DNA of 64,000 nt, taken from contig NZ_BSSE01000002.1 of assembly GCF_030268965.1 (NCBI RefSeq), forward strand, positions 372,001 to 436,000. The letters are read 5' to 3'. Shown piece by piece: positions 1-64,000 of this stretch (position 1 is the first letter of the stretch; every line of letters begins with the position of its first letter). Below the pieces are notes generated by a model. It was not told where the DNA came from, ran no database searches, and saw only the letters and a program-made list of their open reading frames with translations. This DNA is from Microtetraspora sp. NBRC 16547 (GTDB lineage Bacteria > Actinomycetota > Actinomycetes > Streptosporangiales > Streptosporangiaceae). A program made the translations under genes and the position numbers.

Positions 1-209
1 AGCCAGGCGCGCTGCGGGGTCGTCTTCGCCTCGGTGATGACCTGCTTGGACAGGTCACCGTCGCAGATGTAGGGCAGCCCTTGTTCCCGGGTGTCCTGTC
101 GTGCGCGCAGCCCGTCGTTGAACACCACCCGCGCGCACCCGAACGCCCGTGCCAGGGCTTGACGCTGGCCCGGCGTCGGGTAGAGGCGGACGTTGTACCG
201 GAGCTGCAC
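1..209 (-). CDS. tnpB: IS605-type TnpB, N-terminal part (runs off window)
   Basis: The first 69 codons of an RNA-guided nuclease-type accessory transposase (OrfB/TnpB) of an IS200/IS605 element; the 3' part lies outside the window. The translation opens with QLRYNVRLYPTPGQ and continues with a GCARVVFNDGLR segment, the classic TnpB N-terminal helix-turn-helix region. The start is taken as GTG at 209-207, because the family almost always begins a few residues before 'YNxRLYPT'. It is divergent from tnpA, as usual in this family. Catalytic D/E/D residues and any omegaRNA at the 3' end cannot be assessed here. Confidence 0.85.
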   Translation of the reverse strand, partial: MQLRYNVRLYPTPGQRQALARAFGCARVVFNDGLRARQDTREQGLPYICDGDLSKQVITEAKTTPQRAW

Positions 210-649
210 ACCGTGATCGTACCGTTGGGTTTACGGCCGAGTATGGAGATATCAGAACTGGCAGGCACTGCGTTTTCGTCCTGCATGCCCACTTGGTTTT
301 CGTGACCAAGTTCCGGCATCCGGTGTTCACCAGAGCGCACTTGGAGCGCATGGAGCAGATCATGCATGACGTGTGTGCGGACTTCGAGTGCGAGCTCGCG
401 GAGTTCACCGGCGAGGCCAACCATGTGCATCTGCTGGTGGACTTCCCGCCCAAGGTCGCCTTGTCCCGTCTCGTCGACAGCCTCAAGGGCGTCTCCTCGC
501 GGCGGATGCGGACCGAGTTCCCCGAGCTGGCCCGGCACTACCATCGGGCGAACAAGCTGTGGTCGGGCTCCTACTTCACCGGAAGCGTGGGCGGAGCACC
601 GATCAGCGTCCTGCGGCAGTACATCGAGCAGCAAAACCGCTCCGTCTGA
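149..649 (+). CDS. tnpA: IS200/IS605 transposase TnpA (Y1 HUH recombinase)
   Basis: Single-strand DNA transposase that cuts and rejoins hairpin ends through a tyrosine. From about base 285 the translation matches the family throughout: HAHLVFVTKFRHPVF, then the HUH metal motif in NHVHLLV, SLKGVSSRRMR, and the nucleophile tyrosine in LRQYIEQQ near the C-terminus. Catalytic residues are complete. The 5' end is odd. In this frame the only upstream start is at 149, deep inside tnpB on the opposite strand, and there is no ATG/GTG/TTG just before the conserved region. A well-placed ATG at 243 is in the neighbouring frame, which suggests a small indel near the start. The product may therefore be inactive or depend on an unusual start. 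Confidence 0.85.
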   Translation: MPGLDAGPASGRGGRCTGAAHRDRTVGFTAEYGDIRTGRHCVFVLHAHLVFVTKFRHPVFTRAHLERMEQIMHDVCADFECELAEFTGEANHVHLLVDFPPKVALSRLVDSLKGVSSRRMRTEFPELARHYHRANKLWSGSYFTGSVGGAPISVLRQYIEQQNRSV

Positions 650-656
650 TCCGCCA

Positions 657-691
657 AAAAGCCGATCCGCCTTGACGGCGAATCGGCTTTT
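657..691. terminator. Bidirectional hairpin terminator after tnpA
   Basis: Perfect 10-bp inverted repeat AAAAGCCGAT (657-666) / ATCGGCTTTT (682-691) starts 8 bases after the tnpA stop. It has an A-run on one side and a T-run on the other, so it can terminate in both directions. Confidence 0.75.
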
Positions 692-727
692 CCTGCCCCG
701 CTACGCGGGAGAGTCCGCTTCACCCCC

Positions 728-744
728 CCGGGCCTGAAGGCCGG
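728..744. repeat. Candidate IS200/IS605 end hairpin
   Basis: GGCC-TGAA-GGCC stem-loop, extended by CC/GG past one bulged G. It lies about 80 bases downstream of tnpA, where the subterminal hairpin recognised by TnpA is expected. The exact transposon boundary cannot be fixed without an empty site. Confidence 0.45.
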
Positions 745-834
745 AGCACTGCAGACGAATCCGGTAGCAGCCGATGTCCGGAGAGGAGGCCGCCCCGATG
801 ACGTCGGCCCTGCGGTGTCAGGCTCGTCGCGGCC

Positions 835-1008
835 TCACACCGACAGGGGTGGGTAGCGGTGGATCTCCGCCCGATGCCCCGTCGAACCGGCGAACTTGGC
901 GTCATCGGTGAGTAGCGGCACGCCGAGCAGCTCGGCGAGCGCACATTTGTCGCCCTTGGCCTTCGCCGGCAGGCGGAAAACGTTCGAGGCGTCGCCGACC
1001 AGGCTTAC
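835..1008 (-). pseudogene. VapC-like PIN toxin, internally deleted remnant
   Basis: Fifty-seven codons that join the N-terminus of a PIN-domain toxin (SLVGDASNVF, containing the first catalytic-type Asp) directly to the C-terminus (CALAELLGVPLLTDDAKFAG, carrying the TDD motif). About 70 middle residues of a normal toxin of about 130 residues are missing, with the reading frame preserved. The first codon is GTA, overlapping the antitoxin TAA stop, where GTG would be expected; so the start codon also appears lost. It sits directly after the antitoxin gene. A functional RNase is not expected. Confidence 0.7.
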
Positions 1009-1229
1009 CGGTGTCTCTCGCGCAGGAGCTCCCTGACGAAGTCCGGGTCGTACGCGATCGGCTCGTCGGTGGCGATCCTGTCCATCACCTCGTCCAGGGT
1101 AGGGCTGGCGGCCTCTTCGTTCAGCAGGTACAGCACGTACGCGGTCAGAGGCTTGCCCTCGCGCTCGGCCCGCGCCTTGAGCGTCTGCTCGGTCGCATCC
1201 GGAACGTCCCGGATCTGAATGGTGCCCAC
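1005..1229 (-). CDS. VapB/FitA-type ribbon-helix-helix antitoxin
   Basis: A 74-residue protein with an N-terminal ribbon-helix-helix of the FitA/VapB type (IQIRDVPDATEQTLKARAE) and an acidic C-terminal tail that would wrap the toxin. Proteins of this family bind their own promoter and neutralise a PIN-domain RNase. Length and ATG start are normal and the frame is intact. Its toxin partner immediately downstream is a deletion remnant, so this is an orphan antitoxin; it may still act as a DNA-binding autoregulator or protect against related toxins. The upstream region carries a fossil of an ABM-domain gene. Confidence 0.8.
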   Translation of the reverse strand: MGTIQIRDVPDATEQTLKARAEREGKPLTAYVLYLLNEEAASPTLDEVMDRIATDEPIAYDPDFVRELLRERHR

Positions 1230-1249
1230 GCAGGCACGTTAGCCTGCAA

Positions 1250-1354
1250 TCTGCATGCGATCTCCGGAATCCTCCGAACGAGGAAATCGTCCTCGGCCGC
1301 GTCGTCGCAGAGCGCGTCAACCATGAGGTACTCGCCCAGATCTTCAACGCGCTC
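1250..1354 (-). pseudogene. Fragment of an ABM-domain monooxygenase gene
   Basis: The minus-strand reading ERVEDLGEYLMVDALCDDAA parallels SVEDPNEYVLVEAFRDDAA of the intact gene at 1524-1856: 11 of 21 positions are identical over the core. There is no start, no first half and no proper end. It looks like a decayed duplicate of the neighbouring gene, or a relative's relic, wedged upstream of the antitoxin. No product is expected. Confidence 0.45.
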
Positions 1355-1523
1355 GGGGAGATCAGTAAGAGAGATCCGCCTCTTCGGGGACCCCTATGAT
1401 CCTCCGACGGCCCTCGCTTCGACGCTCGCGACGAGCCTGGAACTCCGAGACATCCGTAAGGCGGACCAGGTGGTGACCTCACATGAGGGGCGGGCCCGGA
1501 CGGATGCCGTCCGGGCCGGGGAG

Positions 1524-1856
1524 TCAGCCGCGCTCGGGCACGGCCATTTCGCCGAGGAGGGACCAGTCGTCCTGCGGGACCGTGGTGTTGACGATCCGAG
1601 GCGTCTCGGCGAGGTACGCCGGCAGGGTCCGCTGGGCCTCCCTGAAGTGCTCCGACTGGACGTGCGCGGCCCCGGCCGCGTCGTCGCGAAACGCCTCGAC
1701 CAGGACGTACTCGTTCGGGTCCTCGACGCTGCGCGACCAGTCGAACCACAGGCAGCCCGGCTCCTGGCGGGTCGCCCGGGTGAAATCACCGCTGATCTCG
1801 GGCCACCGGTCGGCGTGCTCCGGCAGCACTCGGAACTTGGCGGTAATGAAGATCAT
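1524..1856 (-). CDS. Antibiotic biosynthesis monooxygenase (ABM) domain protein
   Basis: A 110-residue single-domain dimeric alpha+beta barrel protein. It starts MIFITAKFRVLPEHADRW, which is typical of ABM/YgiN-like quinol monooxygenases, and contains the conserved SVEDPNEYVLVEAFRDD strand-helix segment and a C-terminal W. Such proteins oxidise aromatic or quinol substrates without cofactors, but the substrate cannot be read from sequence. ATG at 1856-1854 is used because the longer frame upstream has no conserved residues. It is divergent from the hydrolase at 2062. Confidence 0.8.
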   Translation of the reverse strand: MIFITAKFRVLPEHADRWPEISGDFTRATRQEPGCLWFDWSRSVEDPNEYVLVEAFRDDAAGAAHVQSEHFREAQRTLPAYLAETPRIVNTTVPQDDWSLLGEMAVPERG

Positions 1857-2061
1857 GCAATCCGTCCCCACGAATAGCGGCATCGGCGGCGAGCCGATCT
1901 GAACCGGCCGACCATACCAATTCGCGTACGGCCGGGCCGTCCCACGATGCCCAAGGACACTGGACGGCCCGGCAAAGGGACCTCGGTCACGAGCGTCCGG
2001 CGGGGACCCAACCTGAGTAGCAGCGTTTGTCGCGGCGGGGAGCCGCCGGGATACTGACCGG

Positions 2062-2916
2062 GTGTTCAGCGAGATCATGGTCACCGTCTCCGCGCAGCCC
2101 CCTGTCGAGCTGTTCGTCGCGCGGACGGCCGGGCCCGCCGAGCGCACGCTGCTCGTGATCCACGGAGGCCCCGACTGGGACCACAGCTACCTGCGCGACC
2201 CTCTCGGCGAGCTCTCCGGCCGGCATCAGGTGGTCCTGCCGGACCTGCGCGGCTGCGGACACTCCAGCCGCGGCCTGCCGGACGACCAGTACACGCCCGA
2301 CACCGCCGTCGGCGACCTCGTCGCCCTGTTGGACGCGCTCGGCGCCTCCCGCGCCGACGTGCTCGGCTTCTCCTACGGCGGCCTGCTCGCCCAGCGGCTG
2401 GCCCTGGCCGCGCCGCACCGGGTCCGGCGGCTGGTGATCGCGTCCAGCAGCGTCCTCCCCGTACCTCCCGACGCGTTCGCGGGCTGGCGGGAGCGCGAGG
2501 AACGGCGCGCGGACGAGGCCCGCGTGTGGTCCGATCCGACGCTGTCCGGCCCGGAGTTGACCCGCGCGGCGGCGTTCGCCGGGGCACGCGCGGATGTCTG
2601 GCGCGCGGAGGCGCTGCCCGGCTATCTGGAGCGTCTGGAGGCCGTCCGCTTCTCCGCGGAGTGGATGCGTCCCTGGCAGACCGGCACGCTGCCCGCCGCG
2701 CGGCCCGATGACGCGGTACGGCGGCTCGCCGCCACCGGGATCCCCGTACTGCTGCTGCAGGGGCGGCAGGACATGACCTTCCCGGCGGCCCTGGCCGTCG
2801 AGGCCGCCGCCTCGCTGCCGGCCGCGCGAGTCGTGCTGATCGACGAGGCCGGGCACATGGCCCACATCGATCAGCCCCGCGCCTGGCTGGATGCCGTCGC
2901 CGATTTCCTCTCCTGA
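2062..2916 (+). CDS. Alpha/beta hydrolase (prolyl-aminopeptidase-like)
   Basis: A complete 284-residue alpha/beta hydrolase. The oxyanion-hole motif HGGPDWDHSY lies near residue 34, followed by DLRGCGHSS, the nucleophile elbow GFSYGG with Ser near residue 104, and the C-terminal acid and DEAGHMAHID with catalytic His near residue 268. The HGGP signature and overall length fit the proline iminopeptidase/epoxide hydrolase branch. The start is GTG; an ATG lies five codons in. It is a stand-alone gene, convergent with the serine hydrolase at 3099. Substrate unknown. Confidence 0.88.
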   Translation: MFSEIMVTVSAQPPVELFVARTAGPAERTLLVIHGGPDWDHSYLRDPLGELSGRHQVVLPDLRGCGHSSRGLPDDQYTPDTAVGDLVALLDALGASRADVLGFSYGGLLAQRLALAAPHRVRRLVIASSSVLPVPPDAFAGWREREERRADEARVWSDPTLSGPELTRAAAFAGARADVWRAEALPGYLERLEAVRFSAEWMRPWQTGTLPAARPDDAVRRLAATGIPVLLLQGRQDMTFPAALAVEAAASLPAARVVLIDEAGHMAHIDQPRAWLDAVADFLS

Positions 2917-3098
2917 CCGACGCCTGGGGCGCCCGGCTCGGAATGCCGCATCGAGTGTCCCGGTGGCCGCCGATGCCACCGAGCCGCTCGGCCGGCCCGG
3001 ACACCTGGCCACGGGACCGTGCCGCCACCAGAGCAGCGTGACCTACCGGCCCCCACCGGCCGGCAGACCAGAGGGCCGCCGGAGTGCCAGACCGGGTG

Positions 3099-4130
3099 TC
3101 AGGAGGTCAGGGCGGGCAGGAGCACCTCGTCCAGGACGGCTCGGGCTGCCGCGTCCTGCTCGCCCGCGTTGTACGCGCCCGCGGTGACGGCCACGACGAG
3201 GTCGAGATCGGGAAAGAGGAAGAGCCGCTGGCCGCCGTTGCCCGCGGCCATGGCCCGCCAGAAGGACGGCTCCCCCGGCCGGCTGCCAGGCCGTTCGCCC
3301 GGCCCCACATGCCACAGGTAGCCGTAGGAGAACCCGTCCCAGGTGGGCACGCGCGGCCGCAGCGTCTCCGCGACCCAGGAGGCGGGGATCACCTCCGCGT
3401 CGAGCACGGCCTGGCCGATCCTGGCGAGGTCGCGCGGGGCGAGCCGCAGCCCGGAGGCGGCCGACGCCACGCCGTCCTCCCCCGTCATCCACTCAAAGGA
3501 CGTGATGCCGAGCGGCGCGAAGAGCGCGTCGCGAGCGAACTCCTCCAGCGGACGGCCGGTGCCGCGGGCGATGAGCCCGCCGACGAGGGCGGCCGCGCCG
3601 CCGCTGTAGGACCACTGCTTCCCCGGCTCCTCAACGATCGGACGTTCCAGGACGAACCGGTACCGGTCCTCGGCCATCTCCATGGCGATCTCGGAGTTCT
3701 CCGGCCCGGTGTACGGCGCGCTCTCGTCCCATTCGAGGCCGAGGGTCATCGTCAGGGCGTGCTCGACCGTGAGCGCCGCCCGCCCGGGGTCGGCGGCGAG
3801 GTCGGCATGCTCAGGGAAGTGCCGCAGGATCGGCTCGTTCGGCTCCGGGACCAGGCCCGCGGCGAGGGCGACACCGTACAGCAGGCCGACGACGCTCTTG
3901 GTGACGGAGCGGATGTCGTGGCGGGTCTCGGGGCCGAAGTCCACCACGCCGAGCGGCGCGTTCCAGGCGTAGTCCTCGCCCCTGCCGTAGCGCTCCAGGA
4001 CGAGGCGGCCGTGCCTGGTGACCACGACGCCGTGCAGGCCCGGCGCCCGGCCCTCCTCGACGAGGGCGTCGAGCCGCTCGGCGAGATCGGGGGCGAAGCC
4101 CGCCGATCCGGGGTCGATCCGCTGCCACAT
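3099..4130 (-). CDS. Serine hydrolase, beta-lactamase/class C penicillin-binding fold
   Basis: A 343-residue beta-lactamase-family serine hydrolase. The SxxK nucleophile motif is in RSVTKSVVG and the Tyr motif in WSYSGGAA, with a late H-G-type triad element. Related proteins are esterases, D-aminopeptidases or 6-aminohexanoate hydrolases. No signal peptide is seen, so it is probably cytoplasmic. ATG at 4130 is preferred over longer upstream frames because GGAGG is placed 6 bases before it. Substrate cannot be assigned. Confidence 0.88.
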   Translation of the reverse strand: MWQRIDPGSAGFAPDLAERLDALVEEGRAPGLHGVVVTRHGRLVLERYGRGEDYAWNAPLGVVDFGPETRHDIRSVTKSVVGLLYGVALAAGLVPEPNEPILRHFPEHADLAADPGRAALTVEHALTMTLGLEWDESAPYTGPENSEIAMEMAEDRYRFVLERPIVEEPGKQWSYSGGAAALVGGLIARGTGRPLEEFARDALFAPLGITSFEWMTGEDGVASAASGLRLAPRDLARIGQAVLDAEVIPASWVAETLRPRVPTWDGFSYGYLWHVGPGERPGSRPGEPSFWRAMAAGNGGQRLFLFPDLDLVVAVTAGAYNAGEQDAAARAVLDEVLLPALTS

Positions 4131-4206
4131 GGGATGCCTCCGATCAGTGGGAAAACAGATCAGGTATAGGTATTTCGCGACCCGATGTCCAATCCGGGCT
4201 CGTCCA

Positions 4207-4740
4207 TCACAGCGCGGCCAGGAACTCCCGTACGGCATCGGCGAAGCCGTCGGGGTCGTCGTCGTGGACCCAGTGGCCGCAGCCGGGGAACTCGCGCAGC
4301 ACGGTGCCGGGGCGGCGCTCGGCCATCTCGACGGCCATGGCGGTGCGCATGACGAAGCTGTCCTGCCCGTGGACGAGCAGGGCCGGGCAGGTGGAGGCGA
4401 GCCAGTCGGGCCACCAGTCGCCGATCAGCGCCCGCTGGGACTCCATCATGTCGGCGCGGTCGAAGAGGAAGCCCCAGCCGTCGGGGTGCTCGGCCGCGCT
4501 CTCCAGGAAGTAGCTCGCGTCGGGGATGCCCCGCGACTCGACCTCCCGGCGCAGCTCGGCGAGCGTGGCCACGCACCGGGGCCAGCCGCTCACGTCCAGG
4601 ACGGGGTTCGGGGCGTCCGGCTGCCGGTTGAGCGCGCCCCCCTCCTCGACGACGAGCGCGCGGACCAGGTCCGGGTGCCGGGCGGCGATGCACCGTCCTG
4701 TGCCGCGCGGCCGAAACGGCCCCGGGGAGCGGCAAGCATA
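4207..4740 (-). pseudogene. Alpha/beta hydrolase, 5'-truncated
   Basis: From AARHPDLVRALVVEEGG to the stop this is the second half of an alpha/beta hydrolase. It retains a cap region (WWPDWLAST), the strand-plus-acid segment ALLVHGQDSF and the catalytic His in GCGHWVHDDDP. The first half, including the HG oxyanion motif and the GxSxGG nucleophile elbow, is absent; the bases before 4690 read as unrelated residues and only a TTG at 4776 could start the frame. An inactive remnant is the best reading. Its 5' neighbour is the A+T-richer gap before the carboxypeptidase. Confidence 0.7.
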
Positions 4741-4859
4741 GCGAGCCACCGCACGGCACGTCCGAATTTCCGTCAACTAGGGCGATTTATCACTCAACAT
4801 CCTTCAACATCAGCTCTTAACAGCAAAGGTCATATAACACGGTGATATCGGGCTGTTGA

Positions 4860-4875
4860 CGGCGATATGTCGCCG
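4860..4875. promoter_or_regulatory. Palindrome in the leader of the M14 gene
   Basis: CGGCGA-TATG-TCGCCG, a perfect 6-bp-arm palindrome 80 bases before the carboxypeptidase start. It lies inside an unusually A+T-rich 150-bp stretch that probably holds the promoter. It could be an operator or an mRNA hairpin. Confidence 0.3.
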
Positions 4876-4954
4876 CTCAAGACTTCTTCCACTCGCGTGC
4901 GCCCGCCGGGCTGACCCCCTACCCGGACGGAGCACGCCGGAGAAGGAGTCTCTG

Positions 4955-7402
4955 ATGAGGAGTCCTCTGGACCGCAGGAGGGCGCGCCGCATCGCGGTCG
5001 CGCTCGCCCTGCCCCTGGCACTCACCCTGAGCGCGCTCCCGGCGCTCGCCGAACCGTCCCCCTCCCCCGGTGAGGTCGTCCCCGACCGGCAGTCCACCAC
5101 TGCCCAGAACGGCGTCGCGCTGATGCGGATCGTCGTCCCCGACCAGGCGGACGTGGACCGGCTGAACGCGATGGGCGTGGACCTCGCCGAGTACAAGAAG
5201 CCCCTGGACAACGGCATCGAGGTCCACGCCGTACTGAGCCCCGAGGAGGCGCAGAGCCTGCGCGACCAGGGCTTCGACGTCCAGGGCGCCATTTCCGACC
5301 AGACCGACTACGCCGAGAACCAGGCCGAGCGCGCGCAGGCGCTGAAGTCGGCGGCCGCGGCGACGGCGGAGACCGACACGCTTACCCCGCTGCGCGCCGA
5401 ATGGTTCACCAGCCTGGACGACCAGCGCTTCCTGTCCGTCGAGGTGAAGTCGAGCGCCACCGACGCGCAGACCGTGCTGAACGTCACCTGGGACAGCGGC
5501 CCCGGCACCGCTCCGGACTCCGGCGGCACGGCCACGATGTCGCGCTTCACCGACGCCGGGCAGTACATGTACCACCGGTTCACCTCGCCGCTGCCGATCA
5601 CGCAGGCGCCGACGACGGCCACGATCACCAGCAACCGGGGCGGCTCCGTCACGGTCCCGGTGACCAAGTGGCTGGGGCAGCCGCGCAAGCCGCCGGGCAA
5701 GCACTACGTCGCGGACTTCGTCGACCACTACATGGACCCGACCGAGGTCACCGACCGGATCACCTCGCTGACCCGCGAGTTCCCGAAGCTCTCGGAGCTC
5801 GTGGACCTGCCGTACAAGACGAACGGCTACCGCCGGGCGGCGCAGGCGCAGTTCGGCACGGCCGCGGCGAGCACGCTCTACGTCAGCTCCAAGGCGTACG
5901 GGCACGAGGGCGGCAACGACGTCAGCGTGGCCCTGACGAAGCCGGCGGCCGCGTCCTCCCCGCTCGGCGTCTCGGTCAACGGCAAGGACATCGTGGTCGG
6001 CCTGGCCACGGACGCGTCCGGGGCGGTCAGCAGCACCGCGAAGCAGGTCGTGGACGCGATCAACGGCGACGCCGCCGCCTCCGCGCTGGTGAGCGCCGCC
6101 ACCTACCGGGGCAACGCGGGCACGGGGCTGCTGGCCGCCGCGTCGGCGACGAAGCTGACCGACAACCTGAAGGCGCCGGCCACCGTCTCACGCGAGCCGT
6201 TCCAGATGAAGGCGCTGCGCATCGGCAAGCGGAAGGACGGCTCGAAGGCCGGCGTGTTCCTCTACTGCCAGGAGCATGCGCGCGAGTGGGTGACCCCGCT
6301 GACCTGCGTGGAGACCGCCGAGCGGCTGCTGCGCAACTACGCCGGGGACGCCGACACCAAGAAGCTGGTCGACGACCTCGACATCTTCATCCTGCCGACG
6401 GTGAACCCCGACGGCGGGCACTACTCCCTCTACGACTACAACATGCAGCGCAGGAACATGACGAACCACTGCGCGGCGAACCTGGCGGACCCGGCGGCGC
6501 GCAACTCCTGGGGCGTCGACCTGAACCGCAACTTCTCCGTCGGCTCCATCTTCGACGGGTACAGCGGCGCCTCGACGAACTGCAGCAGCGACACGTTCGC
6601 CGGCCCGGCCAAGCTGTCCGAGCCCGAGGCGAAGAACGAGGTGTGGCTGACCGAGAAGTACCCGAACATCAAGTTCGCGATGAACACCCATTCCTACGGC
6701 GGCTACTTCATGTGGCCTCCGGGGGCGTACAAGGCGGCCGGGCGCGAGCTGCTGCCGCGGGTGGACTACGGCACGGAGAGCTTCTTCTGGAGCGCCTCCA
6801 GCCACATCCTCTCCGCCGTGCAGACCTGGCGGGGCACGGCCATCTGGCCGGGACGCACCGGCCCGGTCCCGGACGTGCTGTACTCGGCGGCCGGCAACAG
6901 CGCCGACGAGCACTGGTACAACAAGGGCATCATCGGCTGGGACTTCGAGGTCGGCGCGGACGTCTACGACCCCGAGACCAAGCGCTTCCAGGCCGTGGGC
7001 TTCCAGCCGGCGTTCAGCGAGGGCCACGAGGAGGCGATGGAGTTCTCCGCCGGGCAGATCGCCATCCTCGAGGTCGCCCGGGCGTACGCCAGTGACAAGA
7101 ACGCGCCCACGTCGGAGCTGAAGGTCACCGCGAAGAACGCCGACTCAACCTCGTTCACGTTCACGATCGACGAGCCGGCCAATGTGTACTACACGCTGGA
7201 CGGCAGCCGGCCGACGTTCTCCTCCGCCAAGCTGACCGCGGCGGGGATGCGCGAGGGAGCGCAGCAGATCACGATCGACAGGACTGCCGAGGTGCACTGG
7301 TTCGCGGCGGACATCGCGGGCAACAACGAGAAGAACTACAAGCCGGACGGCAACGGCAAGAACTACAACAAGGCCAGGGTCGTGGTCGGCGACGGCCGCT
7401 GA
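4955..7402 (+). CDS. Secreted zinc carboxypeptidase, peptidase family M14
   Basis: An 815-residue exported metallopeptidase that removes C-terminal residues. Start ATG 4955 follows AGAAGGAG and is followed by a signal peptide: RRRARR, a hydrophobic core, then ALA. The M14 zinc site is visible as EHAREW (near residue 440) and NTHSYGG (near 577), with the catalytic Glu in WDFEVGAD (near 664). Two additions are notable. A 90-residue insertion at about 305-400 is rich in Val/Ala/Gly and resembles hook/flagellin IN-type beta modules. A C-terminal region at about 720-805 matches the chitobiase/beta-hexosaminidase C-terminal fold (VYYTLDGSRPTFSS). Likely a nutrient-scavenging exoenzyme. Confidence 0.92.
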   Translation: MRSPLDRRRARRIAVALALPLALTLSALPALAEPSPSPGEVVPDRQSTTAQNGVALMRIVVPDQADVDRLNAMGVDLAEYKKPLDNGIEVHAVLSPEEAQSLRDQGFDVQGAISDQTDYAENQAERAQALKSAAAATAETDTLTPLRAEWFTSLDDQRFLSVEVKSSATDAQTVLNVTWDSGPGTAPDSGGTATMSRFTDAGQYMYHRFTSPLPITQAPTTATITSNRGGSVTVPVTKWLGQPRKPPGKHYVADFVDHYMDPTEVTDRITSLTREFPKLSELVDLPYKTNGYRRAAQAQFGTAAASTLYVSSKAYGHEGGNDVSVALTKPAAASSPLGVSVNGKDIVVGLATDASGAVSSTAKQVVDAINGDAAASALVSAATYRGNAGTGLLAAASATKLTDNLKAPATVSREPFQMKALRIGKRKDGSKAGVFLYCQEHAREWVTPLTCVETAERLLRNYAGDADTKKLVDDLDIFILPTVNPDGGHYSLYDYNMQRRNMTNHCAANLADPAARNSWGVDLNRNFSVGSIFDGYSGASTNCSSDTFAGPAKLSEPEAKNEVWLTEKYPNIKFAMNTHSYGGYFMWPPGAYKAAGRELLPRVDYGTESFFWSASSHILSAVQTWRGTAIWPGRTGPVPDVLYSAAGNSADEHWYNKGIIGWDFEVGADVYDPETKRFQAVGFQPAFSEGHEEAMEFSAGQIAILEVARAYASDKNAPTSELKVTAKNADSTSFTFTIDEPANVYYTLDGSRPTFSSAKLTAAGMREGAQQITIDRTAEVHWFAADIAGNNEKNYKPDGNGKNYNKARVVVGDGR

Positions 7403-7424
7403 CCCCGAACACCGACGGGCGGCT

Positions 7425-7457
7425 CCCCGGGACGGCCGATCGCCGGCCGCCCCGGGG
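7425..7457. terminator. Hairpin between convergent M14 and plsC genes
   Basis: A 13-bp G+C stem with one A-C mismatch and a 5-base loop, starting 22 bases after the M14 stop and ending 17 bases before the plsC stop. It suits both convergent transcripts. Confidence 0.65.
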
Positions 7458-7474
7458 GGCTGACGGGAGGGGCA

Positions 7475-8236
7475 CTAGGACGCCTCGCCGGGCCTGGGCT
7501 CTGCGCGCCGGGCACCGCGGGGGCGGTCCAGGGCGGCGGCCTCCTCGGGAGTGGGCGCGGTGCCGCCGAGGTGGGTGGGCTGCCACCAGACGCCCGGGGG
7601 GATGTCGGGGTAGGTCCGCTGGGCCCGGTCGAGCAGCTCCGACATCCGCCGCCGCAGCTCCGCCGTGGTGTCGGCGAGCGGGGTGCCCGGCTCGGGGTGC
7701 ATCGGCTCGCCGACCAGGATCGTGACGGGCACGTGCCGCTGGAGGAGCTTGCGGGGACGGCCCTTGGTCCAGAGCCGGTGCGGGCCCCACACGGCGACGG
7801 GGATCAGGGGAACACCCGCGTCCGAGGCCATCCTGATCGGACCGCTCTTGATGTCCTTGACCGTGAACGACCGGCTGATCGTGGCCTCGGCGAAGTTCCC
7901 GACGATCTCGCCGTCCTTCAGCGCGCGCACCGCCGCGCCGAAGGCGCCCGCGCCGGCGGAACGATCCACCGGGATGTGGTGCATGCCGCGCATCAGCGGC
8001 CCGGCCACCGGGTTGTCGAAGACCTCCTTCTTCGCCATGAACCGGACGAGGCGCCGCGAGGGACGTGCGGCCAGACCGGCGAAGACGAAGTCGAGGTAGC
8101 TGACATGGTTGCTGACCAGCACCGCCCCGCCCTTCCTGGGGATGCGCTCGGCGCCCTCGACACGGATCTTGAGATCCAGCGCTTTGAAGAGCGCCAGCGC
8201 GGTCCGGATCACCGGGGGATACACGATCTCAGCCAT
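7475..8236 (-). CDS. plsC: 1-acyl-sn-glycerol-3-phosphate acyltransferase (PlsC family)
   Basis: A 253-residue membrane-associated acyltransferase that acylates lysophosphatidate or a related lysolipid. Motif I is present as NHVSYLD (near residue 40), followed by RFMAKKE (motif II region), a motif III variant NFAEATIS in place of FPEGT, and VPLIPVAVWG (motif IV). Residues 226-253 form an Arg/Pro-rich tail. ATG at 8236 is the only sensible start. A perfect 12-bp palindrome lies just upstream (8252-8263), suggesting control by a dimeric repressor. Lipid specificity is not determinable. Confidence 0.87.
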   Translation of the reverse strand: MAEIVYPPVIRTALALFKALDLKIRVEGAERIPRKGGAVLVSNHVSYLDFVFAGLAARPSRRLVRFMAKKEVFDNPVAGPLMRGMHHIPVDRSAGAGAFGAAVRALKDGEIVGNFAEATISRSFTVKDIKSGPIRMASDAGVPLIPVAVWGPHRLWTKGRPRKLLQRHVPVTILVGEPMHPEPGTPLADTTAELRRRMSELLDRAQRTYPDIPPGVWWQPTHLGGTAPTPEEAAALDRPRGARRAEPRPGEAS

Positions 8237-8251
8237 GACGGAACGGTAACC

Positions 8252-8263
8252 TACGGTACCGTA
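8252..8263. promoter_or_regulatory. Palindromic operator upstream of plsC
   Basis: TACGGTACCGTA is a perfect 12-bp palindrome 16-27 bases upstream of the plsC ATG, flanked on both sides by GTAACC/GGTAAC-like sequence. The position fits a TetR-type operator overlapping the promoter. The binding protein is not identified here. Confidence 0.5.
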
Positions 8264-8338
8264 ACCTCCTGATCCGGCCCCCTCGGGAGAGCCCGTCGGG
8301 AAGACTCCGGGAGAGCCGCCCGAAGGGCGCGTGAGGGG

Positions 8339-10027
8339 TCAGTGCCCGCGGAACGCCTCCTCCAGCCACCACGCGCCCCGCTCCTTGGTGACCTTGGCGT
8401 GGACCGCCAGTGGTCTGTCACGCGGCCCTTTCAGCCACTCGGCGACACCCGCGAGGTCGGCTCGCTCGCGTACGGTCACCGCGTCGCAGCCGAAGCCGCG
8501 GGCGACGGCCCCGATGTCGGTTGGCGGGAACGTGACGGTGTCCAGCGGGTGGCCGCCCGGGCCGAAATGGTGGACCTCCGCGCCGTATGCCTCGTCGTCG
8601 TAGATCACGACGACCATCGGCAGGCCGAGCCGTACGACGGTCTCCAGCTCCGCCACGCCCATCAGCGCGCCGCCGTCGCCCAGCGCGGCGACCGGGAGGC
8701 GGTCCGGCCGGGCGAGCGCGGCGCCGATCGCGGTGGCCAGGCCGAGCCCGATCGACTGGAACGACTGGGTGAAGCAGAAGCCGTTCGCGTCCGGAACCGA
8801 CAGGAACATCGACGGATATCCCATGAAGTTTCCCGAGTCGACGGAGACGATCCGCTCGGCCGGCAGCAGATCGTCCAGCTCGATGGTGAGCGTGCGGGGG
8901 TCGATGCGGCCGTTCCCGCTCCCGTCCTCGTACGGAACGTCCCGCCAGCGGATCTCCCCGGCGATCCGCGCGGCCAACTCGGCGGTGCGGTACCCGTCAC
9001 GGGGCACGCCGATGGCCTCGGCCACCGCCCGCGCGGTCTCGGCCACGTCGCCGACCACCCCGAGGTGGACCGGCCGGTGCGCGCCGACGGCGTCGGGATC
9101 GAGATCGACCTGCACGACCTTGGCGTCCGGGCCGATCAGCGAGCCGTGCCGCGTGGTCCACATGTTCAGCGCGCAGCCCCAGCCCACGATCAGGTCGGCG
9201 TCGCGGATCAGCTCGGCCGCCAACGGCGACGCGAAGCCGCCGCTCACGTCGAGGTCCCACTGGCTGCCCCGGAAGAGCCCGCGCGCGACCGCCGACGTGG
9301 CGAGCAGCGCGCCCGTCCGGTCGGCGAGCGCCTCGATCTCCCGCCGCGCGCCGCGCGCTCCACGGCCGGCGACGAAGACGGGGCGTTCCGCGGTGGCGAG
9401 CAGCCCGGTCAGCTCGCTCACGGAGTCGGCCGGGGCGGGGCCGGACTGCGCCGAGTCCGGCGGCACCACGTCGGACCCCCGCTCCCCCGCGTCGGCGATC
9501 CGGCTCGACCGCAGATCCCGTACGGCCCGCTCGACGTCGTCGGGCAGGACCGCGTCCTGGACGTCGAGAGGGAGATTGAGCAGGACGGTGCGGCGGCCGA
9601 GCAGCGCGGTGAGGTAGGCGAGCACCGTGTCCTCGACGACGGTCTCGGCCGAGTCGACCCGCGCGGCGAGCGCGCCCACGGCCGCCACGAGACCCGGCTG
9701 GTCGATCCGGAAGTTGGACCGCGGCGAGGTGGCCTCGCCGGCCAGCACCAGCAGCGGGGTGCGGCTCTTCGCGGCCTCCGCGATCCCGGTCAGGGCGTTC
9801 GTGAGGCCCGGCCCCTGGTGGACGCTGAGCACAGGCACGGTGCCGCTCATCCGCGCGTAGGCGTCCGCCATGGTCGCCGCGCCGCCCTCGTGCCGCGCGG
9901 CGACGAACCGCACACCGTGCTCGGTGAGGGAGTTGGTCACGTGGAAGTTGCCGCTGCCGACGACGCCGAACGCGGTGTCGACTCCGAGCGAGGCGAGGAC
10001 CGCGGCCACGGCCTCGGCGACGTTCAC
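8339..10027 (-). CDS. Thiamine-pyrophosphate enzyme (acetolactate synthase-like)
   Basis: A 562-residue three-domain TPP enzyme of the acetohydroxyacid synthase/benzoylformate decarboxylase superfamily. The activating Glu is E47 in RHEGGAA. A middle domain with PVFVAGRGARGARR follows, and the C-terminal TPP/Mg motif is ALGDGGALMGVAEL with IYDDEAYG. Start is GTG at 10027, preceded by GGGGGAG; that GTG overlaps the TGA of the cyclase remnant upstream (GTGA), so translation is coupled. The pairing with a cyclase-type hydrolase suggests catabolism of a keto or aromatic acid rather than branched-chain amino acid synthesis, since no small subunit or ilv gene is near. Substrate unknown. Confidence 0.85.
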   Translation of the reverse strand: MNVAEAVAAVLASLGVDTAFGVVGSGNFHVTNSLTEHGVRFVAARHEGGAATMADAYARMSGTVPVLSVHQGPGLTNALTGIAEAAKSRTPLLVLAGEATSPRSNFRIDQPGLVAAVGALAARVDSAETVVEDTVLAYLTALLGRRTVLLNLPLDVQDAVLPDDVERAVRDLRSSRIADAGERGSDVVPPDSAQSGPAPADSVSELTGLLATAERPVFVAGRGARGARREIEALADRTGALLATSAVARGLFRGSQWDLDVSGGFASPLAAELIRDADLIVGWGCALNMWTTRHGSLIGPDAKVVQVDLDPDAVGAHRPVHLGVVGDVAETARAVAEAIGVPRDGYRTAELAARIAGEIRWRDVPYEDGSGNGRIDPRTLTIELDDLLPAERIVSVDSGNFMGYPSMFLSVPDANGFCFTQSFQSIGLGLATAIGAALARPDRLPVAALGDGGALMGVAELETVVRLGLPMVVVIYDDEAYGAEVHHFGPGGHPLDTVTFPPTDIGAVARGFGCDAVTVRERADLAGVAEWLKGPRDRPLAVHAKVTKERGAWWLEEAFRGH

Positions 10028-10185
10028 CGCTCCCCCAGGGCGAGGACCCGGACCGGGCTGCCGGAGCCGCCGACGATCGGAAGGGGCCCGGCTCCGATGA
10101 CCGCGCCCGTCGGCGGCGCGGTGAGGTCCACCACCTCGATCCCACCGCCTCGGATGCCCGCCACGAGATCCCGCAACACCGACAT
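10024..10185 (-). pseudogene. Cyclase/kynurenine formamidase-type gene, internally deleted
   Basis: A 53-codon frame with an ATG at 10185 preceded by GGGAGG. Residues 1-24 (RDLVAGIRGGGIEVVDLTAP) match the start of cyclase-family hydrolases. Residues 31-53 (GAGPLPIVGGSGSPVRVLAL) match their extreme C-terminus. The middle of about 200 residues, with the HxGTHxD metal site, is missing while the frame is kept. Its stop overlaps the start of the TPP enzyme. It is therefore a deletion derivative whose ribosome site and coupling still serve the downstream gene. Confidence 0.6.
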
Positions 10186-10479
10186 GCGCCCGCCTCCCAT
10201 TGGTCACAGATCCCCAGAATCCTCCTACAACCGCCGTCGTGAGCGCCAGCATGCGCGCGGTACGCCGTGGATCAGCCGACCAGGGCCGCGAGCGGCCGGC
10301 AGAGCCCAGGCCCACGGGCCGAACTCCACCATCCGGATCGACGCGGCTCCGGCGACGGCGGCCGTGTGGAAGGAGATCTTCCAGACCGACGGCGGGGACG
10401 CTGGGGATCGAGGCTTGCCGTCCCTCACGACAGGGCAGGCGTAAAAGGGACGACTGGCCCCCCGCGTGAGGACGGCTGC
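10186..10479. other. Intergenic region before dhaK
   Basis: 294 bases between the divergent cyclase remnant and dhaK. No gene, hairpin or convincing promoter hexamers were recognised. Long frames cross it on both strands but show no family resemblance. Confidence 0.4.
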
Positions 10480-11472
10480 ATGAAGAAGCTCATCAACGGT
10501 GTCGGCTCGGTGGTCACCGACACGCTGCGCGGTGTCGCGGCCGCGCATCCCTCGCTCCGTGTGGACATCGAGAACAAGGTCATATTCAGGAGGGAGCCGC
10601 CCCGGCCCGGCAAGGTGGGGCTGGTCTCCGGCGGCGGCTCCGGCCACGAGCCGCTGCACAGCGGATACGTCGGCTACGGCATGCTCGACGCGGCCTGCCC
10701 CGGAGAGATCTTCACCGCGCCCGTCCCCGACCAGATCGCTACGGCGACCACCGGCGTGGACGGCGGCGCCGGGGTGCTGCACATCGTCAAGAACTACACC
10801 GGCGACGTGCTCAACTTCGAGATGGCGGCCGAGCTGAGCGGCGATGAGGGCGTGGAGGTGGCGCGTGTCCTGGTCGACGACGACGTCGCCGTGCGGGACT
10901 CGCTCTACACGGCCGGACGCAGGGGCACCGGCGCCACGCTGTTCGTCGAGAAGATCGCCGGAGCGCTCGCGGAGAGCGGGGCACCGCTGGCCGAGGTGGC
11001 CCGCGTCGGCAAGGAGGTCAACACCCGCAGCCGGTCCTTCGGCGTCGCGCTGACCGCGTGCACCACGCCCGCCGCGGGCGCGCCCACGTTCGAGCTGGGC
11101 GACGCGGAGATCGAACTCGGCATCGGCATCCACGGCGAGCCCGGCCGGGCCAGGGCCGCGCACCGGGAGGCCCGCGAGCTCGTCCGGCTCACCATGGACG
11201 CGATCGACGACGACCTCCCCCTCTCCGGGGAAACGCTCGTCATGGTCAACGGGATGGGCGGCACCCCGCTCATGGAGCTGTACATCGTCTTCGCCGAGGT
11301 CGCCGCGTACCTGGAGGAGAAGGGCGCGACCGCGGTGCGCAGCCTGGTGGGCAACCACGTCACCAGCCTCGACATGCAGGGCTTCTCGGTGACGACGTGC
11401 GCGCTCACCGGCGAGCTCACCCGGCTCTGGGACGCTCCGGTGGAGACGCCGGCGCTGCGCTGGGGCCGTTGA
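10480..11472 (+). CDS. dhaK: Dihydroxyacetone kinase subunit DhaK
   Basis: A 330-residue substrate-binding subunit of the PTS-dependent dihydroxyacetone kinase. It holds dihydroxyacetone covalently through a histidine, here in [12 protein letters not shown] near residue 217. Other signatures are [19 protein letters not shown] and [18 protein letters not shown] 10480 starts [12 protein letters not shown], the normal N-terminus; longer upstream frames are not conserved. It is followed after 27 bases by dhaL and then dhaM, all on the same strand. The product, dihydroxyacetone phosphate, enters glycolysis. Confidence 0.95.
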
Positions 11473-11499
11473 CCGAAACCCGACACTCTGGAGTCCCCC

Positions 11500-12126
<627 letters not shown>

Positions 12127-12178
12127 GGGTCGGACGGCGGAGAAGAGACCTACGAAGAGAGACCTACAGGGAACCGGA

Positions 12179-12553
12179 ATGGTGGGCATCGTTCTCATTT
12201 CGCACAGCGACGGCCTCGCCTCCGAGGCGGCCGAACTGGCCAGGGGCATCTGCGGCGTGGACGTGCCGGTCGCGGCGGCGGGAGGCACCGACGACGGCGG
12301 GATCGGCACGAGCGTGGACAAGGTCGCGGCGGCCATCGAGAAGGTGGACCAGGGGGACGGCGTTCTTCTCATCCCCGATCTCGGCAGCTCCGTGCTGACC
12401 GCGCGACTCCTGGAGAGCCCCGGGTCCGTAGTGATCGCGGACGTGCCGTTCGTCGAGGGCGCGGTCTCGGCGGCCGTCGCGGCCGGGTGCGGCGCCCCGC
12501 TGGACGGCGTGCTCGCCGCCGCCGAGGAGGCCAGGACCATCCGCAAGATGTGA
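12179..12553 (+). CDS. dhaM: Dihydroxyacetone kinase phosphotransfer subunit DhaM (EIIA domain only)
   Basis: A 124-residue protein consisting only of the mannose-type EIIA domain. The phosphorylated histidine is H9 in LISHSDGLA, followed by GGTDDGGIGTS and the LIPDLGSS strand. It lacks the HPr and EI-like domains found fused in enterobacterial DhaM, so it must draw phosphate from general PTS proteins encoded elsewhere. ATG 12179 is 52 bases after the dhaL stop. Confidence 0.92.
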   Translation: MVGIVLISHSDGLASEAAELARGICGVDVPVAAAGGTDDGGIGTSVDKVAAAIEKVDQGDGVLLIPDLGSSVLTARLLESPGSVVIADVPFVEGAVSAAVAAGCGAPLDGVLAAAEEARTIRKM

Positions 12554-12646
12554 CCCGATCGCGGTTGCGCACAGATGCGCTCTCACAGGACCGGAAGGGA
12601 CCGTGTGGACAATTTCGTGAAGTAGGTATTAAAGTCGTGCCTCATC

Positions 12647-13225
12647 ATGAAGGATGTACATAAATCGGATACGAGCGGTTTCCGCCGCGACCACGACGAC
12701 CTCCTCTTCGACCCCCGGGCCAGGGACGCGATGGCCCGCTTCGCCGGAGAGGAGGACACTCTCGCCCTCGAAGCGGCGGCAGCCGTACGCACCGCCGTGC
12801 ACGCCATCGAGCGGATGCGCTCGCACGGGGCGGAAGGCCGCGGGCTGAGCGCCGGGGCGCTCGACATCCTGATCCGCCTCAGCGCCGCCGTGGACGACGG
12901 GATCAGCATCGGCGAGCTGGCCCAGTCGGCCGGGGTGAGCTCCCGCAACGTCACCGGGCTGGTGGACACCCTCGAACGCGACGGACTGGTCCGCCGGGTC
13001 CCCGACCGCAACGACCGGCGGTCCGTCCGCGCCCAGATCACGCCCGCCGGGCTGGAATGGATCGAGGCATTCCGCCGCCCGACCCAGGTCGCCATGGCGG
13101 CCATCTTCCGGGGGTTCACACCCGCCGAGCTCACGCAGTTGCGGCACCTGTGCCTGCGCCTCGCCGACAACCACCACCGGCTCACCGAACACCTGAACCG
13201 CACCGGCGCGAACCCCCAGGCATGA
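12647..13225 (+). CDS. MarR-family transcriptional regulator
   Basis: A 192-residue winged-helix protein. Residues about 70-140 carry the MarR DNA-binding core: ISIGELAQSAGVSSRNVTGL as the recognition region and the wing as LVRRVPDRNDRRSVRAQITP. Flanking helices would form the dimer interface. It is co-oriented with the NTF2-like gene 65 bases downstream, so it may control that gene. The preceding 90 bases are A+T-richer and probably contain its promoter. Ligand unknown. Confidence 0.88.
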   Translation: MKDVHKSDTSGFRRDHDDLLFDPRARDAMARFAGEEDTLALEAAAAVRTAVHAIERMRSHGAEGRGLSAGALDILIRLSAAVDDGISIGELAQSAGVSSRNVTGLVDTLERDGLVRRVPDRNDRRSVRAQITPAGLEWIEAFRRPTQVAMAAIFRGFTPAELTQLRHLCLRLADNHHRLTEHLNRTGANPQA

Positions 13226-13290
13226 CACGCCCGCGAGGCCAACCCTTCCCATACCGCCGGCCGTCCCCACGGCCGGAAGATCGGAGTCCG

Positions 13291-13665
13291 ATGACCAGCG
13301 CCTCCACCCGGACACGGCAGACCGTCCGCGGCTATCACGAGGCCCGATTCCGCGGGGACGTGCCCGCGGCCGCCGCCCACCTCGCCGAGACGTTCGCCTT
13401 CCAGAGCCCGCTGATGAGTTCGGCGGACGCCGCCGGCCATCTGTCCGGCCTCCCCGGTTTCCTCCAGGTCGTCACCGGAGTCGACATGATCAGCGAGCTG
13501 TACGGCGAGTCGGAGGCGACCCTCGTCTACGACGTCCACACGGCCACCCCCGCCGGCACCCAGCGGACGGCCGAGCACTTCCGTCTCGACGACGGCCGGA
13601 TCACCTCCATCATGCTGATCTTCGACGCGACCCCGTGGCAGCCGATGAAGGCGATGATGGGCTGA
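13291..13665 (+). CDS. NTF2/SnoaL-like protein
   Basis: A 124-residue single-domain protein of the NTF2-like cone fold. It shows the N-terminal helix (TVRGYHEARFRGDVPAAAAH), FAFQSPL, and the C-terminal strand EHFRLDDGRITSIMLIFDA. Such proteins act as isomerases, hydrolases or ligand carriers; the active residues are not diagnostic here. ATG 13291 was chosen over an upstream frame that overlaps the MarR gene. Probably cotranscribed with the MarR regulator. Confidence 0.75.
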   Translation: MTSASTRTRQTVRGYHEARFRGDVPAAAAHLAETFAFQSPLMSSADAAGHLSGLPGFLQVVTGVDMISELYGESEATLVYDVHTATPAGTQRTAEHFRLDDGRITSIMLIFDATPWQPMKAMMG

Positions 13666-13714
13666 CTCCCGGACCGCCGTTCAGACCCCGTACGGGACCC
13701 GGATAGCACGACAG

Positions 13715-13744
13715 CCTCCCCTGCGGTCTCGTCTGCGGGGGAGG
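13715..13744. terminator. Hairpin after the NTF2-like gene
   Basis: CCTCCCC (13715-13721) / GGGGAGG (13738-13744) stem 50 bases after the stop of the NTF2-like gene. There is no strong T-run, so termination is only plausible. Confidence 0.4.
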
Positions 13745-13850
13745 AGAACCAGGCGTGGTCATCCGAGATGTGTGAAGGGCCGACCGCTTAAATGACCGCC
13801 CGCCGGTCGAGCGGGTCAGATCCGAAACGACAGAGAACTAGGGTGAGGTC

Positions 13851-14165
13851 ATGGACGTGACGCTGCTGACAGTCCCCGACTGCCCCAACCTGCCCCTGCT
13901 GGAGGCACGCCTGGCCGAGGCGCTCTCCGGACGACCGGATGTCCACATCACCTGTCAGGTGGTCACCGACCACAACCAGGCCCAAGCACTCGGCATGCAC
14001 GGTTCGCCCACGATCCTGGTCGACGGACTCGACCCCTTCGCCGAGCCCGGACAACCCGCTGGGCTCGCGTGCCGCCTGTACCGGAATGCCGGAGGCGTCT
14101 CCGGGGCCCCGTCGGTGGCCGAACTTCGCGCAGTCCTGGCAGCGGGGGAACGCGACGACACGTGA
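13851..14165 (+). CDS. Thioredoxin-fold protein, possible thiol/mercurial-related
   Basis: A 104-residue protein starting MDVTLLTVPDCPNLPLLEAR. The single Cys in 'DCPN', the beta-alpha-beta start and the later cis-Pro segment GSPTILVDGLDPF fit a thioredoxin-like fold. Related small actinobacterial proteins are sometimes annotated near alkylmercury lyase, but no MerB catalytic pair is visible. A second Cys lies in LACRLYR. Start ATG follows GGTGAGG. A monogenic unit; substrate or partner unknown. Confidence 0.6.
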   Translation: MDVTLLTVPDCPNLPLLEARLAEALSGRPDVHITCQVVTDHNQAQALGMHGSPTILVDGLDPFAEPGQPAGLACRLYRNAGGVSGAPSVAELRAVLAAGERDDT

Positions 14166-14411
14166 CCTGACGGTCGCGTGACCACGCGTCCCGTGTCTCA
14201 CGGGCGGCGGGGCTGCTGCCCGCGCCCTTCCACGCGTAGCCGGGGCATCCGCGCCACTGACGCCGGCCGCCATTCTGGACATCCTGCCGTACGTACCGTC
14301 CGGCGCCTGTTCATCGACTGATTGCGACCGCGCCGTAAAACGGGACACCGCGATCAACGGCCGGTGCCGGCCCGCGCCGTCCTACGCACCGCTCTCATCC
14401 TGTGGTCACTC
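14166..14411. other. Intergenic region upstream of the membrane-protein operon
   Basis: No gene recognised. The stretch only leads into the promoter/operator at 14412-14441. Confidence 0.4.
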
Positions 14412-14441
14412 TTGACTGCCAAGTACTTTGCGATACAAAGT
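14412..14441 (+). promoter_or_regulatory. Promoter with embedded palindromic operator
   Basis: A -35-like TTGACT (14412-14417) is followed after 16 bases by a -10-like TACAAA (14434-14439). Superimposed on the spacer and -10 is the palindrome ACTTTG-CGATA-CAAAGT (14425-14441). This layout is a classic repressor site and lies 65 bases before the membrane-protein start. The winged-helix gene at 15339, in the same operon, is the obvious candidate repressor. Confidence 0.6.
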
Positions 14442-14505
14442 TGACGACCGGCGGCACCTTGTGCCCGCTGTCCAGACTCCGAGTACGAACGATGGGGGAT
14501 ACCGC

Positions 14506-15342
14506 GTGGACACACCTGCCATGGCCGACTCCCAAGAGCCAGGGGCGTGGCCTCGGGAACCGGGCGCCTTGCTCGCGGAGACCGACTCCTTGCGATCAAG
14601 GGCGCGGATGCAGTTGCGAGGCTCGTGGGTGCCGCTGCTGGGCTTCGGGCTCATGTCGCTCGCGGCGGTTCCCGTCGCCCGCTACGCCTACAACTTCGGC
14701 GCGCACGGCCGGAACGTGCTCTCCTATCCGGCTTTCGCCTACGCGGAGCTGAAGGGACTGTGCGTCGCCCACATCCCCGGCGCTCCCTGCGACGCCCATG
14801 AGTTCGACGGGGCGGTCCTGCGATTCGTGGCCTGGGGGATCTGGTTCGCCGTGTTGCCTCTGGTCTGGTTGGCGTTCGCTCGTTGGTATCGCCATCGTGG
14901 CGAAATCCGGGGGATCCTGCCCCGCCGGGGGTCATGGCTCTGGGCCATGGGTGTCACGTTCGCGCTCGTCGTGGCGGCGTTCCTCGCTCTCTTCTTCAGC
15001 CGCGGGCAGCCGGGGAACGCGACTTTCATCGAGAACGCCTACGCCTGCCCGTGGTACCTCGTGGGAGTGGGTCTCCTGGTCCTCGGCCTTCTCGAACGCC
15101 GCTGGATCACCGCCATGGCGGGACTGTGCCACGCCGCACTGTTGTCGGCCTACCTTGCCGCGTCGTGGGGCACCGGCTGGCTCCCGTGGGCATACCCCGC
15201 CGACCCGGGCTGGACCGACGGCCCGCAATTCAAAGCACTCCTGCTGACGGCGGTTCTGCTCGTCGCGGGTTTCGCCGAATGGAGATCAGGGCGACCGCGA
15301 AGGGCACCACACACCACCGCGTTGATCACGACAACCACATGA
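14506..15342 (+). CDS. Six-helix membrane protein, function unknown
   Basis: A 278-residue protein with six predicted membrane helices, beginning near VPLLGFGLMSLAAVPVARYA (residue 46) and ending near LLLTAVLLVAGFAEW. A roughly 45-residue polar N-terminus precedes the first helix, and the loop after helix 1 has two Cys. Start GTG 14506 is used because GGGGGAT sits just upstream. Its stop overlaps the next gene's ATG (ATGA), so the two are coupled. Membrane protein plus small winged-helix regulator is a recurrent actinobacterial pair; no specific role can be assigned. Confidence 0.75.
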   Translation: MDTPAMADSQEPGAWPREPGALLAETDSLRSRARMQLRGSWVPLLGFGLMSLAAVPVARYAYNFGAHGRNVLSYPAFAYAELKGLCVAHIPGAPCDAHEFDGAVLRFVAWGIWFAVLPLVWLAFARWYRHRGEIRGILPRRGSWLWAMGVTFALVVAAFLALFFSRGQPGNATFIENAYACPWYLVGVGLLVLGLLERRWITAMAGLCHAALLSAYLAASWGTGWLPWAYPADPGWTDGPQFKALLLTAVLLVAGFAEWRSGRPRRAPHTTALITTTT

Positions 15343-15692
15343 AAGCGGACACCTCACCCGCGGACCCCGGTGACGCGAACGCGCTCCATCCGACGTATGC
15401 GCTGGACGACACCGTCCACCAGCGCGTACGGCTCGGCATCCTCTCGATCGCTCGCGAAGCCGGTCAGGTGGAGTTCGGTTTCCTCAAGAACCAGCTCGCG
15501 GTCACCGACGGCAACCTCTCGCGGCATCTGAAGGTGCTCGAAAACTCGGGCTTGATCGCCATGCACAAGGGCTACGAGGGCAGGCGTCCCCGTACGTGGG
15601 TCTCGATCACCACAAAGGGCAAGCGCGCGTTGGAGGCCGAGATTCAGGCGCTCCGCAGGCTTGTCCACCGCCTGGACGCGGGAGAGCCGTAG
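15339..15692 (+). CDS. Winged-helix transcriptional regulator
   Basis: A 117-residue ArsR/MarR-like winged-helix protein (HTH_27 type). HQRVRLGILSIAREAGQVEF is the dimerisation helix, LAVTDGNLSRHLKVLENSGL the helix-turn-helix, and GYEGRRPRTWVSITTKGKRA the wing. It overlaps the membrane-protein gene by four bases and probably represses the shared promoter at 14412-14441, whose ACTTTG/CAAAGT palindrome suits a small dimer. Small regulators with this N-terminal LDDTVHQRVRL segment are usually found with such membrane partners. Confidence 0.88.
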   Translation: MKADTSPADPGDANALHPTYALDDTVHQRVRLGILSIAREAGQVEFGFLKNQLAVTDGNLSRHLKVLENSGLIAMHKGYEGRRPRTWVSITTKGKRALEAEIQALRRLVHRLDAGEP

Positions 15693-16072
15693 CCCTGAAA
15701 CACCCCATCGACATCGGCGCTCTTTCGCGTGTCCCGCTCCATCCAATGAACTGACACCTGCGGGCACTCCGTACGTGGCCACGTGAAGTGCGGCCGCGTA
15801 CGCGGCCTTTTCATTACAGGGGCGAGGCGACCCGCCTGCGGCGGCTCGCGGTGCTCCGGGACACCAGCGGGCCCGGCGTGCGACTCTCCGGCCGGTCCCG
15901 GCCCGCGCCGCCCATGCACTACTCCGACGCAGAGTCCTACCTCGCCCCTCCCCTGATAACTCACCGAAGCACCTGACTCGGCCTGACGGCATACGCAACA
16001 ATGGCCCTTCTGCGCACTCTCTGCCTCTACTGTCCCTAGACGTTCCAGATGCAGACCATGGAGGGTTTCGCT
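15693..16072. other. Intergenic region with terminator
   Basis: 380 bases with no recognised gene apart from the terminator at 15792-15811. The last 100 bases become A+T-richer and lead into the low-G+C gene at 16073. Confidence 0.4.
15792..15811 (+). terminator. Rho-independent terminator
   Basis: Perfect 16-base self-complementary GGCCGCGTACGCGGCC followed by TTTT, 100 bases after the winged-helix gene. Confidence 0.75.
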
Positions 16073-17227
16073 TTGTCTGGTAGACGAATCATGGCACTGG
16101 CGGTGCTGATGTGTGGCATCGGCTGCACGCCGGAACCGCAGTCGACATCGATATATCAGGCTAACTCCGCACCCAAAAAGAAGGCTTCATCTCCCGCCTA
16201 CCAGGAAAAGCTCCTTAACTGCGAAGTCGATCTTCCCGCCTCTTGGCGTAATTCGATAACAAAGGGAGAAATTCCCACAAATACTACAGGCGGCCAGGTT
16301 GGACCCACATCGGTTGGACCTGACGGCTCTGCGGTATTCGGCCAACTGGAAACCGGCACCGACAAATACACCGGCGCTCCAATAAATGAGGAAATCGTCC
16401 AACTTGATTGGAAAAGTGGCTCCTGGTCAACGGTATACAAGATGGAGCACTCCGATCGCGACCAGCAAGTAGATGGAGCCTACGACGGCCGCTGGTTTGT
16501 TTTTGCAATCCAGCACTCCCTGTCCTCCTATCATGACTGGTCGGTTCACGCCTGGGACAGTGCATCTCGCAAGAATAGGACGCTAGATGAAGATACCAAC
16601 GTCCCATACCCGCTTGTCGACGCCTTTTCCGGAAAGGCTGTATGGAGCAAGAAAATAGATCGCGACACCACCGAAGTCTATCTATACGGTTTAGCCACGG
16701 ATAGAAAAACGGTGATTGCTCGTGGCAAAATTCACACAGCGCGAATAGTTGGCGATTTAATTATTTGGCTTGAGGTTCCATCCAATGGTGGCTTGGAGTT
16801 CCGTGCCGCCTCACTACAGACTGGATCACCCGTAGAGACACCGCAAGGTCTGCAAGGAGTTGGCCAAGTAGGACAGCTAGTAGCTAGTGGTTCGACGCTC
16901 GCATGGATCGAGAGCAACTTTCAGACGGCCCGCGCCTGGAGAGTCGGCTGGGACGAACCCCGCACCATCTTCGACGAAGGTCCAGACAAAGAAATCGACG
17001 ACATCAACATTTCAGGGGACTTAGTATCCTGGCACGCCATGGACAAGGGCCAGCCGGTTTATATCGGCGATGTGCGCACTGGATCATGTGTGCGACTCAG
17101 CGAGCGCGGCGGCTACGTCGAGACAAACAAAGACGCGATGATCATCGTCTATCCAAGTTCAACTAAACAGAAGTATGACTCATTTATGCTGCGCCCATCA
17201 CTCTTACCACCGCTCCCTAAAAAATGA
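16073..17227 (+). CDS. Low-G+C exported/lipoprotein-like protein, possible beta-propeller
   Basis: About 384 residues starting at TTG 16073, chosen because GGAGGG lies six bases before; an ATG at 16049 is the alternative. Residues 1-18 form a signal sequence ending in CGIGC, a weak lipobox. The body repeats strand patterns such as WSVHAWDSASRKNRTL and AFSGKAVWSKK, as in TolB/WD-type propellers. Base composition is near 50% G+C with codons rare in its neighbours (ATA, AAA, TTA, TTT), so recent acquisition is likely. No family was recognised with certainty. Confidence 0.65.
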   Translation: MSGRRIMALAVLMCGIGCTPEPQSTSIYQANSAPKKKASSPAYQEKLLNCEVDLPASWRNSITKGEIPTNTTGGQVGPTSVGPDGSAVFGQLETGTDKYTGAPINEEIVQLDWKSGSWSTVYKMEHSDRDQQVDGAYDGRWFVFAIQHSLSSYHDWSVHAWDSASRKNRTLDEDTNVPYPLVDAFSGKAVWSKKIDRDTTEVYLYGLATDRKTVIARGKIHTARIVGDLIIWLEVPSNGGLEFRAASLQTGSPVETPQGLQGVGQVGQLVASGSTLAWIESNFQTARAWRVGWDEPRTIFDEGPDKEIDDINISGDLVSWHAMDKGQPVYIGDVRTGSCVRLSERGGYVETNKDAMIIVYPSSTKQKYDSFMLRPSLLPPLPKK

Positions 17228-17422
17228 TCACCTACCGCTCCGAGACTCTATGGCGCAGAGCTAAAGTAATTCACGCATCGTGGGATTGAGGCGATCCGCG
17301 GGAATCCTGGAAGTTGTTGTGGGACCAGTAGCGCCGATCAAATAGTCGAGGCGCAGAACTACGAACGCGGACTCTCTCGCCCCCGCTAGCCGCCCGCCAG
17401 CGACGTTCGCGGCCAGGACCGC

Positions 17423-18043
17423 CTAGGACTCGGGCAGGGACTTCACGCCCAAGAATCCCCGACCGGAATTCCAGCGAAGGATCCTCCAGCCTTCCTGGAT
17501 GAAGGAAACCGAAGTTCCGTCCCGAGAGATGGAGGACCGCTCCCAGCCGTCGATACCTTTCATGAGGTGGATGTCCCACGTTTGGAAGTTCCCCGTGCTG
17601 ACGGCGGCGATGGACTCCATCGGCGGTTCACCGTCATAACAGAATGTCCCGAAGTCGGCGATCACGGCCACGGTCCCGACCGTGGTGCGCATCGAGATGC
17701 CCTGGCAGGGATCCAACTCCGTGCGGAAGATCGCGCGGGGCTTGGTCCACCCTCCGGCCTGGGGGCTGTAGCGCTGCTCCATGAGGCCCGTGCCGCGACG
17801 GTAGAACATCGCCACCCGCCGGCCGTCGGCCAGGTTGATCATGGCGTTGTACGTTTCAGGGTCATCAACCGTCATGTTGCTATTCTGGAGCTTGAAGGAG
17901 TACTCGGTCTGCTCCTCCTTATGAATGGCGATGTTCCCGGGACCCTCGGAAGCGCTCGCCACGGCACCAGTCGTCTGCCCGCACCCCGCAACCGACATGA
18001 CAGCCCCCGCCGCGACGAGCGATATCCATTTGCCGATGTTCAT
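17423..18043 (-). CDS. Lipoprotein of unknown function
   Basis: A 206-residue protein with a clear lipoprotein signal: MNIGKWISLVAAGAVMSVAGC, with the lipobox Cys at residue 21. The mature part contains YNAMINLADGRRVAMFYRRG and repeated W-containing strands (WTKPRAIF, WDIHLMKG, WERSSISRDG, WRILRWNSG), suggesting a partial beta-propeller or sialidase-like blade set. It is convergent with the low-G+C gene at 16073, to which it may be distantly similar in style. Function unknown. Confidence 0.75.
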   Translation of the reverse strand: MNIGKWISLVAAGAVMSVAGCGQTTGAVASASEGPGNIAIHKEEQTEYSFKLQNSNMTVDDPETYNAMINLADGRRVAMFYRRGTGLMEQRYSPQAGGWTKPRAIFRTELDPCQGISMRTTVGTVAVIADFGTFCYDGEPPMESIAAVSTGNFQTWDIHLMKGIDGWERSSISRDGTSVSFIQEGWRILRWNSGRGFLGVKSLPES

Positions 18044-18387
18044 GTGCGCCTCCTATGTGCTCGCAAGGGTTCTACTGGCCCGCCACGGCAGGCCGCGGTC
18101 GCGATAATCTCTCGTACCGCTCTCGAAGCTCCTATTCGCTCTCGCGACGCCGGCCGACGCGTCCCCGCCCTCGCATGAGCTTCAGTGGTGCGGGGACCGG
18201 ACCCCTTTCCACGCCAACGCCTTTCACGTCCTGCCGTGCCGCCGCCGTCCGGAGAATCTCGCCGTCAACGAGACCGGCCTGCCGTCGCGGCCCCAATAGC
18301 TATCAGTCGTCCGCCGCGTAACTGGCCCAAGCGATCATGGTCAGGAATCCTAAAGGATTATTTCCCGGGCGCCGACCGCGCGCATGA
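18044..18387. other. Intergenic region, no feature recognised
   Basis: 344 bases upstream of the lipoprotein gene (divergent) and of the DUF6193 fragment. Open frames are present but resemble nothing known. Confidence 0.35.
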
Positions 18388-18738
18388 CTGAGCCGGCACA
18401 ATGTTCGCGCTGATGGACGCGTACGTCCCGAATTGTTGGAGGCCGCATATGCCGAGCCTCGCCTGCGGCAGTTGCTGCCGTGGACGGGCATGGGAGAACT
18501 GCACTTCAGCCGCTGTACGGACCCTCGATGGACGTGGGATATCCCCTACATCGTCCCCGCTGTGCAGGGCAGCTACCAGGTATCCGGTCCACTCCGCAGC
18601 GAGACGGTGGGATGGGCGGCTACGCCAGCACAAGCCGTGACGATGGTGGTGGAACGTCTTCCACCCGGTTGTGGACCGGCATTCGTCGGCAGCCCTGAAG
18701 ACCTCGCTGCTCACGAAGCGGCTACGCCGCCCGCATAG
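18388..18738 (+). pseudogene. DUF6193-like C-terminal fragment
   Basis: The frame VRPELLEAAYAEPRLRQLLP, then FSRCTDPRW and a C-terminal AVTMVVERLPPGCGPAFVGS, looks like the end of a DUF6193 protein: a PRLRxLxP helix followed by an F-S strand and the closing 'lp.g..p...G' segment. The frame opens at a stop at 18385-18387 with only TTG or internal starts, and the N-terminal half of the family is missing. It is best read as a truncated gene. Recognition is from memory of the motif and moderate. Confidence 0.4.
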
Positions 18739-18869
18739 ACGAGTATTGAAGGACAAACTCCAGCTGAAGGGACGTGGCCGCCTGATGACCTGCCACCGCC
18801 GCTCCTCGCAGAGTTCGTTCAGCTGGCCCGTATGTCCATCACGACCGGACGGAACCTAGGGTGATCGGC

Positions 18870-19844
18870 ATGGATTACGTACGGCTGGGCAACACGGGCC
18901 TCAAGGTCAGCAGGATCTGCCTCGGCATGATGAGCTACGGCGACCCCGACAAATGGGGCGGCTGGGTACTCCCCCAGGATCAGGCCGAACCCATCGTCCG
19001 CAAAGCTGCCGACGGCGGCGTCACCTTCTTCGACACCGCCGACGTCTACTCCCAAGGCGTCAGCGAGGAGATCACCGGCAACCTGCTCCGCGCGATCTTC
19101 CCCCGCCGCGAAGACTACGTCGTCGCCACCAAGGTCTACTTCCCCATGGGCTCCGCCCAGAACGACTGGGGACTGTCGCGCAAGCACATCCACGCCGCCG
19201 TCGACGCCTCACTCCGCCGCCTCGGCACCGACTACATCGACCTCTACCAGATCCACCGCTGGGACGACCAGACGCCCATCGAAGAGACCATGGAGGCCCT
19301 CAACGACGTCGTCCGCGCTGGAAAGGCCCGCTACATCGGCGCCTCCTCCATGTACGCCTGGCAGTTCGCCAAGGCCCAGAACACCGCCGAACGCAACGGC
19401 TGGACCAAATTCGTCGCGATGCAGCCCCACTACAACCTCGTCTACCGCGAGGAGGAGCGGGAGATGATCCCGCTGTGTCTCGACCAGGGTGTCGGCCTGA
19501 TCCCGTGGAGCCCGCTCGCCCGGGGCCTGCTCGCCCGCGCGGGTACGCCGGCCGACACCGTACGCCAGGTAGGGGATGGCGCGCGGCAGGAGCAGCTCTA
19601 CGGCGGCGCGGCCGACGCGGCGATCATCGATCGGGTGGCCGAGACGGCGCGCGATCGCGGCGTGGCACCGGCGTCGGTGGCGCTGGCGTGGCTCCTGCAC
19701 CGGCCCGGCGTGACCGCGCCGATCGTCGGCGCCACCAAGGAGCGCCACGTCGAGGACGCGCTGGCGGCGACCGGCCTCGAACTCTCCGACAAGGAGATGT
19801 CCTACCTGGAGGAGCCCTACCAGGCGCGGGCCGTCCAGTTCTGA
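18870..19844 (+). CDS. Aldo/keto reductase
   Basis: A 324-residue NADPH-dependent oxidoreductase with the (beta/alpha)8 barrel of the AKR family. The tetrad is intact: D55 and Y60 in FFDTADVY, K88 in VVATKVYFP, H129 in LYQIHRWDD. The C-terminal nucleotide-binding segment VGATKERHVEDAL is present. ATG 18870 (MDYVRLGNTGLKVSRICLG) is preferred to GTG 18861 because AGGGTGA sits five bases before it and it matches the usual N-terminus. Physiological substrate unknown. Confidence 0.92.
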   Translation: MDYVRLGNTGLKVSRICLGMMSYGDPDKWGGWVLPQDQAEPIVRKAADGGVTFFDTADVYSQGVSEEITGNLLRAIFPRREDYVVATKVYFPMGSAQNDWGLSRKHIHAAVDASLRRLGTDYIDLYQIHRWDDQTPIEETMEALNDVVRAGKARYIGASSMYAWQFAKAQNTAERNGWTKFVAMQPHYNLVYREEEREMIPLCLDQGVGLIPWSPLARGLLARAGTPADTVRQVGDGARQEQLYGGAADAAIIDRVAETARDRGVAPASVALAWLLHRPGVTAPIVGATKERHVEDALAATGLELSDKEMSYLEEPYQARAVQF

Positions 19845-19851
19845 TCCGCGC

Positions 19852-19882
19852 GGCGCCCGCGTCGTCCCGGCGCGGGCGCCGT
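19852..19882. terminator. Terminator hairpin after the aldo/keto reductase
   Basis: Perfect 11-bp arms CGGCGCCCGCG / CGCGGGCGCCG with a 9-base loop, beginning 8 bases after the reductase stop; no T-run. Confidence 0.55.
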
Positions 19883-20070
19883 TCGTCCGTCCCGGCCGGG
19901 TGGCCCGGCCTGACGGCATTGCGGCCTCTGGACGACGGTCATGCCGCACGGCATGGCCGCGGGCCGCTTCCCAGAGCGGATTCCGCTCTCTCCGCTCCGC
20001 CGGGGGTGACCGTCCAGGCCGGCGGCAGGCGGGAGGGAAGATTGTCGGAGGCACGCCGTACGCTGCTGGC

Positions 20071-21771
20071 ATGGGACGGTCGAACGACGAGGCGGCTGCC
20101 GCCATCGAGGAGTACGCCGAGCTCTTCGCCCTGAACGGCGGGGACGCGTTCCGGGTGCGGAGCTATCAGAAGGCGGCGAAGTCGATCGCCGGCTTCCCCG
20201 AGGATCTCCGCCAGACGGACGTGCGCAGGATTCCCGGCGTGGGCGAGGCGATCGCCAAGAAGGTCGAGGAGTTCCTCCAGCGGGGCAGCTTCCGCCAGCT
20301 CGACGATCTGCGCGCCGTCGTTCCCGAGGGGGTGCGCGAGCTCACGAAGGTCCCGTCGCTCGGGCCGAAGAAGGCGCTGTTCCTGTTCCAGGAACTCGGC
20401 GTCGACTCCCCCGCGGCCCTCGCCGAGGCGATCAGGGGCGGGCGGCTGACCGGGCTGCGGGGCTTCGGCCCCAAGACCGAGGAGAACCTGCTCAAGGGAG
20501 TCGAGCAGCTGGAGCAGTCGGGCCGGCGGGTCCACCTCGGCATCGCCGTGGATCTGGCCGAGCGGGTCATCGCGTCGCTGCCCGCCGAGCGGATCACCCA
20601 TGCCGGTTCGCTCCGGCGGATGCGCGAGACGATCGGCGACGTCGACATCCTCGCCGTCGGCCCGGTCGAGCTGATGGCCGCCTTCGCGTCGCAGCCGTAC
20701 GTCACCGAGGTGATCGCGCGGGGCGACCGCAAGACCTCGGTCCAGACCGATCGCGGCATCCAGGTGGACCTGCGCCTGGTCCCGGCCGAGTCGTGGGGGG
20801 CCGCCCTGGTCTACTTCACCGGTTCCAAGGAGCACAACGTCCGCATCCGCGAGATGGCGGTGAAGAGGGGGTGGAAGCTCTCCGAGTACGGCCTGTTCGA
20901 CGGGGAGGAGCACGTCATCGCCTCCGAGACCGAGGAGGACATCTATCACGCGCTCGGCATGCAGTGGGTGCCGCCGACGCTGCGCGAGGACGGCGGCGAG
21001 GTCCAGGCCGCGATCGAGGGCCGGATCCCCCGGCTGGTCGAGCTCGGCGACCTCAGGGGCGACCTGCACACGCACACGAACCTGACCGACGGCATCGCCT
21101 CGCTGGACGACATGGTCGCCGCGGCGGCGCGCCGGGGTTACGCCTACTACGCCGTCACCGATCACGCGCCCGACCTGGTCATGCAGCGGATGACGCTGGA
21201 GAAGGCGCTCCAGCAGCGGGCCGAGATCGCCACGCTGCAGCGGAGATATCCCGACATGCGGTTGTTGCACGGCACCGAGCTCAACATCGCCCCCGACGGT
21301 TCCGTGGACTGGCCGCCCGAGATCCTGGAGGGGTTCGACATATGCGTCGCGTCCGTCCACTCGCACTTCGGCCAGAGCCGCGACGAGATGACCCGCCGGT
21401 TCATCGCCGCCTGCGAGAACCCCAACGTCCACATCATCGGCCATCCGACCACGCGGAAGATCGGCAAGCGGCCCCCGGTGGACGCCGACTGGGACGCGGT
21501 GTTCCGGGCGGCGGCGCGCACCGGCACCGCCATGGAGATCGACTCGTTCCCGGACCGAGCCGATCTCCCGTCCGATCTGGTCCGGCTCGGCCGCCACCAC
21601 GGCGTCAAGTTCTCGATCGACAGCGACTCGCACGCGATCCCGCACCTGGCCAACCAGCGATTCGGGGTCGGCATCGCCCAACGGGCCTGGCTGACCACCG
21701 ACGACGTGATCAACACCTGGCCACTGGACCGCCTACGCGCATTCGTCGGCCGCGGGCCCGACAGCCGGTAG
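20071..21771 (+). CDS. polX: Family X DNA polymerase with PHP exonuclease domain (PolX)
   Basis: A 566-residue repair polymerase combining gap-filling synthesis with a 3'-5' exonuclease. Order: helix-hairpin-helix N-domain (about 1-80), fingers with helix-hairpin-helix VPSLGPKKALFLF, the nucleotidyltransferase palm with GSLRRMRETIGDVDIL (Asp pair near residue 190) and a third Asp in IQVDLRLVP, then the C-terminal PHP domain starting LRGDLHTHTNLTDG (near 330) with TDHAPD, ELNI and HIIGHPTTRK metal ligands. All key residues are present. ATG 20071 gives the normal N-terminus. Likely acts in base-excision repair. Confidence 0.93.
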   Translation: MGRSNDEAAAAIEEYAELFALNGGDAFRVRSYQKAAKSIAGFPEDLRQTDVRRIPGVGEAIAKKVEEFLQRGSFRQLDDLRAVVPEGVRELTKVPSLGPKKALFLFQELGVDSPAALAEAIRGGRLTGLRGFGPKTEENLLKGVEQLEQSGRRVHLGIAVDLAERVIASLPAERITHAGSLRRMRETIGDVDILAVGPVELMAAFASQPYVTEVIARGDRKTSVQTDRGIQVDLRLVPAESWGAALVYFTGSKEHNVRIREMAVKRGWKLSEYGLFDGEEHVIASETEEDIYHALGMQWVPPTLREDGGEVQAAIEGRIPRLVELGDLRGDLHTHTNLTDGIASLDDMVAAAARRGYAYYAVTDHAPDLVMQRMTLEKALQQRAEIATLQRRYPDMRLLHGTELNIAPDGSVDWPPEILEGFDICVASVHSHFGQSRDEMTRRFIAACENPNVHIIGHPTTRKIGKRPPVDADWDAVFRAAARTGTAMEIDSFPDRADLPSDLVRLGRHHGVKFSIDSDSHAIPHLANQRFGVGIAQRAWLTTDDVINTWPLDRLRAFVGRGPDSR

Positions 21772-21957
21772 CCGCACACCCCGGCGCCGGTAGGCGGACT
21801 CCCTGGCGCCGGCAGCCGGATGACTCCGCGCTCGTCGGCAGGCGTCGAGGCCGCCGCGCCGGTACATCTCGCCCCGCGGGCCCAGAGGTCGTGGCCGCGC
21901 CACAGGATTCACGGTTTCCTGGTAGGAAATAGGTGAAGATCGAGGAGGGTGGTCCAC

Positions 21958-23145
21958 ATGGCTCTCGATGACCCGACCGGCACGTCCGTCTCCAAGGTCC
22001 GCGTCCCGCGCCCGCGCGGGGAGATCCGCTGTATCCCGGGGACCGAGCCCGGGCGGCCCTTCGTCAAGCCGGTGCCTCCCGAGCTGTTCGACGTATACGG
22101 CACCTGCGCCGAGATGCGCTGGGAGGCCATGCGGGGGCGGGGCTACCACGTGCCCAACGACCGGTTCTTCGTCAGGAACCACACCTCGACCCCGCTGATC
22201 GACGTCGACGCCTGGCGGCTCAGGGTGCACGGGTCGGGGCTCCGCTCGCCCCGCGACTTCACGTACGACGAACTGCTCGCACTGCCGGCGCGGACCATGG
22301 ACGTCGCGATCGAATGCGCGGGCAACGGGCGGGCCTTCTTCGCCTCCCAGCAGGGCCTGCACACCCCCGGCACGCCGTGGCGGCTCGGCGCGATCGGCGT
22401 GGCCCGCTGGCGCGGTGTGCCGCTGGCCGCGATCCTCGCGCTAGCCGGGCTCCGCGAGGACGCCGTCGACGTCCTGCCGAGCGGCCTCGACCCGGAGTAC
22501 GTCCACGACGGCGTGAACCTCGGCCACGTCCGCCGCCCGCTCCCGATCGCCAAGGTGCTGGACGACGTGCTGCTCGCGTACGAGATGAACGACGAACGGC
22601 TGCCGCTCGACCACGGCTTCCCCGCCCGGCTGATCGTCCCCGGCTGGACCGGGATCGCCTCGATCAAGTGGCTGGGCGCCATCGAGGTCTCCACCACCCC
22701 GCTGGCGTCTCCCTGGAGCACCGACCTCTACCGGATGCTCGGCCCCGGCCAGTCGGAGGAGCCGCTGACCACGCAGGTGGTCAAGAGCGCCTTCGAGCTG
22801 CCCTGGAACGCGACGCTCCAGGCCGGACGCCGGCACATCCTGCGCGGCAGGTCGTGGTCGGGGAACGGCCGCGTCGTGAAGGTGGAGGTCAGCGTCGACG
22901 GCGGCCGGTCGTGGCTGCGTGCCCTCATCCGCGGCCGGGGCGTGGCCGCCGGTTGGGCGCCGTGGCACATCGCCTGGTTCCCGGAGGAGCCCGGCCCGTA
23001 CGTCCTCCAGGCCCGGGCGACCGACGAGACCGGCGCGACCCAGCCGTCGCGCACGGCCTGCAACACGCTGGGCTACCTCTACGACGGGATCGTGGGACAC
23101 CCCGTCACGGTGACCGAGGACAAAGATTGCCAAGAGCGGCACTAG
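21958..23145 (+). CDS. Sulfite oxidase-family molybdopterin enzyme
   Basis: A 395-residue molybdenum-cofactor oxidoreductase. The Moco-ligating Cys is C120 in VAIECAGNGRAFF, followed by the Moco-binding RLIVPGWTGIASIKW segment. The C-terminal dimerisation domain is Ig-like, with KVEVSVDGGRSWLRA. No twin-arginine or other signal peptide is seen, so it is probably cytoplasmic, unlike many relatives. ATG 21958 follows GAGGAGG by nine bases; the GTG at 21949 overlaps that site. The electron acceptor and substrate (sulfite or another oxyanion or amide) are not determinable. Confidence 0.9.
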   Translation: MALDDPTGTSVSKVRVPRPRGEIRCIPGTEPGRPFVKPVPPELFDVYGTCAEMRWEAMRGRGYHVPNDRFFVRNHTSTPLIDVDAWRLRVHGSGLRSPRDFTYDELLALPARTMDVAIECAGNGRAFFASQQGLHTPGTPWRLGAIGVARWRGVPLAAILALAGLREDAVDVLPSGLDPEYVHDGVNLGHVRRPLPIAKVLDDVLLAYEMNDERLPLDHGFPARLIVPGWTGIASIKWLGAIEVSTTPLASPWSTDLYRMLGPGQSEEPLTTQVVKSAFELPWNATLQAGRRHILRGRSWSGNGRVVKVEVSVDGGRSWLRALIRGRGVAAGWAPWHIAWFPEEPGPYVLQARATDETGATQPSRTACNTLGYLYDGIVGHPVTVTEDKDCQERH

Positions 23146-23180
23146 AAGAGCCGTCGAACGGGAATGTCACCACGAGGCCA

Positions 23181-23206
23181 CCTCACCTGCATCAGGAGAG
23201 GTGAGG
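23181..23206. terminator. Hairpin after the molybdoenzyme gene
   Basis: CCTCACC / GGTGAGG arms with a 12-base loop, 35 bases after the stop. Weak as a terminator because there is no T-run. Confidence 0.35.
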
Positions 23207-23400
23207 CGCGTCCGACCTGCACTGGTCTCGCTCCCGTGGCCTTTTCCCGGCTCCACGCCGGGGTCACGCTCGTCTGAAATCACTCCCCGGAGACGTGCGG
23301 GAAACGCGGCGGTAACCCGGCGCGGAGATGATGGTCACACTCCGGAAGCGGACGATGATCGTCCGCCACGGAGCATGGCGGCGAGCAGGGAGGATTGCCG

Positions 23401-25113
23401 ATGCGTCAGCTGACGCCACTCGACACGCAGTTTCTGAGCGCGGAGTCGCATACGACCGCGTCGCATGTCGCGGGCATGGCGATCCTCGATCCGGCGTCCG
23501 CGCCCACCGGGACGGTCACCTGGGAGGGGTTGATCAACCTGCTGCGCGAGCGCCTCCACCTCGCGCCTCCCTTGCGGATGCGCCTCGCCGACGTGCCCTT
23601 CGCGCTCGACCGGCCGTACTGGGTCGAGGCCTCGGACCTGGACCTGCGCGACCACGTCTACGAGTCGACGCTGCCGGCCCCCGGCGACGACGACCAGCTC
23701 GCCGAGCACGTCGCCCGCATTCACGCGCGCCGCTTGGACCGGGCCCGGCCGCTCTGGGAGATGCATCTGATCCACGGGCTGCCGGACGGCCGGGTGGCGC
23801 TCTACATGAAGGTCCACCACTGCGCCATCGACGGTGTGTCCGGCACCGAGATCCTCGCCTCCCTGCTGGACATCTCCCCCGAGCCGCGCCTGGTCGAGAT
23901 GCCTCCGGAGGTCCCGGCGGAGCGGACGCCGGAGCAGATCGGCCTGCTGGCGGGCGGGCTGGCCCGCTCGGTCGTCCACCCGGTCGCGGCGCTGCGGTCG
24001 TTCACGCGGGTGGTGGCCGACCTCGACGCCGTCCCCCTCGCCTCGGCCCTGCCGGGCGCCCGTCTCGTCGCCCGCGCGACGCGGCGTCTGCTCGGCGACG
24101 AACGGCCCCGGCCCGAGCTGCCGTCGCTCGCCGCCCCGCGCACCCCGTTCAACGGGGTCATCTCCGGCGAGCGGAGCTTCGCCTTCGGCTCGATCCCGCT
24201 GGGTGAGATCCGGCGGGTCTCCCGCACCTTCGGGATGAGTGTCAACGACGTCGTCATGACGCTGTGCGCGTCCGCGCTGCGCCGCTGGCTGATCTCCTGC
24301 GACTCGCTGCCCGACCAGCCGCTGATCGCGGCGGTCCCCGTCGCCGTCCGCAAGGCGCGCGGCAGCGAGACCATCGGCAACCAGATCTCCGCGATGATCA
24401 CTCCGCTGGCGACGAACGTGGACTGCCCGAAGGAGCGGCTGTCGTCGGTGCGCTCGGCCATGCTGGCCGCGAAGCGGCGTTTCGCGGTGTCGCCCGCCAC
24501 CTGGCTCAGCGACGTCTGTGCGATGTTCCCCGCGCCGTTCTCCGCGTTGGCCACGCCTGTGCTGTTCCGGCTCGCCGGCATGGTGGGGACCGGGGTGAAC
24601 CTGATCGTGTCCAACGTTCCCGGTCCGCCGTTCCCGCTCTACCTCTGCGGGGCCCGGGTGCTGTCGTACTACCCGATGTCCGTGCTGACCGACGTCACAG
24701 GGGCGCTCAGCATCACCTGCATCTCGTACGACGGGCGGCTGGACCTCGGCGTGGTGGCCTGCCCTGACCGGGTGCCGGATGTGTGGAGCCTGATCGGCCA
24801 CATCGACGAGGCGATGGAGGAGCTCACCACGCTGGCCAAGCGGGAGAAGGCCGCGGAGCTGGAGGCCGCGGCTCAGGACGGCGCGACTCAGGACGGCGCG
24901 ACTCAGGACCGCGCGGCTCAGGACGGCGCGACTCAGGACAGCGCGACTCAGGACAGCGCGGCTCAGGAAGCCGCGGAAGCAAAGCACGGGGAAGTCGAGG
25001 GCGTGAACGCGAAGGGCGGGGAGCCGCGCGCGGCCGAACCGCGGACCGCCCGGCCCGAGCCCGGGGCGCGCGCAGCCATGGAGCGCGAAACCATGGAGAA
25101 GGTCCCCGCCTGA
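23401..25113 (+). CDS. Wax ester synthase/diacylglycerol acyltransferase (WS/DGAT)
   Basis: A 570-residue acyltransferase of the WS/DGAT family that makes triacylglycerol or wax esters from acyl-CoA at the membrane or lipid-droplet surface. The family opening RQLTPLDTQFL is present, with the catalytic HHxxxDG motif as HHCAIDG near residue 140, and the C-terminal family motif NVPGPPFPLYLCG. ATG 23401 follows GGGAGG; TTG 23395 is an alternative. After about residue 480 the protein becomes a low-complexity tail with a seven-fold AxQDx repeat and a Lys/Glu/Arg-rich end. The tail is beyond the normal family length. Confidence 0.92.
   Translation: MRQLTPLDTQFLSAESHTTASHVAGMAILDPASAPTGTVTWEGLINLLRERLHLAPPLRMRLADVPFALDRPYWVEASDLDLRDHVYESTLPAPGDDDQLAEHVARIHARRLDRARPLWEMHLIHGLPDGRVALYMKVHHCAIDGVSGTEILASLLDISPEPRLVEMPPEVPAERTPEQIGLLAGGLARSVVHPVAALRSFTRVVADLDAVPLASALPGARLVARATRRLLGDERPRPELPSLAAPRTPFNGVISGERSFAFGSIPLGEIRRVSRTFGMSVNDVVMTLCASALRRWLISCDSLPDQPLIAAVPVAVRKARGSETIGNQISAMITPLATNVDCPKERLSSVRSAMLAAKRRFAVSPATWLSDVCAMFPAPFSALATPVLFRLAGMVGTGVNLIVSNVPGPPFPLYLCGARVLSYYPMSVLTDVTGALSITCISYDGRLDLGVVACPDRVPDVWSLIGHIDEAMEELTTLAKREKAAELEAAAQDGATQDGATQDRAAQDGATQDSATQDSAAQEAAEAKHGEVEGVNAKGGEPRAAEPRTARPEPGARAAMERETMEKVPA
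24868..24972 (+). repeat. Seven 15-bp tandem repeats inside the WS/DGAT gene
   Basis: Seven in-frame units based on GCGRCTCAGGACRGC, starting at 24868, 24883, 24898, 24913, 24928, 24943 and 24958. They encode five-residue AAQDG/ATQDS variants. The last unit is the most diverged. Confidence 0.9.
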
Positions 25114-25149
25114 TCCGGCGGCGGAGATGGCGGCGGAGACGGCGGCGAG

Positions 25150-25704
25150 TCAGCCCAGCGCGTGGGCGATCAGCTCGGCGACCGCGTCCGGGTCGATGTG
25201 ATGGCCGGTGAGCTGGCAGAGGCTCTCCTGGTAGAGCAGGACGGCGGCGAACGTGGCGGCGGCGGCCTCCAGCCTCGCCGCGTCGCCGCGGCCGCCCGGT
25301 CTGGCGAGTTCCAGCGCGAACCGCGCCCTTCTGATGATCTCCGCGTTGAGCCGGTGCAGCCGGTCCCGTATCGAGCCGTGCGTGTCGGCCTCGCGGAACA
25401 GGATCCGCCGCATCGCGGGTGAGGCGTGCAGCGGCATCCGGCGGGCCAGCCGGGACAGGGCTCCCGCGGCGTCGCCCGGCGCCGCCGGGGCGTCCTCCTC
25501 GACGTCGTGCTCGGTGACCAGGGTCCGCTCGTCCACCAGCGAGATCAGTACGTCGATCTTGCGGGGAAAGTAGTGGAAGAGCAGACCCTTGGGCACCCCG
25601 GCCAGTTCCGCGATCCGCGCCGTCGGGGTCGCGTCATACCCTCCGCCCGAGAAGAGCTCCTCGGCCGCGTCGAGAATCCTGGTTCTGGCCGTCTGCCGGT
25701 ACAC
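25150..25704 (-). CDS. TetR-family transcriptional regulator
   Basis: A 184-residue repressor. The N-terminal DNA-binding domain reads RTRILDAAEELFSGGGYDAT, then IAELAGVPKGLLFHYFPRK, the canonical TetR helix-turn-helix. The variable ligand domain follows. GTG 25704 leaves a short lead before the first helix, as is usual; an in-frame GTG at 25722 is possible, and neither has a strong ribosome site. It is convergent with the WS/DGAT gene. Target and ligand unknown; lipid genes nearby are candidates. Confidence 0.85.
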   Translation of the reverse strand: MYRQTARTRILDAAEELFSGGGYDATPTARIAELAGVPKGLLFHYFPRKIDVLISLVDERTLVTEHDVEEDAPAAPGDAAGALSRLARRMPLHASPAMRRILFREADTHGSIRDRLHRLNAEIIRRARFALELARPGGRGDAARLEAAAATFAAVLLYQESLCQLTGHHIDPDAVAELIAHALG

Positions 25705-25805
25705 GAAACCGACGATAACCACAGGAGATCCGCCGTACCATCTCGCGGCGGACAGGTGCTCCTTCACCCCCGCTCCGGCGCGCGGGCGGCGCCGGGCATG
25801 GGAAC

Positions 25806-25843
25806 GGCCCGGCCGCGGGGACTGCGCCGCCCGCGGCCGGGCC
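25806..25843. terminator. Strong hairpin after the ActP-like symporter
   Basis: Perfect 14-bp arms (25806-25819 / 25830-25843) and a 10-base loop, 38 bases beyond the symporter stop on the minus strand. Probably ends the symporter transcript before the TetR gene. Confidence 0.65.
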
Positions 25844-25880
25844 TGACCGGTGTCACCGGACCCGGATCATCGCCCCGGGG

Positions 25881-27491
25881 TCAGTGCTCGGTGGCCTTCT
25901 CCGCGCCGACACCGGTGAGCGAGCGGACCTCGATCTCGGCGTACTTCGACGCGTTGTACTCCTTGCTGAGAATCGTCCCGAGGTAGCCGGCGAGGAAGCC
26001 GACCGGGATCGAGACGATGCCGGGGTTCGACAGCGGGAACCAGTGGAAGTCGCTGTCGGGGAACATCGACGTCGGCGCGCCGGAGACCACCGGCGAGAAG
26101 ATGACGAGCGTGACGGACGTGATCAGGCCGGCGTAGATCGCCGAGACGGCGCCCGCGGTGTTGAACCTCTTCCAGAACAGGCTGTAGAGGATCGCGGGCA
26201 GGTTGCCCGAGGCCGCCACCGCGAAGGCCAGCGCGACCAGGAAGGCCACGTTGAGCGACTGGGCGAAGATGCTCAGCGCGATCGCGACCGCGCCGATCAC
26301 GAAGGCGGAGATCCGGGCTACCACGACCTCCTGCCGCTCGGTGGCGTTGCCCCGCTTGAACACGTGGGCGTACAGGTCGTGCGCGAAGCTGGACGAGGAG
26401 GCCAGGGTCAGGCCGGCGACCACCGCCAGGATCGTGGCGAACGCGACCGCCGCGATGACCGCGAGCAGGATGGTGCCGCCCACCTCGCCGAAGATCTCCC
26501 GCCCGACCGCCTCGGCGAGCTGCGGCGCGGCCGTGTTGCCCGCCTTGTCCTGCGCCTTGATCGCCTCGCCGCCGACCAGCGCCGCCGCGCCGAAGCCGAG
26601 CACCAGGGTGAGCAGGTAGAACACGCCGATGATCCCGATGCCCCACTGGACGGACTTGCGGGCGTCCTTGGCGGTGGGCACGGTGTAGAAGCGGATCAGG
26701 ATGTGCGGCAGGCCGGCGGTGCCCAGGACGAGGGCCAGGCCGAGGCTGATCAGGTCGATCTTCCCGGCGATGCCCTGCGCCTCGGTGCCGTACTTCAGAC
26801 CGGGTTCGAGGAGCGCGTCGCCCTTGCCGCTCTTCGCGGCCGCCTCACCGAGCAGGCTGGAGAGGTTGAAGCCGAACTTGCCGAGCACGAGCAGCGTGAT
26901 CAGCGTGGCGCCGGTCATCAGCAGGACGGCCTTGACGATCTGCACCCAGGTGGTGCCCTTCATGCCGCCGAAGACCACGTACACGATCATCAGCAGGCCG
27001 ACCGCGATGATCGTCCAGATCTTCCCGGCCTCGGAGTGGACGCCGAGCAGCAGGCCGACGAGCGCGCCCGCGCCGACCATCTGGGCGAGCAAGTAGAAGA
27101 TGCTGACCACGATCGTGGACACGCCGGCCGCGGTGCGCACCGGGCGCGGGCTCATCCGGAAGGCGAGCACGTCGGCCATCGTGAACTTGCCGGAGTTCCG
27201 CATCAGCTCGGCGACCAGCAGCAGGGCCACCAGCCAGGCGACGAGGAAGCCGATCGAGTAGAGGAACCCGTCGTACCCCGACAGCGCGATGATGCCGGCG
27301 ATGCCGAGGAACGACGCGGCCGACATGTAGTCGCCGCCGATCGCCAGGCCGTTCTGCAGACCGCTGAACGAGCGGCCGCCCGCGTAGTAGTCCGCGGCGG
27401 TCTTCGTGTTGCGGCTGGCCCAGAACGTGATGCCGAGCGTGCCGGCGACGAAGAGAACGAACAGGATCGTCGACAGGGTCTCGTGCTTCAT
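25881..27491 (-). CDS. Sodium:solute symporter, ActP-like (acetate/monocarboxylate)
   Basis: A 536-residue SSS-family transporter with about 13-14 membrane helices. Family hallmarks include SRNTKTAADYYAGGRSFSGL, GGDYMSAASFLG, a GGMKGTTWVQ loop and the sodium-site helix VAFATILAVVAGLTLASSSSFAHD. The resemblance is to the acetate/glycolate permease ActP branch. Its ATG overlaps the stop of the DUF485 gene (ATGA), the normal pairing for ActP. Substrates are probably small monocarboxylates. The nearby LytS/LytTR system and a candidate Crp site suggest carbon-dependent control. Confidence 0.92.
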   Translation of the reverse strand: MKHETLSTILFVLFVAGTLGITFWASRNTKTAADYYAGGRSFSGLQNGLAIGGDYMSAASFLGIAGIIALSGYDGFLYSIGFLVAWLVALLLVAELMRNSGKFTMADVLAFRMSPRPVRTAAGVSTIVVSIFYLLAQMVGAGALVGLLLGVHSEAGKIWTIIAVGLLMIVYVVFGGMKGTTWVQIVKAVLLMTGATLITLLVLGKFGFNLSSLLGEAAAKSGKGDALLEPGLKYGTEAQGIAGKIDLISLGLALVLGTAGLPHILIRFYTVPTAKDARKSVQWGIGIIGVFYLLTLVLGFGAAALVGGEAIKAQDKAGNTAAPQLAEAVGREIFGEVGGTILLAVIAAVAFATILAVVAGLTLASSSSFAHDLYAHVFKRGNATERQEVVVARISAFVIGAVAIALSIFAQSLNVAFLVALAFAVAASGNLPAILYSLFWKRFNTAGAVSAIYAGLITSVTLVIFSPVVSGAPTSMFPDSDFHWFPLSNPGIVSIPVGFLAGYLGTILSKEYNASKYAEIEVRSLTGVGAEKATEH

Positions 27492-27820
27492 GCGGACGTC
27501 TTCTCCTCGACCTCGTGACGGAGCTCGTCGGCCAGCGGGTCCAGCTTCGTCGCGGCGTGCCGCGAGTACGCCCAGGCGATCAGGAACGTCGAGACGAACT
27601 GCAGCATGCCGAAGACAAGGGCGACGTTGATGTTGCCGAACAGCTTCGTGCCCATGAAGCCACGCGCGAAGCCGGACATGATGACATAAAGCACGTACCA
27701 CACGAGGAACGCGACGGTCATCGGGAAGACCCAGCGCCGGAACCGGCTCCGCAGCTCGCGGAACCGCTCACTCGCCTGTATCTCCTCATAGACGGACGCG
27801 TCATGTTGCTGAGTCGTCAC
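27488..27820 (-). CDS. DUF485 small membrane protein (symporter partner)
   Basis: A 110-residue inner-membrane protein of the DUF485/YjcH family with two helices, PMTVAFLVWYVLYVIMSGFA and a second from VALVFGMLQFVSTFLIAWAY, after an N-terminal FRELRSRFRRW segment. GTG 27820 is preceded by GGGAGG. It is translated together with the ActP-like symporter. Its role in such operons is presumed accessory and is not biochemically established. Confidence 0.9.
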   Translation of the reverse strand: MTTQQHDASVYEEIQASERFRELRSRFRRWVFPMTVAFLVWYVLYVIMSGFARGFMGTKLFGNINVALVFGMLQFVSTFLIAWAYSRHAATKLDPLADELRHEVEEKTSA

Positions 27821-27835
27821 ACGACCTCCCACGGC

Positions 27836-27851
27836 TGTGATCTGGATCACG
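27836..27851 (-). promoter_or_regulatory. Candidate Crp/GlxR site
   Basis: TGTGA-TCTGGA-TCACG matches the Crp consensus TGTGA-N6-TCACA at 9 of 10 fixed positions. It lies 16-31 bases upstream of the DUF485 start, a place from which bound Crp would control the DUF485/symporter operon. Whether it activates or blocks depends on the unmapped promoter. Confidence 0.5.
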
Positions 27852-28004
27852 CAGAGCGTAGGAGCGGACCGTACCCCGCGACGAGACGCCCGTGCCGTTT
27901 CTTCGGTGAGCCGCCGCCACACGGCGGTCAAGCAGGTACGGCGTGCGGCGAATGGTCCTATCAATGCGCCCAGCGGTCAGGACGGACCGGCGAGGAGACC
28001 GGGG

Positions 28005-29489
28005 TCAGGCCGAGCGCGGCCGCCAGTCACCGCGGTCCACGTCGAGCGTCTCCGGGGTGTGCAGCCGGACCATCGTCCTGGCCACGTTCCTGGGCACCCG
28101 GGACGGCGTCAGCAGCGAGACGACGATCATGACGGTGAAGGAGATGGGCACGCTCCACGCCGCCGGCTGGGCCAGCAGGGCCTCCGGCCAGCCCGAGTAC
28201 GGCCCGCCGATGATGGTCGCCGCGACCGCGGCGCAGGCCAGCCCACCCCCTGTGAGGAGTCCGGCCAGCGCGCCGACCGTCGTGAGCCGCCGCCACCAGA
28301 TGCCGAGCACGAGCAGCGGGCAGAACGACGATGCGGCGACCGCGAAGGCCAGCCCGACCACGTCGGCCACCGGCAGCGTCCGCGCCATGCCCGCCAGCGC
28401 GAACGGCACGGTCACCGCGAGGACCGTGGCCAGCCGGAACGGCCGCACCCCGCCGCCCATGAGGTCCTGGGCGATCACCCCCGCGACCGACACCGCCAGC
28501 CCGGACGACGTCGAGAGGAACGCGGCGAACGCCCCCGCCGTCACCAGCGCGGTCAGCAGCTCCCCCGCCGTCCCGCCGATCAGCCGCCCCGGCAGGGTGA
28601 GCACGACGGCGTCCGTCGCGGGCAGTCCGTACACCCGGCCGAGGTACCCGTACACCGCGGGCATCAGATAGAAGGCGCCGAGCAGCGTGAGCACCAGCAG
28701 CGTGGTCCGGCGGGCCGCCCGGCCGTCGGGGTTGGTGTAGAACCGGACCAGCACGTGCGGCAGGCCCATCGTGCCGAGGAACGTGGCCACGATCAGCGAG
28801 TACGTCGCGTACACCGGGTGCTCGCGGCCGTGCAGCGGCAGCGCCCACGGGTCGCCGGGCGGCAGACCGGGCGACCCGTCGGAGCGCCAGGCGATCAGCA
28901 TGAACGCCAGCGGCACGGCCAGCGCGGTCAGCTTGATCCAGTACTGGAACGCCTGGACGAACGTGATCGACCGCATGCCGCCGGACAGCACGTTGAGTGC
29001 GACCACCACCGCGACGAGCAGGCCGCCCGCCCAGGTGGGCGCGCCCGTGACCGTACGGAAGACCAGCCCGGCGCTCTGGAACTGCGGCATGAGGTAGAGC
29101 CACCCGATCAGCACCACCAGCACGCTCGACGTGCGCCGCACCACCATCGACTCCAGCCGCGCCTCGGCGAAGTCGGGCAGCGTGTACGCCCCGGACCTGC
29201 GCAGCGGAGCCGACACGAGCACGAGCAGCACCAGGTAGCCGCCGGTCCAGCCGACCGGGAGCCACAGCATGTCCGCGCCGTAGGTGAGGATCAGCCCGGC
29301 GACGCCGAGGAACGACGCCGCCGAGAGGTACTCCCCGCCGATCGCCGAGGCGTTCCACAGCGGCGACACCGTACGCGACGCGACATAGAAGTCCGAGGTG
29401 GTCCGGGACACCCGGATCCCGAAGGCGCCGATCAGGACCGCCGCGAGCAGCACCAGCACGACCGCGGTCACGCCGTAGGCGGGGCTCAC
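28005..29489 (-). CDS. Sodium:solute symporter, second SSS family member
   Basis: A 494-residue SSS transporter with about 13 helices. Hallmarks: SRTTSDFYVASRTVSPLWNA, GGEYLSAASFLGVAG, GGMRSITFVQAF and the sodium-site helix GAFAAFLSTSSGLAVSVAG. It is a diverged relative of the ActP-like protein at 25881 and is preceded four bases upstream by its own DUF485-type partner. Start GTG 29489. Being in one transcript with a LytTR regulator suggests that uptake of its substrate, probably a carboxylate, is tied to sensing. Confidence 0.9.
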   Translation of the reverse strand: MSPAYGVTAVVLVLLAAVLIGAFGIRVSRTTSDFYVASRTVSPLWNASAIGGEYLSAASFLGVAGLILTYGADMLWLPVGWTGGYLVLLVLVSAPLRRSGAYTLPDFAEARLESMVVRRTSSVLVVLIGWLYLMPQFQSAGLVFRTVTGAPTWAGGLLVAVVVALNVLSGGMRSITFVQAFQYWIKLTALAVPLAFMLIAWRSDGSPGLPPGDPWALPLHGREHPVYATYSLIVATFLGTMGLPHVLVRFYTNPDGRAARRTTLLVLTLLGAFYLMPAVYGYLGRVYGLPATDAVVLTLPGRLIGGTAGELLTALVTAGAFAAFLSTSSGLAVSVAGVIAQDLMGGGVRPFRLATVLAVTVPFALAGMARTLPVADVVGLAFAVAASSFCPLLVLGIWWRRLTTVGALAGLLTGGGLACAAVAATIIGGPYSGWPEALLAQPAAWSVPISFTVMIVVSLLTPSRVPRNVARTMVRLHTPETLDVDRGDWRPRSA

Positions 29490-29493
29490 GGCC

Positions 29494-29916
29494 TCACTCC
29501 CGGTCCATCAGCTCGGCGAAGTGACGCTCGTTCCGCTCCGCCTGCCGTACGTAGAGCCAGGCGCCGACGACGAACGCGGGATAGATGAGACCGGCGAGCA
29601 CCACCCACGGCAGCGGCAGGCCGAGCACGTCGGCCGAGCGCAGCTCCGGGACCAGCAGGAACAGCAGCGGCAGCCCGCCGACCACGCAGGCGAGCACCGT
29701 GCAGACGAACAGCCCGAGCCGGAACTGCGTCCGGACCAGCGACGCCATGTAGACCTCGCCGAGCCGTGTCTGCTCGTCGATCTCCGTGGTCAGCGGACGG
29801 CGGGGACGGCGGGCGGCGGACGTGCGCGGGCTGGTGACGACGACGCGGCGCGGGCGGTCGGCGTCGGCGGCGGACCGGTTCACCCGCAGCAGGTCCGAGA
29901 TCCGCTTCTCCGTCAT
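29494..29916 (-). CDS. DUF485-like membrane protein with extended N-terminus
   Basis: A 140-residue protein with two membrane helices in its second half (FRLGLFVCTVLACVVGGLPL and PWVVLAGLIYPAFVVGAWLY) and a C-terminal RQAERNERHFAELM. It occupies the DUF485 position directly before the symporter. About 60 residues of basic, Arg-rich sequence precede the core, longer than the partner at 27488. Its ATG overlaps the regulator's stop (ATGA). Confidence 0.85.
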   Translation of the reverse strand: MTEKRISDLLRVNRSAADADRPRRVVVTSPRTSAARRPRRPLTTEIDEQTRLGEVYMASLVRTQFRLGLFVCTVLACVVGGLPLLFLLVPELRSADVLGLPLPWVVLAGLIYPAFVVGAWLYVRQAERNERHFAELMDRE

Positions 29917-30662
29917 CGCGGCCCGGCCTTCCGCGCCCGGCGCACCAGCAGGTCGCGCAGCTCGCGGGTGTGCCGCCGGCTGACGGGGATCTCCGTGTCG
30001 CCGATCCGCACGACGCACCGGCCGGAGTCGATGTGCAGCTCGTCGATGTGCCGGAGCGCGACCAGGTAGCTGCGGTGGACGCGGACGAATCCGGCGGACG
30101 CCCAGCGCTCCTCCAGCGCGGCGAGAGGAATGCGCACCAGGTGGCTTCCCGTCGCGGTGTGCAGCCGGGCGTAGTCGCCGCGCGCCTCGACGTACCTGAC
30201 CTCGGTGCTGGTGACGAACCGGGTCACTCCACCCAGCTCGACCGGGATCGTGTCCGCCTGCGGCCCGATCTCCGGCGCGGTACGGCTCCCGCACACCCGC
30301 CTGATCGCCTCCGCCAGCCGCTCGGGCCGGACCGGCTTGAGGAGGTAGTCCTCGGCCTTCAGCTCGAACGCGTCCACCGCGTGGTCCTCATAGGCGGTCA
30401 CGAACACGATCTTCGGCGGCCGGGTGAACTGGGCGAGGAGCCGGCCGAGCACCACGCCGTCCAGCCCGCGCATCCGGATGTCGAGGAAGACCGCGTCCAC
30501 GGGCCGGCCCTCAGCCATCGCCCGGTCCAGCAGCTTCAGGGCCGCCGCGCCGTCGCGCGCGGTCAGCACCTCGCCGATGCGCGGATCCGCCCTGAGCAGG
30601 TAGGCCACGTCCTCGAGGGCGGGCTGCTCGTCGTCCACCGCCAGGACCCGCAGGCCGGTCAC
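29913..30662 (-). CDS. LytTR-family response regulator
   Basis: A 249-residue two-component regulator. Receiver domain: acidic D10-D11, phospho-acceptor D61 in AVFLDIRM, and K109 in DYLLKPVRP. The LytTR DNA-binding domain follows at about 140-245 with VRYVEARGDYARLHT and FVRVHRSYLVALRHID. GTG 30662 is preceded by GGAGG. It is encoded with the LytS-like kinase upstream and the symporter/DUF485 genes downstream, so it very likely controls them, as BtsR and YpdB do for carboxylate transporters in E. coli. Confidence 0.93.
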   Translation of the reverse strand: MTGLRVLAVDDEQPALEDVAYLLRADPRIGEVLTARDGAAALKLLDRAMAEGRPVDAVFLDIRMRGLDGVVLGRLLAQFTRPPKIVFVTAYEDHAVDAFELKAEDYLLKPVRPERLAEAIRRVCGSRTAPEIGPQADTIPVELGGVTRFVTSTEVRYVEARGDYARLHTATGSHLVRIPLAALEERWASAGFVRVHRSYLVALRHIDELHIDSGRCVVRIGDTEIPVSRRHTRELRDLLVRRARKAGPR

Positions 30663-30800
30663 GGGCGTCCTCCTTCACCACCGAATCCCATAGAGAGTGA
30701 TGAATCAGGACAGCCGAAGTCAACGCCCGGCCACGGAAGGATCACCGCGATTCAAGCGGCGATTCACGCCACCGGCCTCAGGGCCGGCCGCGAACGGCCG

Positions 30801-31973
30801 TCAAGCCGACACCCCCGGGTGGTATTTGGGGAGGCGGACGCTGACCTTGGTCCCGGCGCCTCTGGCGGTCTCGACCACCAGGCCGTACTCGTCGCCGTAC
30901 ACCTGACGGAGGCGCTCGTCCACATTGGCCAGGCCGACGCCGGTGGCCCGGTCCTCACCGGACAGGATGCGGCGCAGCCGCTCCGGGTCCATGCCGATGC
31001 CGTCGTCCTCGACGCTGATGCCGCACTCCGCTCCCGCGTCCTCGGCGAGGATCGAGATCCGGCCCGCCCCCGGCTTGCTCTCCAGGCCGTGCCGTACGGC
31101 GTTCTCGACCAGCGGCTGGAGGCAGAGGAACGGCACGGCGACGGCGAGCACCTCGGGCGCGATGCGCAGCGTGACCTGGAGCTGGTCGCCGAACCTGGCC
31201 CGTTCGAGGGTGAGGTAGCGCTCGATGGAGTGCAGCTCCTCGGCGAGGGTGGTGAAGTCGCCGTGCCGCCGGAACGAGTAGCGGGTGAAGTCGGCGAACT
31301 CCAGCAGCAGCTCCCTGGCCCGCTCCGGGTCGGTACGGACGAACGACGCGATCGTGGTCAGCGAGTTGTAGATGAAGTGCGGAGAGATCTGCGCGCGCAG
31401 CGCCCGGACCTCGGCCTCCATGAGCATCGTGCGGGAGCGGTCGAGCTCGGCCAGCTCAAGCTGGGAGTCCACCCAGCGGGCCACCTCCTGCGCGGCCCGG
31501 ACCAGCCCCGCCGAGGCGTGGTCGCCGTACGCGGCGAGCGTGCCGACCACCCGGTCCTCGGTGGTGAGGGGCACGACCACGGCGTGCCTGATCGGGCACT
31601 CCAGCAATCCGCAGTCCAGCGCGAGCACCTGGGTCCTGCCGTCCTGCAGCGTCCTGGCGGCGTGCCCGAACGCCTCCTTGGCGTGGTGGTCGCCCACGCC
31701 GTCGTAGACGAGCAGCTCCTCGCCGTTCGTGATGGCGATCGCCGGTGAGCCGAGGAGCTCGCGCAGATGGCGCGACGCCTTGAGCGCGCCGGCCTGGGTG
31801 AGCCCCGCGCGTAGGGGCGGCGCGGCGAGCGACGCCGTGTGCAGGGTCTCGAACGTCGCGCGCTCCGCCGGGCTGCTGCCCAGCTCGCGCCGGCCGCGCA
31901 GCACGCGCCACAGGACGATCGAGGGCACGCCGATGAGCCCCGCCACCACCAGGACCGCCACAACGGGTTCCAC
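30801..31973 (-). CDS. LytS-type sensor histidine kinase
   Basis: A 390-residue kinase. One N-terminal membrane helix (VVAVLVVAGLIGVPSIVLW) is followed by a GAF-like sensor region (about 70-170, with Cys in ALDCGLLECPIRH), then a His_kinase domain with H199 in AQISPHFIYNSL and the ATPase N-box LVENAVRHGLES, G1 EDDGIGM and G2 GVGLANVDERL. It lacks the multi-helix 5TM-LYT sensor of classical LytS/BtsS, so the signal is probably cytoplasmic. It is 138 bases upstream of the regulator gene. Confidence 0.92.
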   Translation of the reverse strand: MEPVVAVLVVAGLIGVPSIVLWRVLRGRRELGSSPAERATFETLHTASLAAPPLRAGLTQAGALKASRHLRELLGSPAIAITNGEELLVYDGVGDHHAKEAFGHAARTLQDGRTQVLALDCGLLECPIRHAVVVPLTTEDRVVGTLAAYGDHASAGLVRAAQEVARWVDSQLELAELDRSRTMLMEAEVRALRAQISPHFIYNSLTTIASFVRTDPERARELLLEFADFTRYSFRRHGDFTTLAEELHSIERYLTLERARFGDQLQVTLRIAPEVLAVAVPFLCLQPLVENAVRHGLESKPGAGRISILAEDAGAECGISVEDDGIGMDPERLRRILSGEDRATGVGLANVDERLRQVYGDEYGLVVETARGAGTKVSVRLPKYHPGVSA

Positions 31974-31983
31974 GCCGTGTCCT

Positions 31984-32409
31984 TTACGTTGTAGATTTCT
32001 CGACTGCGGCCTGGATCCGCTCCGCGTACTCTCTGACCTCGCCGTCGTCGGCGTACTTCACCCGGGGCCAGAAGAAGCCGCGCAGCCCGTCCTTGCGGTT
32101 GCGCGGCACGACGTGGGTGTGCAGGTGGGGGACGCTCTGGCTGACCCGGTTGTTCAGCGCGACGAAGGTCCCTGCCGCGCCGAGCCCCTCCTCGACCGCC
32201 CGGGACACCTCCCGTACGCGCTGGAAGTACGGCCCGACATCCGCGGCGGGCAGGTCGGACAGGGTCTCGACATGGGTCCGCGGCACGACGAGAACATGCC
32301 CCTTGAACACCGGCCGGGCGTCGAGGAAGCCCACGGCCACCTCGTCCGACAGCACCGTCGCGGCCGGTATGCGGCCCGCCACGATGGCGCAGAACACGCA
32401 TTCGTCCAC
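31984..32409 (-). CDS. HIT-family nucleotide hydrolase
   Basis: A 141-residue histidine-triad protein that hydrolyses or transfers nucleotidyl groups. The triad is PHLHTHVVPR with H95/H97/H99, and the N-terminal CVFCAIVAGRIPA carries the usual Cys pair. GTG 32409 is favoured because GAAGGAG lies just upstream and DECVFC is the family N-terminus; an ATG ten codons earlier has no such support. The C-terminal extension (RNRKDGLRGFFWPRVKYADD) is typical of actinobacterial members. It lies 10 bases after the kinase start codon region, on the same strand. Confidence 0.93.
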   Translation of the reverse strand: MDECVFCAIVAGRIPAATVLSDEVAVGFLDARPVFKGHVLVVPRTHVETLSDLPAADVGPYFQRVREVSRAVEEGLGAAGTFVALNNRVSQSVPHLHTHVVPRNRKDGLRGFFWPRVKYADDGEVREYAERIQAAVEKSTT

Positions 32410-32513
32410 GCGCGCTCCTTCTCGTGATCCTCCGGACATCGTCCCACCGGAGGACCACCGCGAAGGCGCCCGGTCGGGACCGGATCAGGACGAACGCCGC
32501 CGGTCTCGCTCCG

Positions 32514-32900
32514 TCAGTCGCCGGTCCCGCTCCACCGACGGCGGTCTCGCCCCATCAGTCGGCGGAGAAGCACGGTCGCCACCAGACACGCGGCGGCGAC
32601 GGCCACGATCTGCGGCACCCTCCCCGCCATCCGGCGGGCTCTCTCCCTGGCACGACGCCCGACGGCCAGCCGGTCCGCGAGGGCGCCCACCGTGCGGGCG
32701 AGCTCCTCTCGGTCGCGCTCGATGGCTGCGCGCACCGACGCCTCCTCGATCTCGGCCGGCCGCCACACGACGACGACGCGCTGCAACGACTCGTTCAGGG
32801 TGTCGCCGGCCTCGCTGACCGGGCCGCCCTCGACGAGCTGGCTGTGCACCCCCACCTCTCCGGCGCTGTGGCGGTTCGTCTCCGGGTCGGTCTCGCTCAT
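32514..32900 (-). CDS. DUF3618 membrane-associated protein
   Basis: A 128-residue protein with the DUF3618 core EEASVRAAIERDREELARTV followed by GALADRLAV and one C-terminal helix (VPQIVAVAAACLVATVLLRR). Its ATG overlaps the stop of the holin-like gene (ATGA), the standard actinobacterial pairing. A role in envelope organisation has been suggested for these pairs but is unproven. The frame is open far upstream, but only this part is conserved. Confidence 0.88.
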   Translation of the reverse strand: MSETDPETNRHSAGEVGVHSQLVEGGPVSEAGDTLNESLQRVVVVWRPAEIEEASVRAAIERDREELARTVGALADRLAVGRRARERARRMAGRVPQIVAVAAACLVATVLLRRLMGRDRRRWSGTGD

Positions 32901-33310
32901 CTGCGCACGCCTTCCCGCAGCACGCCGATGTCGGTCTTGACGCTCTGCATCGTCCGGCGAGCTGTCGGCGCGGCGGCGGTCACCTGCTGCTTGCCCACCA
33001 CACCGAGCACCATGGCCAGGAAGAGCAGGGCGCCGCCGATGATGAGCGCGGCCGCCCAGCCGGGCAGCACGAGCGCCAGCGCCAGGATCGCCGCGGCGGT
33101 GAGCGCTCCCCCGCCGAGCAGCGCGATCGCCCCGGCTCCGCCGACGAGTCCGGCGCCGAGCCCGGCGCGCCTGCCCTTCTCCGTGAGTTCGATCCTGGCG
33201 AGCCGCAGTTCGTCCCGGACGAGCCGGGACACCTGCTCCGACATCTGCCGGACCAGCTCGCCGGTGGACCGGGTTTCCTTGGTTTCCCGGGCTTCCCTGG
33301 TGTGAACCAT
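32897..33310 (-). CDS. Phage-holin-superfamily-III-like membrane protein
   Basis: A 137-residue protein: an amphipathic N-terminus (GELVRQMSEQVSRLVRDELR), then two membrane helices (AGAIALLGGGALTAAAILAL and WAAALIIGGALLFLAMVLGV) and a basic tail. This is the Actinobacteriophage holin/DUF1469 family, chromosomally encoded beside DUF3618 genes and not evidence of a prophage. ATG 33310 follows GGGAGG. Coupled to the DUF3618 gene downstream. Confidence 0.88.
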   Translation of the reverse strand: MVHTREARETKETRSTGELVRQMSEQVSRLVRDELRLARIELTEKGRRAGLGAGLVGGAGAIALLGGGALTAAAILALALVLPGWAAALIIGGALLFLAMVLGVVGKQQVTAAAPTARRTMQSVKTDIGVLREGVRR

Positions 33311-33524
33311 GGCTGCCTCCCATGTCGGGAACGCGTATGCGCCTACCCGGGGGGACGAGTCCAAACCACCGCCCGGACATGCCACGACATCTCACCGAAA
33401 AGGTGAAACTTTCACCCACCGCCCGCGGGCGCCGTACGGGGCCCGCAGGCAAAAGTCCCAGCCTGCGCGGGTGCCTCACCGGCGCGGGGACCGGGGGACG
33501 GCGAGCGGCGTGCAACAGGGCATT
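33311..33524. other. Intergenic stretch before the tandem repeats
   Basis: Upstream of the holin-like gene; no gene recognised. It should hold that gene's promoter. Confidence 0.35.
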
Positions 33525-33692
33525 CCGCTGCACTGCGGTGGGTGGCCGCTCCGGCGCCATGACTGTGAGCCGCTGCACTGCGGTGGGTGGCCGCTCCGGC
33601 GCCATGACTGTGAGCCGCTGCACTGCGGCGGGTGGCCGCTCCGGCGCCATGACTGTGAGCCGCTGCACTGCGGTGGGTGGCTGCTCCGGCGC
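33525..33692. repeat. 45-bp tandem repeats, about 3.7 copies
   Basis: Units begin at 33525, 33570, 33615 and 33660, each with CCGCTGCACTGCGGTGGGTG, then GGCCGCTCCGGCGCCATGAC, then TGTGAG. The first two are identical, the third has one change, and the fourth diverges after about 30 bases and becomes the outer end of the inverted repeat at 33661-33810. No spacer sequences separate the units. Confidence 0.95.
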
Positions 33693-33810
33693 GCCGTGAT
33701 AGTTGCGTCCCGGTGATGCCGCTGTCGCGGCCATCGCGGGCGCGGTGGTTGCTGGCACGGTCCTACGCGCGCCTCCGCAACCACCCACCTCCGCTCCGCT
33801 CCCCGCCGCC
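33661..33810 (+). repeat. 150-bp inverted repeat, left copy
   Basis: It matches the reverse complement of 37067-37216 with 11 differences in 150 aligned positions by eye, including an unbroken run of about 40 identical bases (33722-33761). Similarity stops abruptly at about 33810. Its outer 30 bases are also the last unit of the 45-bp tandem array. Not coding in any recognised way. Confidence 0.9.
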
Positions 33811-33928
33811 CCCAACTCGCCGTCGCCCGATACGCCGTCGTCACGAAGCCCCGCCGCCATGAACGGGCGCGTATCGGCCCGCACGCTGCCGCTTCCGCTG
33901 AAACGGGATGGCGTGTGGAAGATCCGGG

Positions 33929-36767
33929 TCAGAAGGGCGGGATGTCGTCGGCCGGGTCGGGCGGCGGGCAGGACGTGGTCTCGGGTCCGGTCTCTTGCGC
34001 CGGGCTCGGTGCGGGGATGGGTTCTTCCCACCATGCGGGTTCGTAAGTCCAGGTCGGCAGGAACGGGAGTTCGTCGTTGGCGGGATCGGTCATGCTGCCC
34101 GCGCCATACCCGACAGCCGCGAGCCCGCCTTTCCCCGCCCGTTCCCGACCGACCGGGCATGGCCCAGCCTCCGGGGGCGAAGGGCTCCGGCAGGGATTCG
34201 ATGATCGGCGACGGCTGGACCGGATAGCGGTGGCCGGTCCGGCTGATCCACGTCACATGCCCTGGCGCGGTCTGGATGACCCGCCAGCCGTTGTCGCGCA
34301 GGTCATGGTCATGCGCGCACGCGGCAGCCAGGTTGTCCTCGGTGGTGAGACCGCCATGCGCGTACTGGCGGGTGTGATCCAGCTCCGACCGGGTGGCCGG
34401 AGCACGACAGCCGGGATGGGAGCACACCCTGTCCCGGATCTCGATCCGCCGCCGTAGTCCCGCTGTGGGGAACCGCCGCCGCTCATCCCCACCAGCCGCC
34501 CCACAGCCGACCACAGACCCTCGGGCAGCGTCGTTCTCCACAGCACGCCTCCGTACAGGCCCGCCTGCCGCAGCGCCGTCCCCCGCAGCTTCGTCCCCCG
34601 CAGAAGCGCCACCAATAGCACCGTCACCTGCCGAACCATCACCTACCGAACCGTCACCCGCCGAATCGTCACCCGCACTGTGCCCGTGGCCGTCATCGTC
34701 GGTCGAAGAGCTCTGTTCGACGGCCTGGTCGTATTGGCGCATGACGTCAGCGATCACACCGGCCCAGCCACCCTGGGCGTAGATGTCGGCGTACAGCGCC
34801 CGCAGCAGCGACAGCGGGAACTGCAACTCGACGATCCCACGACGGCGGACCGACACAGCCCTCGCGCGGGGATCCCCTTCTGGCTCCTGGTCCGACTCGT
34901 GAGCAGGCTTCGCCCTTGTCCCGCCGACGTCTGCGGAAGCGGTATCAGCCCCGGAACAGAGCGTGGATGAGATGCCAGGCACGCGGCCGGGGCCGGGCAC
35001 CTCACAGGAATCGGACGCGTACGGCGCTGCCGAAACCGGACCAAGCGCCGCCGGGGAACCAAGGCCACCCACGGGGCCGGAGTCCCGTTCGCGACCGGCC
35101 GCCGGGCGGGATGCGGGAGGTGACGGTATTGGAGGGGCCGGGCGGCGGGGCCACCCCGCGGGACGGCGGCGAGTGATCCCGGCGTAGAGGAGGTGCCCGT
35201 CCTCATCACAGATGGCGAACCGCCACTCGCCACCGATCTGTCGTTTGGCAAGCCTGCGGGCCAGATGAGCGTGAATCGGCCCCCACCCGGCAAGCTCTGA
35301 GGGCAGGTCGTCCAAGTACATGAGCGTGGACACCCGAACCCGCAGCTCACCCGCCGCGAACCCCACCGGCTCCACCCCGCCCGCGCTCGACTTCACGCAG
35401 CTGCCCTGAGCACTCCCAGCACCACCGTCACCACGGCTACGGCTACGGCTGTGGCCACCATGGCCGCTGACTCCATCGCCATCGTCCTCGCTACCGTCCC
35501 GGCCGCCGTCGTCCTCGCTACCGTCGCCGTCGCCACTCCCACCATGGCCGCTGTCGCCGTCGCCGTCATCGGGGGCGTCCGCGTGGCTATCGCCACAGCC
35601 GTCATCGCCGTCGTCGCCATCATTGGGGGCATCCGCGCGGCCATCGCCACAACCGCCAGGGCCACCGCCGCCGCCGTCACCGTCATCGGGGTCGCCCCCG
35701 TGGCTATCGCCACAGCCGTCATCGCTGTCACCACGGCCACCGTCGTCGTCGCCGTCGAAGTCGTCGCCGGTGTGGTCGGGGTCGTCCCCGCCGCGGGAGT
35801 CGGGGTCGTCCCAGCTTTGGGGGTCGGGGTCCCCGCCTTGGGGGCCGGGGCCGTCCCAGCCGCAGGGGTCGGGGTCCGCGCCCTGGGGGTCAGGGTCGTC
35901 GAAAGGGGCGTCGGAGAGCTGGTCATCGTAGTCGTCCTCCTCACCGGCCGCCTTGCAGGCGGCGTTGGCGAACAGGACAGCGATGATCGCGTCGTCATCC
36001 AGGCCCGACATGCTCCCCTCCAGCAAGCCGAGAAACACATCCGCCCGCACATGATCAATCGGGGCGTGCAAACCACTCTTCTTCGCCCGCACCGCGATCG
36101 CATCCACCCGCGCGATCGCAGCGGCCGCCTGATCCACCGGCAACTGCTCGCCAGTGATACTCGCCGAACCATCGGCATGCCGCACCCCGATCACCCGCCG
36201 CTGGTGAACAGCCCGCTCATACTTACGGCGCGCCCAGGCCGGATCCGCGGCGATCAACAACTTCTTGATCTTCTCCCGCAGCTCACTCGTCGTCCACTTA
36301 CCCGCCTTAGGCAGCAGATGATCGGCGACAGCGCGGGCGAGCTCGACGGGAACGTCTTCCAGCCAGTCGCAGAACACCACCGCCCGCGCCTTGTCGATCA
36401 AACCCGCCGACAGAGCGTCCCGCACCCGCGGCAGGCGGACTTTCAGGTCGTAGGCGAAACCGTATTCCCGCTCGGCAGCCCGGCGGGTGAGCCCCAACGC
36501 CGACCTAACCTCATCGGGCGAGTTCTTGTCCGGCTCCGCCATTTTCTCCATGCCGGAGACGGAAATCTCATACAGGCCGACCTCGGCCATCACGGTGGCT
36601 TTCCGGGCTTGCACGTGCGCTTCGAGGCGGGCATATGCCTGCATCACGATCACGGCGTCGAAGCCGTCCAGCCTGGCGATATCGATCCCATCCAGCACGG
36701 CGGCCAGCTCCACGCCGGGGGCCATCAACTCCAGGCCGGCGGGTATCGGCTGCCGTTCGATAATCAC
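33929..36767 (-). CDS. 13E12/DUF222 HNH endonuclease, 3' end probably frameshifted
   Basis: About 940 residues of the 13E12 repeat (DUF222) family with a C-terminal HNH nuclease. GTG 36767 starts the DUF222 region (about 20-275). An extraordinary Asp/Gly-rich segment (about 276-455) follows, then a second DUF222 part (RVSTLMYLDDLPSELAGWGP), a Gly/Ala/Asp-rich linker, and the HNH motif: CSHPGCRAPATRSELDHTRQ, then NLAAACAHDHDLRDNGW. After PEPFAPGGWAMP the frame turns to Arg-rich nonsense and runs on to 32514. A neighbouring frame supplies a family-like tail (DPANDELPFLPTWTYEPAWW ending DDIPPF, stop 33929-33931), so a frameshift near 34130-34160 is likely. Function unknown; selfish or repeat-associated roles are suspected. 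Confidence 0.75.
35395..35940 (-). repeat. Asp/Gly low-complexity segment within the HNH gene
   Basis: About 180 codons made almost entirely of Asp, Gly, Pro, Ser and Asn with recurring GDSHADAPDDGDG- and DDPDPQG-like units. The DNA is a degenerate short-period GAC/GGC repeat. It interrupts the DUF222 domain. Confidence 0.85.
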
Positions 36768-37066
36768 ACCCGAACGCTAACAACCCCCACCGACAAAACG
36801 CCTCCCAGACGACCTCGATAAAGGTCCGGAAAGAATTCACCTGGAATCACATTTTCCGTGCGCCAATAACTATTGGACGCAGCATCCTGCGCGTGCGAGG
36901 CAGCGGGGTGCCGGAGACGGTCCGCGCCGGAGTTCGCGACCAGTACACCGCCGACCATGGGCGTGACCGCAGACGGCGGGGTGACCGGATGGCCCTGGCA
37001 GAAATGGCCGCAGGCGAGAACGGCGGTAAAGCCGCCCGATATGGAGGAGCGCGGAGCCGAGGCGAG
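36768..37066. other. Leader region of the HNH gene
   Basis: No gene recognised between the HNH start and the right inverted repeat. It contains the palindrome at 36863-36876 in an A+T-richer patch (36830-36880) that probably holds the promoter. Confidence 0.4.
36863..36876. promoter_or_regulatory. Palindrome CCAATA-AC-TATTGG upstream of the HNH gene
   Basis: Perfect 6-bp arms around two bases, about 96 bases before the HNH start codon. A+T-rich palindromes are rare in this sequence, so an operator or an origin-like element is plausible. Confidence 0.4.
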
Positions 37067-37216
37067 GGCGTCGGGGAACGGAGCGGAGGTGGGTGGTTGT
37101 GGAGGCGCGCGTGAGACCGTGCCAGCAACCACCGCGCCCGCGATGGCCGCGACAGCGGCATCACCAGGATGCAACTATCACGGCGCGCCGGAACAACCAC
37201 CCGCCGCAGCGCAGCG
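37067..37216 (-). repeat. 150-bp inverted repeat, right copy
   Basis: The reverse complement of 33661-33810 (about 93% identical by eye). It carries only one equivalent of the 45-bp unit at its outer end, so the tandem expansion is on the left side only. With the left copy it brackets the HNH gene symmetrically. Confidence 0.9.
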
Positions 37217-37381
37217 ACAGCTTACGTACGGCGCCGGGAACGTTGCACAACCAAGCGCTGGCATTCTCAACCGAGATCGTGATCTTCACGGTTGTAGGCA
37301 TACTGCCATCGGTAGTGACAGTGGCAGGCTCTGGACTGGTGCCGACGGCGCCACCGCTACCGGTGGAGCCGGTGGGTCGAG

Positions 37382-37699
37382 GTGTCCGCCGACGAGGTCG
37401 AGCCCGTCTACTCGGTGGCGCTGACCCGCGAGCGGGCCACCGTGTTGCTGCCCGGGGGCCGGTTGATCCCGTATCGGCATGAGGTAGGCGGGGTACACGC
37501 GTTGCCCGCCGACTACCAGGCGCTGCTGGCAATCGTCCGGGCCGCCGATGGGCCACTGCTATGCAAGCAGGCCTGCGAGCGGGCCGGGCTGGGCACCGAG
37601 CCGGGGCAGGTGGAAGGGGCGCGGGCCAAGCTCAAGCGGCTGGAGGAGCGGGGCTGGCTACGCCGCACCGCGACCGGCGCCTTCACCGCGATCGCCTGA
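37382..37699 (+). CDS. Small winged-helix-like protein of unknown function
   Basis: A 105-residue protein (GTG 37382). The C-terminal 60 residues (ADYQALLAIVRAADGPLLCK, then GQVEGARAKLKRLEERGWLR) fit a winged-helix fold. The N-terminus is a small beta segment (YSVALTRERATVLLPGGRLI). I do not recognise the family. It sits between the right inverted repeat and the IS5-type fragment and may be an IS passenger or a domain remnant. Confidence 0.55.
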   Translation: MSADEVEPVYSVALTRERATVLLPGGRLIPYRHEVGGVHALPADYQALLAIVRAADGPLLCKQACERAGLGTEPGQVEGARAKLKRLEERGWLRRTATGAFTAIA

Positions 37700-37789
37700 A
37701 CGATTCGCCTGGACGATCCCTGGCCAGGGTCCTCTGACACTGTCTCGTGCCTCGCGGGGGTGCCCCCGGCGGGGCTTGGCGGCGTGTGA

Positions 37790-38056
37790 CCAGCCGACCT
37801 CGGCTTCGTCGGCCTGGACGACGACCCCGACCAGCCCGCGATCATCACTGGCAGGAAAGCCGCCCGCAACAAGCCCCTCACCCCCGCACAGAAGCAGGTC
37901 AACCGGCTGATCAGCGTCGAACGCGCACCCATCGAGCACGGCTTCGCCGACTTGAAGGGCTGGCGCATTCTCACCAAGCTCCGCCTGAACGCCGCCCAGG
38001 CCACCAAGCTGCTGCGCGCCCTGCTCGTGCTGACCACCCACGAGGTCACCCGCTGA
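37790..38056 (+). pseudogene. IS5-type DDE transposase, C-terminal fragment
   Basis: The reading GFVGLDDDPDQPAIITGRKA, NKPLTPAQKQVNRLISVERA, PIEHGFADLKGWRILTKLRL, LLRALLVLTTHEVTR is the last 88 residues of an IS5-group (DDE_Tnp_4) transposase, including the catalytic Glu region. Everything upstream, with both Asp residues, is missing; the frame opens at a stop at 37787. An insertion relic. Confidence 0.75.
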
Positions 38057-38164
38057 CGGATGATCTTCCGCCATGATTACGGCCTCCTGCCAGGAAGAGC
38101 ACCCCCAACCGAACTCACACAAGGCCCTCCACCTGGGATTTCAAGATGGAACAAGCCCAGTGCC

Positions 38165-39307
38165 TCAACGAGAACGATCTCTGGGTGTTGTCTGCGGATT
38201 TGAGACGGGACTTGAGCGTTCGATGGCGATCATGGCGGCGTCGTCGCCAAGATATCCGCCGACGTATGCGAGTAGATCGGTGCGGAGCCGATCAAGGAGG
38301 ACTTGCGGGCGTTTCCCGGTCCAGGCGGTGACGCGCTCGGCGAGTGGGTAGAAGTCGCCCTGAGAGTTGCGAGCTTCGATGACTCCGTCGGTGCACAGCA
38401 GGAGAAGGTCGCCGACCTTGAAATCGAAGGTGTCGACCCGGTGGCGGGGTACTCCCAGTTGCATGCCGAGAGGGGGGCCCGGCTGGCGGGCGCGGAGTGC
38501 GGTGATCTGCTTGCGCCGCAGCAGGAGCGGTGGAGGGTGGCCACAGTGGACCATCTGGATCGTGGGCGTGTCGTCGGGAATATCGATCAGTACCGCGGTG
38601 ATGAAGCATTCCTCCGCCTGCTCGTGCTCACCGGACTCGGTCAGGTTCCAGCAAACGCCCGCGTCCAGGTAGGCGGTGAGTTCCGCCAGGCCGACTTGCT
38701 GATACGCGGCCGCTCGGAAGGCGCCCAGCAACAGCGCGGCGTCGCCCACGGCGGTGAGGCCCTTGCCGCGGACGTCGCCGACGATCAGCCGGGTGCCGGA
38801 GGCGGTCCGGGCCGCCGCGTACAGGTCACCCCCGATCTGCATCTCGGTCTCCGCCGCCAGGTACACCGCGGCCACACGCAGTGGTCCGATCCGTGGGGGT
38901 AGCGGGCGTAGGACCAGGCTCTGGGCGATCTCGGAAACCTGGCGCACCTGCGTCAGCTCCCTCACCTGCCGCTCGCGCAGAGCGGAAAGGAACACCGAGA
39001 AGACGGAGACCAGCACCACGGAGGCCATCTGCGCTATGCGGTCCATCGAGGGGAGGTCCCTGAGAATAACGCCGATGGCCACCTGGCCGGCCAGGGCCAG
39101 TACGCCGGTCAACGCAGTCAGCCTCCGCTCCAGGGCCACCGCGGCGAGCGCCGGTGCGGCCACCAGGAGCGGTCCGAGGTGCAGGTGACTGGGTGTGGCC
39201 AGGTTGACGGCGGTGATCACGACGATCAGTGCGAGCGGAACGGCCACCAGGCCACGAGCCTCGCGCCATGACCGGCTGCGGGCTGCAGGATGCCTTCGCA
39301 AGGCCAT
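38165..39307 (-). CDS. SpoIIE/RsbU-type PP2C protein phosphatase, membrane-anchored
   Basis: A 380-residue protein. Three to four N-terminal helices (about 18-115) are followed by a short coiled linker (ALRERQVRELTQVRQVSEIA) and a PP2C domain with EMQIGGDLYAAART, LIVGDVRGKGLTAVGDA, CGHPPPLLL, LLLCTDGVIEARN and the C-terminal GDDAAMIAI. Metal-binding Asp residues are intact. Such enzymes dephosphorylate anti-anti-sigma factors in partner-switching systems. No kinase/STAS partner is in the window, so the target is not known. Confidence 0.9.
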   Translation of the reverse strand: MALRRHPAARSRSWREARGLVAVPLALIVVITAVNLATPSHLHLGPLLVAAPALAAVALERRLTALTGVLALAGQVAIGVILRDLPSMDRIAQMASVVLVSVFSVFLSALRERQVRELTQVRQVSEIAQSLVLRPLPPRIGPLRVAAVYLAAETEMQIGGDLYAAARTASGTRLIVGDVRGKGLTAVGDAALLLGAFRAAAYQQVGLAELTAYLDAGVCWNLTESGEHEQAEECFITAVLIDIPDDTPTIQMVHCGHPPPLLLRRKQITALRARQPGPPLGMQLGVPRHRVDTFDFKVGDLLLLCTDGVIEARNSQGDFYPLAERVTAWTGKRPQVLLDRLRTDLLAYVGGYLGDDAAMIAIERSSPVSNPQTTPRDRSR

Positions 39308-39909
39308 GCTTCCGTGCTACCCCGGCTTCGGCAACCCAGCCCACTCAGCCGACTTGCTCGGCTCCGCAGTCCGAGCGGCAGCCACAGACCAACACGAGAT
39401 CGCCCCGCCGGTGTGTTCCATCACCGGCGGGGCCGCTTCCGCTATCCCGAGAGCGAATCAGGATGAGCCGGCGGAAGCGAGTCTCTCGTCTAGAGACGGC
39501 TTGAAGGAGCTCGACACGAGACCGAAGGCGACGAGAGCCGCATCCTCACCTCCCTCCCGGCCGGTGCGCGTGATCTACGCCAGGCACGACCCGGCCGGGC
39601 ACGCGCAGCACGAACCGTGCGCTGCGGGGGCTGTCTTCGATGGTGAGGGTCCCCGCGGAGAATGTCGCTCGTGGGCGGCATCGGCGGCATGGCCATGATC
39701 GGGCTCGGAGTGACCGTTGCCGTTACCGGCCGCGCCGACTAGGCCCAGCGCAGCGGTCCACGTGTCCTCGTCTGGCCAGGTCAGACGTTCACCGCAGCGC
39801 CATCGGCCACTGGCGTCCCGGTGAGTACACGGGATCGCGGGCTGATCAAAGCAGTGCGCGGCCGCTGCTACTGTGTCCCGGCACAGGAGGCGAGAAGGGG
39901 GTACGGCAC
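39308..39909. other. 602-bp intergenic region
   Basis: Between the divergent phosphatase and SNF2 genes. It contains the strong hairpin at 39402-39433. A 26-codon frame at 39662-39742 was considered and not called. Nothing else recognised. Confidence 0.4.
39402..39433. terminator. Perfect 12-bp stem-loop
   Basis: GCCCCGCCGGTG / CACCGGCGGGGC with an 8-base loop. It is not directly behind any called gene, so it may be a relic of one, or an RNA-processing or insulator structure. Confidence 0.45.
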
Positions 39910-42900
39910 GTGCTCGTGATCCACGGTGCCTGGGCCGGGGACCGCCTCAGGCTCTGGGCAGAGGACACCTCCGACGGCACGGCGACCGGCGAGAAAGCCG
40001 GCATTTCACGGGCGAAGGTCCGCCCGCATCCGTACGCGGCTCCGGCCGCCGCGATCGCCCACGACCTCTCGTTCTGGGGAGACGTCGCCGAGACGTCAGC
40101 AGGCAAGGCCGAGGCGGGGGAACTCGTCCTGCTCCTGCCCAGTTCGGGGCGGAGTCCCCTGCCCTCGCCCGAAGCGGGCCTCGACATCACCGCGCGACAG
40201 CCGAGGATCAGTGCGTGGCGGGTTCCCGCGCTGGCGGTCGCGCCCGACGCGGCTCTGGATCTGCTCACCTGCGTCGACGAGATGGCCCACCTCCCTGCGG
40301 AAGCGTACGAACCGGGCGAGTTTCCGGACGGCGACCCCCGGGCGGCGGTTCCGGGACCGTCGCTGCGCTATCTCGCCGTGGTCGCCGCCTACGCGCGTGA
40401 CCTGGTCCGCCGTGGGCGGGTGCTGCCCCAGCTCGTCGCCGAGGACGGCGGCTACGCGGCCCGATGGCGTCCGGTGCTGACCGGCTCCTATGCCGCCCGG
40501 TTCCGGGAGCTCGCCGCCGCGATGCCGCCGGTCTGCCGGGCCGTGGAAGAGGAGCGGCGGTCGACGCCCGTGCTGCTCGACACCCTCGCGTCCCTGGCCG
40601 ACGCCGCCGTACGGCAGGCGCTCCCCGAGCGGCTGCTCGGCGGGCACCGGCCGGGGTTGCGCAGTCCTCTCGCCGACCGCTGGACGGTGGCCCTCACGGG
40701 AGAGGCGGCGCTTCCGGGCGTGAAGCAGGCCGAAGCCGAGAAGCTGGCCCAGCCGCTCCGGGAATGGTTCGACTCGGCGCACCAGTTCGACGGTCCCGTC
40801 CGGGTGTGCTTCCGGCTGACTGAACCGCCCCAACCCGAACCGTCCGTCTCGGAAGCCGAGGAGCCCGAGGAGCCCGGTGAGCCCGGTGAGCCCGGCGAGC
40901 CCGGTGAGCCCGGTGAGCCCGGTGAGCCCGGTGAGAACAGGCCGGAACGCGACGGGCGAGATTCGCCGGAAAGCGATACCTGGCTGGTGGAGTTGGCCCT
41001 GCAGGCCGCCGACGATCCGAGCCTCTACCTGCCGGCGGAGCTGATCTGGGCGGGCGAGAGCGCGCCGGGCTTCCCGAACCGGCCGGACGAGACGCTGCTC
41101 GCTGGTCTCGGGCGGGCCGTGCGCCTGTATCCGAAGGTCGAGGAGGCGTTGCGCGAGGCCCGGCCCTCGGCGCTGGCCCTCGACACGGCGGGAGCGTTCG
41201 GCTTCCTCCGCCATGCCGCGCCGTTGCTGCAGGCCGCCGGGTTCGGGGTGCAGCTGCCCGCGTGGGCGGGCCGTACCCGCCTGGGGCTAAAGATCACCGC
41301 CCGCTCACAGCAGAAGGCCGGACCGGGCGCGGCGGCCGACCAGGGGTTCGGTCTGCACCAGCTCGTGGATTTCCGCGCGGACCTGGCGATCGGCGACGAG
41401 ACGATCAGCGAGGAGGAGCTGGCCGAGCTGGCCAGGCTCAAGGTGCCGCTGGTGCGGGTCAGGGGACGCTGGGTCGAGCTGGACGACCGGCAGCTCGGGG
41501 CCGCGCTGAAGGCGGTCGCGCGGCGCCGGGCGGGCGAGATGACGGTCGGCGAGCTGATCCAGGAGGTCGTGCACGGCGGCGACGAGGAGCTGCCACTGGT
41601 CGAGGTGGACGCCGACGGCCTGCTCGGGGATCTGCTCTCCGGCGAGGCCGACCGCCGGCTGGAGCCGGTCGCGACTCCGGAGGGCTTCCAGGGCGTGCTG
41701 CGGCCGTACCAGGAGCGCGGCCTGTCCTGGCTGGCCTTCATGTCCCGGATCGGGCTCGGCGGAATCCTCGCAGACGATATGGGACTCGGTAAGTGCCTGA
41801 TGCCCGATTCGCCGGTCTTTGTCAACGGCGTCCTGGCCACCGCCGCCGACATTTGGCGTGACCACGCCGGAGACACCGTCGCCGGTGACGGCGGAGAATG
41901 GGCGACCCCGACCTCACCGCTCTCCACCAGCTCCATCGACGCCGAAGGCCGGATCGTGGAGGCCCCTTTCACCCGCCTGTTCCGGCAGCACGTGCGGGAA
42001 CGGCTCCGGCGGGTCCGGCTGGACGACGGCAACGAGGTCACGATCACCGCTCGGCACCGTCTGCTCGGCGTCAACGGCTGGACCCGGGAGATCCGGCCCG
42101 GAGATCGGATCTGCGTCCCCCGCTTCCTCCGCTGGCAGGGATCGCCGGTCGATCCCGACCTAACCGTCCTTCTGGCCTGGCAGATCAGTGAGGGAAACGA
42201 AAGCCGCAGGGGGGACCTGCGCATCTCTCAGAAGGACCGCTCCGTCCTGGACATGCTCAGCGAGCGGATCGCCCGGGTCGGTTCCCGCTTCGGCCTGGTC
42301 ATGGACCACCCCACCGTACGGGCTTCCCGGAACATCCACGAGCTGCGCATGCGCAGCATCGACTACGCGGCCTTCCTCGCCTGCCACGGTTACGAATGGG
42401 GCCACCTCTCGGCCGGGAAAAGGATCCCGGACTTCATCATGGCCGCCGATGACGAGACCCTCCGGCTCTTCCTCAGAGAGTTCTTCACCGCCGAAGGCAG
42501 TGTCCTCCCGGGCGTGCGCATGATCGAGATAGCGTCCGCCTCGCGCTGGCTCATGTGCCAGCTGTCCGCCATGCTGCGCCGTTTCGGCATCTGGCTGCGT
42601 ACGACGGAGAAGATGACGGCGGCCACCAACGGCTCCGGAATCAGCCGGCCTTACCAGAGCGGTTTGATCGGCGGTGCCGGGCTCCGTCTGTTCCACGAGC
42701 TCATCGGCTTCTCCGACCCGGCGAAACAGGCCAAGCTGGAGGCTCTCTGCACGAAGTCCACCGATTCCAATGTCGAGGGTGTACCCGGCAGTGATCTGCC
42801 GGCGTTCGCGCGCGCCTCCACCGGCCTTCCGATGCGCCATTTCGGCATCGGCACCGCATATTTCACCGGCACCCAGGAGCTTTCCCGGGAAACGGCCGCC

Positions 42901-44529
42901 CTGGCGGTGACCGCCATGGACCGCATGCTCTCCGGCGCGGCGGAGCGCGACCATCTGACGCGGCCGGTCACCCAGCGGACGGAAAGTGTCAGCGCCTCCT
43001 ACCGCGCGCTGGACCGCGACGCTCTGAACGCCATCCGCGACGAGCTCTCCAAGCGCGCCGAACGCGAGGTCTTCTACGCCCGGGTCGTCTCGGTAGAGGA
43101 GATCGAGCACGACGGGTACGTGTACGACTTCGAAGTGGCGGAGCATCACAACTTCGTGGCCGGGGGCATCCTGTGCCACAACACCGCCCAAACGCTTTCA
43201 CTTCTTCTGAACGAGCGCGAACAGGGCGAACGGGACGAGCGACGAGAACGGCCTGGGCCGACGTTGCTGGTGTGCCCGATGTCCCTGCTCAGCAACTGGC
43301 AGAAGGAGGCCGCCAGGTTCGCCCCGTCGCTGGACGTCTACCTCCATCACGGCGCCGGCCGGGCGCGGGACGACGAACTGGCCGAGCGGGTGGGTGAGGC
43401 GGACGTGGTCCTCACCACGTACGGCACGGCCCTGCGGGACAGGGAGGTCCTCGCCCGGTTCGACTGGGCGCGGGTGGTCTGCGACGAGGCGCAGGCCATC
43501 AAGAACAGCGCGGCCAGGCAGGCGCAGGCCGTACGGGCCCTGCCCGCACGGACCAGGCTGGCGCTGACGGGCACGCCGGTGGAGAACCACCTGGCCGAGC
43601 TCTGGTCGATCATGGAGTTCTGCAATCCCGGCCTGCTCGGCCCGGCGAAGGAGTTCCGGGGGCGTTACCAGGAGCCGATCGAACGGCACGGCGACGAGGT
43701 GGCGACCGCGGCGCTCAAGCGGGCGACCGGCCCGTTCCTGCTCCGTCGCCTCAAGACCGACAAGACGATCATCTCCGATCTCCCGGACAAGATGGAGATG
43801 AAGGTCTGGTGCAACCTCACGCCTGAGCAGGCCACGCTGTACCAGGCGGTCGTCGAGGACATGATGGCGCGCATCGAGGACAGCGAGGGCATCGAACGGC
43901 GCGGCAACGTGCTGGCCACGATGACGAAGCTCAAGCAGGTCTGCAACCATCCGGCGCACCTCCTCAAGGACGGCTCCCGGCTGCCCGGCAGGTCGGGGAA
44001 GCTGGCCCGGCTGGAGGAGCTGGCCGAGGAGATCGTCGCCGAGGGGGACAAGGCCCTCGTGTTCACGCAGTACGCCGAGTTCGGGACGTTGCTCCAGCCG
44101 TACCTGTCGGCGCACCTCGATCGGCCGGTGCTGTGGCTCCACGGCGGGCTGCCGAAGAAGCAGCGGGACGCGCTGGTCGAACGCTTCCAGACCGACGACG
44201 AGCCGATGCTGTTCCTGCTGTCACTCAAGGCCGCGGGCACGGGCCTCAACCTGACGGCGGCCAACCACGTGATCCACGTGGACCGGTGGTGGAACCCTGC
44301 GGTGGAGAACCAGGCGACCGACCGGGCGTTCCGCATCGGGCAGACCAGGAACGTCCAGGTCAGGAAGTTCATCTGCGTGGGCACCCTGGAGGAGCGGATC
44401 GACGAGATGATCGAACGCAAGACGGCGCTCGCCGAGAGCGTCGTCGGCACCGGCGAGGACTGGATCACCGGCCTGTCCACCGAGCGGCTGCGCGAGCTGT
44501 TCCGCCTGGGACCGGAGGCCGTGTCGTGA
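39910..44529 (+). CDS. SWI2/SNF2-family DNA helicase/ATPase containing an intein
   Basis: A 1539-residue precursor; the spliced protein would be 1076 residues. GTG 39910 follows AAGGGGG and starts VLVIHGAWAGD, the N-terminus of actinobacterial SNF2 'HepA-like' proteins. An N-terminal SNF2-associated region carries an EPG-repeat linker. Walker A lies in ILADDMGLGK (near 625) and is split by the intein before its Thr. After it come the DExx-type box CDEAQAIKN, LTGTPVENHLAELWS, and the helicase C domain (FTQYAEFGTLL, LWLHGG, SLKAAGTGLNLTAANHVIHV, DRAFRIGQTRNVQV). It is followed by a SWIM-domain gene, a common partner. Confidence 0.93.
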   Translation: MLVIHGAWAGDRLRLWAEDTSDGTATGEKAGISRAKVRPHPYAAPAAAIAHDLSFWGDVAETSAGKAEAGELVLLLPSSGRSPLPSPEAGLDITARQPRISAWRVPALAVAPDAALDLLTCVDEMAHLPAEAYEPGEFPDGDPRAAVPGPSLRYLAVVAAYARDLVRRGRVLPQLVAEDGGYAARWRPVLTGSYAARFRELAAAMPPVCRAVEEERRSTPVLLDTLASLADAAVRQALPERLLGGHRPGLRSPLADRWTVALTGEAALPGVKQAEAEKLAQPLREWFDSAHQFDGPVRVCFRLTEPPQPEPSVSEAEEPEEPGEPGEPGEPGEPGEPGEPGENRPERDGRDSPESDTWLVELALQAADDPSLYLPAELIWAGESAPGFPNRPDETLLAGLGRAVRLYPKVEEALREARPSALALDTAGAFGFLRHAAPLLQAAGFGVQLPAWAGRTRLGLKITARSQQKAGPGAAADQGFGLHQLVDFRADLAIGDETISEEELAELARLKVPLVRVRGRWVELDDRQLGAALKAVARRRAGEMTVGELIQEVVHGGDEELPLVEVDADGLLGDLLSGEADRRLEPVATPEGFQGVLRPYQERGLSWLAFMSRIGLGGILADDMGLGKCLMPDSPVFVNGVLATAADIWRDHAGDTVAGDGGEWATPTSPLSTSSIDAEGRIVEAPFTRLFRQHVRERLRRVRLDDGNEVTITARHRLLGVNGWTREIRPGDRICVPRFLRWQGSPVDPDLTVLLAWQISEGNESRRGDLRISQKDRSVLDMLSERIARVGSRFGLVMDHPTVRASRNIHELRMRSIDYAAFLACHGYEWGHLSAGKRIPDFIMAADDETLRLFLREFFTAEGSVLPGVRMIEIASASRWLMCQLSAMLRRFGIWLRTTEKMTAATNGSGISRPYQSGLIGGAGLRLFHELIGFSDPAKQAKLEALCTKSTDSNVEGVPGSDLPAFARASTGLPMRHFGIGTAYFTGTQELSRETAALAVTAMDRMLSGAAERDHLTRPVTQRTESVSASYRALDRDALNAIRDELSKRAEREVFYARVVSVEEIEHDGYVYDFEVAEHHNFVAGGILCHNTAQTLSLLLNEREQGERDERRERPGPTLLVCPMSLLSNWQKEAARFAPSLDVYLHHGAGRARDDELAERVGEADVVLTTYGTALRDREVLARFDWARVVCDEAQAIKNSAARQAQAVRALPARTRLALTGTPVENHLAELWSIMEFCNPGLLGPAKEFRGRYQEPIERHGDEVATAALKRATGPFLLRRLKTDKTIISDLPDKMEMKVWCNLTPEQATLYQAVVEDMMARIEDSEGIERRGNVLATMTKLKQVCNHPAHLLKDGSRLPGRSGKLARLEELAEEIVAEGDKALVFTQYAEFGTLLQPYLSAHLDRPVLWLHGGLPKKQRDALVERFQTDDEPMLFLLSLKAAGTGLNLTAANHVIHVDRWWNPAVENQATDRAFRIGQTRNVQVRKFICVGTLEERIDEMIERKTALAESVVGTGEDWITGLSTERLRELFRLGPEAVS
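40861..40932 (+). repeat. Eight 9-bp repeats encoding EPG triplets
   Basis: GAGCCCGGT-type units, eight in tandem, in frame in the SNF2 gene. They encode a Glu-Pro-Gly linker of 24 residues. Confidence 0.92.
41794..43182 (+). other. Intein with LAGLIDADG-type endonuclease in the SNF2 Walker A motif
   Basis: A 463-residue protein-splicing element inserted between the Lys and Thr of DDMGLGK-T. Splicing residues are present: Cys1 (CLMPDSPVFVNG, block A), TxxH in block B (TITARHRLLGV), block F (RVVSVEEIEHDGYVYDFEV) and block G (HHNFVAGGILCHN) with terminal His-Asn, followed by Thr+1. Two dodecapeptide-like endonuclease motifs are visible: VLLAWQISEGN and LFLREFFTAEGS. Base composition resembles the host, so the insertion is not very recent. 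Excision is needed to rebuild the ATP-binding loop. Confidence 0.93.
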
Positions 44530-44584
44530 CGGGGCCGGCCAGACCAGGAGGCGCCAGGAATCGTGCGACGCGGGAGGAAGGACC

Positions 44585-45493
44585 ATGAGCGAGCGCGACG
44601 CGAAGGGCTGGTTCTTCGAGCCGGCCCGGCCGATCCGGGTGGAGGGCGGCATCCACGTGCGCAGCCGCCGCGGCTCGATCGGCGAGCGGTGGTGGTCCCG
44701 CCGGTTCATCGACGTGCTGGAGCGTGTCTGTGACAAGGGCAGGCTCAGCCGAGGTCGCGCGTACGCGCGATCGGGGCAGGTCATGCACGTCGACATCGCC
44801 CCGGGGCTGGTAACGGCGCGGGTCCAGGGGTCGAGGCCCGAGCCGTACGACGTCACGATCGGGATCACGGCGTACGACTCGGAGCAGTGGCGGGCCCTCA
44901 CCGGCAGGCTGGCGGCGCGGGCGCTCTACCGCGCCAAGCTGCTGGCCGGGGAGATGCCTCCGGAGATCGAGGAGGTCTTCGGGGAGGCGGGGCTGCCGCT
45001 CTTCCCCGGCGAGCGCGGGCTGGACATGGCCTGCTCGTGCCCCGACTGGGGCTTCCCGTGCAAGCACCTGTCCGCGGTGCTGTACGTGCTGGCCGAGTCG
45101 TTCGACGACGATCCGTTCCTGGTGCTCGCCTGGCGCGGCATGGCCAAGGACGCCCTCCTCGACGCGCTGCGCGCGGCGGGACCGGCGGAGTCGTCCACGG
45201 TGCCGTCCACGGGGCCATCCGGGCACGAGAGGCCCGAGGGACCCGAGGGGCCCAAGAGCGGGCCCGCGTCGCTCCTCGACGTGACCGATCCGCCGTTCGC
45301 CGACCGGATGGACGCGTTCTACGAGCCGGCCGTCTCACCGGCCCGGCTGCGGGACCGGAGCGGCCTGCCCTCGACTCCGCCCGACCTGCTGCTGCGCGCC
45401 CTGGAACCGCCCGCGGTCAAGGCGCGGCACATCCCGATCCTGGACCTGCTCCGGCCGGCCTACCGGACGCTCGCGGAGGAGGACGGCGGCTGA
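44585..45493 (+). CDS. SWIM zinc-finger protein
   Basis: A 302-residue protein with a SWIM motif CxCx6CxH: C150, C152, C159, H161 in CSCPDWGFPCKH. The N-terminus begins with WWSRRFIDVLE, and residues 40-130 form the usual beta-rich lead (RGRAYARSGQVMHVDIAPGL). The Pro/Gly-rich segment around 200-225 is a linker. ATG 44585 follows GGAGGAAGG. It sits 55 bases after the SNF2 gene; the two families are frequent neighbours and may act together in DNA repair or remodelling, but the mechanism is unknown. Confidence 0.9.
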   Translation: MSERDAKGWFFEPARPIRVEGGIHVRSRRGSIGERWWSRRFIDVLERVCDKGRLSRGRAYARSGQVMHVDIAPGLVTARVQGSRPEPYDVTIGITAYDSEQWRALTGRLAARALYRAKLLAGEMPPEIEEVFGEAGLPLFPGERGLDMACSCPDWGFPCKHLSAVLYVLAESFDDDPFLVLAWRGMAKDALLDALRAAGPAESSTVPSTGPSGHERPEGPEGPKSGPASLLDVTDPPFADRMDAFYEPAVSPARLRDRSGLPSTPPDLLLRALEPPAVKARHIPILDLLRPAYRTLAEEDGG

Positions 45494-45511
45494 CTCCGGA
45501 CCCCACCGGGA

Positions 45512-46441
45512 TCAGGTGTCGACGAAGCCCGGCGGGACCATAACGCGTACGCCGTTCGGGATGGTCTTGAGCACGAGCGGGGTGCGCAGCCGGACCTCGC
45601 CGTCGATGTCGGCGGCCATCGGGGGGTCGGTCTCCAGCAGCATCTCGGTCCCGGAGACGAACGGACCGCCCGCGAGGCTCTGCCAGCGACCGGTCGTGGC
45701 CCGCACCAGGGTCTCGGCGAGCAGTCTGAGCCGCTTGCCCGAGCCGAGCTGGTAGGCGACCAGTGTCCGGTTGTCGATGCTGATGTCCCTGGCGATCTGC
45801 CATCCGCCGTGGAACCGGCCGTTGGCGATGTTGAGCTGGTGGGTGAGCACCTCGTGCCGCCTGCCGTCCACGGTGATGTACGCCCGGAACGGCTGGTGGC
45901 GGGGAAGCAGCCGGATCGCGGTCAGCGGGTAGGCGGCGCGGCCGAGGAGCCGCTTGACCCACGGCCGCACGGTGCCGGCGACCTCGACGGACACGCCGAA
46001 GCTGGCCAGGTTGGCGAAGGGGCGGTCCCCGCAGAGGCCGAGGTCGATGTCGGCGACCTTGCCCTCGGTGAGGACCCGTACGGCGCCGGCGAGGTCGAGC
46101 GGCAGGCCGAGGCTGCGCGCGAAGTTGTTGGTGGTGCCGAGCGGCAGGACGCCCAGGGCGACGTCGCGGTGCGCGATGTGGTTGATGGAGCTGCTGAGGG
46201 TGCCGTCGCCGCCGCCCACGATGAGCAGGTCGGGGGCGGGATCGAGGGCCCGTTCGATGGTGTCCCTGAGCCGGGTCGGGTCGGTGACCTGGTGGACGCC
46301 GACCAGCTCGAACCGGCCGGCTCGGAGGAGCCGCAGGACTTCGGGGTAGTGCCGCCGTCCCCGCCGTGATCGCGTGTTCACGACGACGGCGGCACGTCGG
46401 CGTGCGTGGATCGCCTCCGTGTGGTCGGCTTTGCTCCGCAT
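45512..46441 (-). CDS. Diacylglycerol kinase-family lipid kinase
   Basis: A 309-residue DAGK_cat (YegS/BmrU-type) kinase that phosphorylates a lipid hydroxyl. Nucleotide motifs: VVVNTRSRRGRRHYP near residue 20, GGGDGTLSSSINHI near 76 and GVLPLGTTNNFARSLGLP near 100. The C-terminal beta-sandwich ends with MAADIDGEVRLRTPL. ATG 46441 or GTG 46447 are both possible; no clear ribosome site distinguishes them. It is convergent with the SWIM gene. Confidence 0.9.
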   Translation of the reverse strand: MRSKADHTEAIHARRRAAVVVNTRSRRGRRHYPEVLRLLRAGRFELVGVHQVTDPTRLRDTIERALDPAPDLLIVGGGDGTLSSSINHIAHRDVALGVLPLGTTNNFARSLGLPLDLAGAVRVLTEGKVADIDLGLCGDRPFANLASFGVSVEVAGTVRPWVKRLLGRAAYPLTAIRLLPRHQPFRAYITVDGRRHEVLTHQLNIANGRFHGGWQIARDISIDNRTLVAYQLGSGKRLRLLAETLVRATTGRWQSLAGGPFVSGTEMLLETDPPMAADIDGEVRLRTPLVLKTIPNGVRVMVPPGFVDT

Positions 46442-46456
46442 GATCACATCGTAGGC

Positions 46457-46487
46457 GGGCCCGGCGGCTGATTTCGCCGCCGGGCCC
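46457..46487 (-). terminator. Strong hairpin after the M6 peptidase gene
   Basis: Perfect 12-bp arms GGGCCCGGCGGC / GCCGCCGGGCCC and a 7-base loop, about 70 bases past the M6 stop on the minus strand. It separates that transcript from the lipid kinase gene. Confidence 0.65.
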
Positions 46488-46555
46488 TGACCGTCGCGTT
46501 ACGCCCTTGTGGGGCCACTACACCCCGGGATCACGGGATGTGACTACTTCTTGGA

Positions 46556-49315
46556 CTACTTCTTGGGCACCGTGAACTGGACGACCGCTCCGAGGTTGAG
46601 CGGCATCGGCGTGAGCAGCCTGATCTTCACGCCGAGCTGCTTGTTCTCGTCGCCGGGGTTGCCGGTGCCGAGGATGGCGCCGCCGATGTCCGTGCCGTAC
46701 AGCTCGGTCGCCGGGGTGCCGTCGGGGTGGACGATCCGGGTGGTGTACTGCTGGTTGTCCTTGGACGGGACGACCGTGGAGCCGTCACGGTGCCGGTAGA
46801 ACAGGCGGCCGTCGCGGATCTCGAAGCCGGGGTACCAGCCCTTGGCGTCGGTGAACTCCTGCACCGCGGCCTGCTTGGGGAACGACGTGCAGTACGCGGT
46901 GAACGGCTCGCCCTCGATGCACTCCTTGAACGGGTAGGTGCCGACGAAGTTGAACGCCGCGTTGGAGGACTGCGGGCGGGACGGGAGGTTCTTCAGCGTC
47001 GACGGGTCCTTGGTCGCCGCCTCGCCCGTACGGCGCAGCGGTTCGAAGTGCGAGTCGACGAGGAGGAGCTGGCCCTTCGGTCCCACCGAGGGCAGGTCGA
47101 AGTTGCTGTCCGCGACGTTGTTCGCGGCGCGTGAGGTGTCGCGGTACCAGACCAGCAGGCCGGGCGCGTTGTACTTGACCTTCTCGACCTTCCAGGCGCC
47201 GTCGCGGTTCCAGGTCGTGTCGTAGGTGTACTCGAGGCCCTTGTCGAAGCCGTCGAAGTTACGCCACTCCGCCAGGTAGTACTGCGCGGACTGCATCTCG
47301 CCGGCGTGCATCACCCAGCCGGCTCCGGCGGTGTTGGTGAAGGTGCCGGTCGTGGCGGTCCAGCCGCCCGCGCCGTTCTCGACGTCGTCGCTCCAGACGG
47401 ACGTGCCGCCGTCGGTGAGCGAGAAGTCGTCGAGGAACCAGCCGGTGTTGACGGACGCCGCGTCCGTGGCGTACCGCAGGCGGACTTGGACGGTCTTGCC
47501 GGCGAACGGCGTCAGGTCGGCGTAGAGGTGGGCCCAGCCGTCGGTCTCACCGGTGATGCCGTACTTCTTGTTGCCGTAGTCGCGCAGGCGGCCATTGGGG
47601 TCGGCGTAGCCGTCGTCGGTGCTGGCGAGGGTGCCGTCCTCCTTGTAGACCTTCTGCTCGGTCCAGGTGGCGCCGCCGTCGGCGGAGACCTCGAAGAACC
47701 CGAAGTCCCAGTTCTCCTCGATGCTGTAGTCGCTCCACCACCAGAACTTCTCGTCGGCGCCGGCCGGGACGTCGAGCGTCCTGGTCAGCTTGGAGTCGCC
47801 CCAGTTCTGGTCGCTGTTGGACCACCAGACCTTGGAGCCGCTGTGCGGGGTGGTCATGACGACGTGCTTGTCCGGCAGGTTGATCCGCACGCCGTCCTCG
47901 GTGCCCTTGGGCGTGCGCGACGACTGGCCGACGGTCAGCACCTTGGTGCCGTCACCGGGGTTGAGGTTCTTGGGGTTGGCCCAGCCGAGCACCCACTTGT
48001 CCCACAGGCCCATGTGCGTCGGCAGCGACTGGAAGATCGGCCCGGAGTGGGAGCCGCTGGCCATGAGGTCCCAGAAATCCACGTCGGAGTCGCCGCCGCC
48101 GGTGGCGTCGTAGAGGTCCGGCAGGCCGAGGTCGTGGCCGTACTCGTGGGCGAACACGCCCACCCCGGAGTCCTCCGGCTGGAGGATGTAGTTGGAGATC
48201 CTCACATTGGTGCCGGGGATCGTGTAGCCGCCGGTCACGTCGCTGGAGTGCGCCCACAGGGCGAAGGTGCCCTCGGCGCCGCCGCCGCCGGACTTGTCCT
48301 CACCGGCGTGGATCAGGACCAGGTGGTCGATCACGCCGTCCGGCTCGTCGTAGTCGCCGTTGCCGTTCGCGTCGGAGACGTCTTCCCTGTCGTAGTCGGC
48401 CCACGGGAAGTTCGGGTTCTGCGCGGCGAGGGCGTTCACCGCGTCGATCGCGAGCTGCGCCGCGCCGCGCGGGTTGTCCGGGTGGCCGCTCATGTCCTGC
48501 ATGGTGGCGCCGCACTTGCCGGCGCCGTACCACGCCTCGGAGTGCGGGACCTTGATCCAGCCGACCGCCTCACCGGAGACCGTGTACGCGCCCTTCGAGA
48601 GCTCCTCGTACATGTTCTTCATGGTGGAGCGGGAGATGTCGATGCCCTTCTTGCCGTCCCTGGGGTCGGTCAGGTCGGGGCGGACGCGGGTGGTGATGCC
48701 CTCCGAGGAGTAGAGCATCTTGTTGTAGTGGGCGTTGTTGAAGTCCGACACCCACATCGAGTTGTTGTCCTTGCCACCCCCCGCCGCGTTGGCCGGGTTG
48801 GGGATGGTGTTGTGCAGCGGGCCGTTCAGCTTGGTGCCGGGCGGCTCGGTCACGCAGTCGTCGACGTTGTCGATCGTCTTGGGGTGCGACCAGCCGGAGA
48901 AGTCGTCGTTCGCCTGGTCGTTGAACTCGACGAGCAGCGTGAGCAGCTTGGCGGTCTTGGTGGTCTTCGACTTCTTGTAGATGAAGTCGAAGGGGTTCTG
49001 ACCGGTCCTGATCGCACGCTTCTCGTTCTTGGCGAGCTCGCGCGCGGCGACGGGGTTGCCGCTGGCGAACTTGTGGTCGATCTCCTTCGCGAGCGCGGCG
49101 GTGCGCTGGGCCCCCTTCGTGAGGACCTGTTCCGGCGTTTCGGTGACGTCGCTCTGCACACGCGGCGACTCGTAGTTGATGTAGTGGTCGCTCGCCGAAG
49201 GCTGGTAGTTCGCCTGGGGGGTGGCCGTGGCCGCACCCGCGGTGGCCAGTCCCGCCGCCGCCAGCCCGAGGGCGGGCACGACCGCGACAAGACGCCTGAG
49301 TCTCCTGGACAACAA
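46556..49315 (-). CDS. Secreted immune inhibitor A-type metallopeptidase (family M6)
   Basis: A 919-residue exported zinc peptidase. TTG 49315 (or 49312) is used because AAGGGA lies upstream. A signal peptide (RRLRRLVAVVPALGLAAAGL to ATA) is followed by a propeptide and the M6 catalytic domain with HEYGHDLGLPDLYD (HExxH near residue 388) and a downstream Met in WDLMASGSHSG. The remainder holds two jelly-roll-like modules (ADGGATWTEQKVYKEDG, WFLDDFSLTDGG) typical of immune inhibitor A. The final codons are duplicated: a 12-bp direct repeat repeats the stop. Probably an extracellular protease for nutrition or competition. Confidence 0.92.
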   Translation of the reverse strand: MLSRRLRRLVAVVPALGLAAAGLATAGAATATPQANYQPSASDHYINYESPRVQSDVTETPEQVLTKGAQRTAALAKEIDHKFASGNPVAARELAKNEKRAIRTGQNPFDFIYKKSKTTKTAKLLTLLVEFNDQANDDFSGWSHPKTIDNVDDCVTEPPGTKLNGPLHNTIPNPANAAGGGKDNNSMWVSDFNNAHYNKMLYSSEGITTRVRPDLTDPRDGKKGIDISRSTMKNMYEELSKGAYTVSGEAVGWIKVPHSEAWYGAGKCGATMQDMSGHPDNPRGAAQLAIDAVNALAAQNPNFPWADYDREDVSDANGNGDYDEPDGVIDHLVLIHAGEDKSGGGGAEGTFALWAHSSDVTGGYTIPGTNVRISNYILQPEDSGVGVFAHEYGHDLGLPDLYDATGGGDSDVDFWDLMASGSHSGPIFQSLPTHMGLWDKWVLGWANPKNLNPGDGTKVLTVGQSSRTPKGTEDGVRINLPDKHVVMTTPHSGSKVWWSNSDQNWGDSKLTRTLDVPAGADEKFWWWSDYSIEENWDFGFFEVSADGGATWTEQKVYKEDGTLASTDDGYADPNGRLRDYGNKKYGITGETDGWAHLYADLTPFAGKTVQVRLRYATDAASVNTGWFLDDFSLTDGGTSVWSDDVENGAGGWTATTGTFTNTAGAGWVMHAGEMQSAQYYLAEWRNFDGFDKGLEYTYDTTWNRDGAWKVEKVKYNAPGLLVWYRDTSRAANNVADSNFDLPSVGPKGQLLLVDSHFEPLRRTGEAATKDPSTLKNLPSRPQSSNAAFNFVGTYPFKECIEGEPFTAYCTSFPKQAAVQEFTDAKGWYPGFEIRDGRLFYRHRDGSTVVPSKDNQQYTTRIVHPDGTPATELYGTDIGGAILGTGNPGDENKQLGVKIRLLTPMPLNLGAVVQFTVPKK

Positions 49316-49596
49316 GATCCCTTCCCCGCCCGGGGTCGCCGGGCGCATCACGAGGCGCGCCGGGATGATCACGCGCCTGGCCCCTGGATCCCGCGGCGAA
49401 GCCGCCCTAGATCCGCAAGCGGACGATAAGAAGGAAGTAAAGGAATCGTAAAGAGGCGAGATCGAACTTTCTCAAACCGTGATCTCTCTGGGACCGATTC
49501 GCCGCCCGACCTGCGCGGACACCGTTTTGATCACGTCCGACCACGCCGCGGGCCGCCTCCGGGGTCCCCACCTGCGGCCCTTTTCGCCAGGAGGGC

Positions 49597-50970
49597 GTGG
49601 TGGGCCGTAAAGTCCCTTTTGTGAGAGAGCTCATCGCCGCATTGCCCGAGGGGCGGGTGCTGACCGATCCCGATGTCACGGAGTCCTACGCCAGGGACCG
49701 GACCTTCCTGCGGCCCGGCAAGGCGCTGGGCGTGGTCCTCGCCCAGACGCGGGACGACGTGGTCACCACGATGCGGTGGGCCACCGAGCACCGGGTGCCG
49801 GTGGTGCCGCGCGGGGCGGGCTCCGGCCTCGCCGGCGCGGCGACGGCGGTGGACGGGAGCGTCATCCTGTCGCTGCACCGGATGACGTCGATCCTCGAAC
49901 TGTCGCCCGACGACGAGATCGCGGTCGTCGAGCCCGGTGTGATCACCGCCGACCTAGACCACGCGGCCCGGGAGCACGGCCTGATGTACGCGCCCGACCC
50001 GTCGTCGTACGAGATCTCGACGATCGGCGGCAACCTGGCCACCAACGCGGGCGGGCTGCGCTGCGTGAAGTACGGCGTGACCCGCGACTCGGCGCTCGGC
50101 CTGGAGGTCGTGCTCGCCGACGGGCGCGTCCTCAACACGGGCCGCCGGACCGTGAAGGGCGTCACCGGCTACGACCTGACCGGACTGTTCGTCGGCTCCG
50201 AGGGCACGCTCGGCGTGATCACGAAGGCGACCGTGCGGCTGCGGCGGGCCCCGGCCGAGGTGGCGACGGTCGCTGCGGAGTTCACCTCGCTGCGGGACGC
50301 GGCGGCGGCCGTCTCGGCGATCATCGCGGCCGGGTGCCAGCCGTCGCTGCTCGAACTGATGGACCGCACGACCCTCAAGGCGATCGACGACTGGAAGAAC
50401 ATCGGCCTCGAAGCGGGCACGAAGGCGATGCTGATCGCGCAGTCCGACGCCTCCGACAGCCAGGAGGCCGCCGCCCGGATGGCCGAGCTGTGCGACGCGA
50501 ACGGCGCGTCCTTCACCGCGTTGTCCGGCTCACCGGAGGAGGCGGCGGAACTGGTCGGGGTACGACGCCTCGCCTACCAGGCCAAGGAGCGCCTCGGGCA
50601 GTGCCTGGTCGAGGACGTCTGCGTGCCGAGGTCGGTGCTGCCCGACATGATCACCGCGGTGGAGGCCGCCGCGGCCAGGCACGACGTGATGATCGCGACG
50701 GTGGCGCACGCCGGGGACGGCAACCTGCACCCGGTGTTCATCTTCGAACGCGGGCTGGAGGAGCCCCCGCCCGCGGTGTGGGCGGCGGCTGACGAGGTGT
50801 TCCGCGAGGCTCTCGCGCTGGGCGGGACGCTCACCGGCGAGCACGGCGTGGGCCTGCTCAAGCGCCGCTGGCTCGCCCTGGAGTCCGGCCCGCTGGTGAC
50901 CGAGATCCAGCACGGGATCAAGCAGGTGTTCGACCCGCTGAATATCCTCAATCCCGGCAAGGCTATTTAA
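49597..50970 (+). CDS. FAD-linked oxidase, glycolate/D-lactate dehydrogenase type (GlcD-like)
   Basis: A 457-residue FAD_binding_4/FAD-oxidase_C flavoprotein. The FAD-binding PP-loop is VPVVPRGAGSGLAGAATAVDG (near 65), with STIGGNLATNAGG and GLFVGSEGTLGVITKA. The C-terminal substrate domain carries HAGDGNLHPVFIF and GEHGVGLLKR. It oxidises a 2-hydroxy acid such as glycolate or D-lactate. GlcE/GlcF partners are not adjacent. GTG 49597, 49600 or 49621 are possible starts; AGGAGGG overlaps closest to the first two. It is divergent from the M6 gene. Confidence 0.9.
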   Translation: MVGRKVPFVRELIAALPEGRVLTDPDVTESYARDRTFLRPGKALGVVLAQTRDDVVTTMRWATEHRVPVVPRGAGSGLAGAATAVDGSVILSLHRMTSILELSPDDEIAVVEPGVITADLDHAAREHGLMYAPDPSSYEISTIGGNLATNAGGLRCVKYGVTRDSALGLEVVLADGRVLNTGRRTVKGVTGYDLTGLFVGSEGTLGVITKATVRLRRAPAEVATVAAEFTSLRDAAAAVSAIIAAGCQPSLLELMDRTTLKAIDDWKNIGLEAGTKAMLIAQSDASDSQEAAARMAELCDANGASFTALSGSPEEAAELVGVRRLAYQAKERLGQCLVEDVCVPRSVLPDMITAVEAAAARHDVMIATVAHAGDGNLHPVFIFERGLEEPPPAVWAAADEVFREALALGGTLTGEHGVGLLKRRWLALESGPLVTEIQHGIKQVFDPLNILNPGKAI

Positions 50971-51039
50971 ACGTCACTCCTTGATTCACTGGTAGCGTTT
51001 TCCTCTCTTGTCACGCTAGTTCTGGAAAACGGGGTCAAG

Positions 51040-52836
51040 ATGGCGCTGGGGGAAGGCGATCCGTCGAGGCTGGGCCCGTACGAGCTCGTCGACCGGCTGG
51101 GCGAGGGCGGCCAGGGGATCGTCTACCTCGGCCGTGGCCCGGCGGGCGAGCAGGTCGCGGTCAAGCTGCTGCACACCCGCTTCGCGGCGGACCAGGAGGC
51201 TCGGCACCGGTTCCTCCGTGAGGTCGCGCTGGCCCAGCGGGTGGCCCGTTTCTGCACGGCGCCCGTCCTGTACGCCGATCTCGTGGGGAACCAGCCCTAC
51301 ATCGTCAGCGAGTACGTTCCCGGGCCGTCGCTCCGGCAACTGGTGGACAGGGAGGGGCCGCGCAGGGGCGCCGCGCTCGAACGCCTGGCCATCAGCACGG
51401 CGACCGCCCTGGCCGCCATCCACCGGGCGGGGATCACGCACCGCGACTTCAAGCCCGCCAACGTCCTGATGGGCCCCGAGGGGCCGGTCGTGATCGACTT
51501 CGGCGTGGCGCGGGCGCTGGACTCGCCGCAGGCGACCGCGACCGGCGCCACCATGGGAACCCCGTCCTACCTCGCGCCCGAGCTGCTCTCGGGCGGTGAG
51601 GCGACCGGGGCCGCCGACGTCTTCGCGTGGGGCGTGACCATGGTGTTCGCGGCGACCGGAACGCCCGCGTTCGGCGCCGACTCGATCCCCTCCGTGATCA
51701 CCCGCATCCTGAACATCGAGCCCGATCTCAGCACGCTCGGCCCGCCCCTGCACGACCTCGTCGCCGCCTGCCTGTCGAAGAACCCGGCGCTCCGTCCCTC
51801 CGCGGACGACGTGGTCGCCGCGCTCACCGGCCGCCCGACCGCCGCGCCCGTACAGGCCGGGCCCACCGCCGCGACCACACAGGCCGGACCGGCCGCGCCG
51901 CCGTCCGCCGCCTCGCCCCGTCAGGCGGCACCGGCACCGGCACCTGGACCTGCATCGGCGCCGAGCCGCCCCGCGCGCAAGGCGGGACGGCGGCGGCCGA
52001 GCCTGCCGATCCTGGCGGGTGTGGGAGGCGCGGTCGCGGTGGCGGCGATCGTCGGAGCGACCGTGGTGACCAACCGGACCACCGAGAACATGTCGAGCGA
52101 GCAGCCGGGAACGCCCGCGGCTCAGGCGAGCGGCTCCACGCCGGCCGGCCCCGCCCATCAGGTCATCCCCCCTCCGGCCAGGCCGCGCACGGCGCCGCCC
52201 TCCTCCCCCACGACCTCCCCCGCAACCTCTCCGTCCGGCTCTCTCACGGCCCAGCCCACGCACCGCCGTACCGCGCTGCCCACCGGGCTGCCCGACCCGG
52301 CGCGAAGCCCGGTGGGCGGCCGCACCGCGACGCCGGCGCCGTCGGCGTCACTGAGCCCGCCGTCGAACCCGACGCCGAGCGCCGTGGTGATCCCGCCGGA
52401 ATCGGAGTCCGCCTCGTCGCCCGCCGCCACCAAGACGGCCGCGCCCGCGCCCACCAAGAGCGCCACCCAGGCCCCCGCGCCGACCAAGACCGCCGCGCCG
52501 CCCCCGAAGCCGAACCCGTACACCGCGACGGGCGTCTGCGGGGCGGGCTTCGGTGTCGTGGCCTCGCACTCGTGGGGCGGCAAAGCGACGACCTATCTGC
52601 TCTACAACGCGTCCACGGGCAAGAACTGCGTGATCACGATGTCGAAGTACGTGGTCCCCGGGAAGATCAAGATGGGCGCGGTCCTGAAGGTCAAGAACGG
52701 CGCCTCCGCCAGCGACTGGGGCTCGTACACGACGTACGCGGGGCCGCTCAGGCTCTCCGCGAAGGCCACCTGCGTGAGCTGGGGAGGCGGGTACGGCGCG
52801 GCCACGTGGACCAGCGGCTGGGAGCACTGCGGCTGA
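51040..52836 (+). CDS. Membrane Ser/Thr protein kinase with small extracellular domain
   Basis: A 598-residue Hanks-type kinase. Kinase domain residues 10-270: glycine loop LGEGGQGIVYLG, Lys in VAVKLL, catalytic HRDFKPANVL (near 133), DFG in VIDFGVARA (near 152), and a TMGTPSYLAPE activation segment. An Ala/Pro linker, one membrane helix (ILAGVGGAVAVAAIVGATVV, near 325) and a Pro/Thr/Ala-rich stalk lead to a 100-residue extracellular domain with four Cys (GVCGAGFGVV, KNCVITMSKYV, TCVSWGGGYG, EHCG). No PASTA repeats. The outer domain may sense a ligand. ATG 51040 is well placed. Confidence 0.92.
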   Translation: MALGEGDPSRLGPYELVDRLGEGGQGIVYLGRGPAGEQVAVKLLHTRFAADQEARHRFLREVALAQRVARFCTAPVLYADLVGNQPYIVSEYVPGPSLRQLVDREGPRRGAALERLAISTATALAAIHRAGITHRDFKPANVLMGPEGPVVIDFGVARALDSPQATATGATMGTPSYLAPELLSGGEATGAADVFAWGVTMVFAATGTPAFGADSIPSVITRILNIEPDLSTLGPPLHDLVAACLSKNPALRPSADDVVAALTGRPTAAPVQAGPTAATTQAGPAAPPSAASPRQAAPAPAPGPASAPSRPARKAGRRRPSLPILAGVGGAVAVAAIVGATVVTNRTTENMSSEQPGTPAAQASGSTPAGPAHQVIPPPARPRTAPPSSPTTSPATSPSGSLTAQPTHRRTALPTGLPDPARSPVGGRTATPAPSASLSPPSNPTPSAVVIPPESESASSPAATKTAAPAPTKSATQAPAPTKTAAPPPKPNPYTATGVCGAGFGVVASHSWGGKATTYLLYNASTGKNCVITMSKYVVPGKIKMGAVLKVKNGASASDWGSYTTYAGPLRLSAKATCVSWGGGYGAATWTSGWEHCG

Positions 52837-52905
52837 CCGGCGTTGACGTGTGCGACGCTTTCCGAGCAGGATCTCCTCCATGGCAGAACATGGTTCGGTG
52901 GCTCC

Positions 52906-54504
52906 ATGACGATCTTCACGAGCCGGCTGGACACCTCCAGCCAGGAGTTCGGCGCGCGCCGTGACGCCATGCTCGCCAAGCTCGCGGAGCTGTCGGCCGA
53001 GCACGCCAAGGCCGTGGGCGGCGGCGGCGCGAAGTACGTCGACCGGCACCGGGCGCGCGGCAAGCTGCTCGCCCGCGAGCGGGTCGAGCTGCTGATCGAC
53101 CCCGACTCCCCGTTCCTCGAACTCTCCCCGCTGGCGGCCTGGGGCACCGACTACCCCGTGGGCGCCAGCGTGGTCACCGGCATCGGGGTGATCGAGGGCG
53201 TCGAGTGCGTGATCAACGCGAGCGACCCGACGGTGCGCGGCGGCGCGTCCAACCCGTGGACGCTGCGCAAGTCTCTCCGCGCCGCCGACATCGCCCTGCG
53301 CAACCGGCTCCCGCTCGTCAACCTCGTCGAGTCGGGCGGCGCGGACCTGCCCGCGCAGAAGGAGATCTTCATCCCCGGCGGGCAGGTGTTCCGCGACCTG
53401 ACCCGCCTGTCGGCCGCGGGCGTCCCGACGATCGCGCTGGTCTTCGGCAACTCGACCGCCGGAGGGGCATACGTGCCCGGCATGAGCGACTACGTCGTCA
53501 TGGTGAAGGACCGGGCGAAGGTGTTCCTCGGCGGGCCTCCCCTGGTCAAGATGGCGACCGGCGAGGAGGCCGACGACGAGTCACTCGGCGGCGCCGACAT
53601 GCACGCCCGCGTCTCCGGGCTGGCCGACTACCTCGCCGCCGACGAGCACGACGCCCTCCGGATCGGCCGCCGGATCGTCAGGAGGCTCAACTGGCGCAAG
53701 GAGGGGCCCGCTCCGGCCGCCGCCGCGCCGCCGCCCCGCTACGACGAGGACGAGCTGCTGGGGATCGTCCCGGAGGACCTGAAGATCCCGTTCGACCCGC
53801 GCGAGGTCATCGCGCGGGTCGTCGACGGCAGCGACTTCGACGAGTTCAAACCGCTGTACGGGCCGAGCCTGTTCACCGGGTGGGCCGCCCTGCACGGCCA
53901 CCCGATCGGCATCCTGGCCAACGCCCGCGGCGTGCTGTTCGGCGAGGAGTCGCGCAAGGCGGCGCAGTTCATCCAGCTCGCCGACCAGTCGCGCACGCCG
54001 CTGGTCTTCCTGCAGAACACGACGGGCTACATGGTGGGCCGGGAGTACGAGCAGGACGGCATCATCAAGCACGGCGCGATGATGATCAACGCGGTGTCCA
54101 ACTCGACGGTCCCGCACATCACGATCGTCATGGGCGCCTCCTACGGCGCGGGCAACTACGGCATGTGCGGCCGGGCGTACGACCCCCGGTTCCTGTTCTC
54201 CTGGCCGAGCGCCAAGTCGGCCGTGATGGGGCCGGCGCAGCTCGCGGGCGTGCTGTCCATCGTCGGGCGAGCCGCCGCGGAGGCCAGGGGCCAGGTCTAC
54301 GACGAGGGGGCGGACGCCGCCATGCGGCAGATGGTCGAGGCCCAGATCGAGGCCGAGTCGCTTCCGTTCTTCCTCTCCGGGAGGCTGTACGACGACGGGG
54401 TGATCGACCCCAGGGACACGCGCACCGTCCTCGGCCTGTGCCTGTCCGCGATCGGGAACGCGCCGGCCGCCGAGCCCGCGGGCTACGGCGTCTTCCGGAT
54501 GTGA
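52906..54504 (+). CDS. Acyl-CoA carboxylase, carboxyltransferase beta subunit
   Basis: A 532-residue carboxyltransferase of the methylcrotonyl-/geranyl-CoA carboxylase branch. It starts with the family N-terminus and RARGKLLARERVELLIDPDS. The two crotonase-like halves carry NPWTLRKSLRAADIALRN, GGQVFRDLTRLSAAGVPTIA and GASYGAGNYGMCGRAYDPRF, FLFSWPSAKSAVMGPAQLAG (MCC/GCC-type). ATG 52906. It is followed within five bases by the biotin subunit, then enoyl-CoA hydratase and AtuA, indicating a degradative pathway rather than fatty acid synthesis. Confidence 0.93.
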   Translation: MTIFTSRLDTSSQEFGARRDAMLAKLAELSAEHAKAVGGGGAKYVDRHRARGKLLARERVELLIDPDSPFLELSPLAAWGTDYPVGASVVTGIGVIEGVECVINASDPTVRGGASNPWTLRKSLRAADIALRNRLPLVNLVESGGADLPAQKEIFIPGGQVFRDLTRLSAAGVPTIALVFGNSTAGGAYVPGMSDYVVMVKDRAKVFLGGPPLVKMATGEEADDESLGGADMHARVSGLADYLAADEHDALRIGRRIVRRLNWRKEGPAPAAAAPPPRYDEDELLGIVPEDLKIPFDPREVIARVVDGSDFDEFKPLYGPSLFTGWAALHGHPIGILANARGVLFGEESRKAAQFIQLADQSRTPLVFLQNTTGYMVGREYEQDGIIKHGAMMINAVSNSTVPHITIVMGASYGAGNYGMCGRAYDPRFLFSWPSAKSAVMGPAQLAGVLSIVGRAAAEARGQVYDEGADAAMRQMVEAQIEAESLPFFLSGRLYDDGVIDPRDTRTVLGLCLSAIGNAPAAEPAGYGVFRM

Positions 54505-54508
54505 GGGT

Positions 54509-56524
54509 GTGATGGGGGTGATCCACCGGCTGCTGGTCGCGAACCGCGGGGAGATCGCCCGTCGGGTGTTCCGCACCTGCCGGGACCTCGGCATCGAGAC
54601 GGTCGCCGTCTTCTCCGACGCCGACGCGGACGCGCCGCACGTGGCCGAGGCCGACCAGGCCGTACGGCTCGGCGGCCCCCGTTCCTATCTGGACGCGGCG
54701 GGCATCGTCTCGGCGGCACGGGCGTCCGGCGCGGACGCCGTGCATCCCGGGTACGGCTTCCTTTCCGAGAACGCCGAGTTCGCGCGGGCCGTGCTCGACG
54801 CGGGCCTGATCTGGGTCGGCCCGCCGCCGGAGGCGATCGCCGCGATGGGCGCCAAGATCGAGGCGAAGGCGCTGATGGCCGCCGCCGGGGTGCCGGTGCT
54901 CCCGACCCACGCGCTCGACGGCGACGCCCCGCCGGACGTCCCGCTGCTCGTGAAGGCGTCGGCGGGCGGGGGCGGGCGCGGGATGCGGATCGTACGCGAC
55001 GCGGCGGAGCTGGCCGGGACGGTCGAGTCGGCGCGGCGCGAGGCACTGGCGGCCTTCGGCGACGGCACCGTCTTCGCCGAGCCCCTGCTGGAGCACGCCC
55101 GGCACATCGAGGTGCAGATCCTGGCGGACTCCCACGGCACGATCTGGGCCCTCGGCGAGCGCGAGTGCTCCATCCAGCGCCGCCACCAGAAGATCATCGA
55201 GGAGGCGCCCTCCCCCGCCGTCTCCCCGGAGCTGCGCCGGGAGCTGTCCGACGCCGCGGTGAAGGCCGCCCAGGCCATCGGTTACGTCGGCGCGGGCACG
55301 GTCGAGTTCCTCGTCAAGGACGACGCCGTCGCCTTCCTTGAGATGAACACTCGCCTCCAGGTCGAACACCCGGTGACCGAGTACGTCTACGGCGTTGACC
55401 TGGTCCGGCTCCAGCTGGAGATCGCCGAGGGCACCCCGCTCCCCGGGCTCGCTCCGAGCCCGGTCGGCCACGCGATCGAGGCCCGCCTGTGCGCCGAGGA
55501 CCCCGCGAGCGACTGGCGGCCGCAGGCCGGCGTGCTGCACCGTTTCGAGGTGCCCGGCGTGGACGCCGAGTTCCGTCCCGCCGGCGGGCTGCGCCTCGAC
55601 TCCGGCGTGGTGGACGGTTCGGAGATCAGCCCGCACTACGACCCGATGCTGGCCAAGGTCGTCGCCTACGCGCGCACCCGCGCGGGCGCGGCGCGGCGGC
55701 TGGCGACCGCGCTCGCCGGGGCCCGTCTCCACGGCCCGGTGACCAACCGCGACCTGCTCGTCAACGTCCTGCGGCATCCCGCGTTCCTGGCCGGCGAGAC
55801 CGACACGGGCTTCCTCGAGCGGCACGCCCTCGCCGTGTCGCCGCCGCTCGCGGACACGGACGCCGTACGCGTGTCGGCGCTGGCCGCGGCGCTCGCCCGG
55901 GCGGCGGCGAACCGGGCGGCGGCCAGGGGGGTCGGCGGGGTGCTCGGCGGGCTGCCCAGCGGCTGGCGCAACGTCGTCTCGCAGCCCCAGCGGGCCGCGT
56001 TCCTGGCCGCGTTCCCGTCCGCGCTCCCCTCCGCTGCCTCGCCCACCGGGGAGGGCGCGGACCCCGCGACACGGATCGAGATCGCCTACCGGATCACCCG
56101 CGACGGCCTGGCCGCCGACGGCTTCGGCGGCGTGGAGCTGGTGTCGGCGACGCCCGGCGAGGTCGTGCTGTCGGTGTCCGGGGTGCGCCGCGCGTTCGCG
56201 GTCCACGCCTGTCCCGGCGTCACGCACGTCGACTCCGTCCTCGGCCCGGTACGGCTGACGCCGCTCGAACGGCTGCCGGAACCGGCGGAACGGGTGGAGC
56301 CGGGATCGTTGCTCGCGCCCATGCCGGGTACGGTCCTCCGTGTCGACGTCGAGCCCGGGGACCGGGTCACCGCGGGCCAGCCGGTGATCGTCCTTGAGGC
56401 GATGAAGATGGAACACCAGATCGTCTCCCCTAGCGCGGGGGTCGTCACCGCGCTCGACGCCGCCGCCGGCCGCCAGGTCGAGGCGGGAGCCGTACTCGCC
56501 GTGATCGAGGAGCACGCCGAATGA
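54509..56524 (+). CDS. Acyl-CoA carboxylase, biotin carboxylase/biotin carrier alpha subunit
   Basis: A 671-residue biotin-dependent enzyme. The biotin carboxylase domain (about 1-445) opens HRLLVANRGEIARRVFRTCR, with KASAGGGGRGMRIV as the ATP grasp loop, ECSIQRRHQKIIEEAPSP and EMNTRLQVEHPVTEYV. A linker domain follows and then the biotinyl domain, with the modified Lys in EAMKMEH near 631. GTG 54509 and ATG 54512 are adjacent starts. It overlaps the next gene by ATGA. With 52906 it forms a complete methylcrotonyl- or geranyl-CoA-type carboxylase. Confidence 0.94.
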   Translation: MMGVIHRLLVANRGEIARRVFRTCRDLGIETVAVFSDADADAPHVAEADQAVRLGGPRSYLDAAGIVSAARASGADAVHPGYGFLSENAEFARAVLDAGLIWVGPPPEAIAAMGAKIEAKALMAAAGVPVLPTHALDGDAPPDVPLLVKASAGGGGRGMRIVRDAAELAGTVESARREALAAFGDGTVFAEPLLEHARHIEVQILADSHGTIWALGERECSIQRRHQKIIEEAPSPAVSPELRRELSDAAVKAAQAIGYVGAGTVEFLVKDDAVAFLEMNTRLQVEHPVTEYVYGVDLVRLQLEIAEGTPLPGLAPSPVGHAIEARLCAEDPASDWRPQAGVLHRFEVPGVDAEFRPAGGLRLDSGVVDGSEISPHYDPMLAKVVAYARTRAGAARRLATALAGARLHGPVTNRDLLVNVLRHPAFLAGETDTGFLERHALAVSPPLADTDAVRVSALAAALARAAANRAAARGVGGVLGGLPSGWRNVVSQPQRAAFLAAFPSALPSAASPTGEGADPATRIEIAYRITRDGLAADGFGGVELVSATPGEVVLSVSGVRRAFAVHACPGVTHVDSVLGPVRLTPLERLPEPAERVEPGSLLAPMPGTVLRVDVEPGDRVTAGQPVIVLEAMKMEHQIVSPSAGVVTALDAAAGRQVEAGAVLAVIEEHAE

Positions 56525-57372
56525 CATCGCTGGTACACCGTGAGACCGCCGGGGGCGTGCGCACGCTGACCCTCGACTCCCCGTCCAACCGGAACGCGCT
56601 GTCGGTCCGGCTGCTCGGCGAGCTGCGGGAGGCCCTGGACGGCGCGCTGGCCGACCCCGATGTGCGGGTGATCGTGCTGACCGGCGCCGGGCCGGTGTTC
56701 TGCTCCGGCGCGGACCTGAAGGAGCAGCGCGCGCAGCGGGAGGGCGAGCCGGGGGCCGCGCCGGTGACCGGGGCGTTCCCCGAGATCCTCTCCCTCATCT
56801 GGGACAGCCCCAAGCCGGTGGTCTGCCGGCTGAACGGCACGGCGCGGGCGGGCGGCCTCGGCCTGGTGGCCGCGTGCGACTTCGCCATCGCTCCGCTGTC
56901 CGCGACGTTCGCGTTCAGCGAGGTGCGGCTCGGCGTCGCGCCCGCGATGATCGCGGTGACCTGCCTGCGGCGGATGGAGCCGCGCGCGGCGGCCGAGTAC
57001 TTCCTCACCGGCGAGCCGTTCTCCGCCGCCCGTGCCGCGGAGATCGGCCTCCTCACCAGGGCGGTGCCCGACGAGGAGCTGGACGCGACGGTGGCGCATT
57101 ATGCGGGGATGCTGCTGCGCGGCGGCCCGGAGGCGCTCGCCATCACCAAGCGGCTGGTGCGCGAGGTGCCCGCGATGCCGGTCGCCGAGGGCATGCGCCG
57201 GATGGCCGAGCTGTCGGCCGAGCGGTTCACCTCCGACGAGGGTCAGGAGGGCATCCGCGCCTTCATGGAGAAGCGGCCCGCCGCCTGGGTCCCCGAGCCG
57301 ACCACCCAGCCGGCTACCCAGCCGACCCCCCAGCAGGCCACCGAGCCGGCCCATGGGGAGGCGCCGCGGTGA
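56521..57372 (+). CDS. Enoyl-CoA hydratase/isomerase (crotonase) family
   Basis: A 283-residue crotonase. The oxyanion-hole segments are FCSGADLKEQRA (near 60) and NGTARAGGLGLVAACDFAIA (near 105). The Gly-Gly pair is present, and the catalytic-acid region FSEVRLGVAPAMIA is of the 3-methylglutaconyl- or isohexenylglutaconyl-CoA hydratase style. A repetitive TTQPATQP-type tail of about 25 residues extends the C-terminus. Overlaps both neighbours (ATGA, GTGA). It would hydrate the product of the carboxylase. Confidence 0.9.
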   Translation: MTSLVHRETAGGVRTLTLDSPSNRNALSVRLLGELREALDGALADPDVRVIVLTGAGPVFCSGADLKEQRAQREGEPGAAPVTGAFPEILSLIWDSPKPVVCRLNGTARAGGLGLVAACDFAIAPLSATFAFSEVRLGVAPAMIAVTCLRRMEPRAAAEYFLTGEPFSAARAAEIGLLTRAVPDEELDATVAHYAGMLLRGGPEALAITKRLVREVPAMPVAEGMRRMAELSAERFTSDEGQEGIRAFMEKRPAAWVPEPTTQPATQPTPQQATEPAHGEAPR

Positions 57373-59207
57373 CCGCGCCGCTCCGCGTCGCCAACTGCAG
57401 CGGGTTCTACGGCGACCGGCTGTCGGCGGCGCGCGAGATGGTCGAGGGCGGCCCGATCGACGTGCTCACCGGCGACTGGCTGGCCGAGCTGACCATGCTG
57501 ATCCTCGCCGGGAACCGGCTGAAGGGCCGCCCCGGCTACGCCAGGACGTTCCTCACCCAGATGGAGCAGGTCCTCGGCACCTGCCTGGACCGCGGCATCA
57601 AGATCGTCACGAACGCCGGGGGGCTGGATCCGGCCGGATGCGCGGAGGCGGTGTCCGATCTGGCGGACCGGCTCGGCCTGTCCGTCACCGTCGGCCACAC
57701 GCCCGCCGTCGATCCGATCGAGGGCCGGGTCCGCGTCGCCCGCCGCCGCGTCCGGGTCGCCCACGTGACCGGGGACGACCTCCTGCCCCGGCTGTCGCCG
57801 GGCTCCCTCTCGCCGCTCCCGCCGCGCGCGCTGGTCGACATGGACACCGGCGGGCCGCTCGCCGGCCGGCCCGTCACCGCCAACGCGTACCTCGGCGGAC
57901 GGCCGATCGCCGTCGCGCTGGAGCAGGGCGCCGACGTGGTCGTCACCGGGCGGGTCACGGACGCCGCCCTGGTGACCGGTCCGGGCATGTGGCGGTTCGG
58001 GTGGCGGCCCGGCGACCTCGACGCGCTCGCCGGATCGGTGGTGGCCGGGCACGTCATCGAGTGCGGCTGCCAGGCGACCGGGGGGAACTACGCCTTCTTC
58101 GAGGAGGTGCCGGACCTGGCGCACTGCGGTTTCCCGATCGCGGAGCTCCACGCGGACGGGTCGAGCGTGATCACGAAGCACCCGGGGACCGGCGGCCTCG
58201 TCTCCGTCGGCACGGTCACCGCCCAGCTCCTCTACGAGATCGCCGCACCGCGCTATCTCGGGCCCGACGTCACGGCCCGCTTCGACACGATCCGTCTGGA
58301 GCAGGAGGGCCCGGACCGGGTCCGGATCACCGGAGTGCGCGGCGAGCCCCCGCCGGACACGCTCAAGGTCGCGCTCAACCACCTCGGCGGCCACCGCAAC
58401 ACCATGACGCTCGTGCTCACCGGCCTCGACATCGAGGCCAAGGCGCGGGTCGCGGAGGAGGCGGTCTGGGCACGGGTCCCCAGGGAGTCCTTCGAGCGGG
58501 TCCACGTCGAGCTCACCCCGCTGTCCGGCGGCCTCCCGGAGGGCGCGGCCGAGGGCGAACCGGCGACCGCGCTGCTGCGGATCACCGTCATGGACCCCGA
58601 CAAGGACAAGGCCGGGCGGCGGTTCTCCTCGGCCGTGGTCGAGACCGGGCTGGCGAGCTATCCCGGGTTCTACGCGCTCACTCCCCCCGGCGACGCCTCG
58701 CCGTACGGCGTCTACTCGCCCGCGCTGGTGGACGCGCGGGAGGTGCCCGCCGTCGTCACGATCGACGGGCGCAGGATCACCGTGCCGCCGTCCGCGCGCA
58801 CGGACCTGTCCGGCGGCCGCCGGGACGTCGCCCCCGCCCCCACGCCCGTTCCGGAGCCGCCCGCCGGCCCGGTAAGGCGAGCGCCGCTCGGGGCCGTCGC
58901 CGGGGCGCGCTCGGGCGATAAGGGAGGCGACGCGAACCTGGGGGTCTGGGTCCGGACGGCCGGGCAGTACGCCTGGCTGGCCGCCGAGCTCACCGCCGAC
59001 CGGCTGAAGGAGCTGCTCCCGGAGACGCGGGATCTCACCGTCGAGCGGTTCGAGCTGCCCAACCTGCTGGCGCTCAACTTCGTCGTGCACGGGCTGCTCG
59101 GCCGGGGCGTGGCGGCCAGCCCCCGGCTCGACCCGCAGGCCAAGGCGCTCGGGGAACGGCTGCGCGCGGTCGTCGTGCCAATCCCGGAGCGACTTCTGCC
59201 GGATTGA
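57369..59207 (+). CDS. AtuA/DUF1446 acyclic terpene utilisation protein, fused form
   Basis: A 612-residue protein of the AtuA (DUF1446) family. The N-terminus reads PLRVANCSGFYGDRLSAARE and is followed by DVLTGDWLAELTMLIL, IKIVTNAGGLDPAGCA, ALEQGADVVVTGRVTDAALV, GCQATGGNYAFF and KHPGTGGLVSVGTVTAQLLY. After about residue 500 a second domain begins (VAGARSGDKGGDANLGVWVR) that is a separate small protein in many organisms. Genetic evidence in Pseudomonas links AtuA to citronellol/geraniol use, but its chemistry is not established. Start GTG 57369 overlaps the hydratase stop. Confidence 0.9.
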   Translation: MTAPLRVANCSGFYGDRLSAAREMVEGGPIDVLTGDWLAELTMLILAGNRLKGRPGYARTFLTQMEQVLGTCLDRGIKIVTNAGGLDPAGCAEAVSDLADRLGLSVTVGHTPAVDPIEGRVRVARRRVRVAHVTGDDLLPRLSPGSLSPLPPRALVDMDTGGPLAGRPVTANAYLGGRPIAVALEQGADVVVTGRVTDAALVTGPGMWRFGWRPGDLDALAGSVVAGHVIECGCQATGGNYAFFEEVPDLAHCGFPIAELHADGSSVITKHPGTGGLVSVGTVTAQLLYEIAAPRYLGPDVTARFDTIRLEQEGPDRVRITGVRGEPPPDTLKVALNHLGGHRNTMTLVLTGLDIEAKARVAEEAVWARVPRESFERVHVELTPLSGGLPEGAAEGEPATALLRITVMDPDKDKAGRRFSSAVVETGLASYPGFYALTPPGDASPYGVYSPALVDAREVPAVVTIDGRRITVPPSARTDLSGGRRDVAPAPTPVPEPPAGPVRRAPLGAVAGARSGDKGGDANLGVWVRTAGQYAWLAAELTADRLKELLPETRDLTVERFELPNLLALNFVVHGLLGRGVAASPRLDPQAKALGERLRAVVVPIPERLLPD

Positions 59208-59466
59208 TCCCCCTTGATCGCACGTGATTCCGGCGAGATCAAAGCCTCCGGCGATTGCGCGCAATTGCGGCTGACCGGGATCGCCGGACGCGTGCTCGGC
59301 TGATCACGATTAGGCACACTCCTATGGCCGGATCGCCCCGGCGGGTCTACCTTTGAGCGCACCACAGGCGGAGGTAGCACGTGACCGACCGAAGCACCCG
59401 TACGGCGACCGTCCGATCGTGTGCCGAAGGGGGGATCCCGGCGGCGGCGCGCGGGACGGAGCTCGG

Positions 59467-60318
59467 GTGAGCGGCTTCCAGCAGTCCCGCATGGATCTGG
59501 GCGCCGAGCTGCGGCGGCTGCGCGACGGCGCCCACCTGTCCGGCAAGGAGCTGGCCGAGCGCCTCGGCTGGCAGGCGTCCAAGGTCTCGCGCATCGAGAA
59601 CGCCAGGCAGACCGCCACCGAGGACGACGTGGTCACCTGGGGGCAGGCCGTGCACGCCGACCCCGACACGGTGGACGGCCTGATCCAGCGGGCGCGCGGC
59701 CTCGTCGAGCGGCAGGACTCGTGGCGGCAGCGGCACAGGAGCGGCCTGGCCGCGCTCCAGGAGGACATGCGCGACCTGGAATCGCGGACCCGGACCATCC
59801 GGGCGTTCGAACCCGGCATCGTGATCGGCCTGCTGCAGACCTCCGAATACGCCCGCAACATCTTCACCCGAGTGCGCCGCCTGTACGAGGCGACCGACGA
59901 CATCGACGCGGCGATCCGGGTCCGGATGCAGCGCCAGGAGATCCTCTACGACCCCACCCGCTCGTTCCGGTTCGTCCTGCCGGAGGCGGTGCTGCGCTAC
60001 CGGTTCGCGCCGCTCGACGTGATGCGCGGGCAGATGGACCGGCTGCTTGCCGTCACCACCCTGCCGAACGTCGAGTTCGGCGTCATCCCGACCGGGGCGC
60101 TGCTGCCCACGACCCTGGTGAACCCGTTCTGGATCTACAACGACTCCCTGGTCGGGGTCGCCACCAAGACCAAGGAGATCCTGCTGCGCGACTCCGAGGA
60201 CATCGCGTTCTACGCCCGCGAGTTCGAGGAGCTCTTCGCGGTCGCCGCGTTCGGGGAGGACGCCCGCCGGCTGATCGTCCAGGTGATCGACGACTACGGC
60301 CGGCAGCCGCCGGACTGA
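59467..60318 (+). CDS. Scr1-type HTH_31/DUF5753 regulator
   Basis: A 283-residue regulator. The N-terminal Xre-type helix-turn-helix is LGAELRRLRDGAHLSGKELA, then RLGWQASKVSRIENARQ. DUF5753 follows from about residue 100 (FEPGIVIGLLQTSEYARNIF, QEILYDPTRSFRFVLPEAVL, VIDDYGRQ at the end). GTG 59467 is preceded by GGAGC and gives the usual N-terminus; the frame is open further upstream without conservation. This family often has a small DUF397 partner; none is encoded next to it here. Confidence 0.9.
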   Translation: MSGFQQSRMDLGAELRRLRDGAHLSGKELAERLGWQASKVSRIENARQTATEDDVVTWGQAVHADPDTVDGLIQRARGLVERQDSWRQRHRSGLAALQEDMRDLESRTRTIRAFEPGIVIGLLQTSEYARNIFTRVRRLYEATDDIDAAIRVRMQRQEILYDPTRSFRFVLPEAVLRYRFAPLDVMRGQMDRLLAVTTLPNVEFGVIPTGALLPTTLVNPFWIYNDSLVGVATKTKEILLRDSEDIAFYAREFEELFAVAAFGEDARRLIVQVIDDYGRQPPD

Positions 60319-60348
60319 CCGCGCGAACGGCCGGGCCGCACAGTCGCC

Positions 60349-61185
60349 TCAGCGGGGCCCGAACCAGTCGAGAGCGTCCTCGCCCAGGTTCCAGGCCTGC
60401 CGGAGGAAGGGCGTAGTGGAGATCGACGCGAGGATCCTGGAGTTCGCGGCGCGGACGACCTCGGCCTGATCGGTGAGCGGGCTGTCCCGGGAGAGGTCGA
60501 GCAGCCAGAGTGGCCGAAGCTCCGCCCCGCGGAGCGCCTTCGCCTCCGTCGACTCGATCCCAGCGTGCACCCAGCGGGCGCCGGCCGCCGCGAACCTTCT
60601 CATCTCCCTGCGAACCATCTCCCTGCGGCGGCCGCCGAGCGAGCTCAGCCAGGCCTCCCACCCCTCCTCGGGGACGCGCATACAGGCGTCGACGTTGAGC
60701 AGCACGGGCAGGGCCCGCACACCGTCATCCTTCAGCGCCGCCACATCGTCGCCGCCCAGGTACATCGCCACAACGGGGAGGGCGATCTCGTCCAGGGCCG
60801 CGCGCAGGCACGCCGCGGCGTCCCGTGCGCCGGCGCCGGGGGTGCGGAGCAGATGCGCCTGGTAGCCACACTGCGGCCCGGCCAGCAACCCGGCGGGGGC
60901 GGGCGCGGGCAGGCCCCGTGCCGTGAGGATCGCGGTCCAGTCGTAGAAGGAGTTGGTGACGCCGTCGACCTCGGAGACCGGCAGGGCGACCAGCCCGCCG
61001 CTGGGCAGTGCGGCGGTGAGCGCGCCGACAGGGACCGGCGACATGGCCGCACAGAAATCCAGCCAGTGACGCGACGAATAGAAATGATTGACGGTCATCG
61101 AGTCCCACGAATGTGCCGACACCCCGCCCAACGGATCGGCGAATGAGGGATCCACGAGAAAGCCCCCGACTTCACAAACCATCAT
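60349..61185 (-). CDS. FemAB/GNAT-like acyltransferase, possibly 3'-altered
   Basis: About 278 residues. The N-terminal part (HSWDSMTVNHFYSSRHWLDF, then GGLVALPV, TNSFYDWTAIL) and LGGRRREMVRREMRRFAAAG resemble the first half of peptidoglycan-type FemAB/GNAT acyltransferases found in natural-product loci. After residue 215 (LLDLSRDSPLTDQAEVVRAA, FLRQAWNLGEDALDWFGPR) the resemblance ends and the usual second acyltransferase half is absent, so a fusion or truncation is possible. ATG 61185 has GGAG nine bases before it. Convergent with the Scr1-type gene; function uncertain. Confidence 0.5.
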   Translation of the reverse strand: MMVCEVGGFLVDPSFADPLGGVSAHSWDSMTVNHFYSSRHWLDFCAAMSPVPVGALTAALPSGGLVALPVSEVDGVTNSFYDWTAILTARGLPAPAPAGLLAGPQCGYQAHLLRTPGAGARDAAACLRAALDEIALPVVAMYLGGDDVAALKDDGVRALPVLLNVDACMRVPEEGWEAWLSSLGGRRREMVRREMRRFAAAGARWVHAGIESTEAKALRGAELRPLWLLDLSRDSPLTDQAEVVRAANSRILASISTTPFLRQAWNLGEDALDWFGPR

Positions 61186-61962
61186 TCGAACCACTCCGAA
61201 CGCGTCGAGAATGCCATTTTGCCAAGAACGGTGTCAAGGCTCGCCCGGCGTCCGGCAATTCAACGGTTATCCCTACATGCAATATGGGAAATATTTGAGC
61301 AGCCCGCCATACTTGGTCCGCACACAAGGAGATACGAGTTTCGGGCGACCGAATCGAAGCCGCCGGTCGCGGCGCCAAATCGAAAACGACCGTCCACACC
61401 ACAGGCGGCCCGAACGCCGATCAGAGCCACGACCCGACTCATTAACGCAAGCTATTGACACCAAAAGTCAACCTGATAATAATCTGCACGGGTTGGCGGA
61501 GCTCGGCTCCCCAATTCATTCGCCGATTATCTCGACGGCGACGTCAACAGATCGTCGCATTCCAATCGCCTTATCGAAGATGGCGAATCTACACGTCACA
61601 TGCCTGCAGGTCTGCCGTAATCGGCCGAAGAGAGCCGACAACCCGCCGCGGTGCGCATACCGCGGGTCTTGACAGTCGCCGAGTGGGTCGCATGCATGGC
61701 CGGGCGCCGAGAGGCCGCGTTCGGCACCACCCAAGGAACCAGACACTGCAGGCCGGTCTCCCCTCGATATCACGAAAATCGTTTCCCGATCCGCCGCCGA
61801 GGTAATTTGCGACAGCCGGTCCGCCTATTTTCGGAAGAACTCTTTCTCCGGCAACGCCAAACCGAGCCGGACTTGTCGCGAAATCGAGCCTGAAAAGGCT
61901 GGCGGAGTTAATCCTGACGGCGCACCATGAACAGGGGCCCTGCGGGTGCCAGAGGAGACGGC
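61186..61962. other. A+T-richer 0.78-kb intergenic region
   Basis: No recognised gene on either strand despite several short frames. Composition is clearly lower in G+C than the surroundings (for example 61200-61300 and 61440-61600). It contains a consensus-like promoter at 61455-61482 pointing toward the FHA gene but 480 bases before it, so a non-coding RNA or a long leader is possible. Confidence 0.45.
61455..61482 (+). promoter_or_regulatory. Consensus-like promoter in the A+T-rich gap
   Basis: TTGACA (61455-61460), 16-base spacer, TAATAA (61477-61482). The -35 overlaps a TTGAC/GTCAA inverted repeat (61455-61459 / 61467-61471). No obvious gene follows within 450 bases. Confidence 0.45.
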
Positions 61963-62733
61963 ATGGCAATGTCATCAGATGATCCCCGACTGGTCGTCAT
62001 GTATCCGTCACAGCTTGCGGGGACGGTGCTTTCTGTGGGCCCCGGACGCCGGTCGCTCGGCCGAGGGCATGCCGCCGATCTACGACTCGACGACCCTCAC
62101 CTCAGTTCCATCCACGCCGCGCTGAGCCAGGCGGGTGGTCAGACCAGCGTGGAGGACCTGGGATCGCGCAACGGCACGTTGGTCAACGGCGAACCGGTGC
62201 GGCGACCGCGGGTGCTGCACGATGGCGACGTGGTCCAGTTCGGCATGGTCCGCGCGCGGTACGAGGTGCCTGGTAGCACCGGCATGATGCCGCCCGCCCG
62301 GCCCGCGCAGGAGCGCCCGATCCGCTTCGACGTCGACCGGCAGACAGGCGGCCAGATCAACAATGTGGGCCGCGACCAGTACAACCACTACTCCCAGCAG
62401 CGGGAGAGCTTCCTGCGGGAGGTCGCGGCGGCTCGCACCCGGGCGCGCCACTTGATCTGGCTGAGCGTGGTCATGTCGTTTGGCGGGGGCCTCGTCGCTG
62501 CCTGGGATTTCTCCAACACTCTCAAGAGAGCGGCCGAAGGCGAGCCGTTCGAGAGCCCCTTCAGCCCAGTCTTGATGACTTCGCTGGCCGTCGGCGTGGC
62601 GGGCAGCGTGCTCCTCTGGATCGCGTTGATCATGCACATCGTCACCGCCGCGCGCGGCAAGAAAGTGGACAGCGACCCCCGCCACGGCTGGAACGCCCCG
62701 GTCCACCGCGGACGAGTTGGAGGATGGGATTGA
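61963..62733 (+). CDS. FHA-domain membrane protein
   Basis: A 256-residue protein. The forkhead-associated domain at about 15-95 shows RRSLGRGHAADLRLDDPHLS, SIHAALSQ and DLGSRNGTLVNG, which bind phosphothreonine. A short motif INNVGRDQYNHYSQQ follows at about 140-155. Two membrane helices (LIWLSVVMSFGGGLVAAWDF and MTSLAVGVAGSVLLWIALIM) come next, then a short tail. ATG 61963 follows GGAGAC. The last ten bases overlap the next gene. Ser/Thr kinase signalling is implied by the FHA domain. Confidence 0.85.
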   Translation: MAMSSDDPRLVVMYPSQLAGTVLSVGPGRRSLGRGHAADLRLDDPHLSSIHAALSQAGGQTSVEDLGSRNGTLVNGEPVRRPRVLHDGDVVQFGMVRARYEVPGSTGMMPPARPAQERPIRFDVDRQTGGQINNVGRDQYNHYSQQRESFLREVAAARTRARHLIWLSVVMSFGGGLVAAWDFSNTLKRAAEGEPFESPFSPVLMTSLAVGVAGSVLLWIALIMHIVTAARGKKVDSDPRHGWNAPVHRGRVGGWD

Positions 62734-63101
62734 CGTTCAACATCGGCAACCAGCAAGCCGTCAACATCAACAACGTGGGCGGCGACCAGACTATCCAGGG
62801 CGGCCAGCAGGGCACGTTCCTCGGCGGGGAGCCCAGTGAGTGGGCCGCGTCGCTGGTGACCCGGCTCCATGCTCTCAGCCTGCCGTCCGAAGCGGCCGAG
62901 GCAGAGGCCGTACAGACCGAACTGAACCGCGCGCGACCCGATCGCCAGAGCATCGCCACCCGCCTGACCCGGCTGACCGAGGTACTGAGTTCGGCGGGGG
63001 CGATCGCCGCGGCGGGAGAGTCCTTGCGCGGGCCGCTGATGGCTCTGGCGGGCTGGCTGGGGGCGCTCGGAGCTCCCATCATGCGCATGCTCACGGGCTG
63101 A
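62724..63101 (+). CDS. Small protein with NNVGGDQ motif, partner of the FHA protein
   Basis: A 125-residue protein that starts MGLTFNIGNQQAVNINNVGG, DQTIQGGQQG; this glycine/asparagine-rich strand motif is shared with the FHA protein (NNVGRDQYN). Residues 36-125 form helices, ending with a hydrophobic segment (RGPLMALAGWLGALGAPIMR). It overlaps the FHA gene by ten bases, so the two are coupled. I do not recognise a named family with confidence; similar short 'V-G-D-Q' segments occur at the N-termini of proteins in actinobacterial signalling and conflict-type loci. Confidence 0.7.
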   Translation: MGLTFNIGNQQAVNINNVGGDQTIQGGQQGTFLGGEPSEWAASLVTRLHALSLPSEAAEAEAVQTELNRARPDRQSIATRLTRLTEVLSSAGAIAAAGESLRGPLMALAGWLGALGAPIMRMLTG

Positions 63102-63148
63102 GCCAGGCAGGAGGACGATCCCCCGCGCGCTGCCATCCTCCCCCAGAA

Positions 63149-63184
63149 CCGCCTCCGGGGCGGCTCTCGCCGCCCTGCAGGCGG
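63149..63184 (+). terminator. Two-tier hairpin after the FHA-partner gene
   Basis: Inner stem GGGCGGC-TCTC-GCCGCCC (63158-63175) and outer CCGCCT/AGGCGG (63149-63154 / 63179-63184), about 50 bases after the stop. Confidence 0.55.
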
Positions 63185-63236
63185 GATTGAAGATAAACGG
63201 GTCTGTCGCATAACTGACGAGGGTTGATCGGTTGGG

Positions 63237-63686
63237 GTCCACGGATGGGCCAACCGCCGCCGGCTGCTCCTCGCCCGCGAACTCCTGTCCGACCGCAGTT
63301 TTAAATGTGGAACGACCTGATCGACCACGAGCCGACCGGGCAGATCCTCACCACCTGAATCGCCAAGGAGGAGCTCCGCTCGCTGCTGGTGTGTGCCCGT
63401 CAGCAGGCTCCGCGCTCGGCGATCTCCCACCGGCTGTTCTGCTTCTACTCCTGGTGTGCGAACTCCGACATCCCCGAGCTGTCCAGGCTGGCGGAGACCA
63501 TCTCCGAGTGGTGGACCGAGACACTCGCGTTCATCACCACGGGCGTCACCAACGCCCGTACCGAAGGGGCGAATCGGCTCATCAAGAACACCACCCGCGT
63601 GGCGTTCGGCTTCCACAACCTCGACAACCAGCGCCGCCCGCGTACGGTTGGCGTGCACACATCACGTGATCAAACCAGCGACATGA
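63237..63686 (+). pseudogene. ISL3-type transposase, decayed C-terminal part
   Basis: Pieces of one ISL3-family transposase are scattered over frames: VHGWANRRRLLLARELLSDR, then after a frameshift at about 63303 MWNDLIDHEPTGQILTT, an in-frame TGA at 63356 where Trp is expected, then IAKEELRSLL, ELSRLAETISEWWTETLAFI and TTGVTNARTEGANRLIKNTT with VAFGFHNLDNQRR, and a last frameshift near 63635. The catalytic Glu region remains but the gene is dead. Confidence 0.75.
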
Positions 63687-64000
63687 GGGCGAGCATCCCC
63701 CTCAATTGATGAGCCCGGATCGGACGGGACCTGAGCACCACCAGACCACCTACGACCTGCAGCGACGCATTTCTGAACGGGTGTAGCTCGATTGCAGGGA
63801 TGGTTTGACCTGGGACGTTTATGGTCTTCTCGCCGTGGGCGGGCTCGTCCCTGCCGTAGTTGGTCGACGGCGGGGAGCTGGCCAACGCGGGTCCGACCAG
63901 ACAACCAGCCATCGCAGCGTGTCGCCGAGAACATCGGCCTCCCCTTCGAGCGCGACGCGTCCCCGGTCGGGCCTCCCTGTCCGCATTTACGCCGCATCTC
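63687..64000. other. Right-edge region, no feature recognised
   Basis: It follows the ISL3 remnant. A minus-strand frame of 80 codons (63670-63912) has no recognisable family. It may include IS end sequence that cannot be defined from one copy. Confidence 0.3.

Follow-up and report, generated by a model that had tools for sequence, protein, structure and literature searches.

A DUF222/HNH gene between convergent palindromic arms in Microtetraspora sp. NBRC 16547: a candidate site of an accessory-gene cassette class in the Streptosporangiaceae

The window, i.e., the whole stretch of 64,000 nucleotides analyzed from Microtetraspora sp. NBRC 16547, harbors a 13E12-type DUF222/HNH gene on the minus strand (33929–36767, start at 36767), bracketed by two inverted copies of one repeat. 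The first-pass annotation had counted, by eye, 11 differences in 150 positions between 33661–33810 and the reverse complement of 37067–37216, and the alignment gave the same number. According to repeat finding in the window, the two arms extend to 33661–33826 and 37051–37216 (166 nt, 90% complementary); the arm pair has a blastn E-value of 3.5e-52 within the window, and this inverted repeat is therefore not due to chance. The similarity, described as stopping sharply on the inner side, instead tapers over about 16 nt, and the gene is indeed the only one between the arms. The left arm (33661–33826, plus strand) lies 3′ of the gene and the right arm (37051–37216, minus strand) lies 5′ of it, in convergent orientation. 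Each arm is palindromic in itself (33672–33694 pairs with 33767–33789), with the palindromic core at 33673–33795 on the left and at 37082–37204 on the right; the covariance model R1 (see below), which was trained on these copies among others, gives them 137.9 and 141.7 bits, respectively.

Outside the left arm, three 45-bp tandem units (33525–33659, plus strand; repeat family D1) each carry, from their second base onward, a near copy of the 32 nt that open the arm; such units, made of the arm start and a spacer, also lie outside an arm on contig 37 (L067, 7683–7848). The locus is enclosed by a left flank (30784–33349) present in three other Microtetraspora genomes and a right flank (39894–41793) with an identity of 69–77% to M. 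fusca and M. niveoalba and of 85% to M. glauca; 2.7 kb of other sequence separates the right arm from the right flank.

The cargo gene retains an intact C-terminal HNH domain (34296–34409, minus strand; residues 787–824 of the frame; PF01844, 22.8 bits against a cut-off of 21.4). DUF222 reached 40.9 bits in the genome profile search (cut-off 24.4) and, at E 0.001, was absent from the hmmscan output for the complete frame of 1417 aa. The usual C-terminus (...DIPPF, stop at 33929) is in a different frame: the reading frame leaves that of the sister copies from about 34130 and continues open to 32514, so that the window copy is either frameshifted in its tail or misassembled there. In the low-complexity stretch of the gene, a guanidine-II hit fell below the threshold (25.2 bits against a cut-off of 32) and was discarded.

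Searching the 7.8-Mb assembly with the arm DNA retrieved 48 matches at E up to 10, 20 of which are long (at least 137 nt aligned). The R1 model was made from 19 of these 20 copies, and on the same genome it recovered all 20 together with nine weak opposite-strand echoes. The DUF222 profile retrieved 26 matches, six of them of the window-gene type (N-terminal part 99–100% identical); once gene ends at contig borders are counted, there are at least seven copies of the window-type DUF222/HNH gene (four whose two ends share a contig, plus three 5′ halves and three 3′ halves). Other HNH genes with the same ends, for which the first-pass annotation had proposed to look, are thus present, and the orientation of their arms is always identical. 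An arm accompanies six of the seven visible 5′ ends, one arm being about 3.3 kb off, behind an insert, and six of the seven visible 3′ ends, where one arm is a 43-nt remnant. Between the arm and one of these DUF222 copies lies an OrfB_IS605/TnpB-like gene (L060, 7294–8454), which suggests that this cassette was invaded by another element. Apart from four copies downstream of 5S rRNA at contig ends (see below), the remaining repeat copies of the genome are solitary, with one lying 1.8 kb away from a DUF222 gene that belongs to a different type; close convergent pairs take in only 4 of the 20 copies, in a fragmented assembly where the rest stand single or at contig ends.

The search in the genome and its relatives, also proposed at first pass, found, in addition to the 20 copies described above, the repeat in 32 of the 200 Streptosporangiaceae genomes sampled, which belong to 10 of the 68 genera in that sample. 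Among 297 genomes drawn from the order, 41 harbor R1, all of them Streptosporangiaceae; the out-of-family share of the 297 is not given, and this figure does not imply absence elsewhere. A scan of named genomes with an exact pattern yielded 49 stretches, all from Microtetraspora, Microbispora, or Planotetraspora. The orientation of neighboring copies was analyzed in this genome and in 11 relatives picked for carrying the repeat (153 copies): 34 of the 36 neighbors lying 0.4–12 kb apart are convergent (one is on the same strand and one is divergent), and all 10 neighbors less than 400 bp apart are in tandem on one strand. Close convergent pairs comprise 68 of the 153 copies.

The arms of 37 convergent pairs (that of the window and 36 from relatives) measure 136–571 bp and share an identity of 83–100% in 36 pairs and of 75% in one tandem case. 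Forty cargo proteins were chosen from 15 cassettes of relatives and three of this genome, and 37 of them have a Pfam match at E 1e-5. The enzymes include short-chain and zinc dehydrogenases, FAD and luciferase-like monooxygenases, hydrolases, a subtilase, an alpha-1,3-glucanase, an acetyltransferase, and others; the other cargo includes an MFS transporter and regulators of the TetR, PadR, MerR, GntR, and LacI types. Neither a recombinase nor a Y1 (RAYT) transposase was found among the 40, and a transposase-type domain occurs in one of them, the OrfB_IS605/TnpB-like protein already mentioned. An ORF in L130 that looked like a transposase on inspection matches no Pfam family at E 1e-5, and this candidate was rejected. 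In L124/L173 the cargo is modular, with an internal arm.

The comparison of the flanks revealed 10 sites having both flanks in common between at least two species, and at nine of them the cargo is wholly or partly different. At the tenth, four Microbispora-type genomes (L119–L122) keep one 6-kb cassette, 91–95% identical in its cargo, which encodes LacI-type regulators and an alpha-1,3-glucanase-like protein, a constancy which counts against an exchange of cargo. The DUF222 cassettes of the genome under study occupy sites with other cargo in sister species. One is site A, represented here by contigs 25 and 39 with a putative junction through the DUF222 gene, where M. fusca harbors a subtilase and a sigma factor and M. 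niveoalba a TetR gene; the other is on contig 10, where the DUF222 copy has one arm only and M. niveoalba has four other genes. The arms at site A share an identity of 0.77–0.80 with those of the sister species versus 0.93–0.98 with those of the window, which argues that the exchange there did not proceed via crossover inside shared arms. As for the window site, its flanks are 7.4 kb apart in M. fusca and 7.1 kb apart in M. niveoalba, with no R1 match between them. In M. glauca the right arm is present and no left arm lies within 2.4 kb of the left flank; a stretch of 177 nt at its contig start aligns at 78% with the region where the window gene begins.

Site C, which lies between two converging genes, has its left flank in all 16 genomes compared from the genus of G123. 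It is empty in eight of them, where the two flanks are 23–207 bp apart, and filled by arm-bounded cassettes in four; the other four (L257–L260) carry a 1.6–5.8 kb insert in which neither R1 (at E 0.1) nor an inverted repeat of 100 bp was detected, so that the site also accepts DNA without arms. Between G005 and G169 (left flank 98% identical), site C harbors the same cargo in opposite orientation with collinear flanks, and a second cargo inversion, again between collinear flanks, distinguishes G123 from G157 at site E. Target-site duplications, for which the first-pass annotation had advised looking, were not detected in 37 cassettes, whose longest shared word averaged 4.16 nt against 4.44 in 1332 mismatched control pairs, the outer edges being taken from alignments and not precise. 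At site E of G157 (C1, 1405745–1466294; L284, L293–L295), one arm pair spans about 60 kb, with part of the known cargo inverted at the left end.

The mean identity of the arms is 0.962 within a cassette versus 0.907 for orthologous arms (16 comparisons, overlapping sets), and in each of the seven genomes compared, arms of one cassette are on average more alike, by 0.01–0.10, than arms of different cassettes. By comparison, the arms of one cassette thus appear homogenized on average. Exceptions occur (L119/L121, L162/L166), and within one genome some arms from separate cassettes match each other as closely as the two arms of a single cassette do.

The core structure was evaluated on a MAFFT alignment of 28 copies hand-picked for diversity, with a hand-drawn outer stem of 22 pairs. 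This stem is paired in 93.0% of 610 cells, versus at most 46% when the partner is slid by 1–3 columns, and its changes are 58 two-sided and none one-sided. None of 500 shuffles reached the covariation score, counts that are not probabilities because related copies are not independent. That one-sided (G-U type) changes are lacking favors a DNA hairpin or cruciform, pointing to a probable DNA rather than RNA constraint on the outer stem. The arms matched nothing in Rfam up to E 5, and the window gave no match at the gathering score; on these two grounds an RNA reading of the arm was set aside, whereas the inner pairs of the RNAalifold model, which do show one-sided changes, speak against dismissing it.

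The first-pass annotation had seen in the locus the layout of a mobile or self-maintaining element, or of an inversion cassette. The mobile and inversion aspect is supported by the same ends on at least seven copies and by the inversions between species; the view of nuclease and repeats as one self-maintaining unit is not supported. As the annotation itself had specified, repeats at many loci with no HNH gene would speak against such a unit, and this is what two same-genus genomes exhibit: they harbor 13 and 14 repeat copies and no match to the window DUF222 type at E 1e-10. Conversely, five genomes of one genus possess the gene (67–71% identity) with no repeat match, and a DUF222 relative on contig 10 of M. 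malaysiensis (L255), 89% identical N-terminally, has no R1 match in the 13 kb around it; among the first-fetched cassettes of relatives, 0 of 20 harbor the window DUF222 type at E 0.001. Genomes with the gene or the repeat, and not both, argue against a tight unit. Judged by these sequence comparisons, the DUF222/HNH gene is one of many cargoes, and the repeats do not depend on it.

Among known systems, REP13E12 (13E12) of Mycobacterium tuberculosis is most closely related to the window cargo. In the excerpts of the literature considered here, these genes resemble those described above in being DUF222/HNH genes that exist in several copies and readily exchange sequence with one another, with frequent gene conversion and no defined biological function (PMC13061034), and they are counted among repetitive elements (PMC10589994). 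Unlike the cassettes, the excerpt makes no mention of long palindromic arms or of a swap with unrelated cargo (PMC13061034), the gene being one cargo here.

At the level of sequence, comparison between genomes shows that the arms form convergent pairs with diverse cargo, that a given site can hold other cargo or stand empty from genome to genome, that cargo is inverted in two cases, and that the arms are homogenized on average. The explanation that we propose, and to which we give an even chance, is that accessory-gene cassettes are exchanged and flipped by recombination between the arms. The window feature would then be one occupied site of a cassette class found in several genera of the family, a cassette consisting of varied genes between two convergent arms, each with a palindromic core of about 120 nt, placed at fixed sites, in many cases 3′ of the genes on either side. 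Recombination between near-identical arms, which we infer to be the substrate, would flip the cargo and homogenize the arms, and a cassette, with or without its arms, could be replaced by another. The palindromes would probably extrude hairpins, which would be cut or stalled and then repaired from another copy, and the DUF222/HNH cargo might have spread to at least seven places in this genome, possibly via its own nuclease. Weighing against this explanation are the limited share of copies in close convergent pairs (68 of 153, and 4 of 20 in this genome), the armless inserts at site C, the differing arms at site A, the comparisons that lack homogenization, and the constant cargo at the tenth site.

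In a broader form, which we put forward tentatively as something short of probable, this might represent a new class of cassette system, seen so far in one actinomycete family only, in which fixed chromosomal docking sites are framed by convergent palindromic arms and unrelated accessory genes are swapped and flipped, without a mobility gene of their own, via hairpin extrusion or a dedicated recombinase. A literature search, with subscription titles mostly outside it, retrieved no account of such a class. If true, large soil actinomycetes would swap single enzymes together with their regulators at constant chromosome addresses with no evident phage, plasmid, or transposase; the arm would be a DNA motif for cataloguing such sites, and the long-known, unexplained 13E12 genes would be placed, as cassette cargo, in one concrete context.

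Alternatively, the arms might be the sites of a site-specific recombinase encoded elsewhere, in a pdif (Xer)- or integron-like manner, although with convergent sites. The conserved structured core, the nearly constant convergence of close pairs, the cargo inversion, and the lack of any recombinase among the cargo proteins tested are all consistent with this. It nevertheless seems to us rather unlikely, since arms of 136–571 bp suffice for ordinary homologous recombination and an integron integrase (TIGR02249) is above the cut-off in none of 10 genomes, weaker matches occurring in all 10 and in 14 out of 14 controls. Integron cassettes comprise varied accessory cargo beside a structured palindromic site (attC), and these sites share one orientation and work with an integrase, whereas the cassette arms stand in convergent pairs (34 of the 36 neighbors 0.4–12 kb apart). 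The Xer sites of pdif modules are short and often inverted. Like the cassettes, pdif modules of Acinetobacter (XerC/D) hold accessory genes between paired recombination sites (PMC12907356, PMC10132070); unlike them, they are mostly on plasmids and belong to another phylum, the long arms with a palindromic core being chromosomal. By analogy, pdif modules and integrons would be the closest systems in layout.

We consider it improbable that the repeats belong to a transposon family with long terminal inverted repeats, having DUF222/HNH or another protein as transposase and the cargo cassettes as non-autonomous members. Such a family would be in agreement with at least seven DUF222 copies with the same ends in one genome, with the single repeat copies, with both empty and filled sites, and with the arrival of the arms together with the cargo at site A; terminal inverted repeats, a feature of TIR transposons and MITEs, are present in all 37 pairs considered, a set selected for convergence. 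However, the gene and the repeat occur apart, both in the same-genus genomes with 13 and 14 repeats (no gene at E 1e-10) and in the five gene-bearing genomes of one genus (67–71% identity, no repeat match), the same sites are used by several species, and no target duplication was detected with outer edges that are imprecise. REP/RAYT elements and MITEs likewise have palindromic repeats, scattered as single copies or flanking a gene as inverted pairs; they differ from the cassettes, which have varied cargo differing between species at fixed sites and no target duplication.

An even less probable possibility is that the arms are terminators or insulators 3′ of genes, irrelevant to mobility, and that the sites mark hotspots between converging genes where insertions are tolerated. 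The outer genes point to the arm in 52 of 73 cases (rough ORF calls at sites that are not independent), site C accepts armless inserts, and some repeat copies follow 5S rRNA at contig ends. On the other hand, the outer stem lacks the one-sided changes that an RNA hairpin should tolerate (the inner RNAalifold pairs do have them), the arms are homogenized on average within a cassette, and the cargo is inverted between arms. A plasmid or phage origin was discarded, the arm of the window having no match at E 0.001 in 72,556 plasmid and 50,697 phage records and its exact core pattern none in IMG/VR.

The copies at contig ends are four in number (L068, L069, L071, and L072, on contigs 4, 13, 50, and 19, respectively) and lie about 0.2–0.4 kb downstream of 5S rRNA, the Rfam threshold for which is reached at three of the four loci. 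They had been considered as a second element, an idea dropped in view of the 5S rRNA that they follow. On contig 50, a second, convergent repeat copy lies about 540 bp beyond the copy downstream of 5S rRNA.
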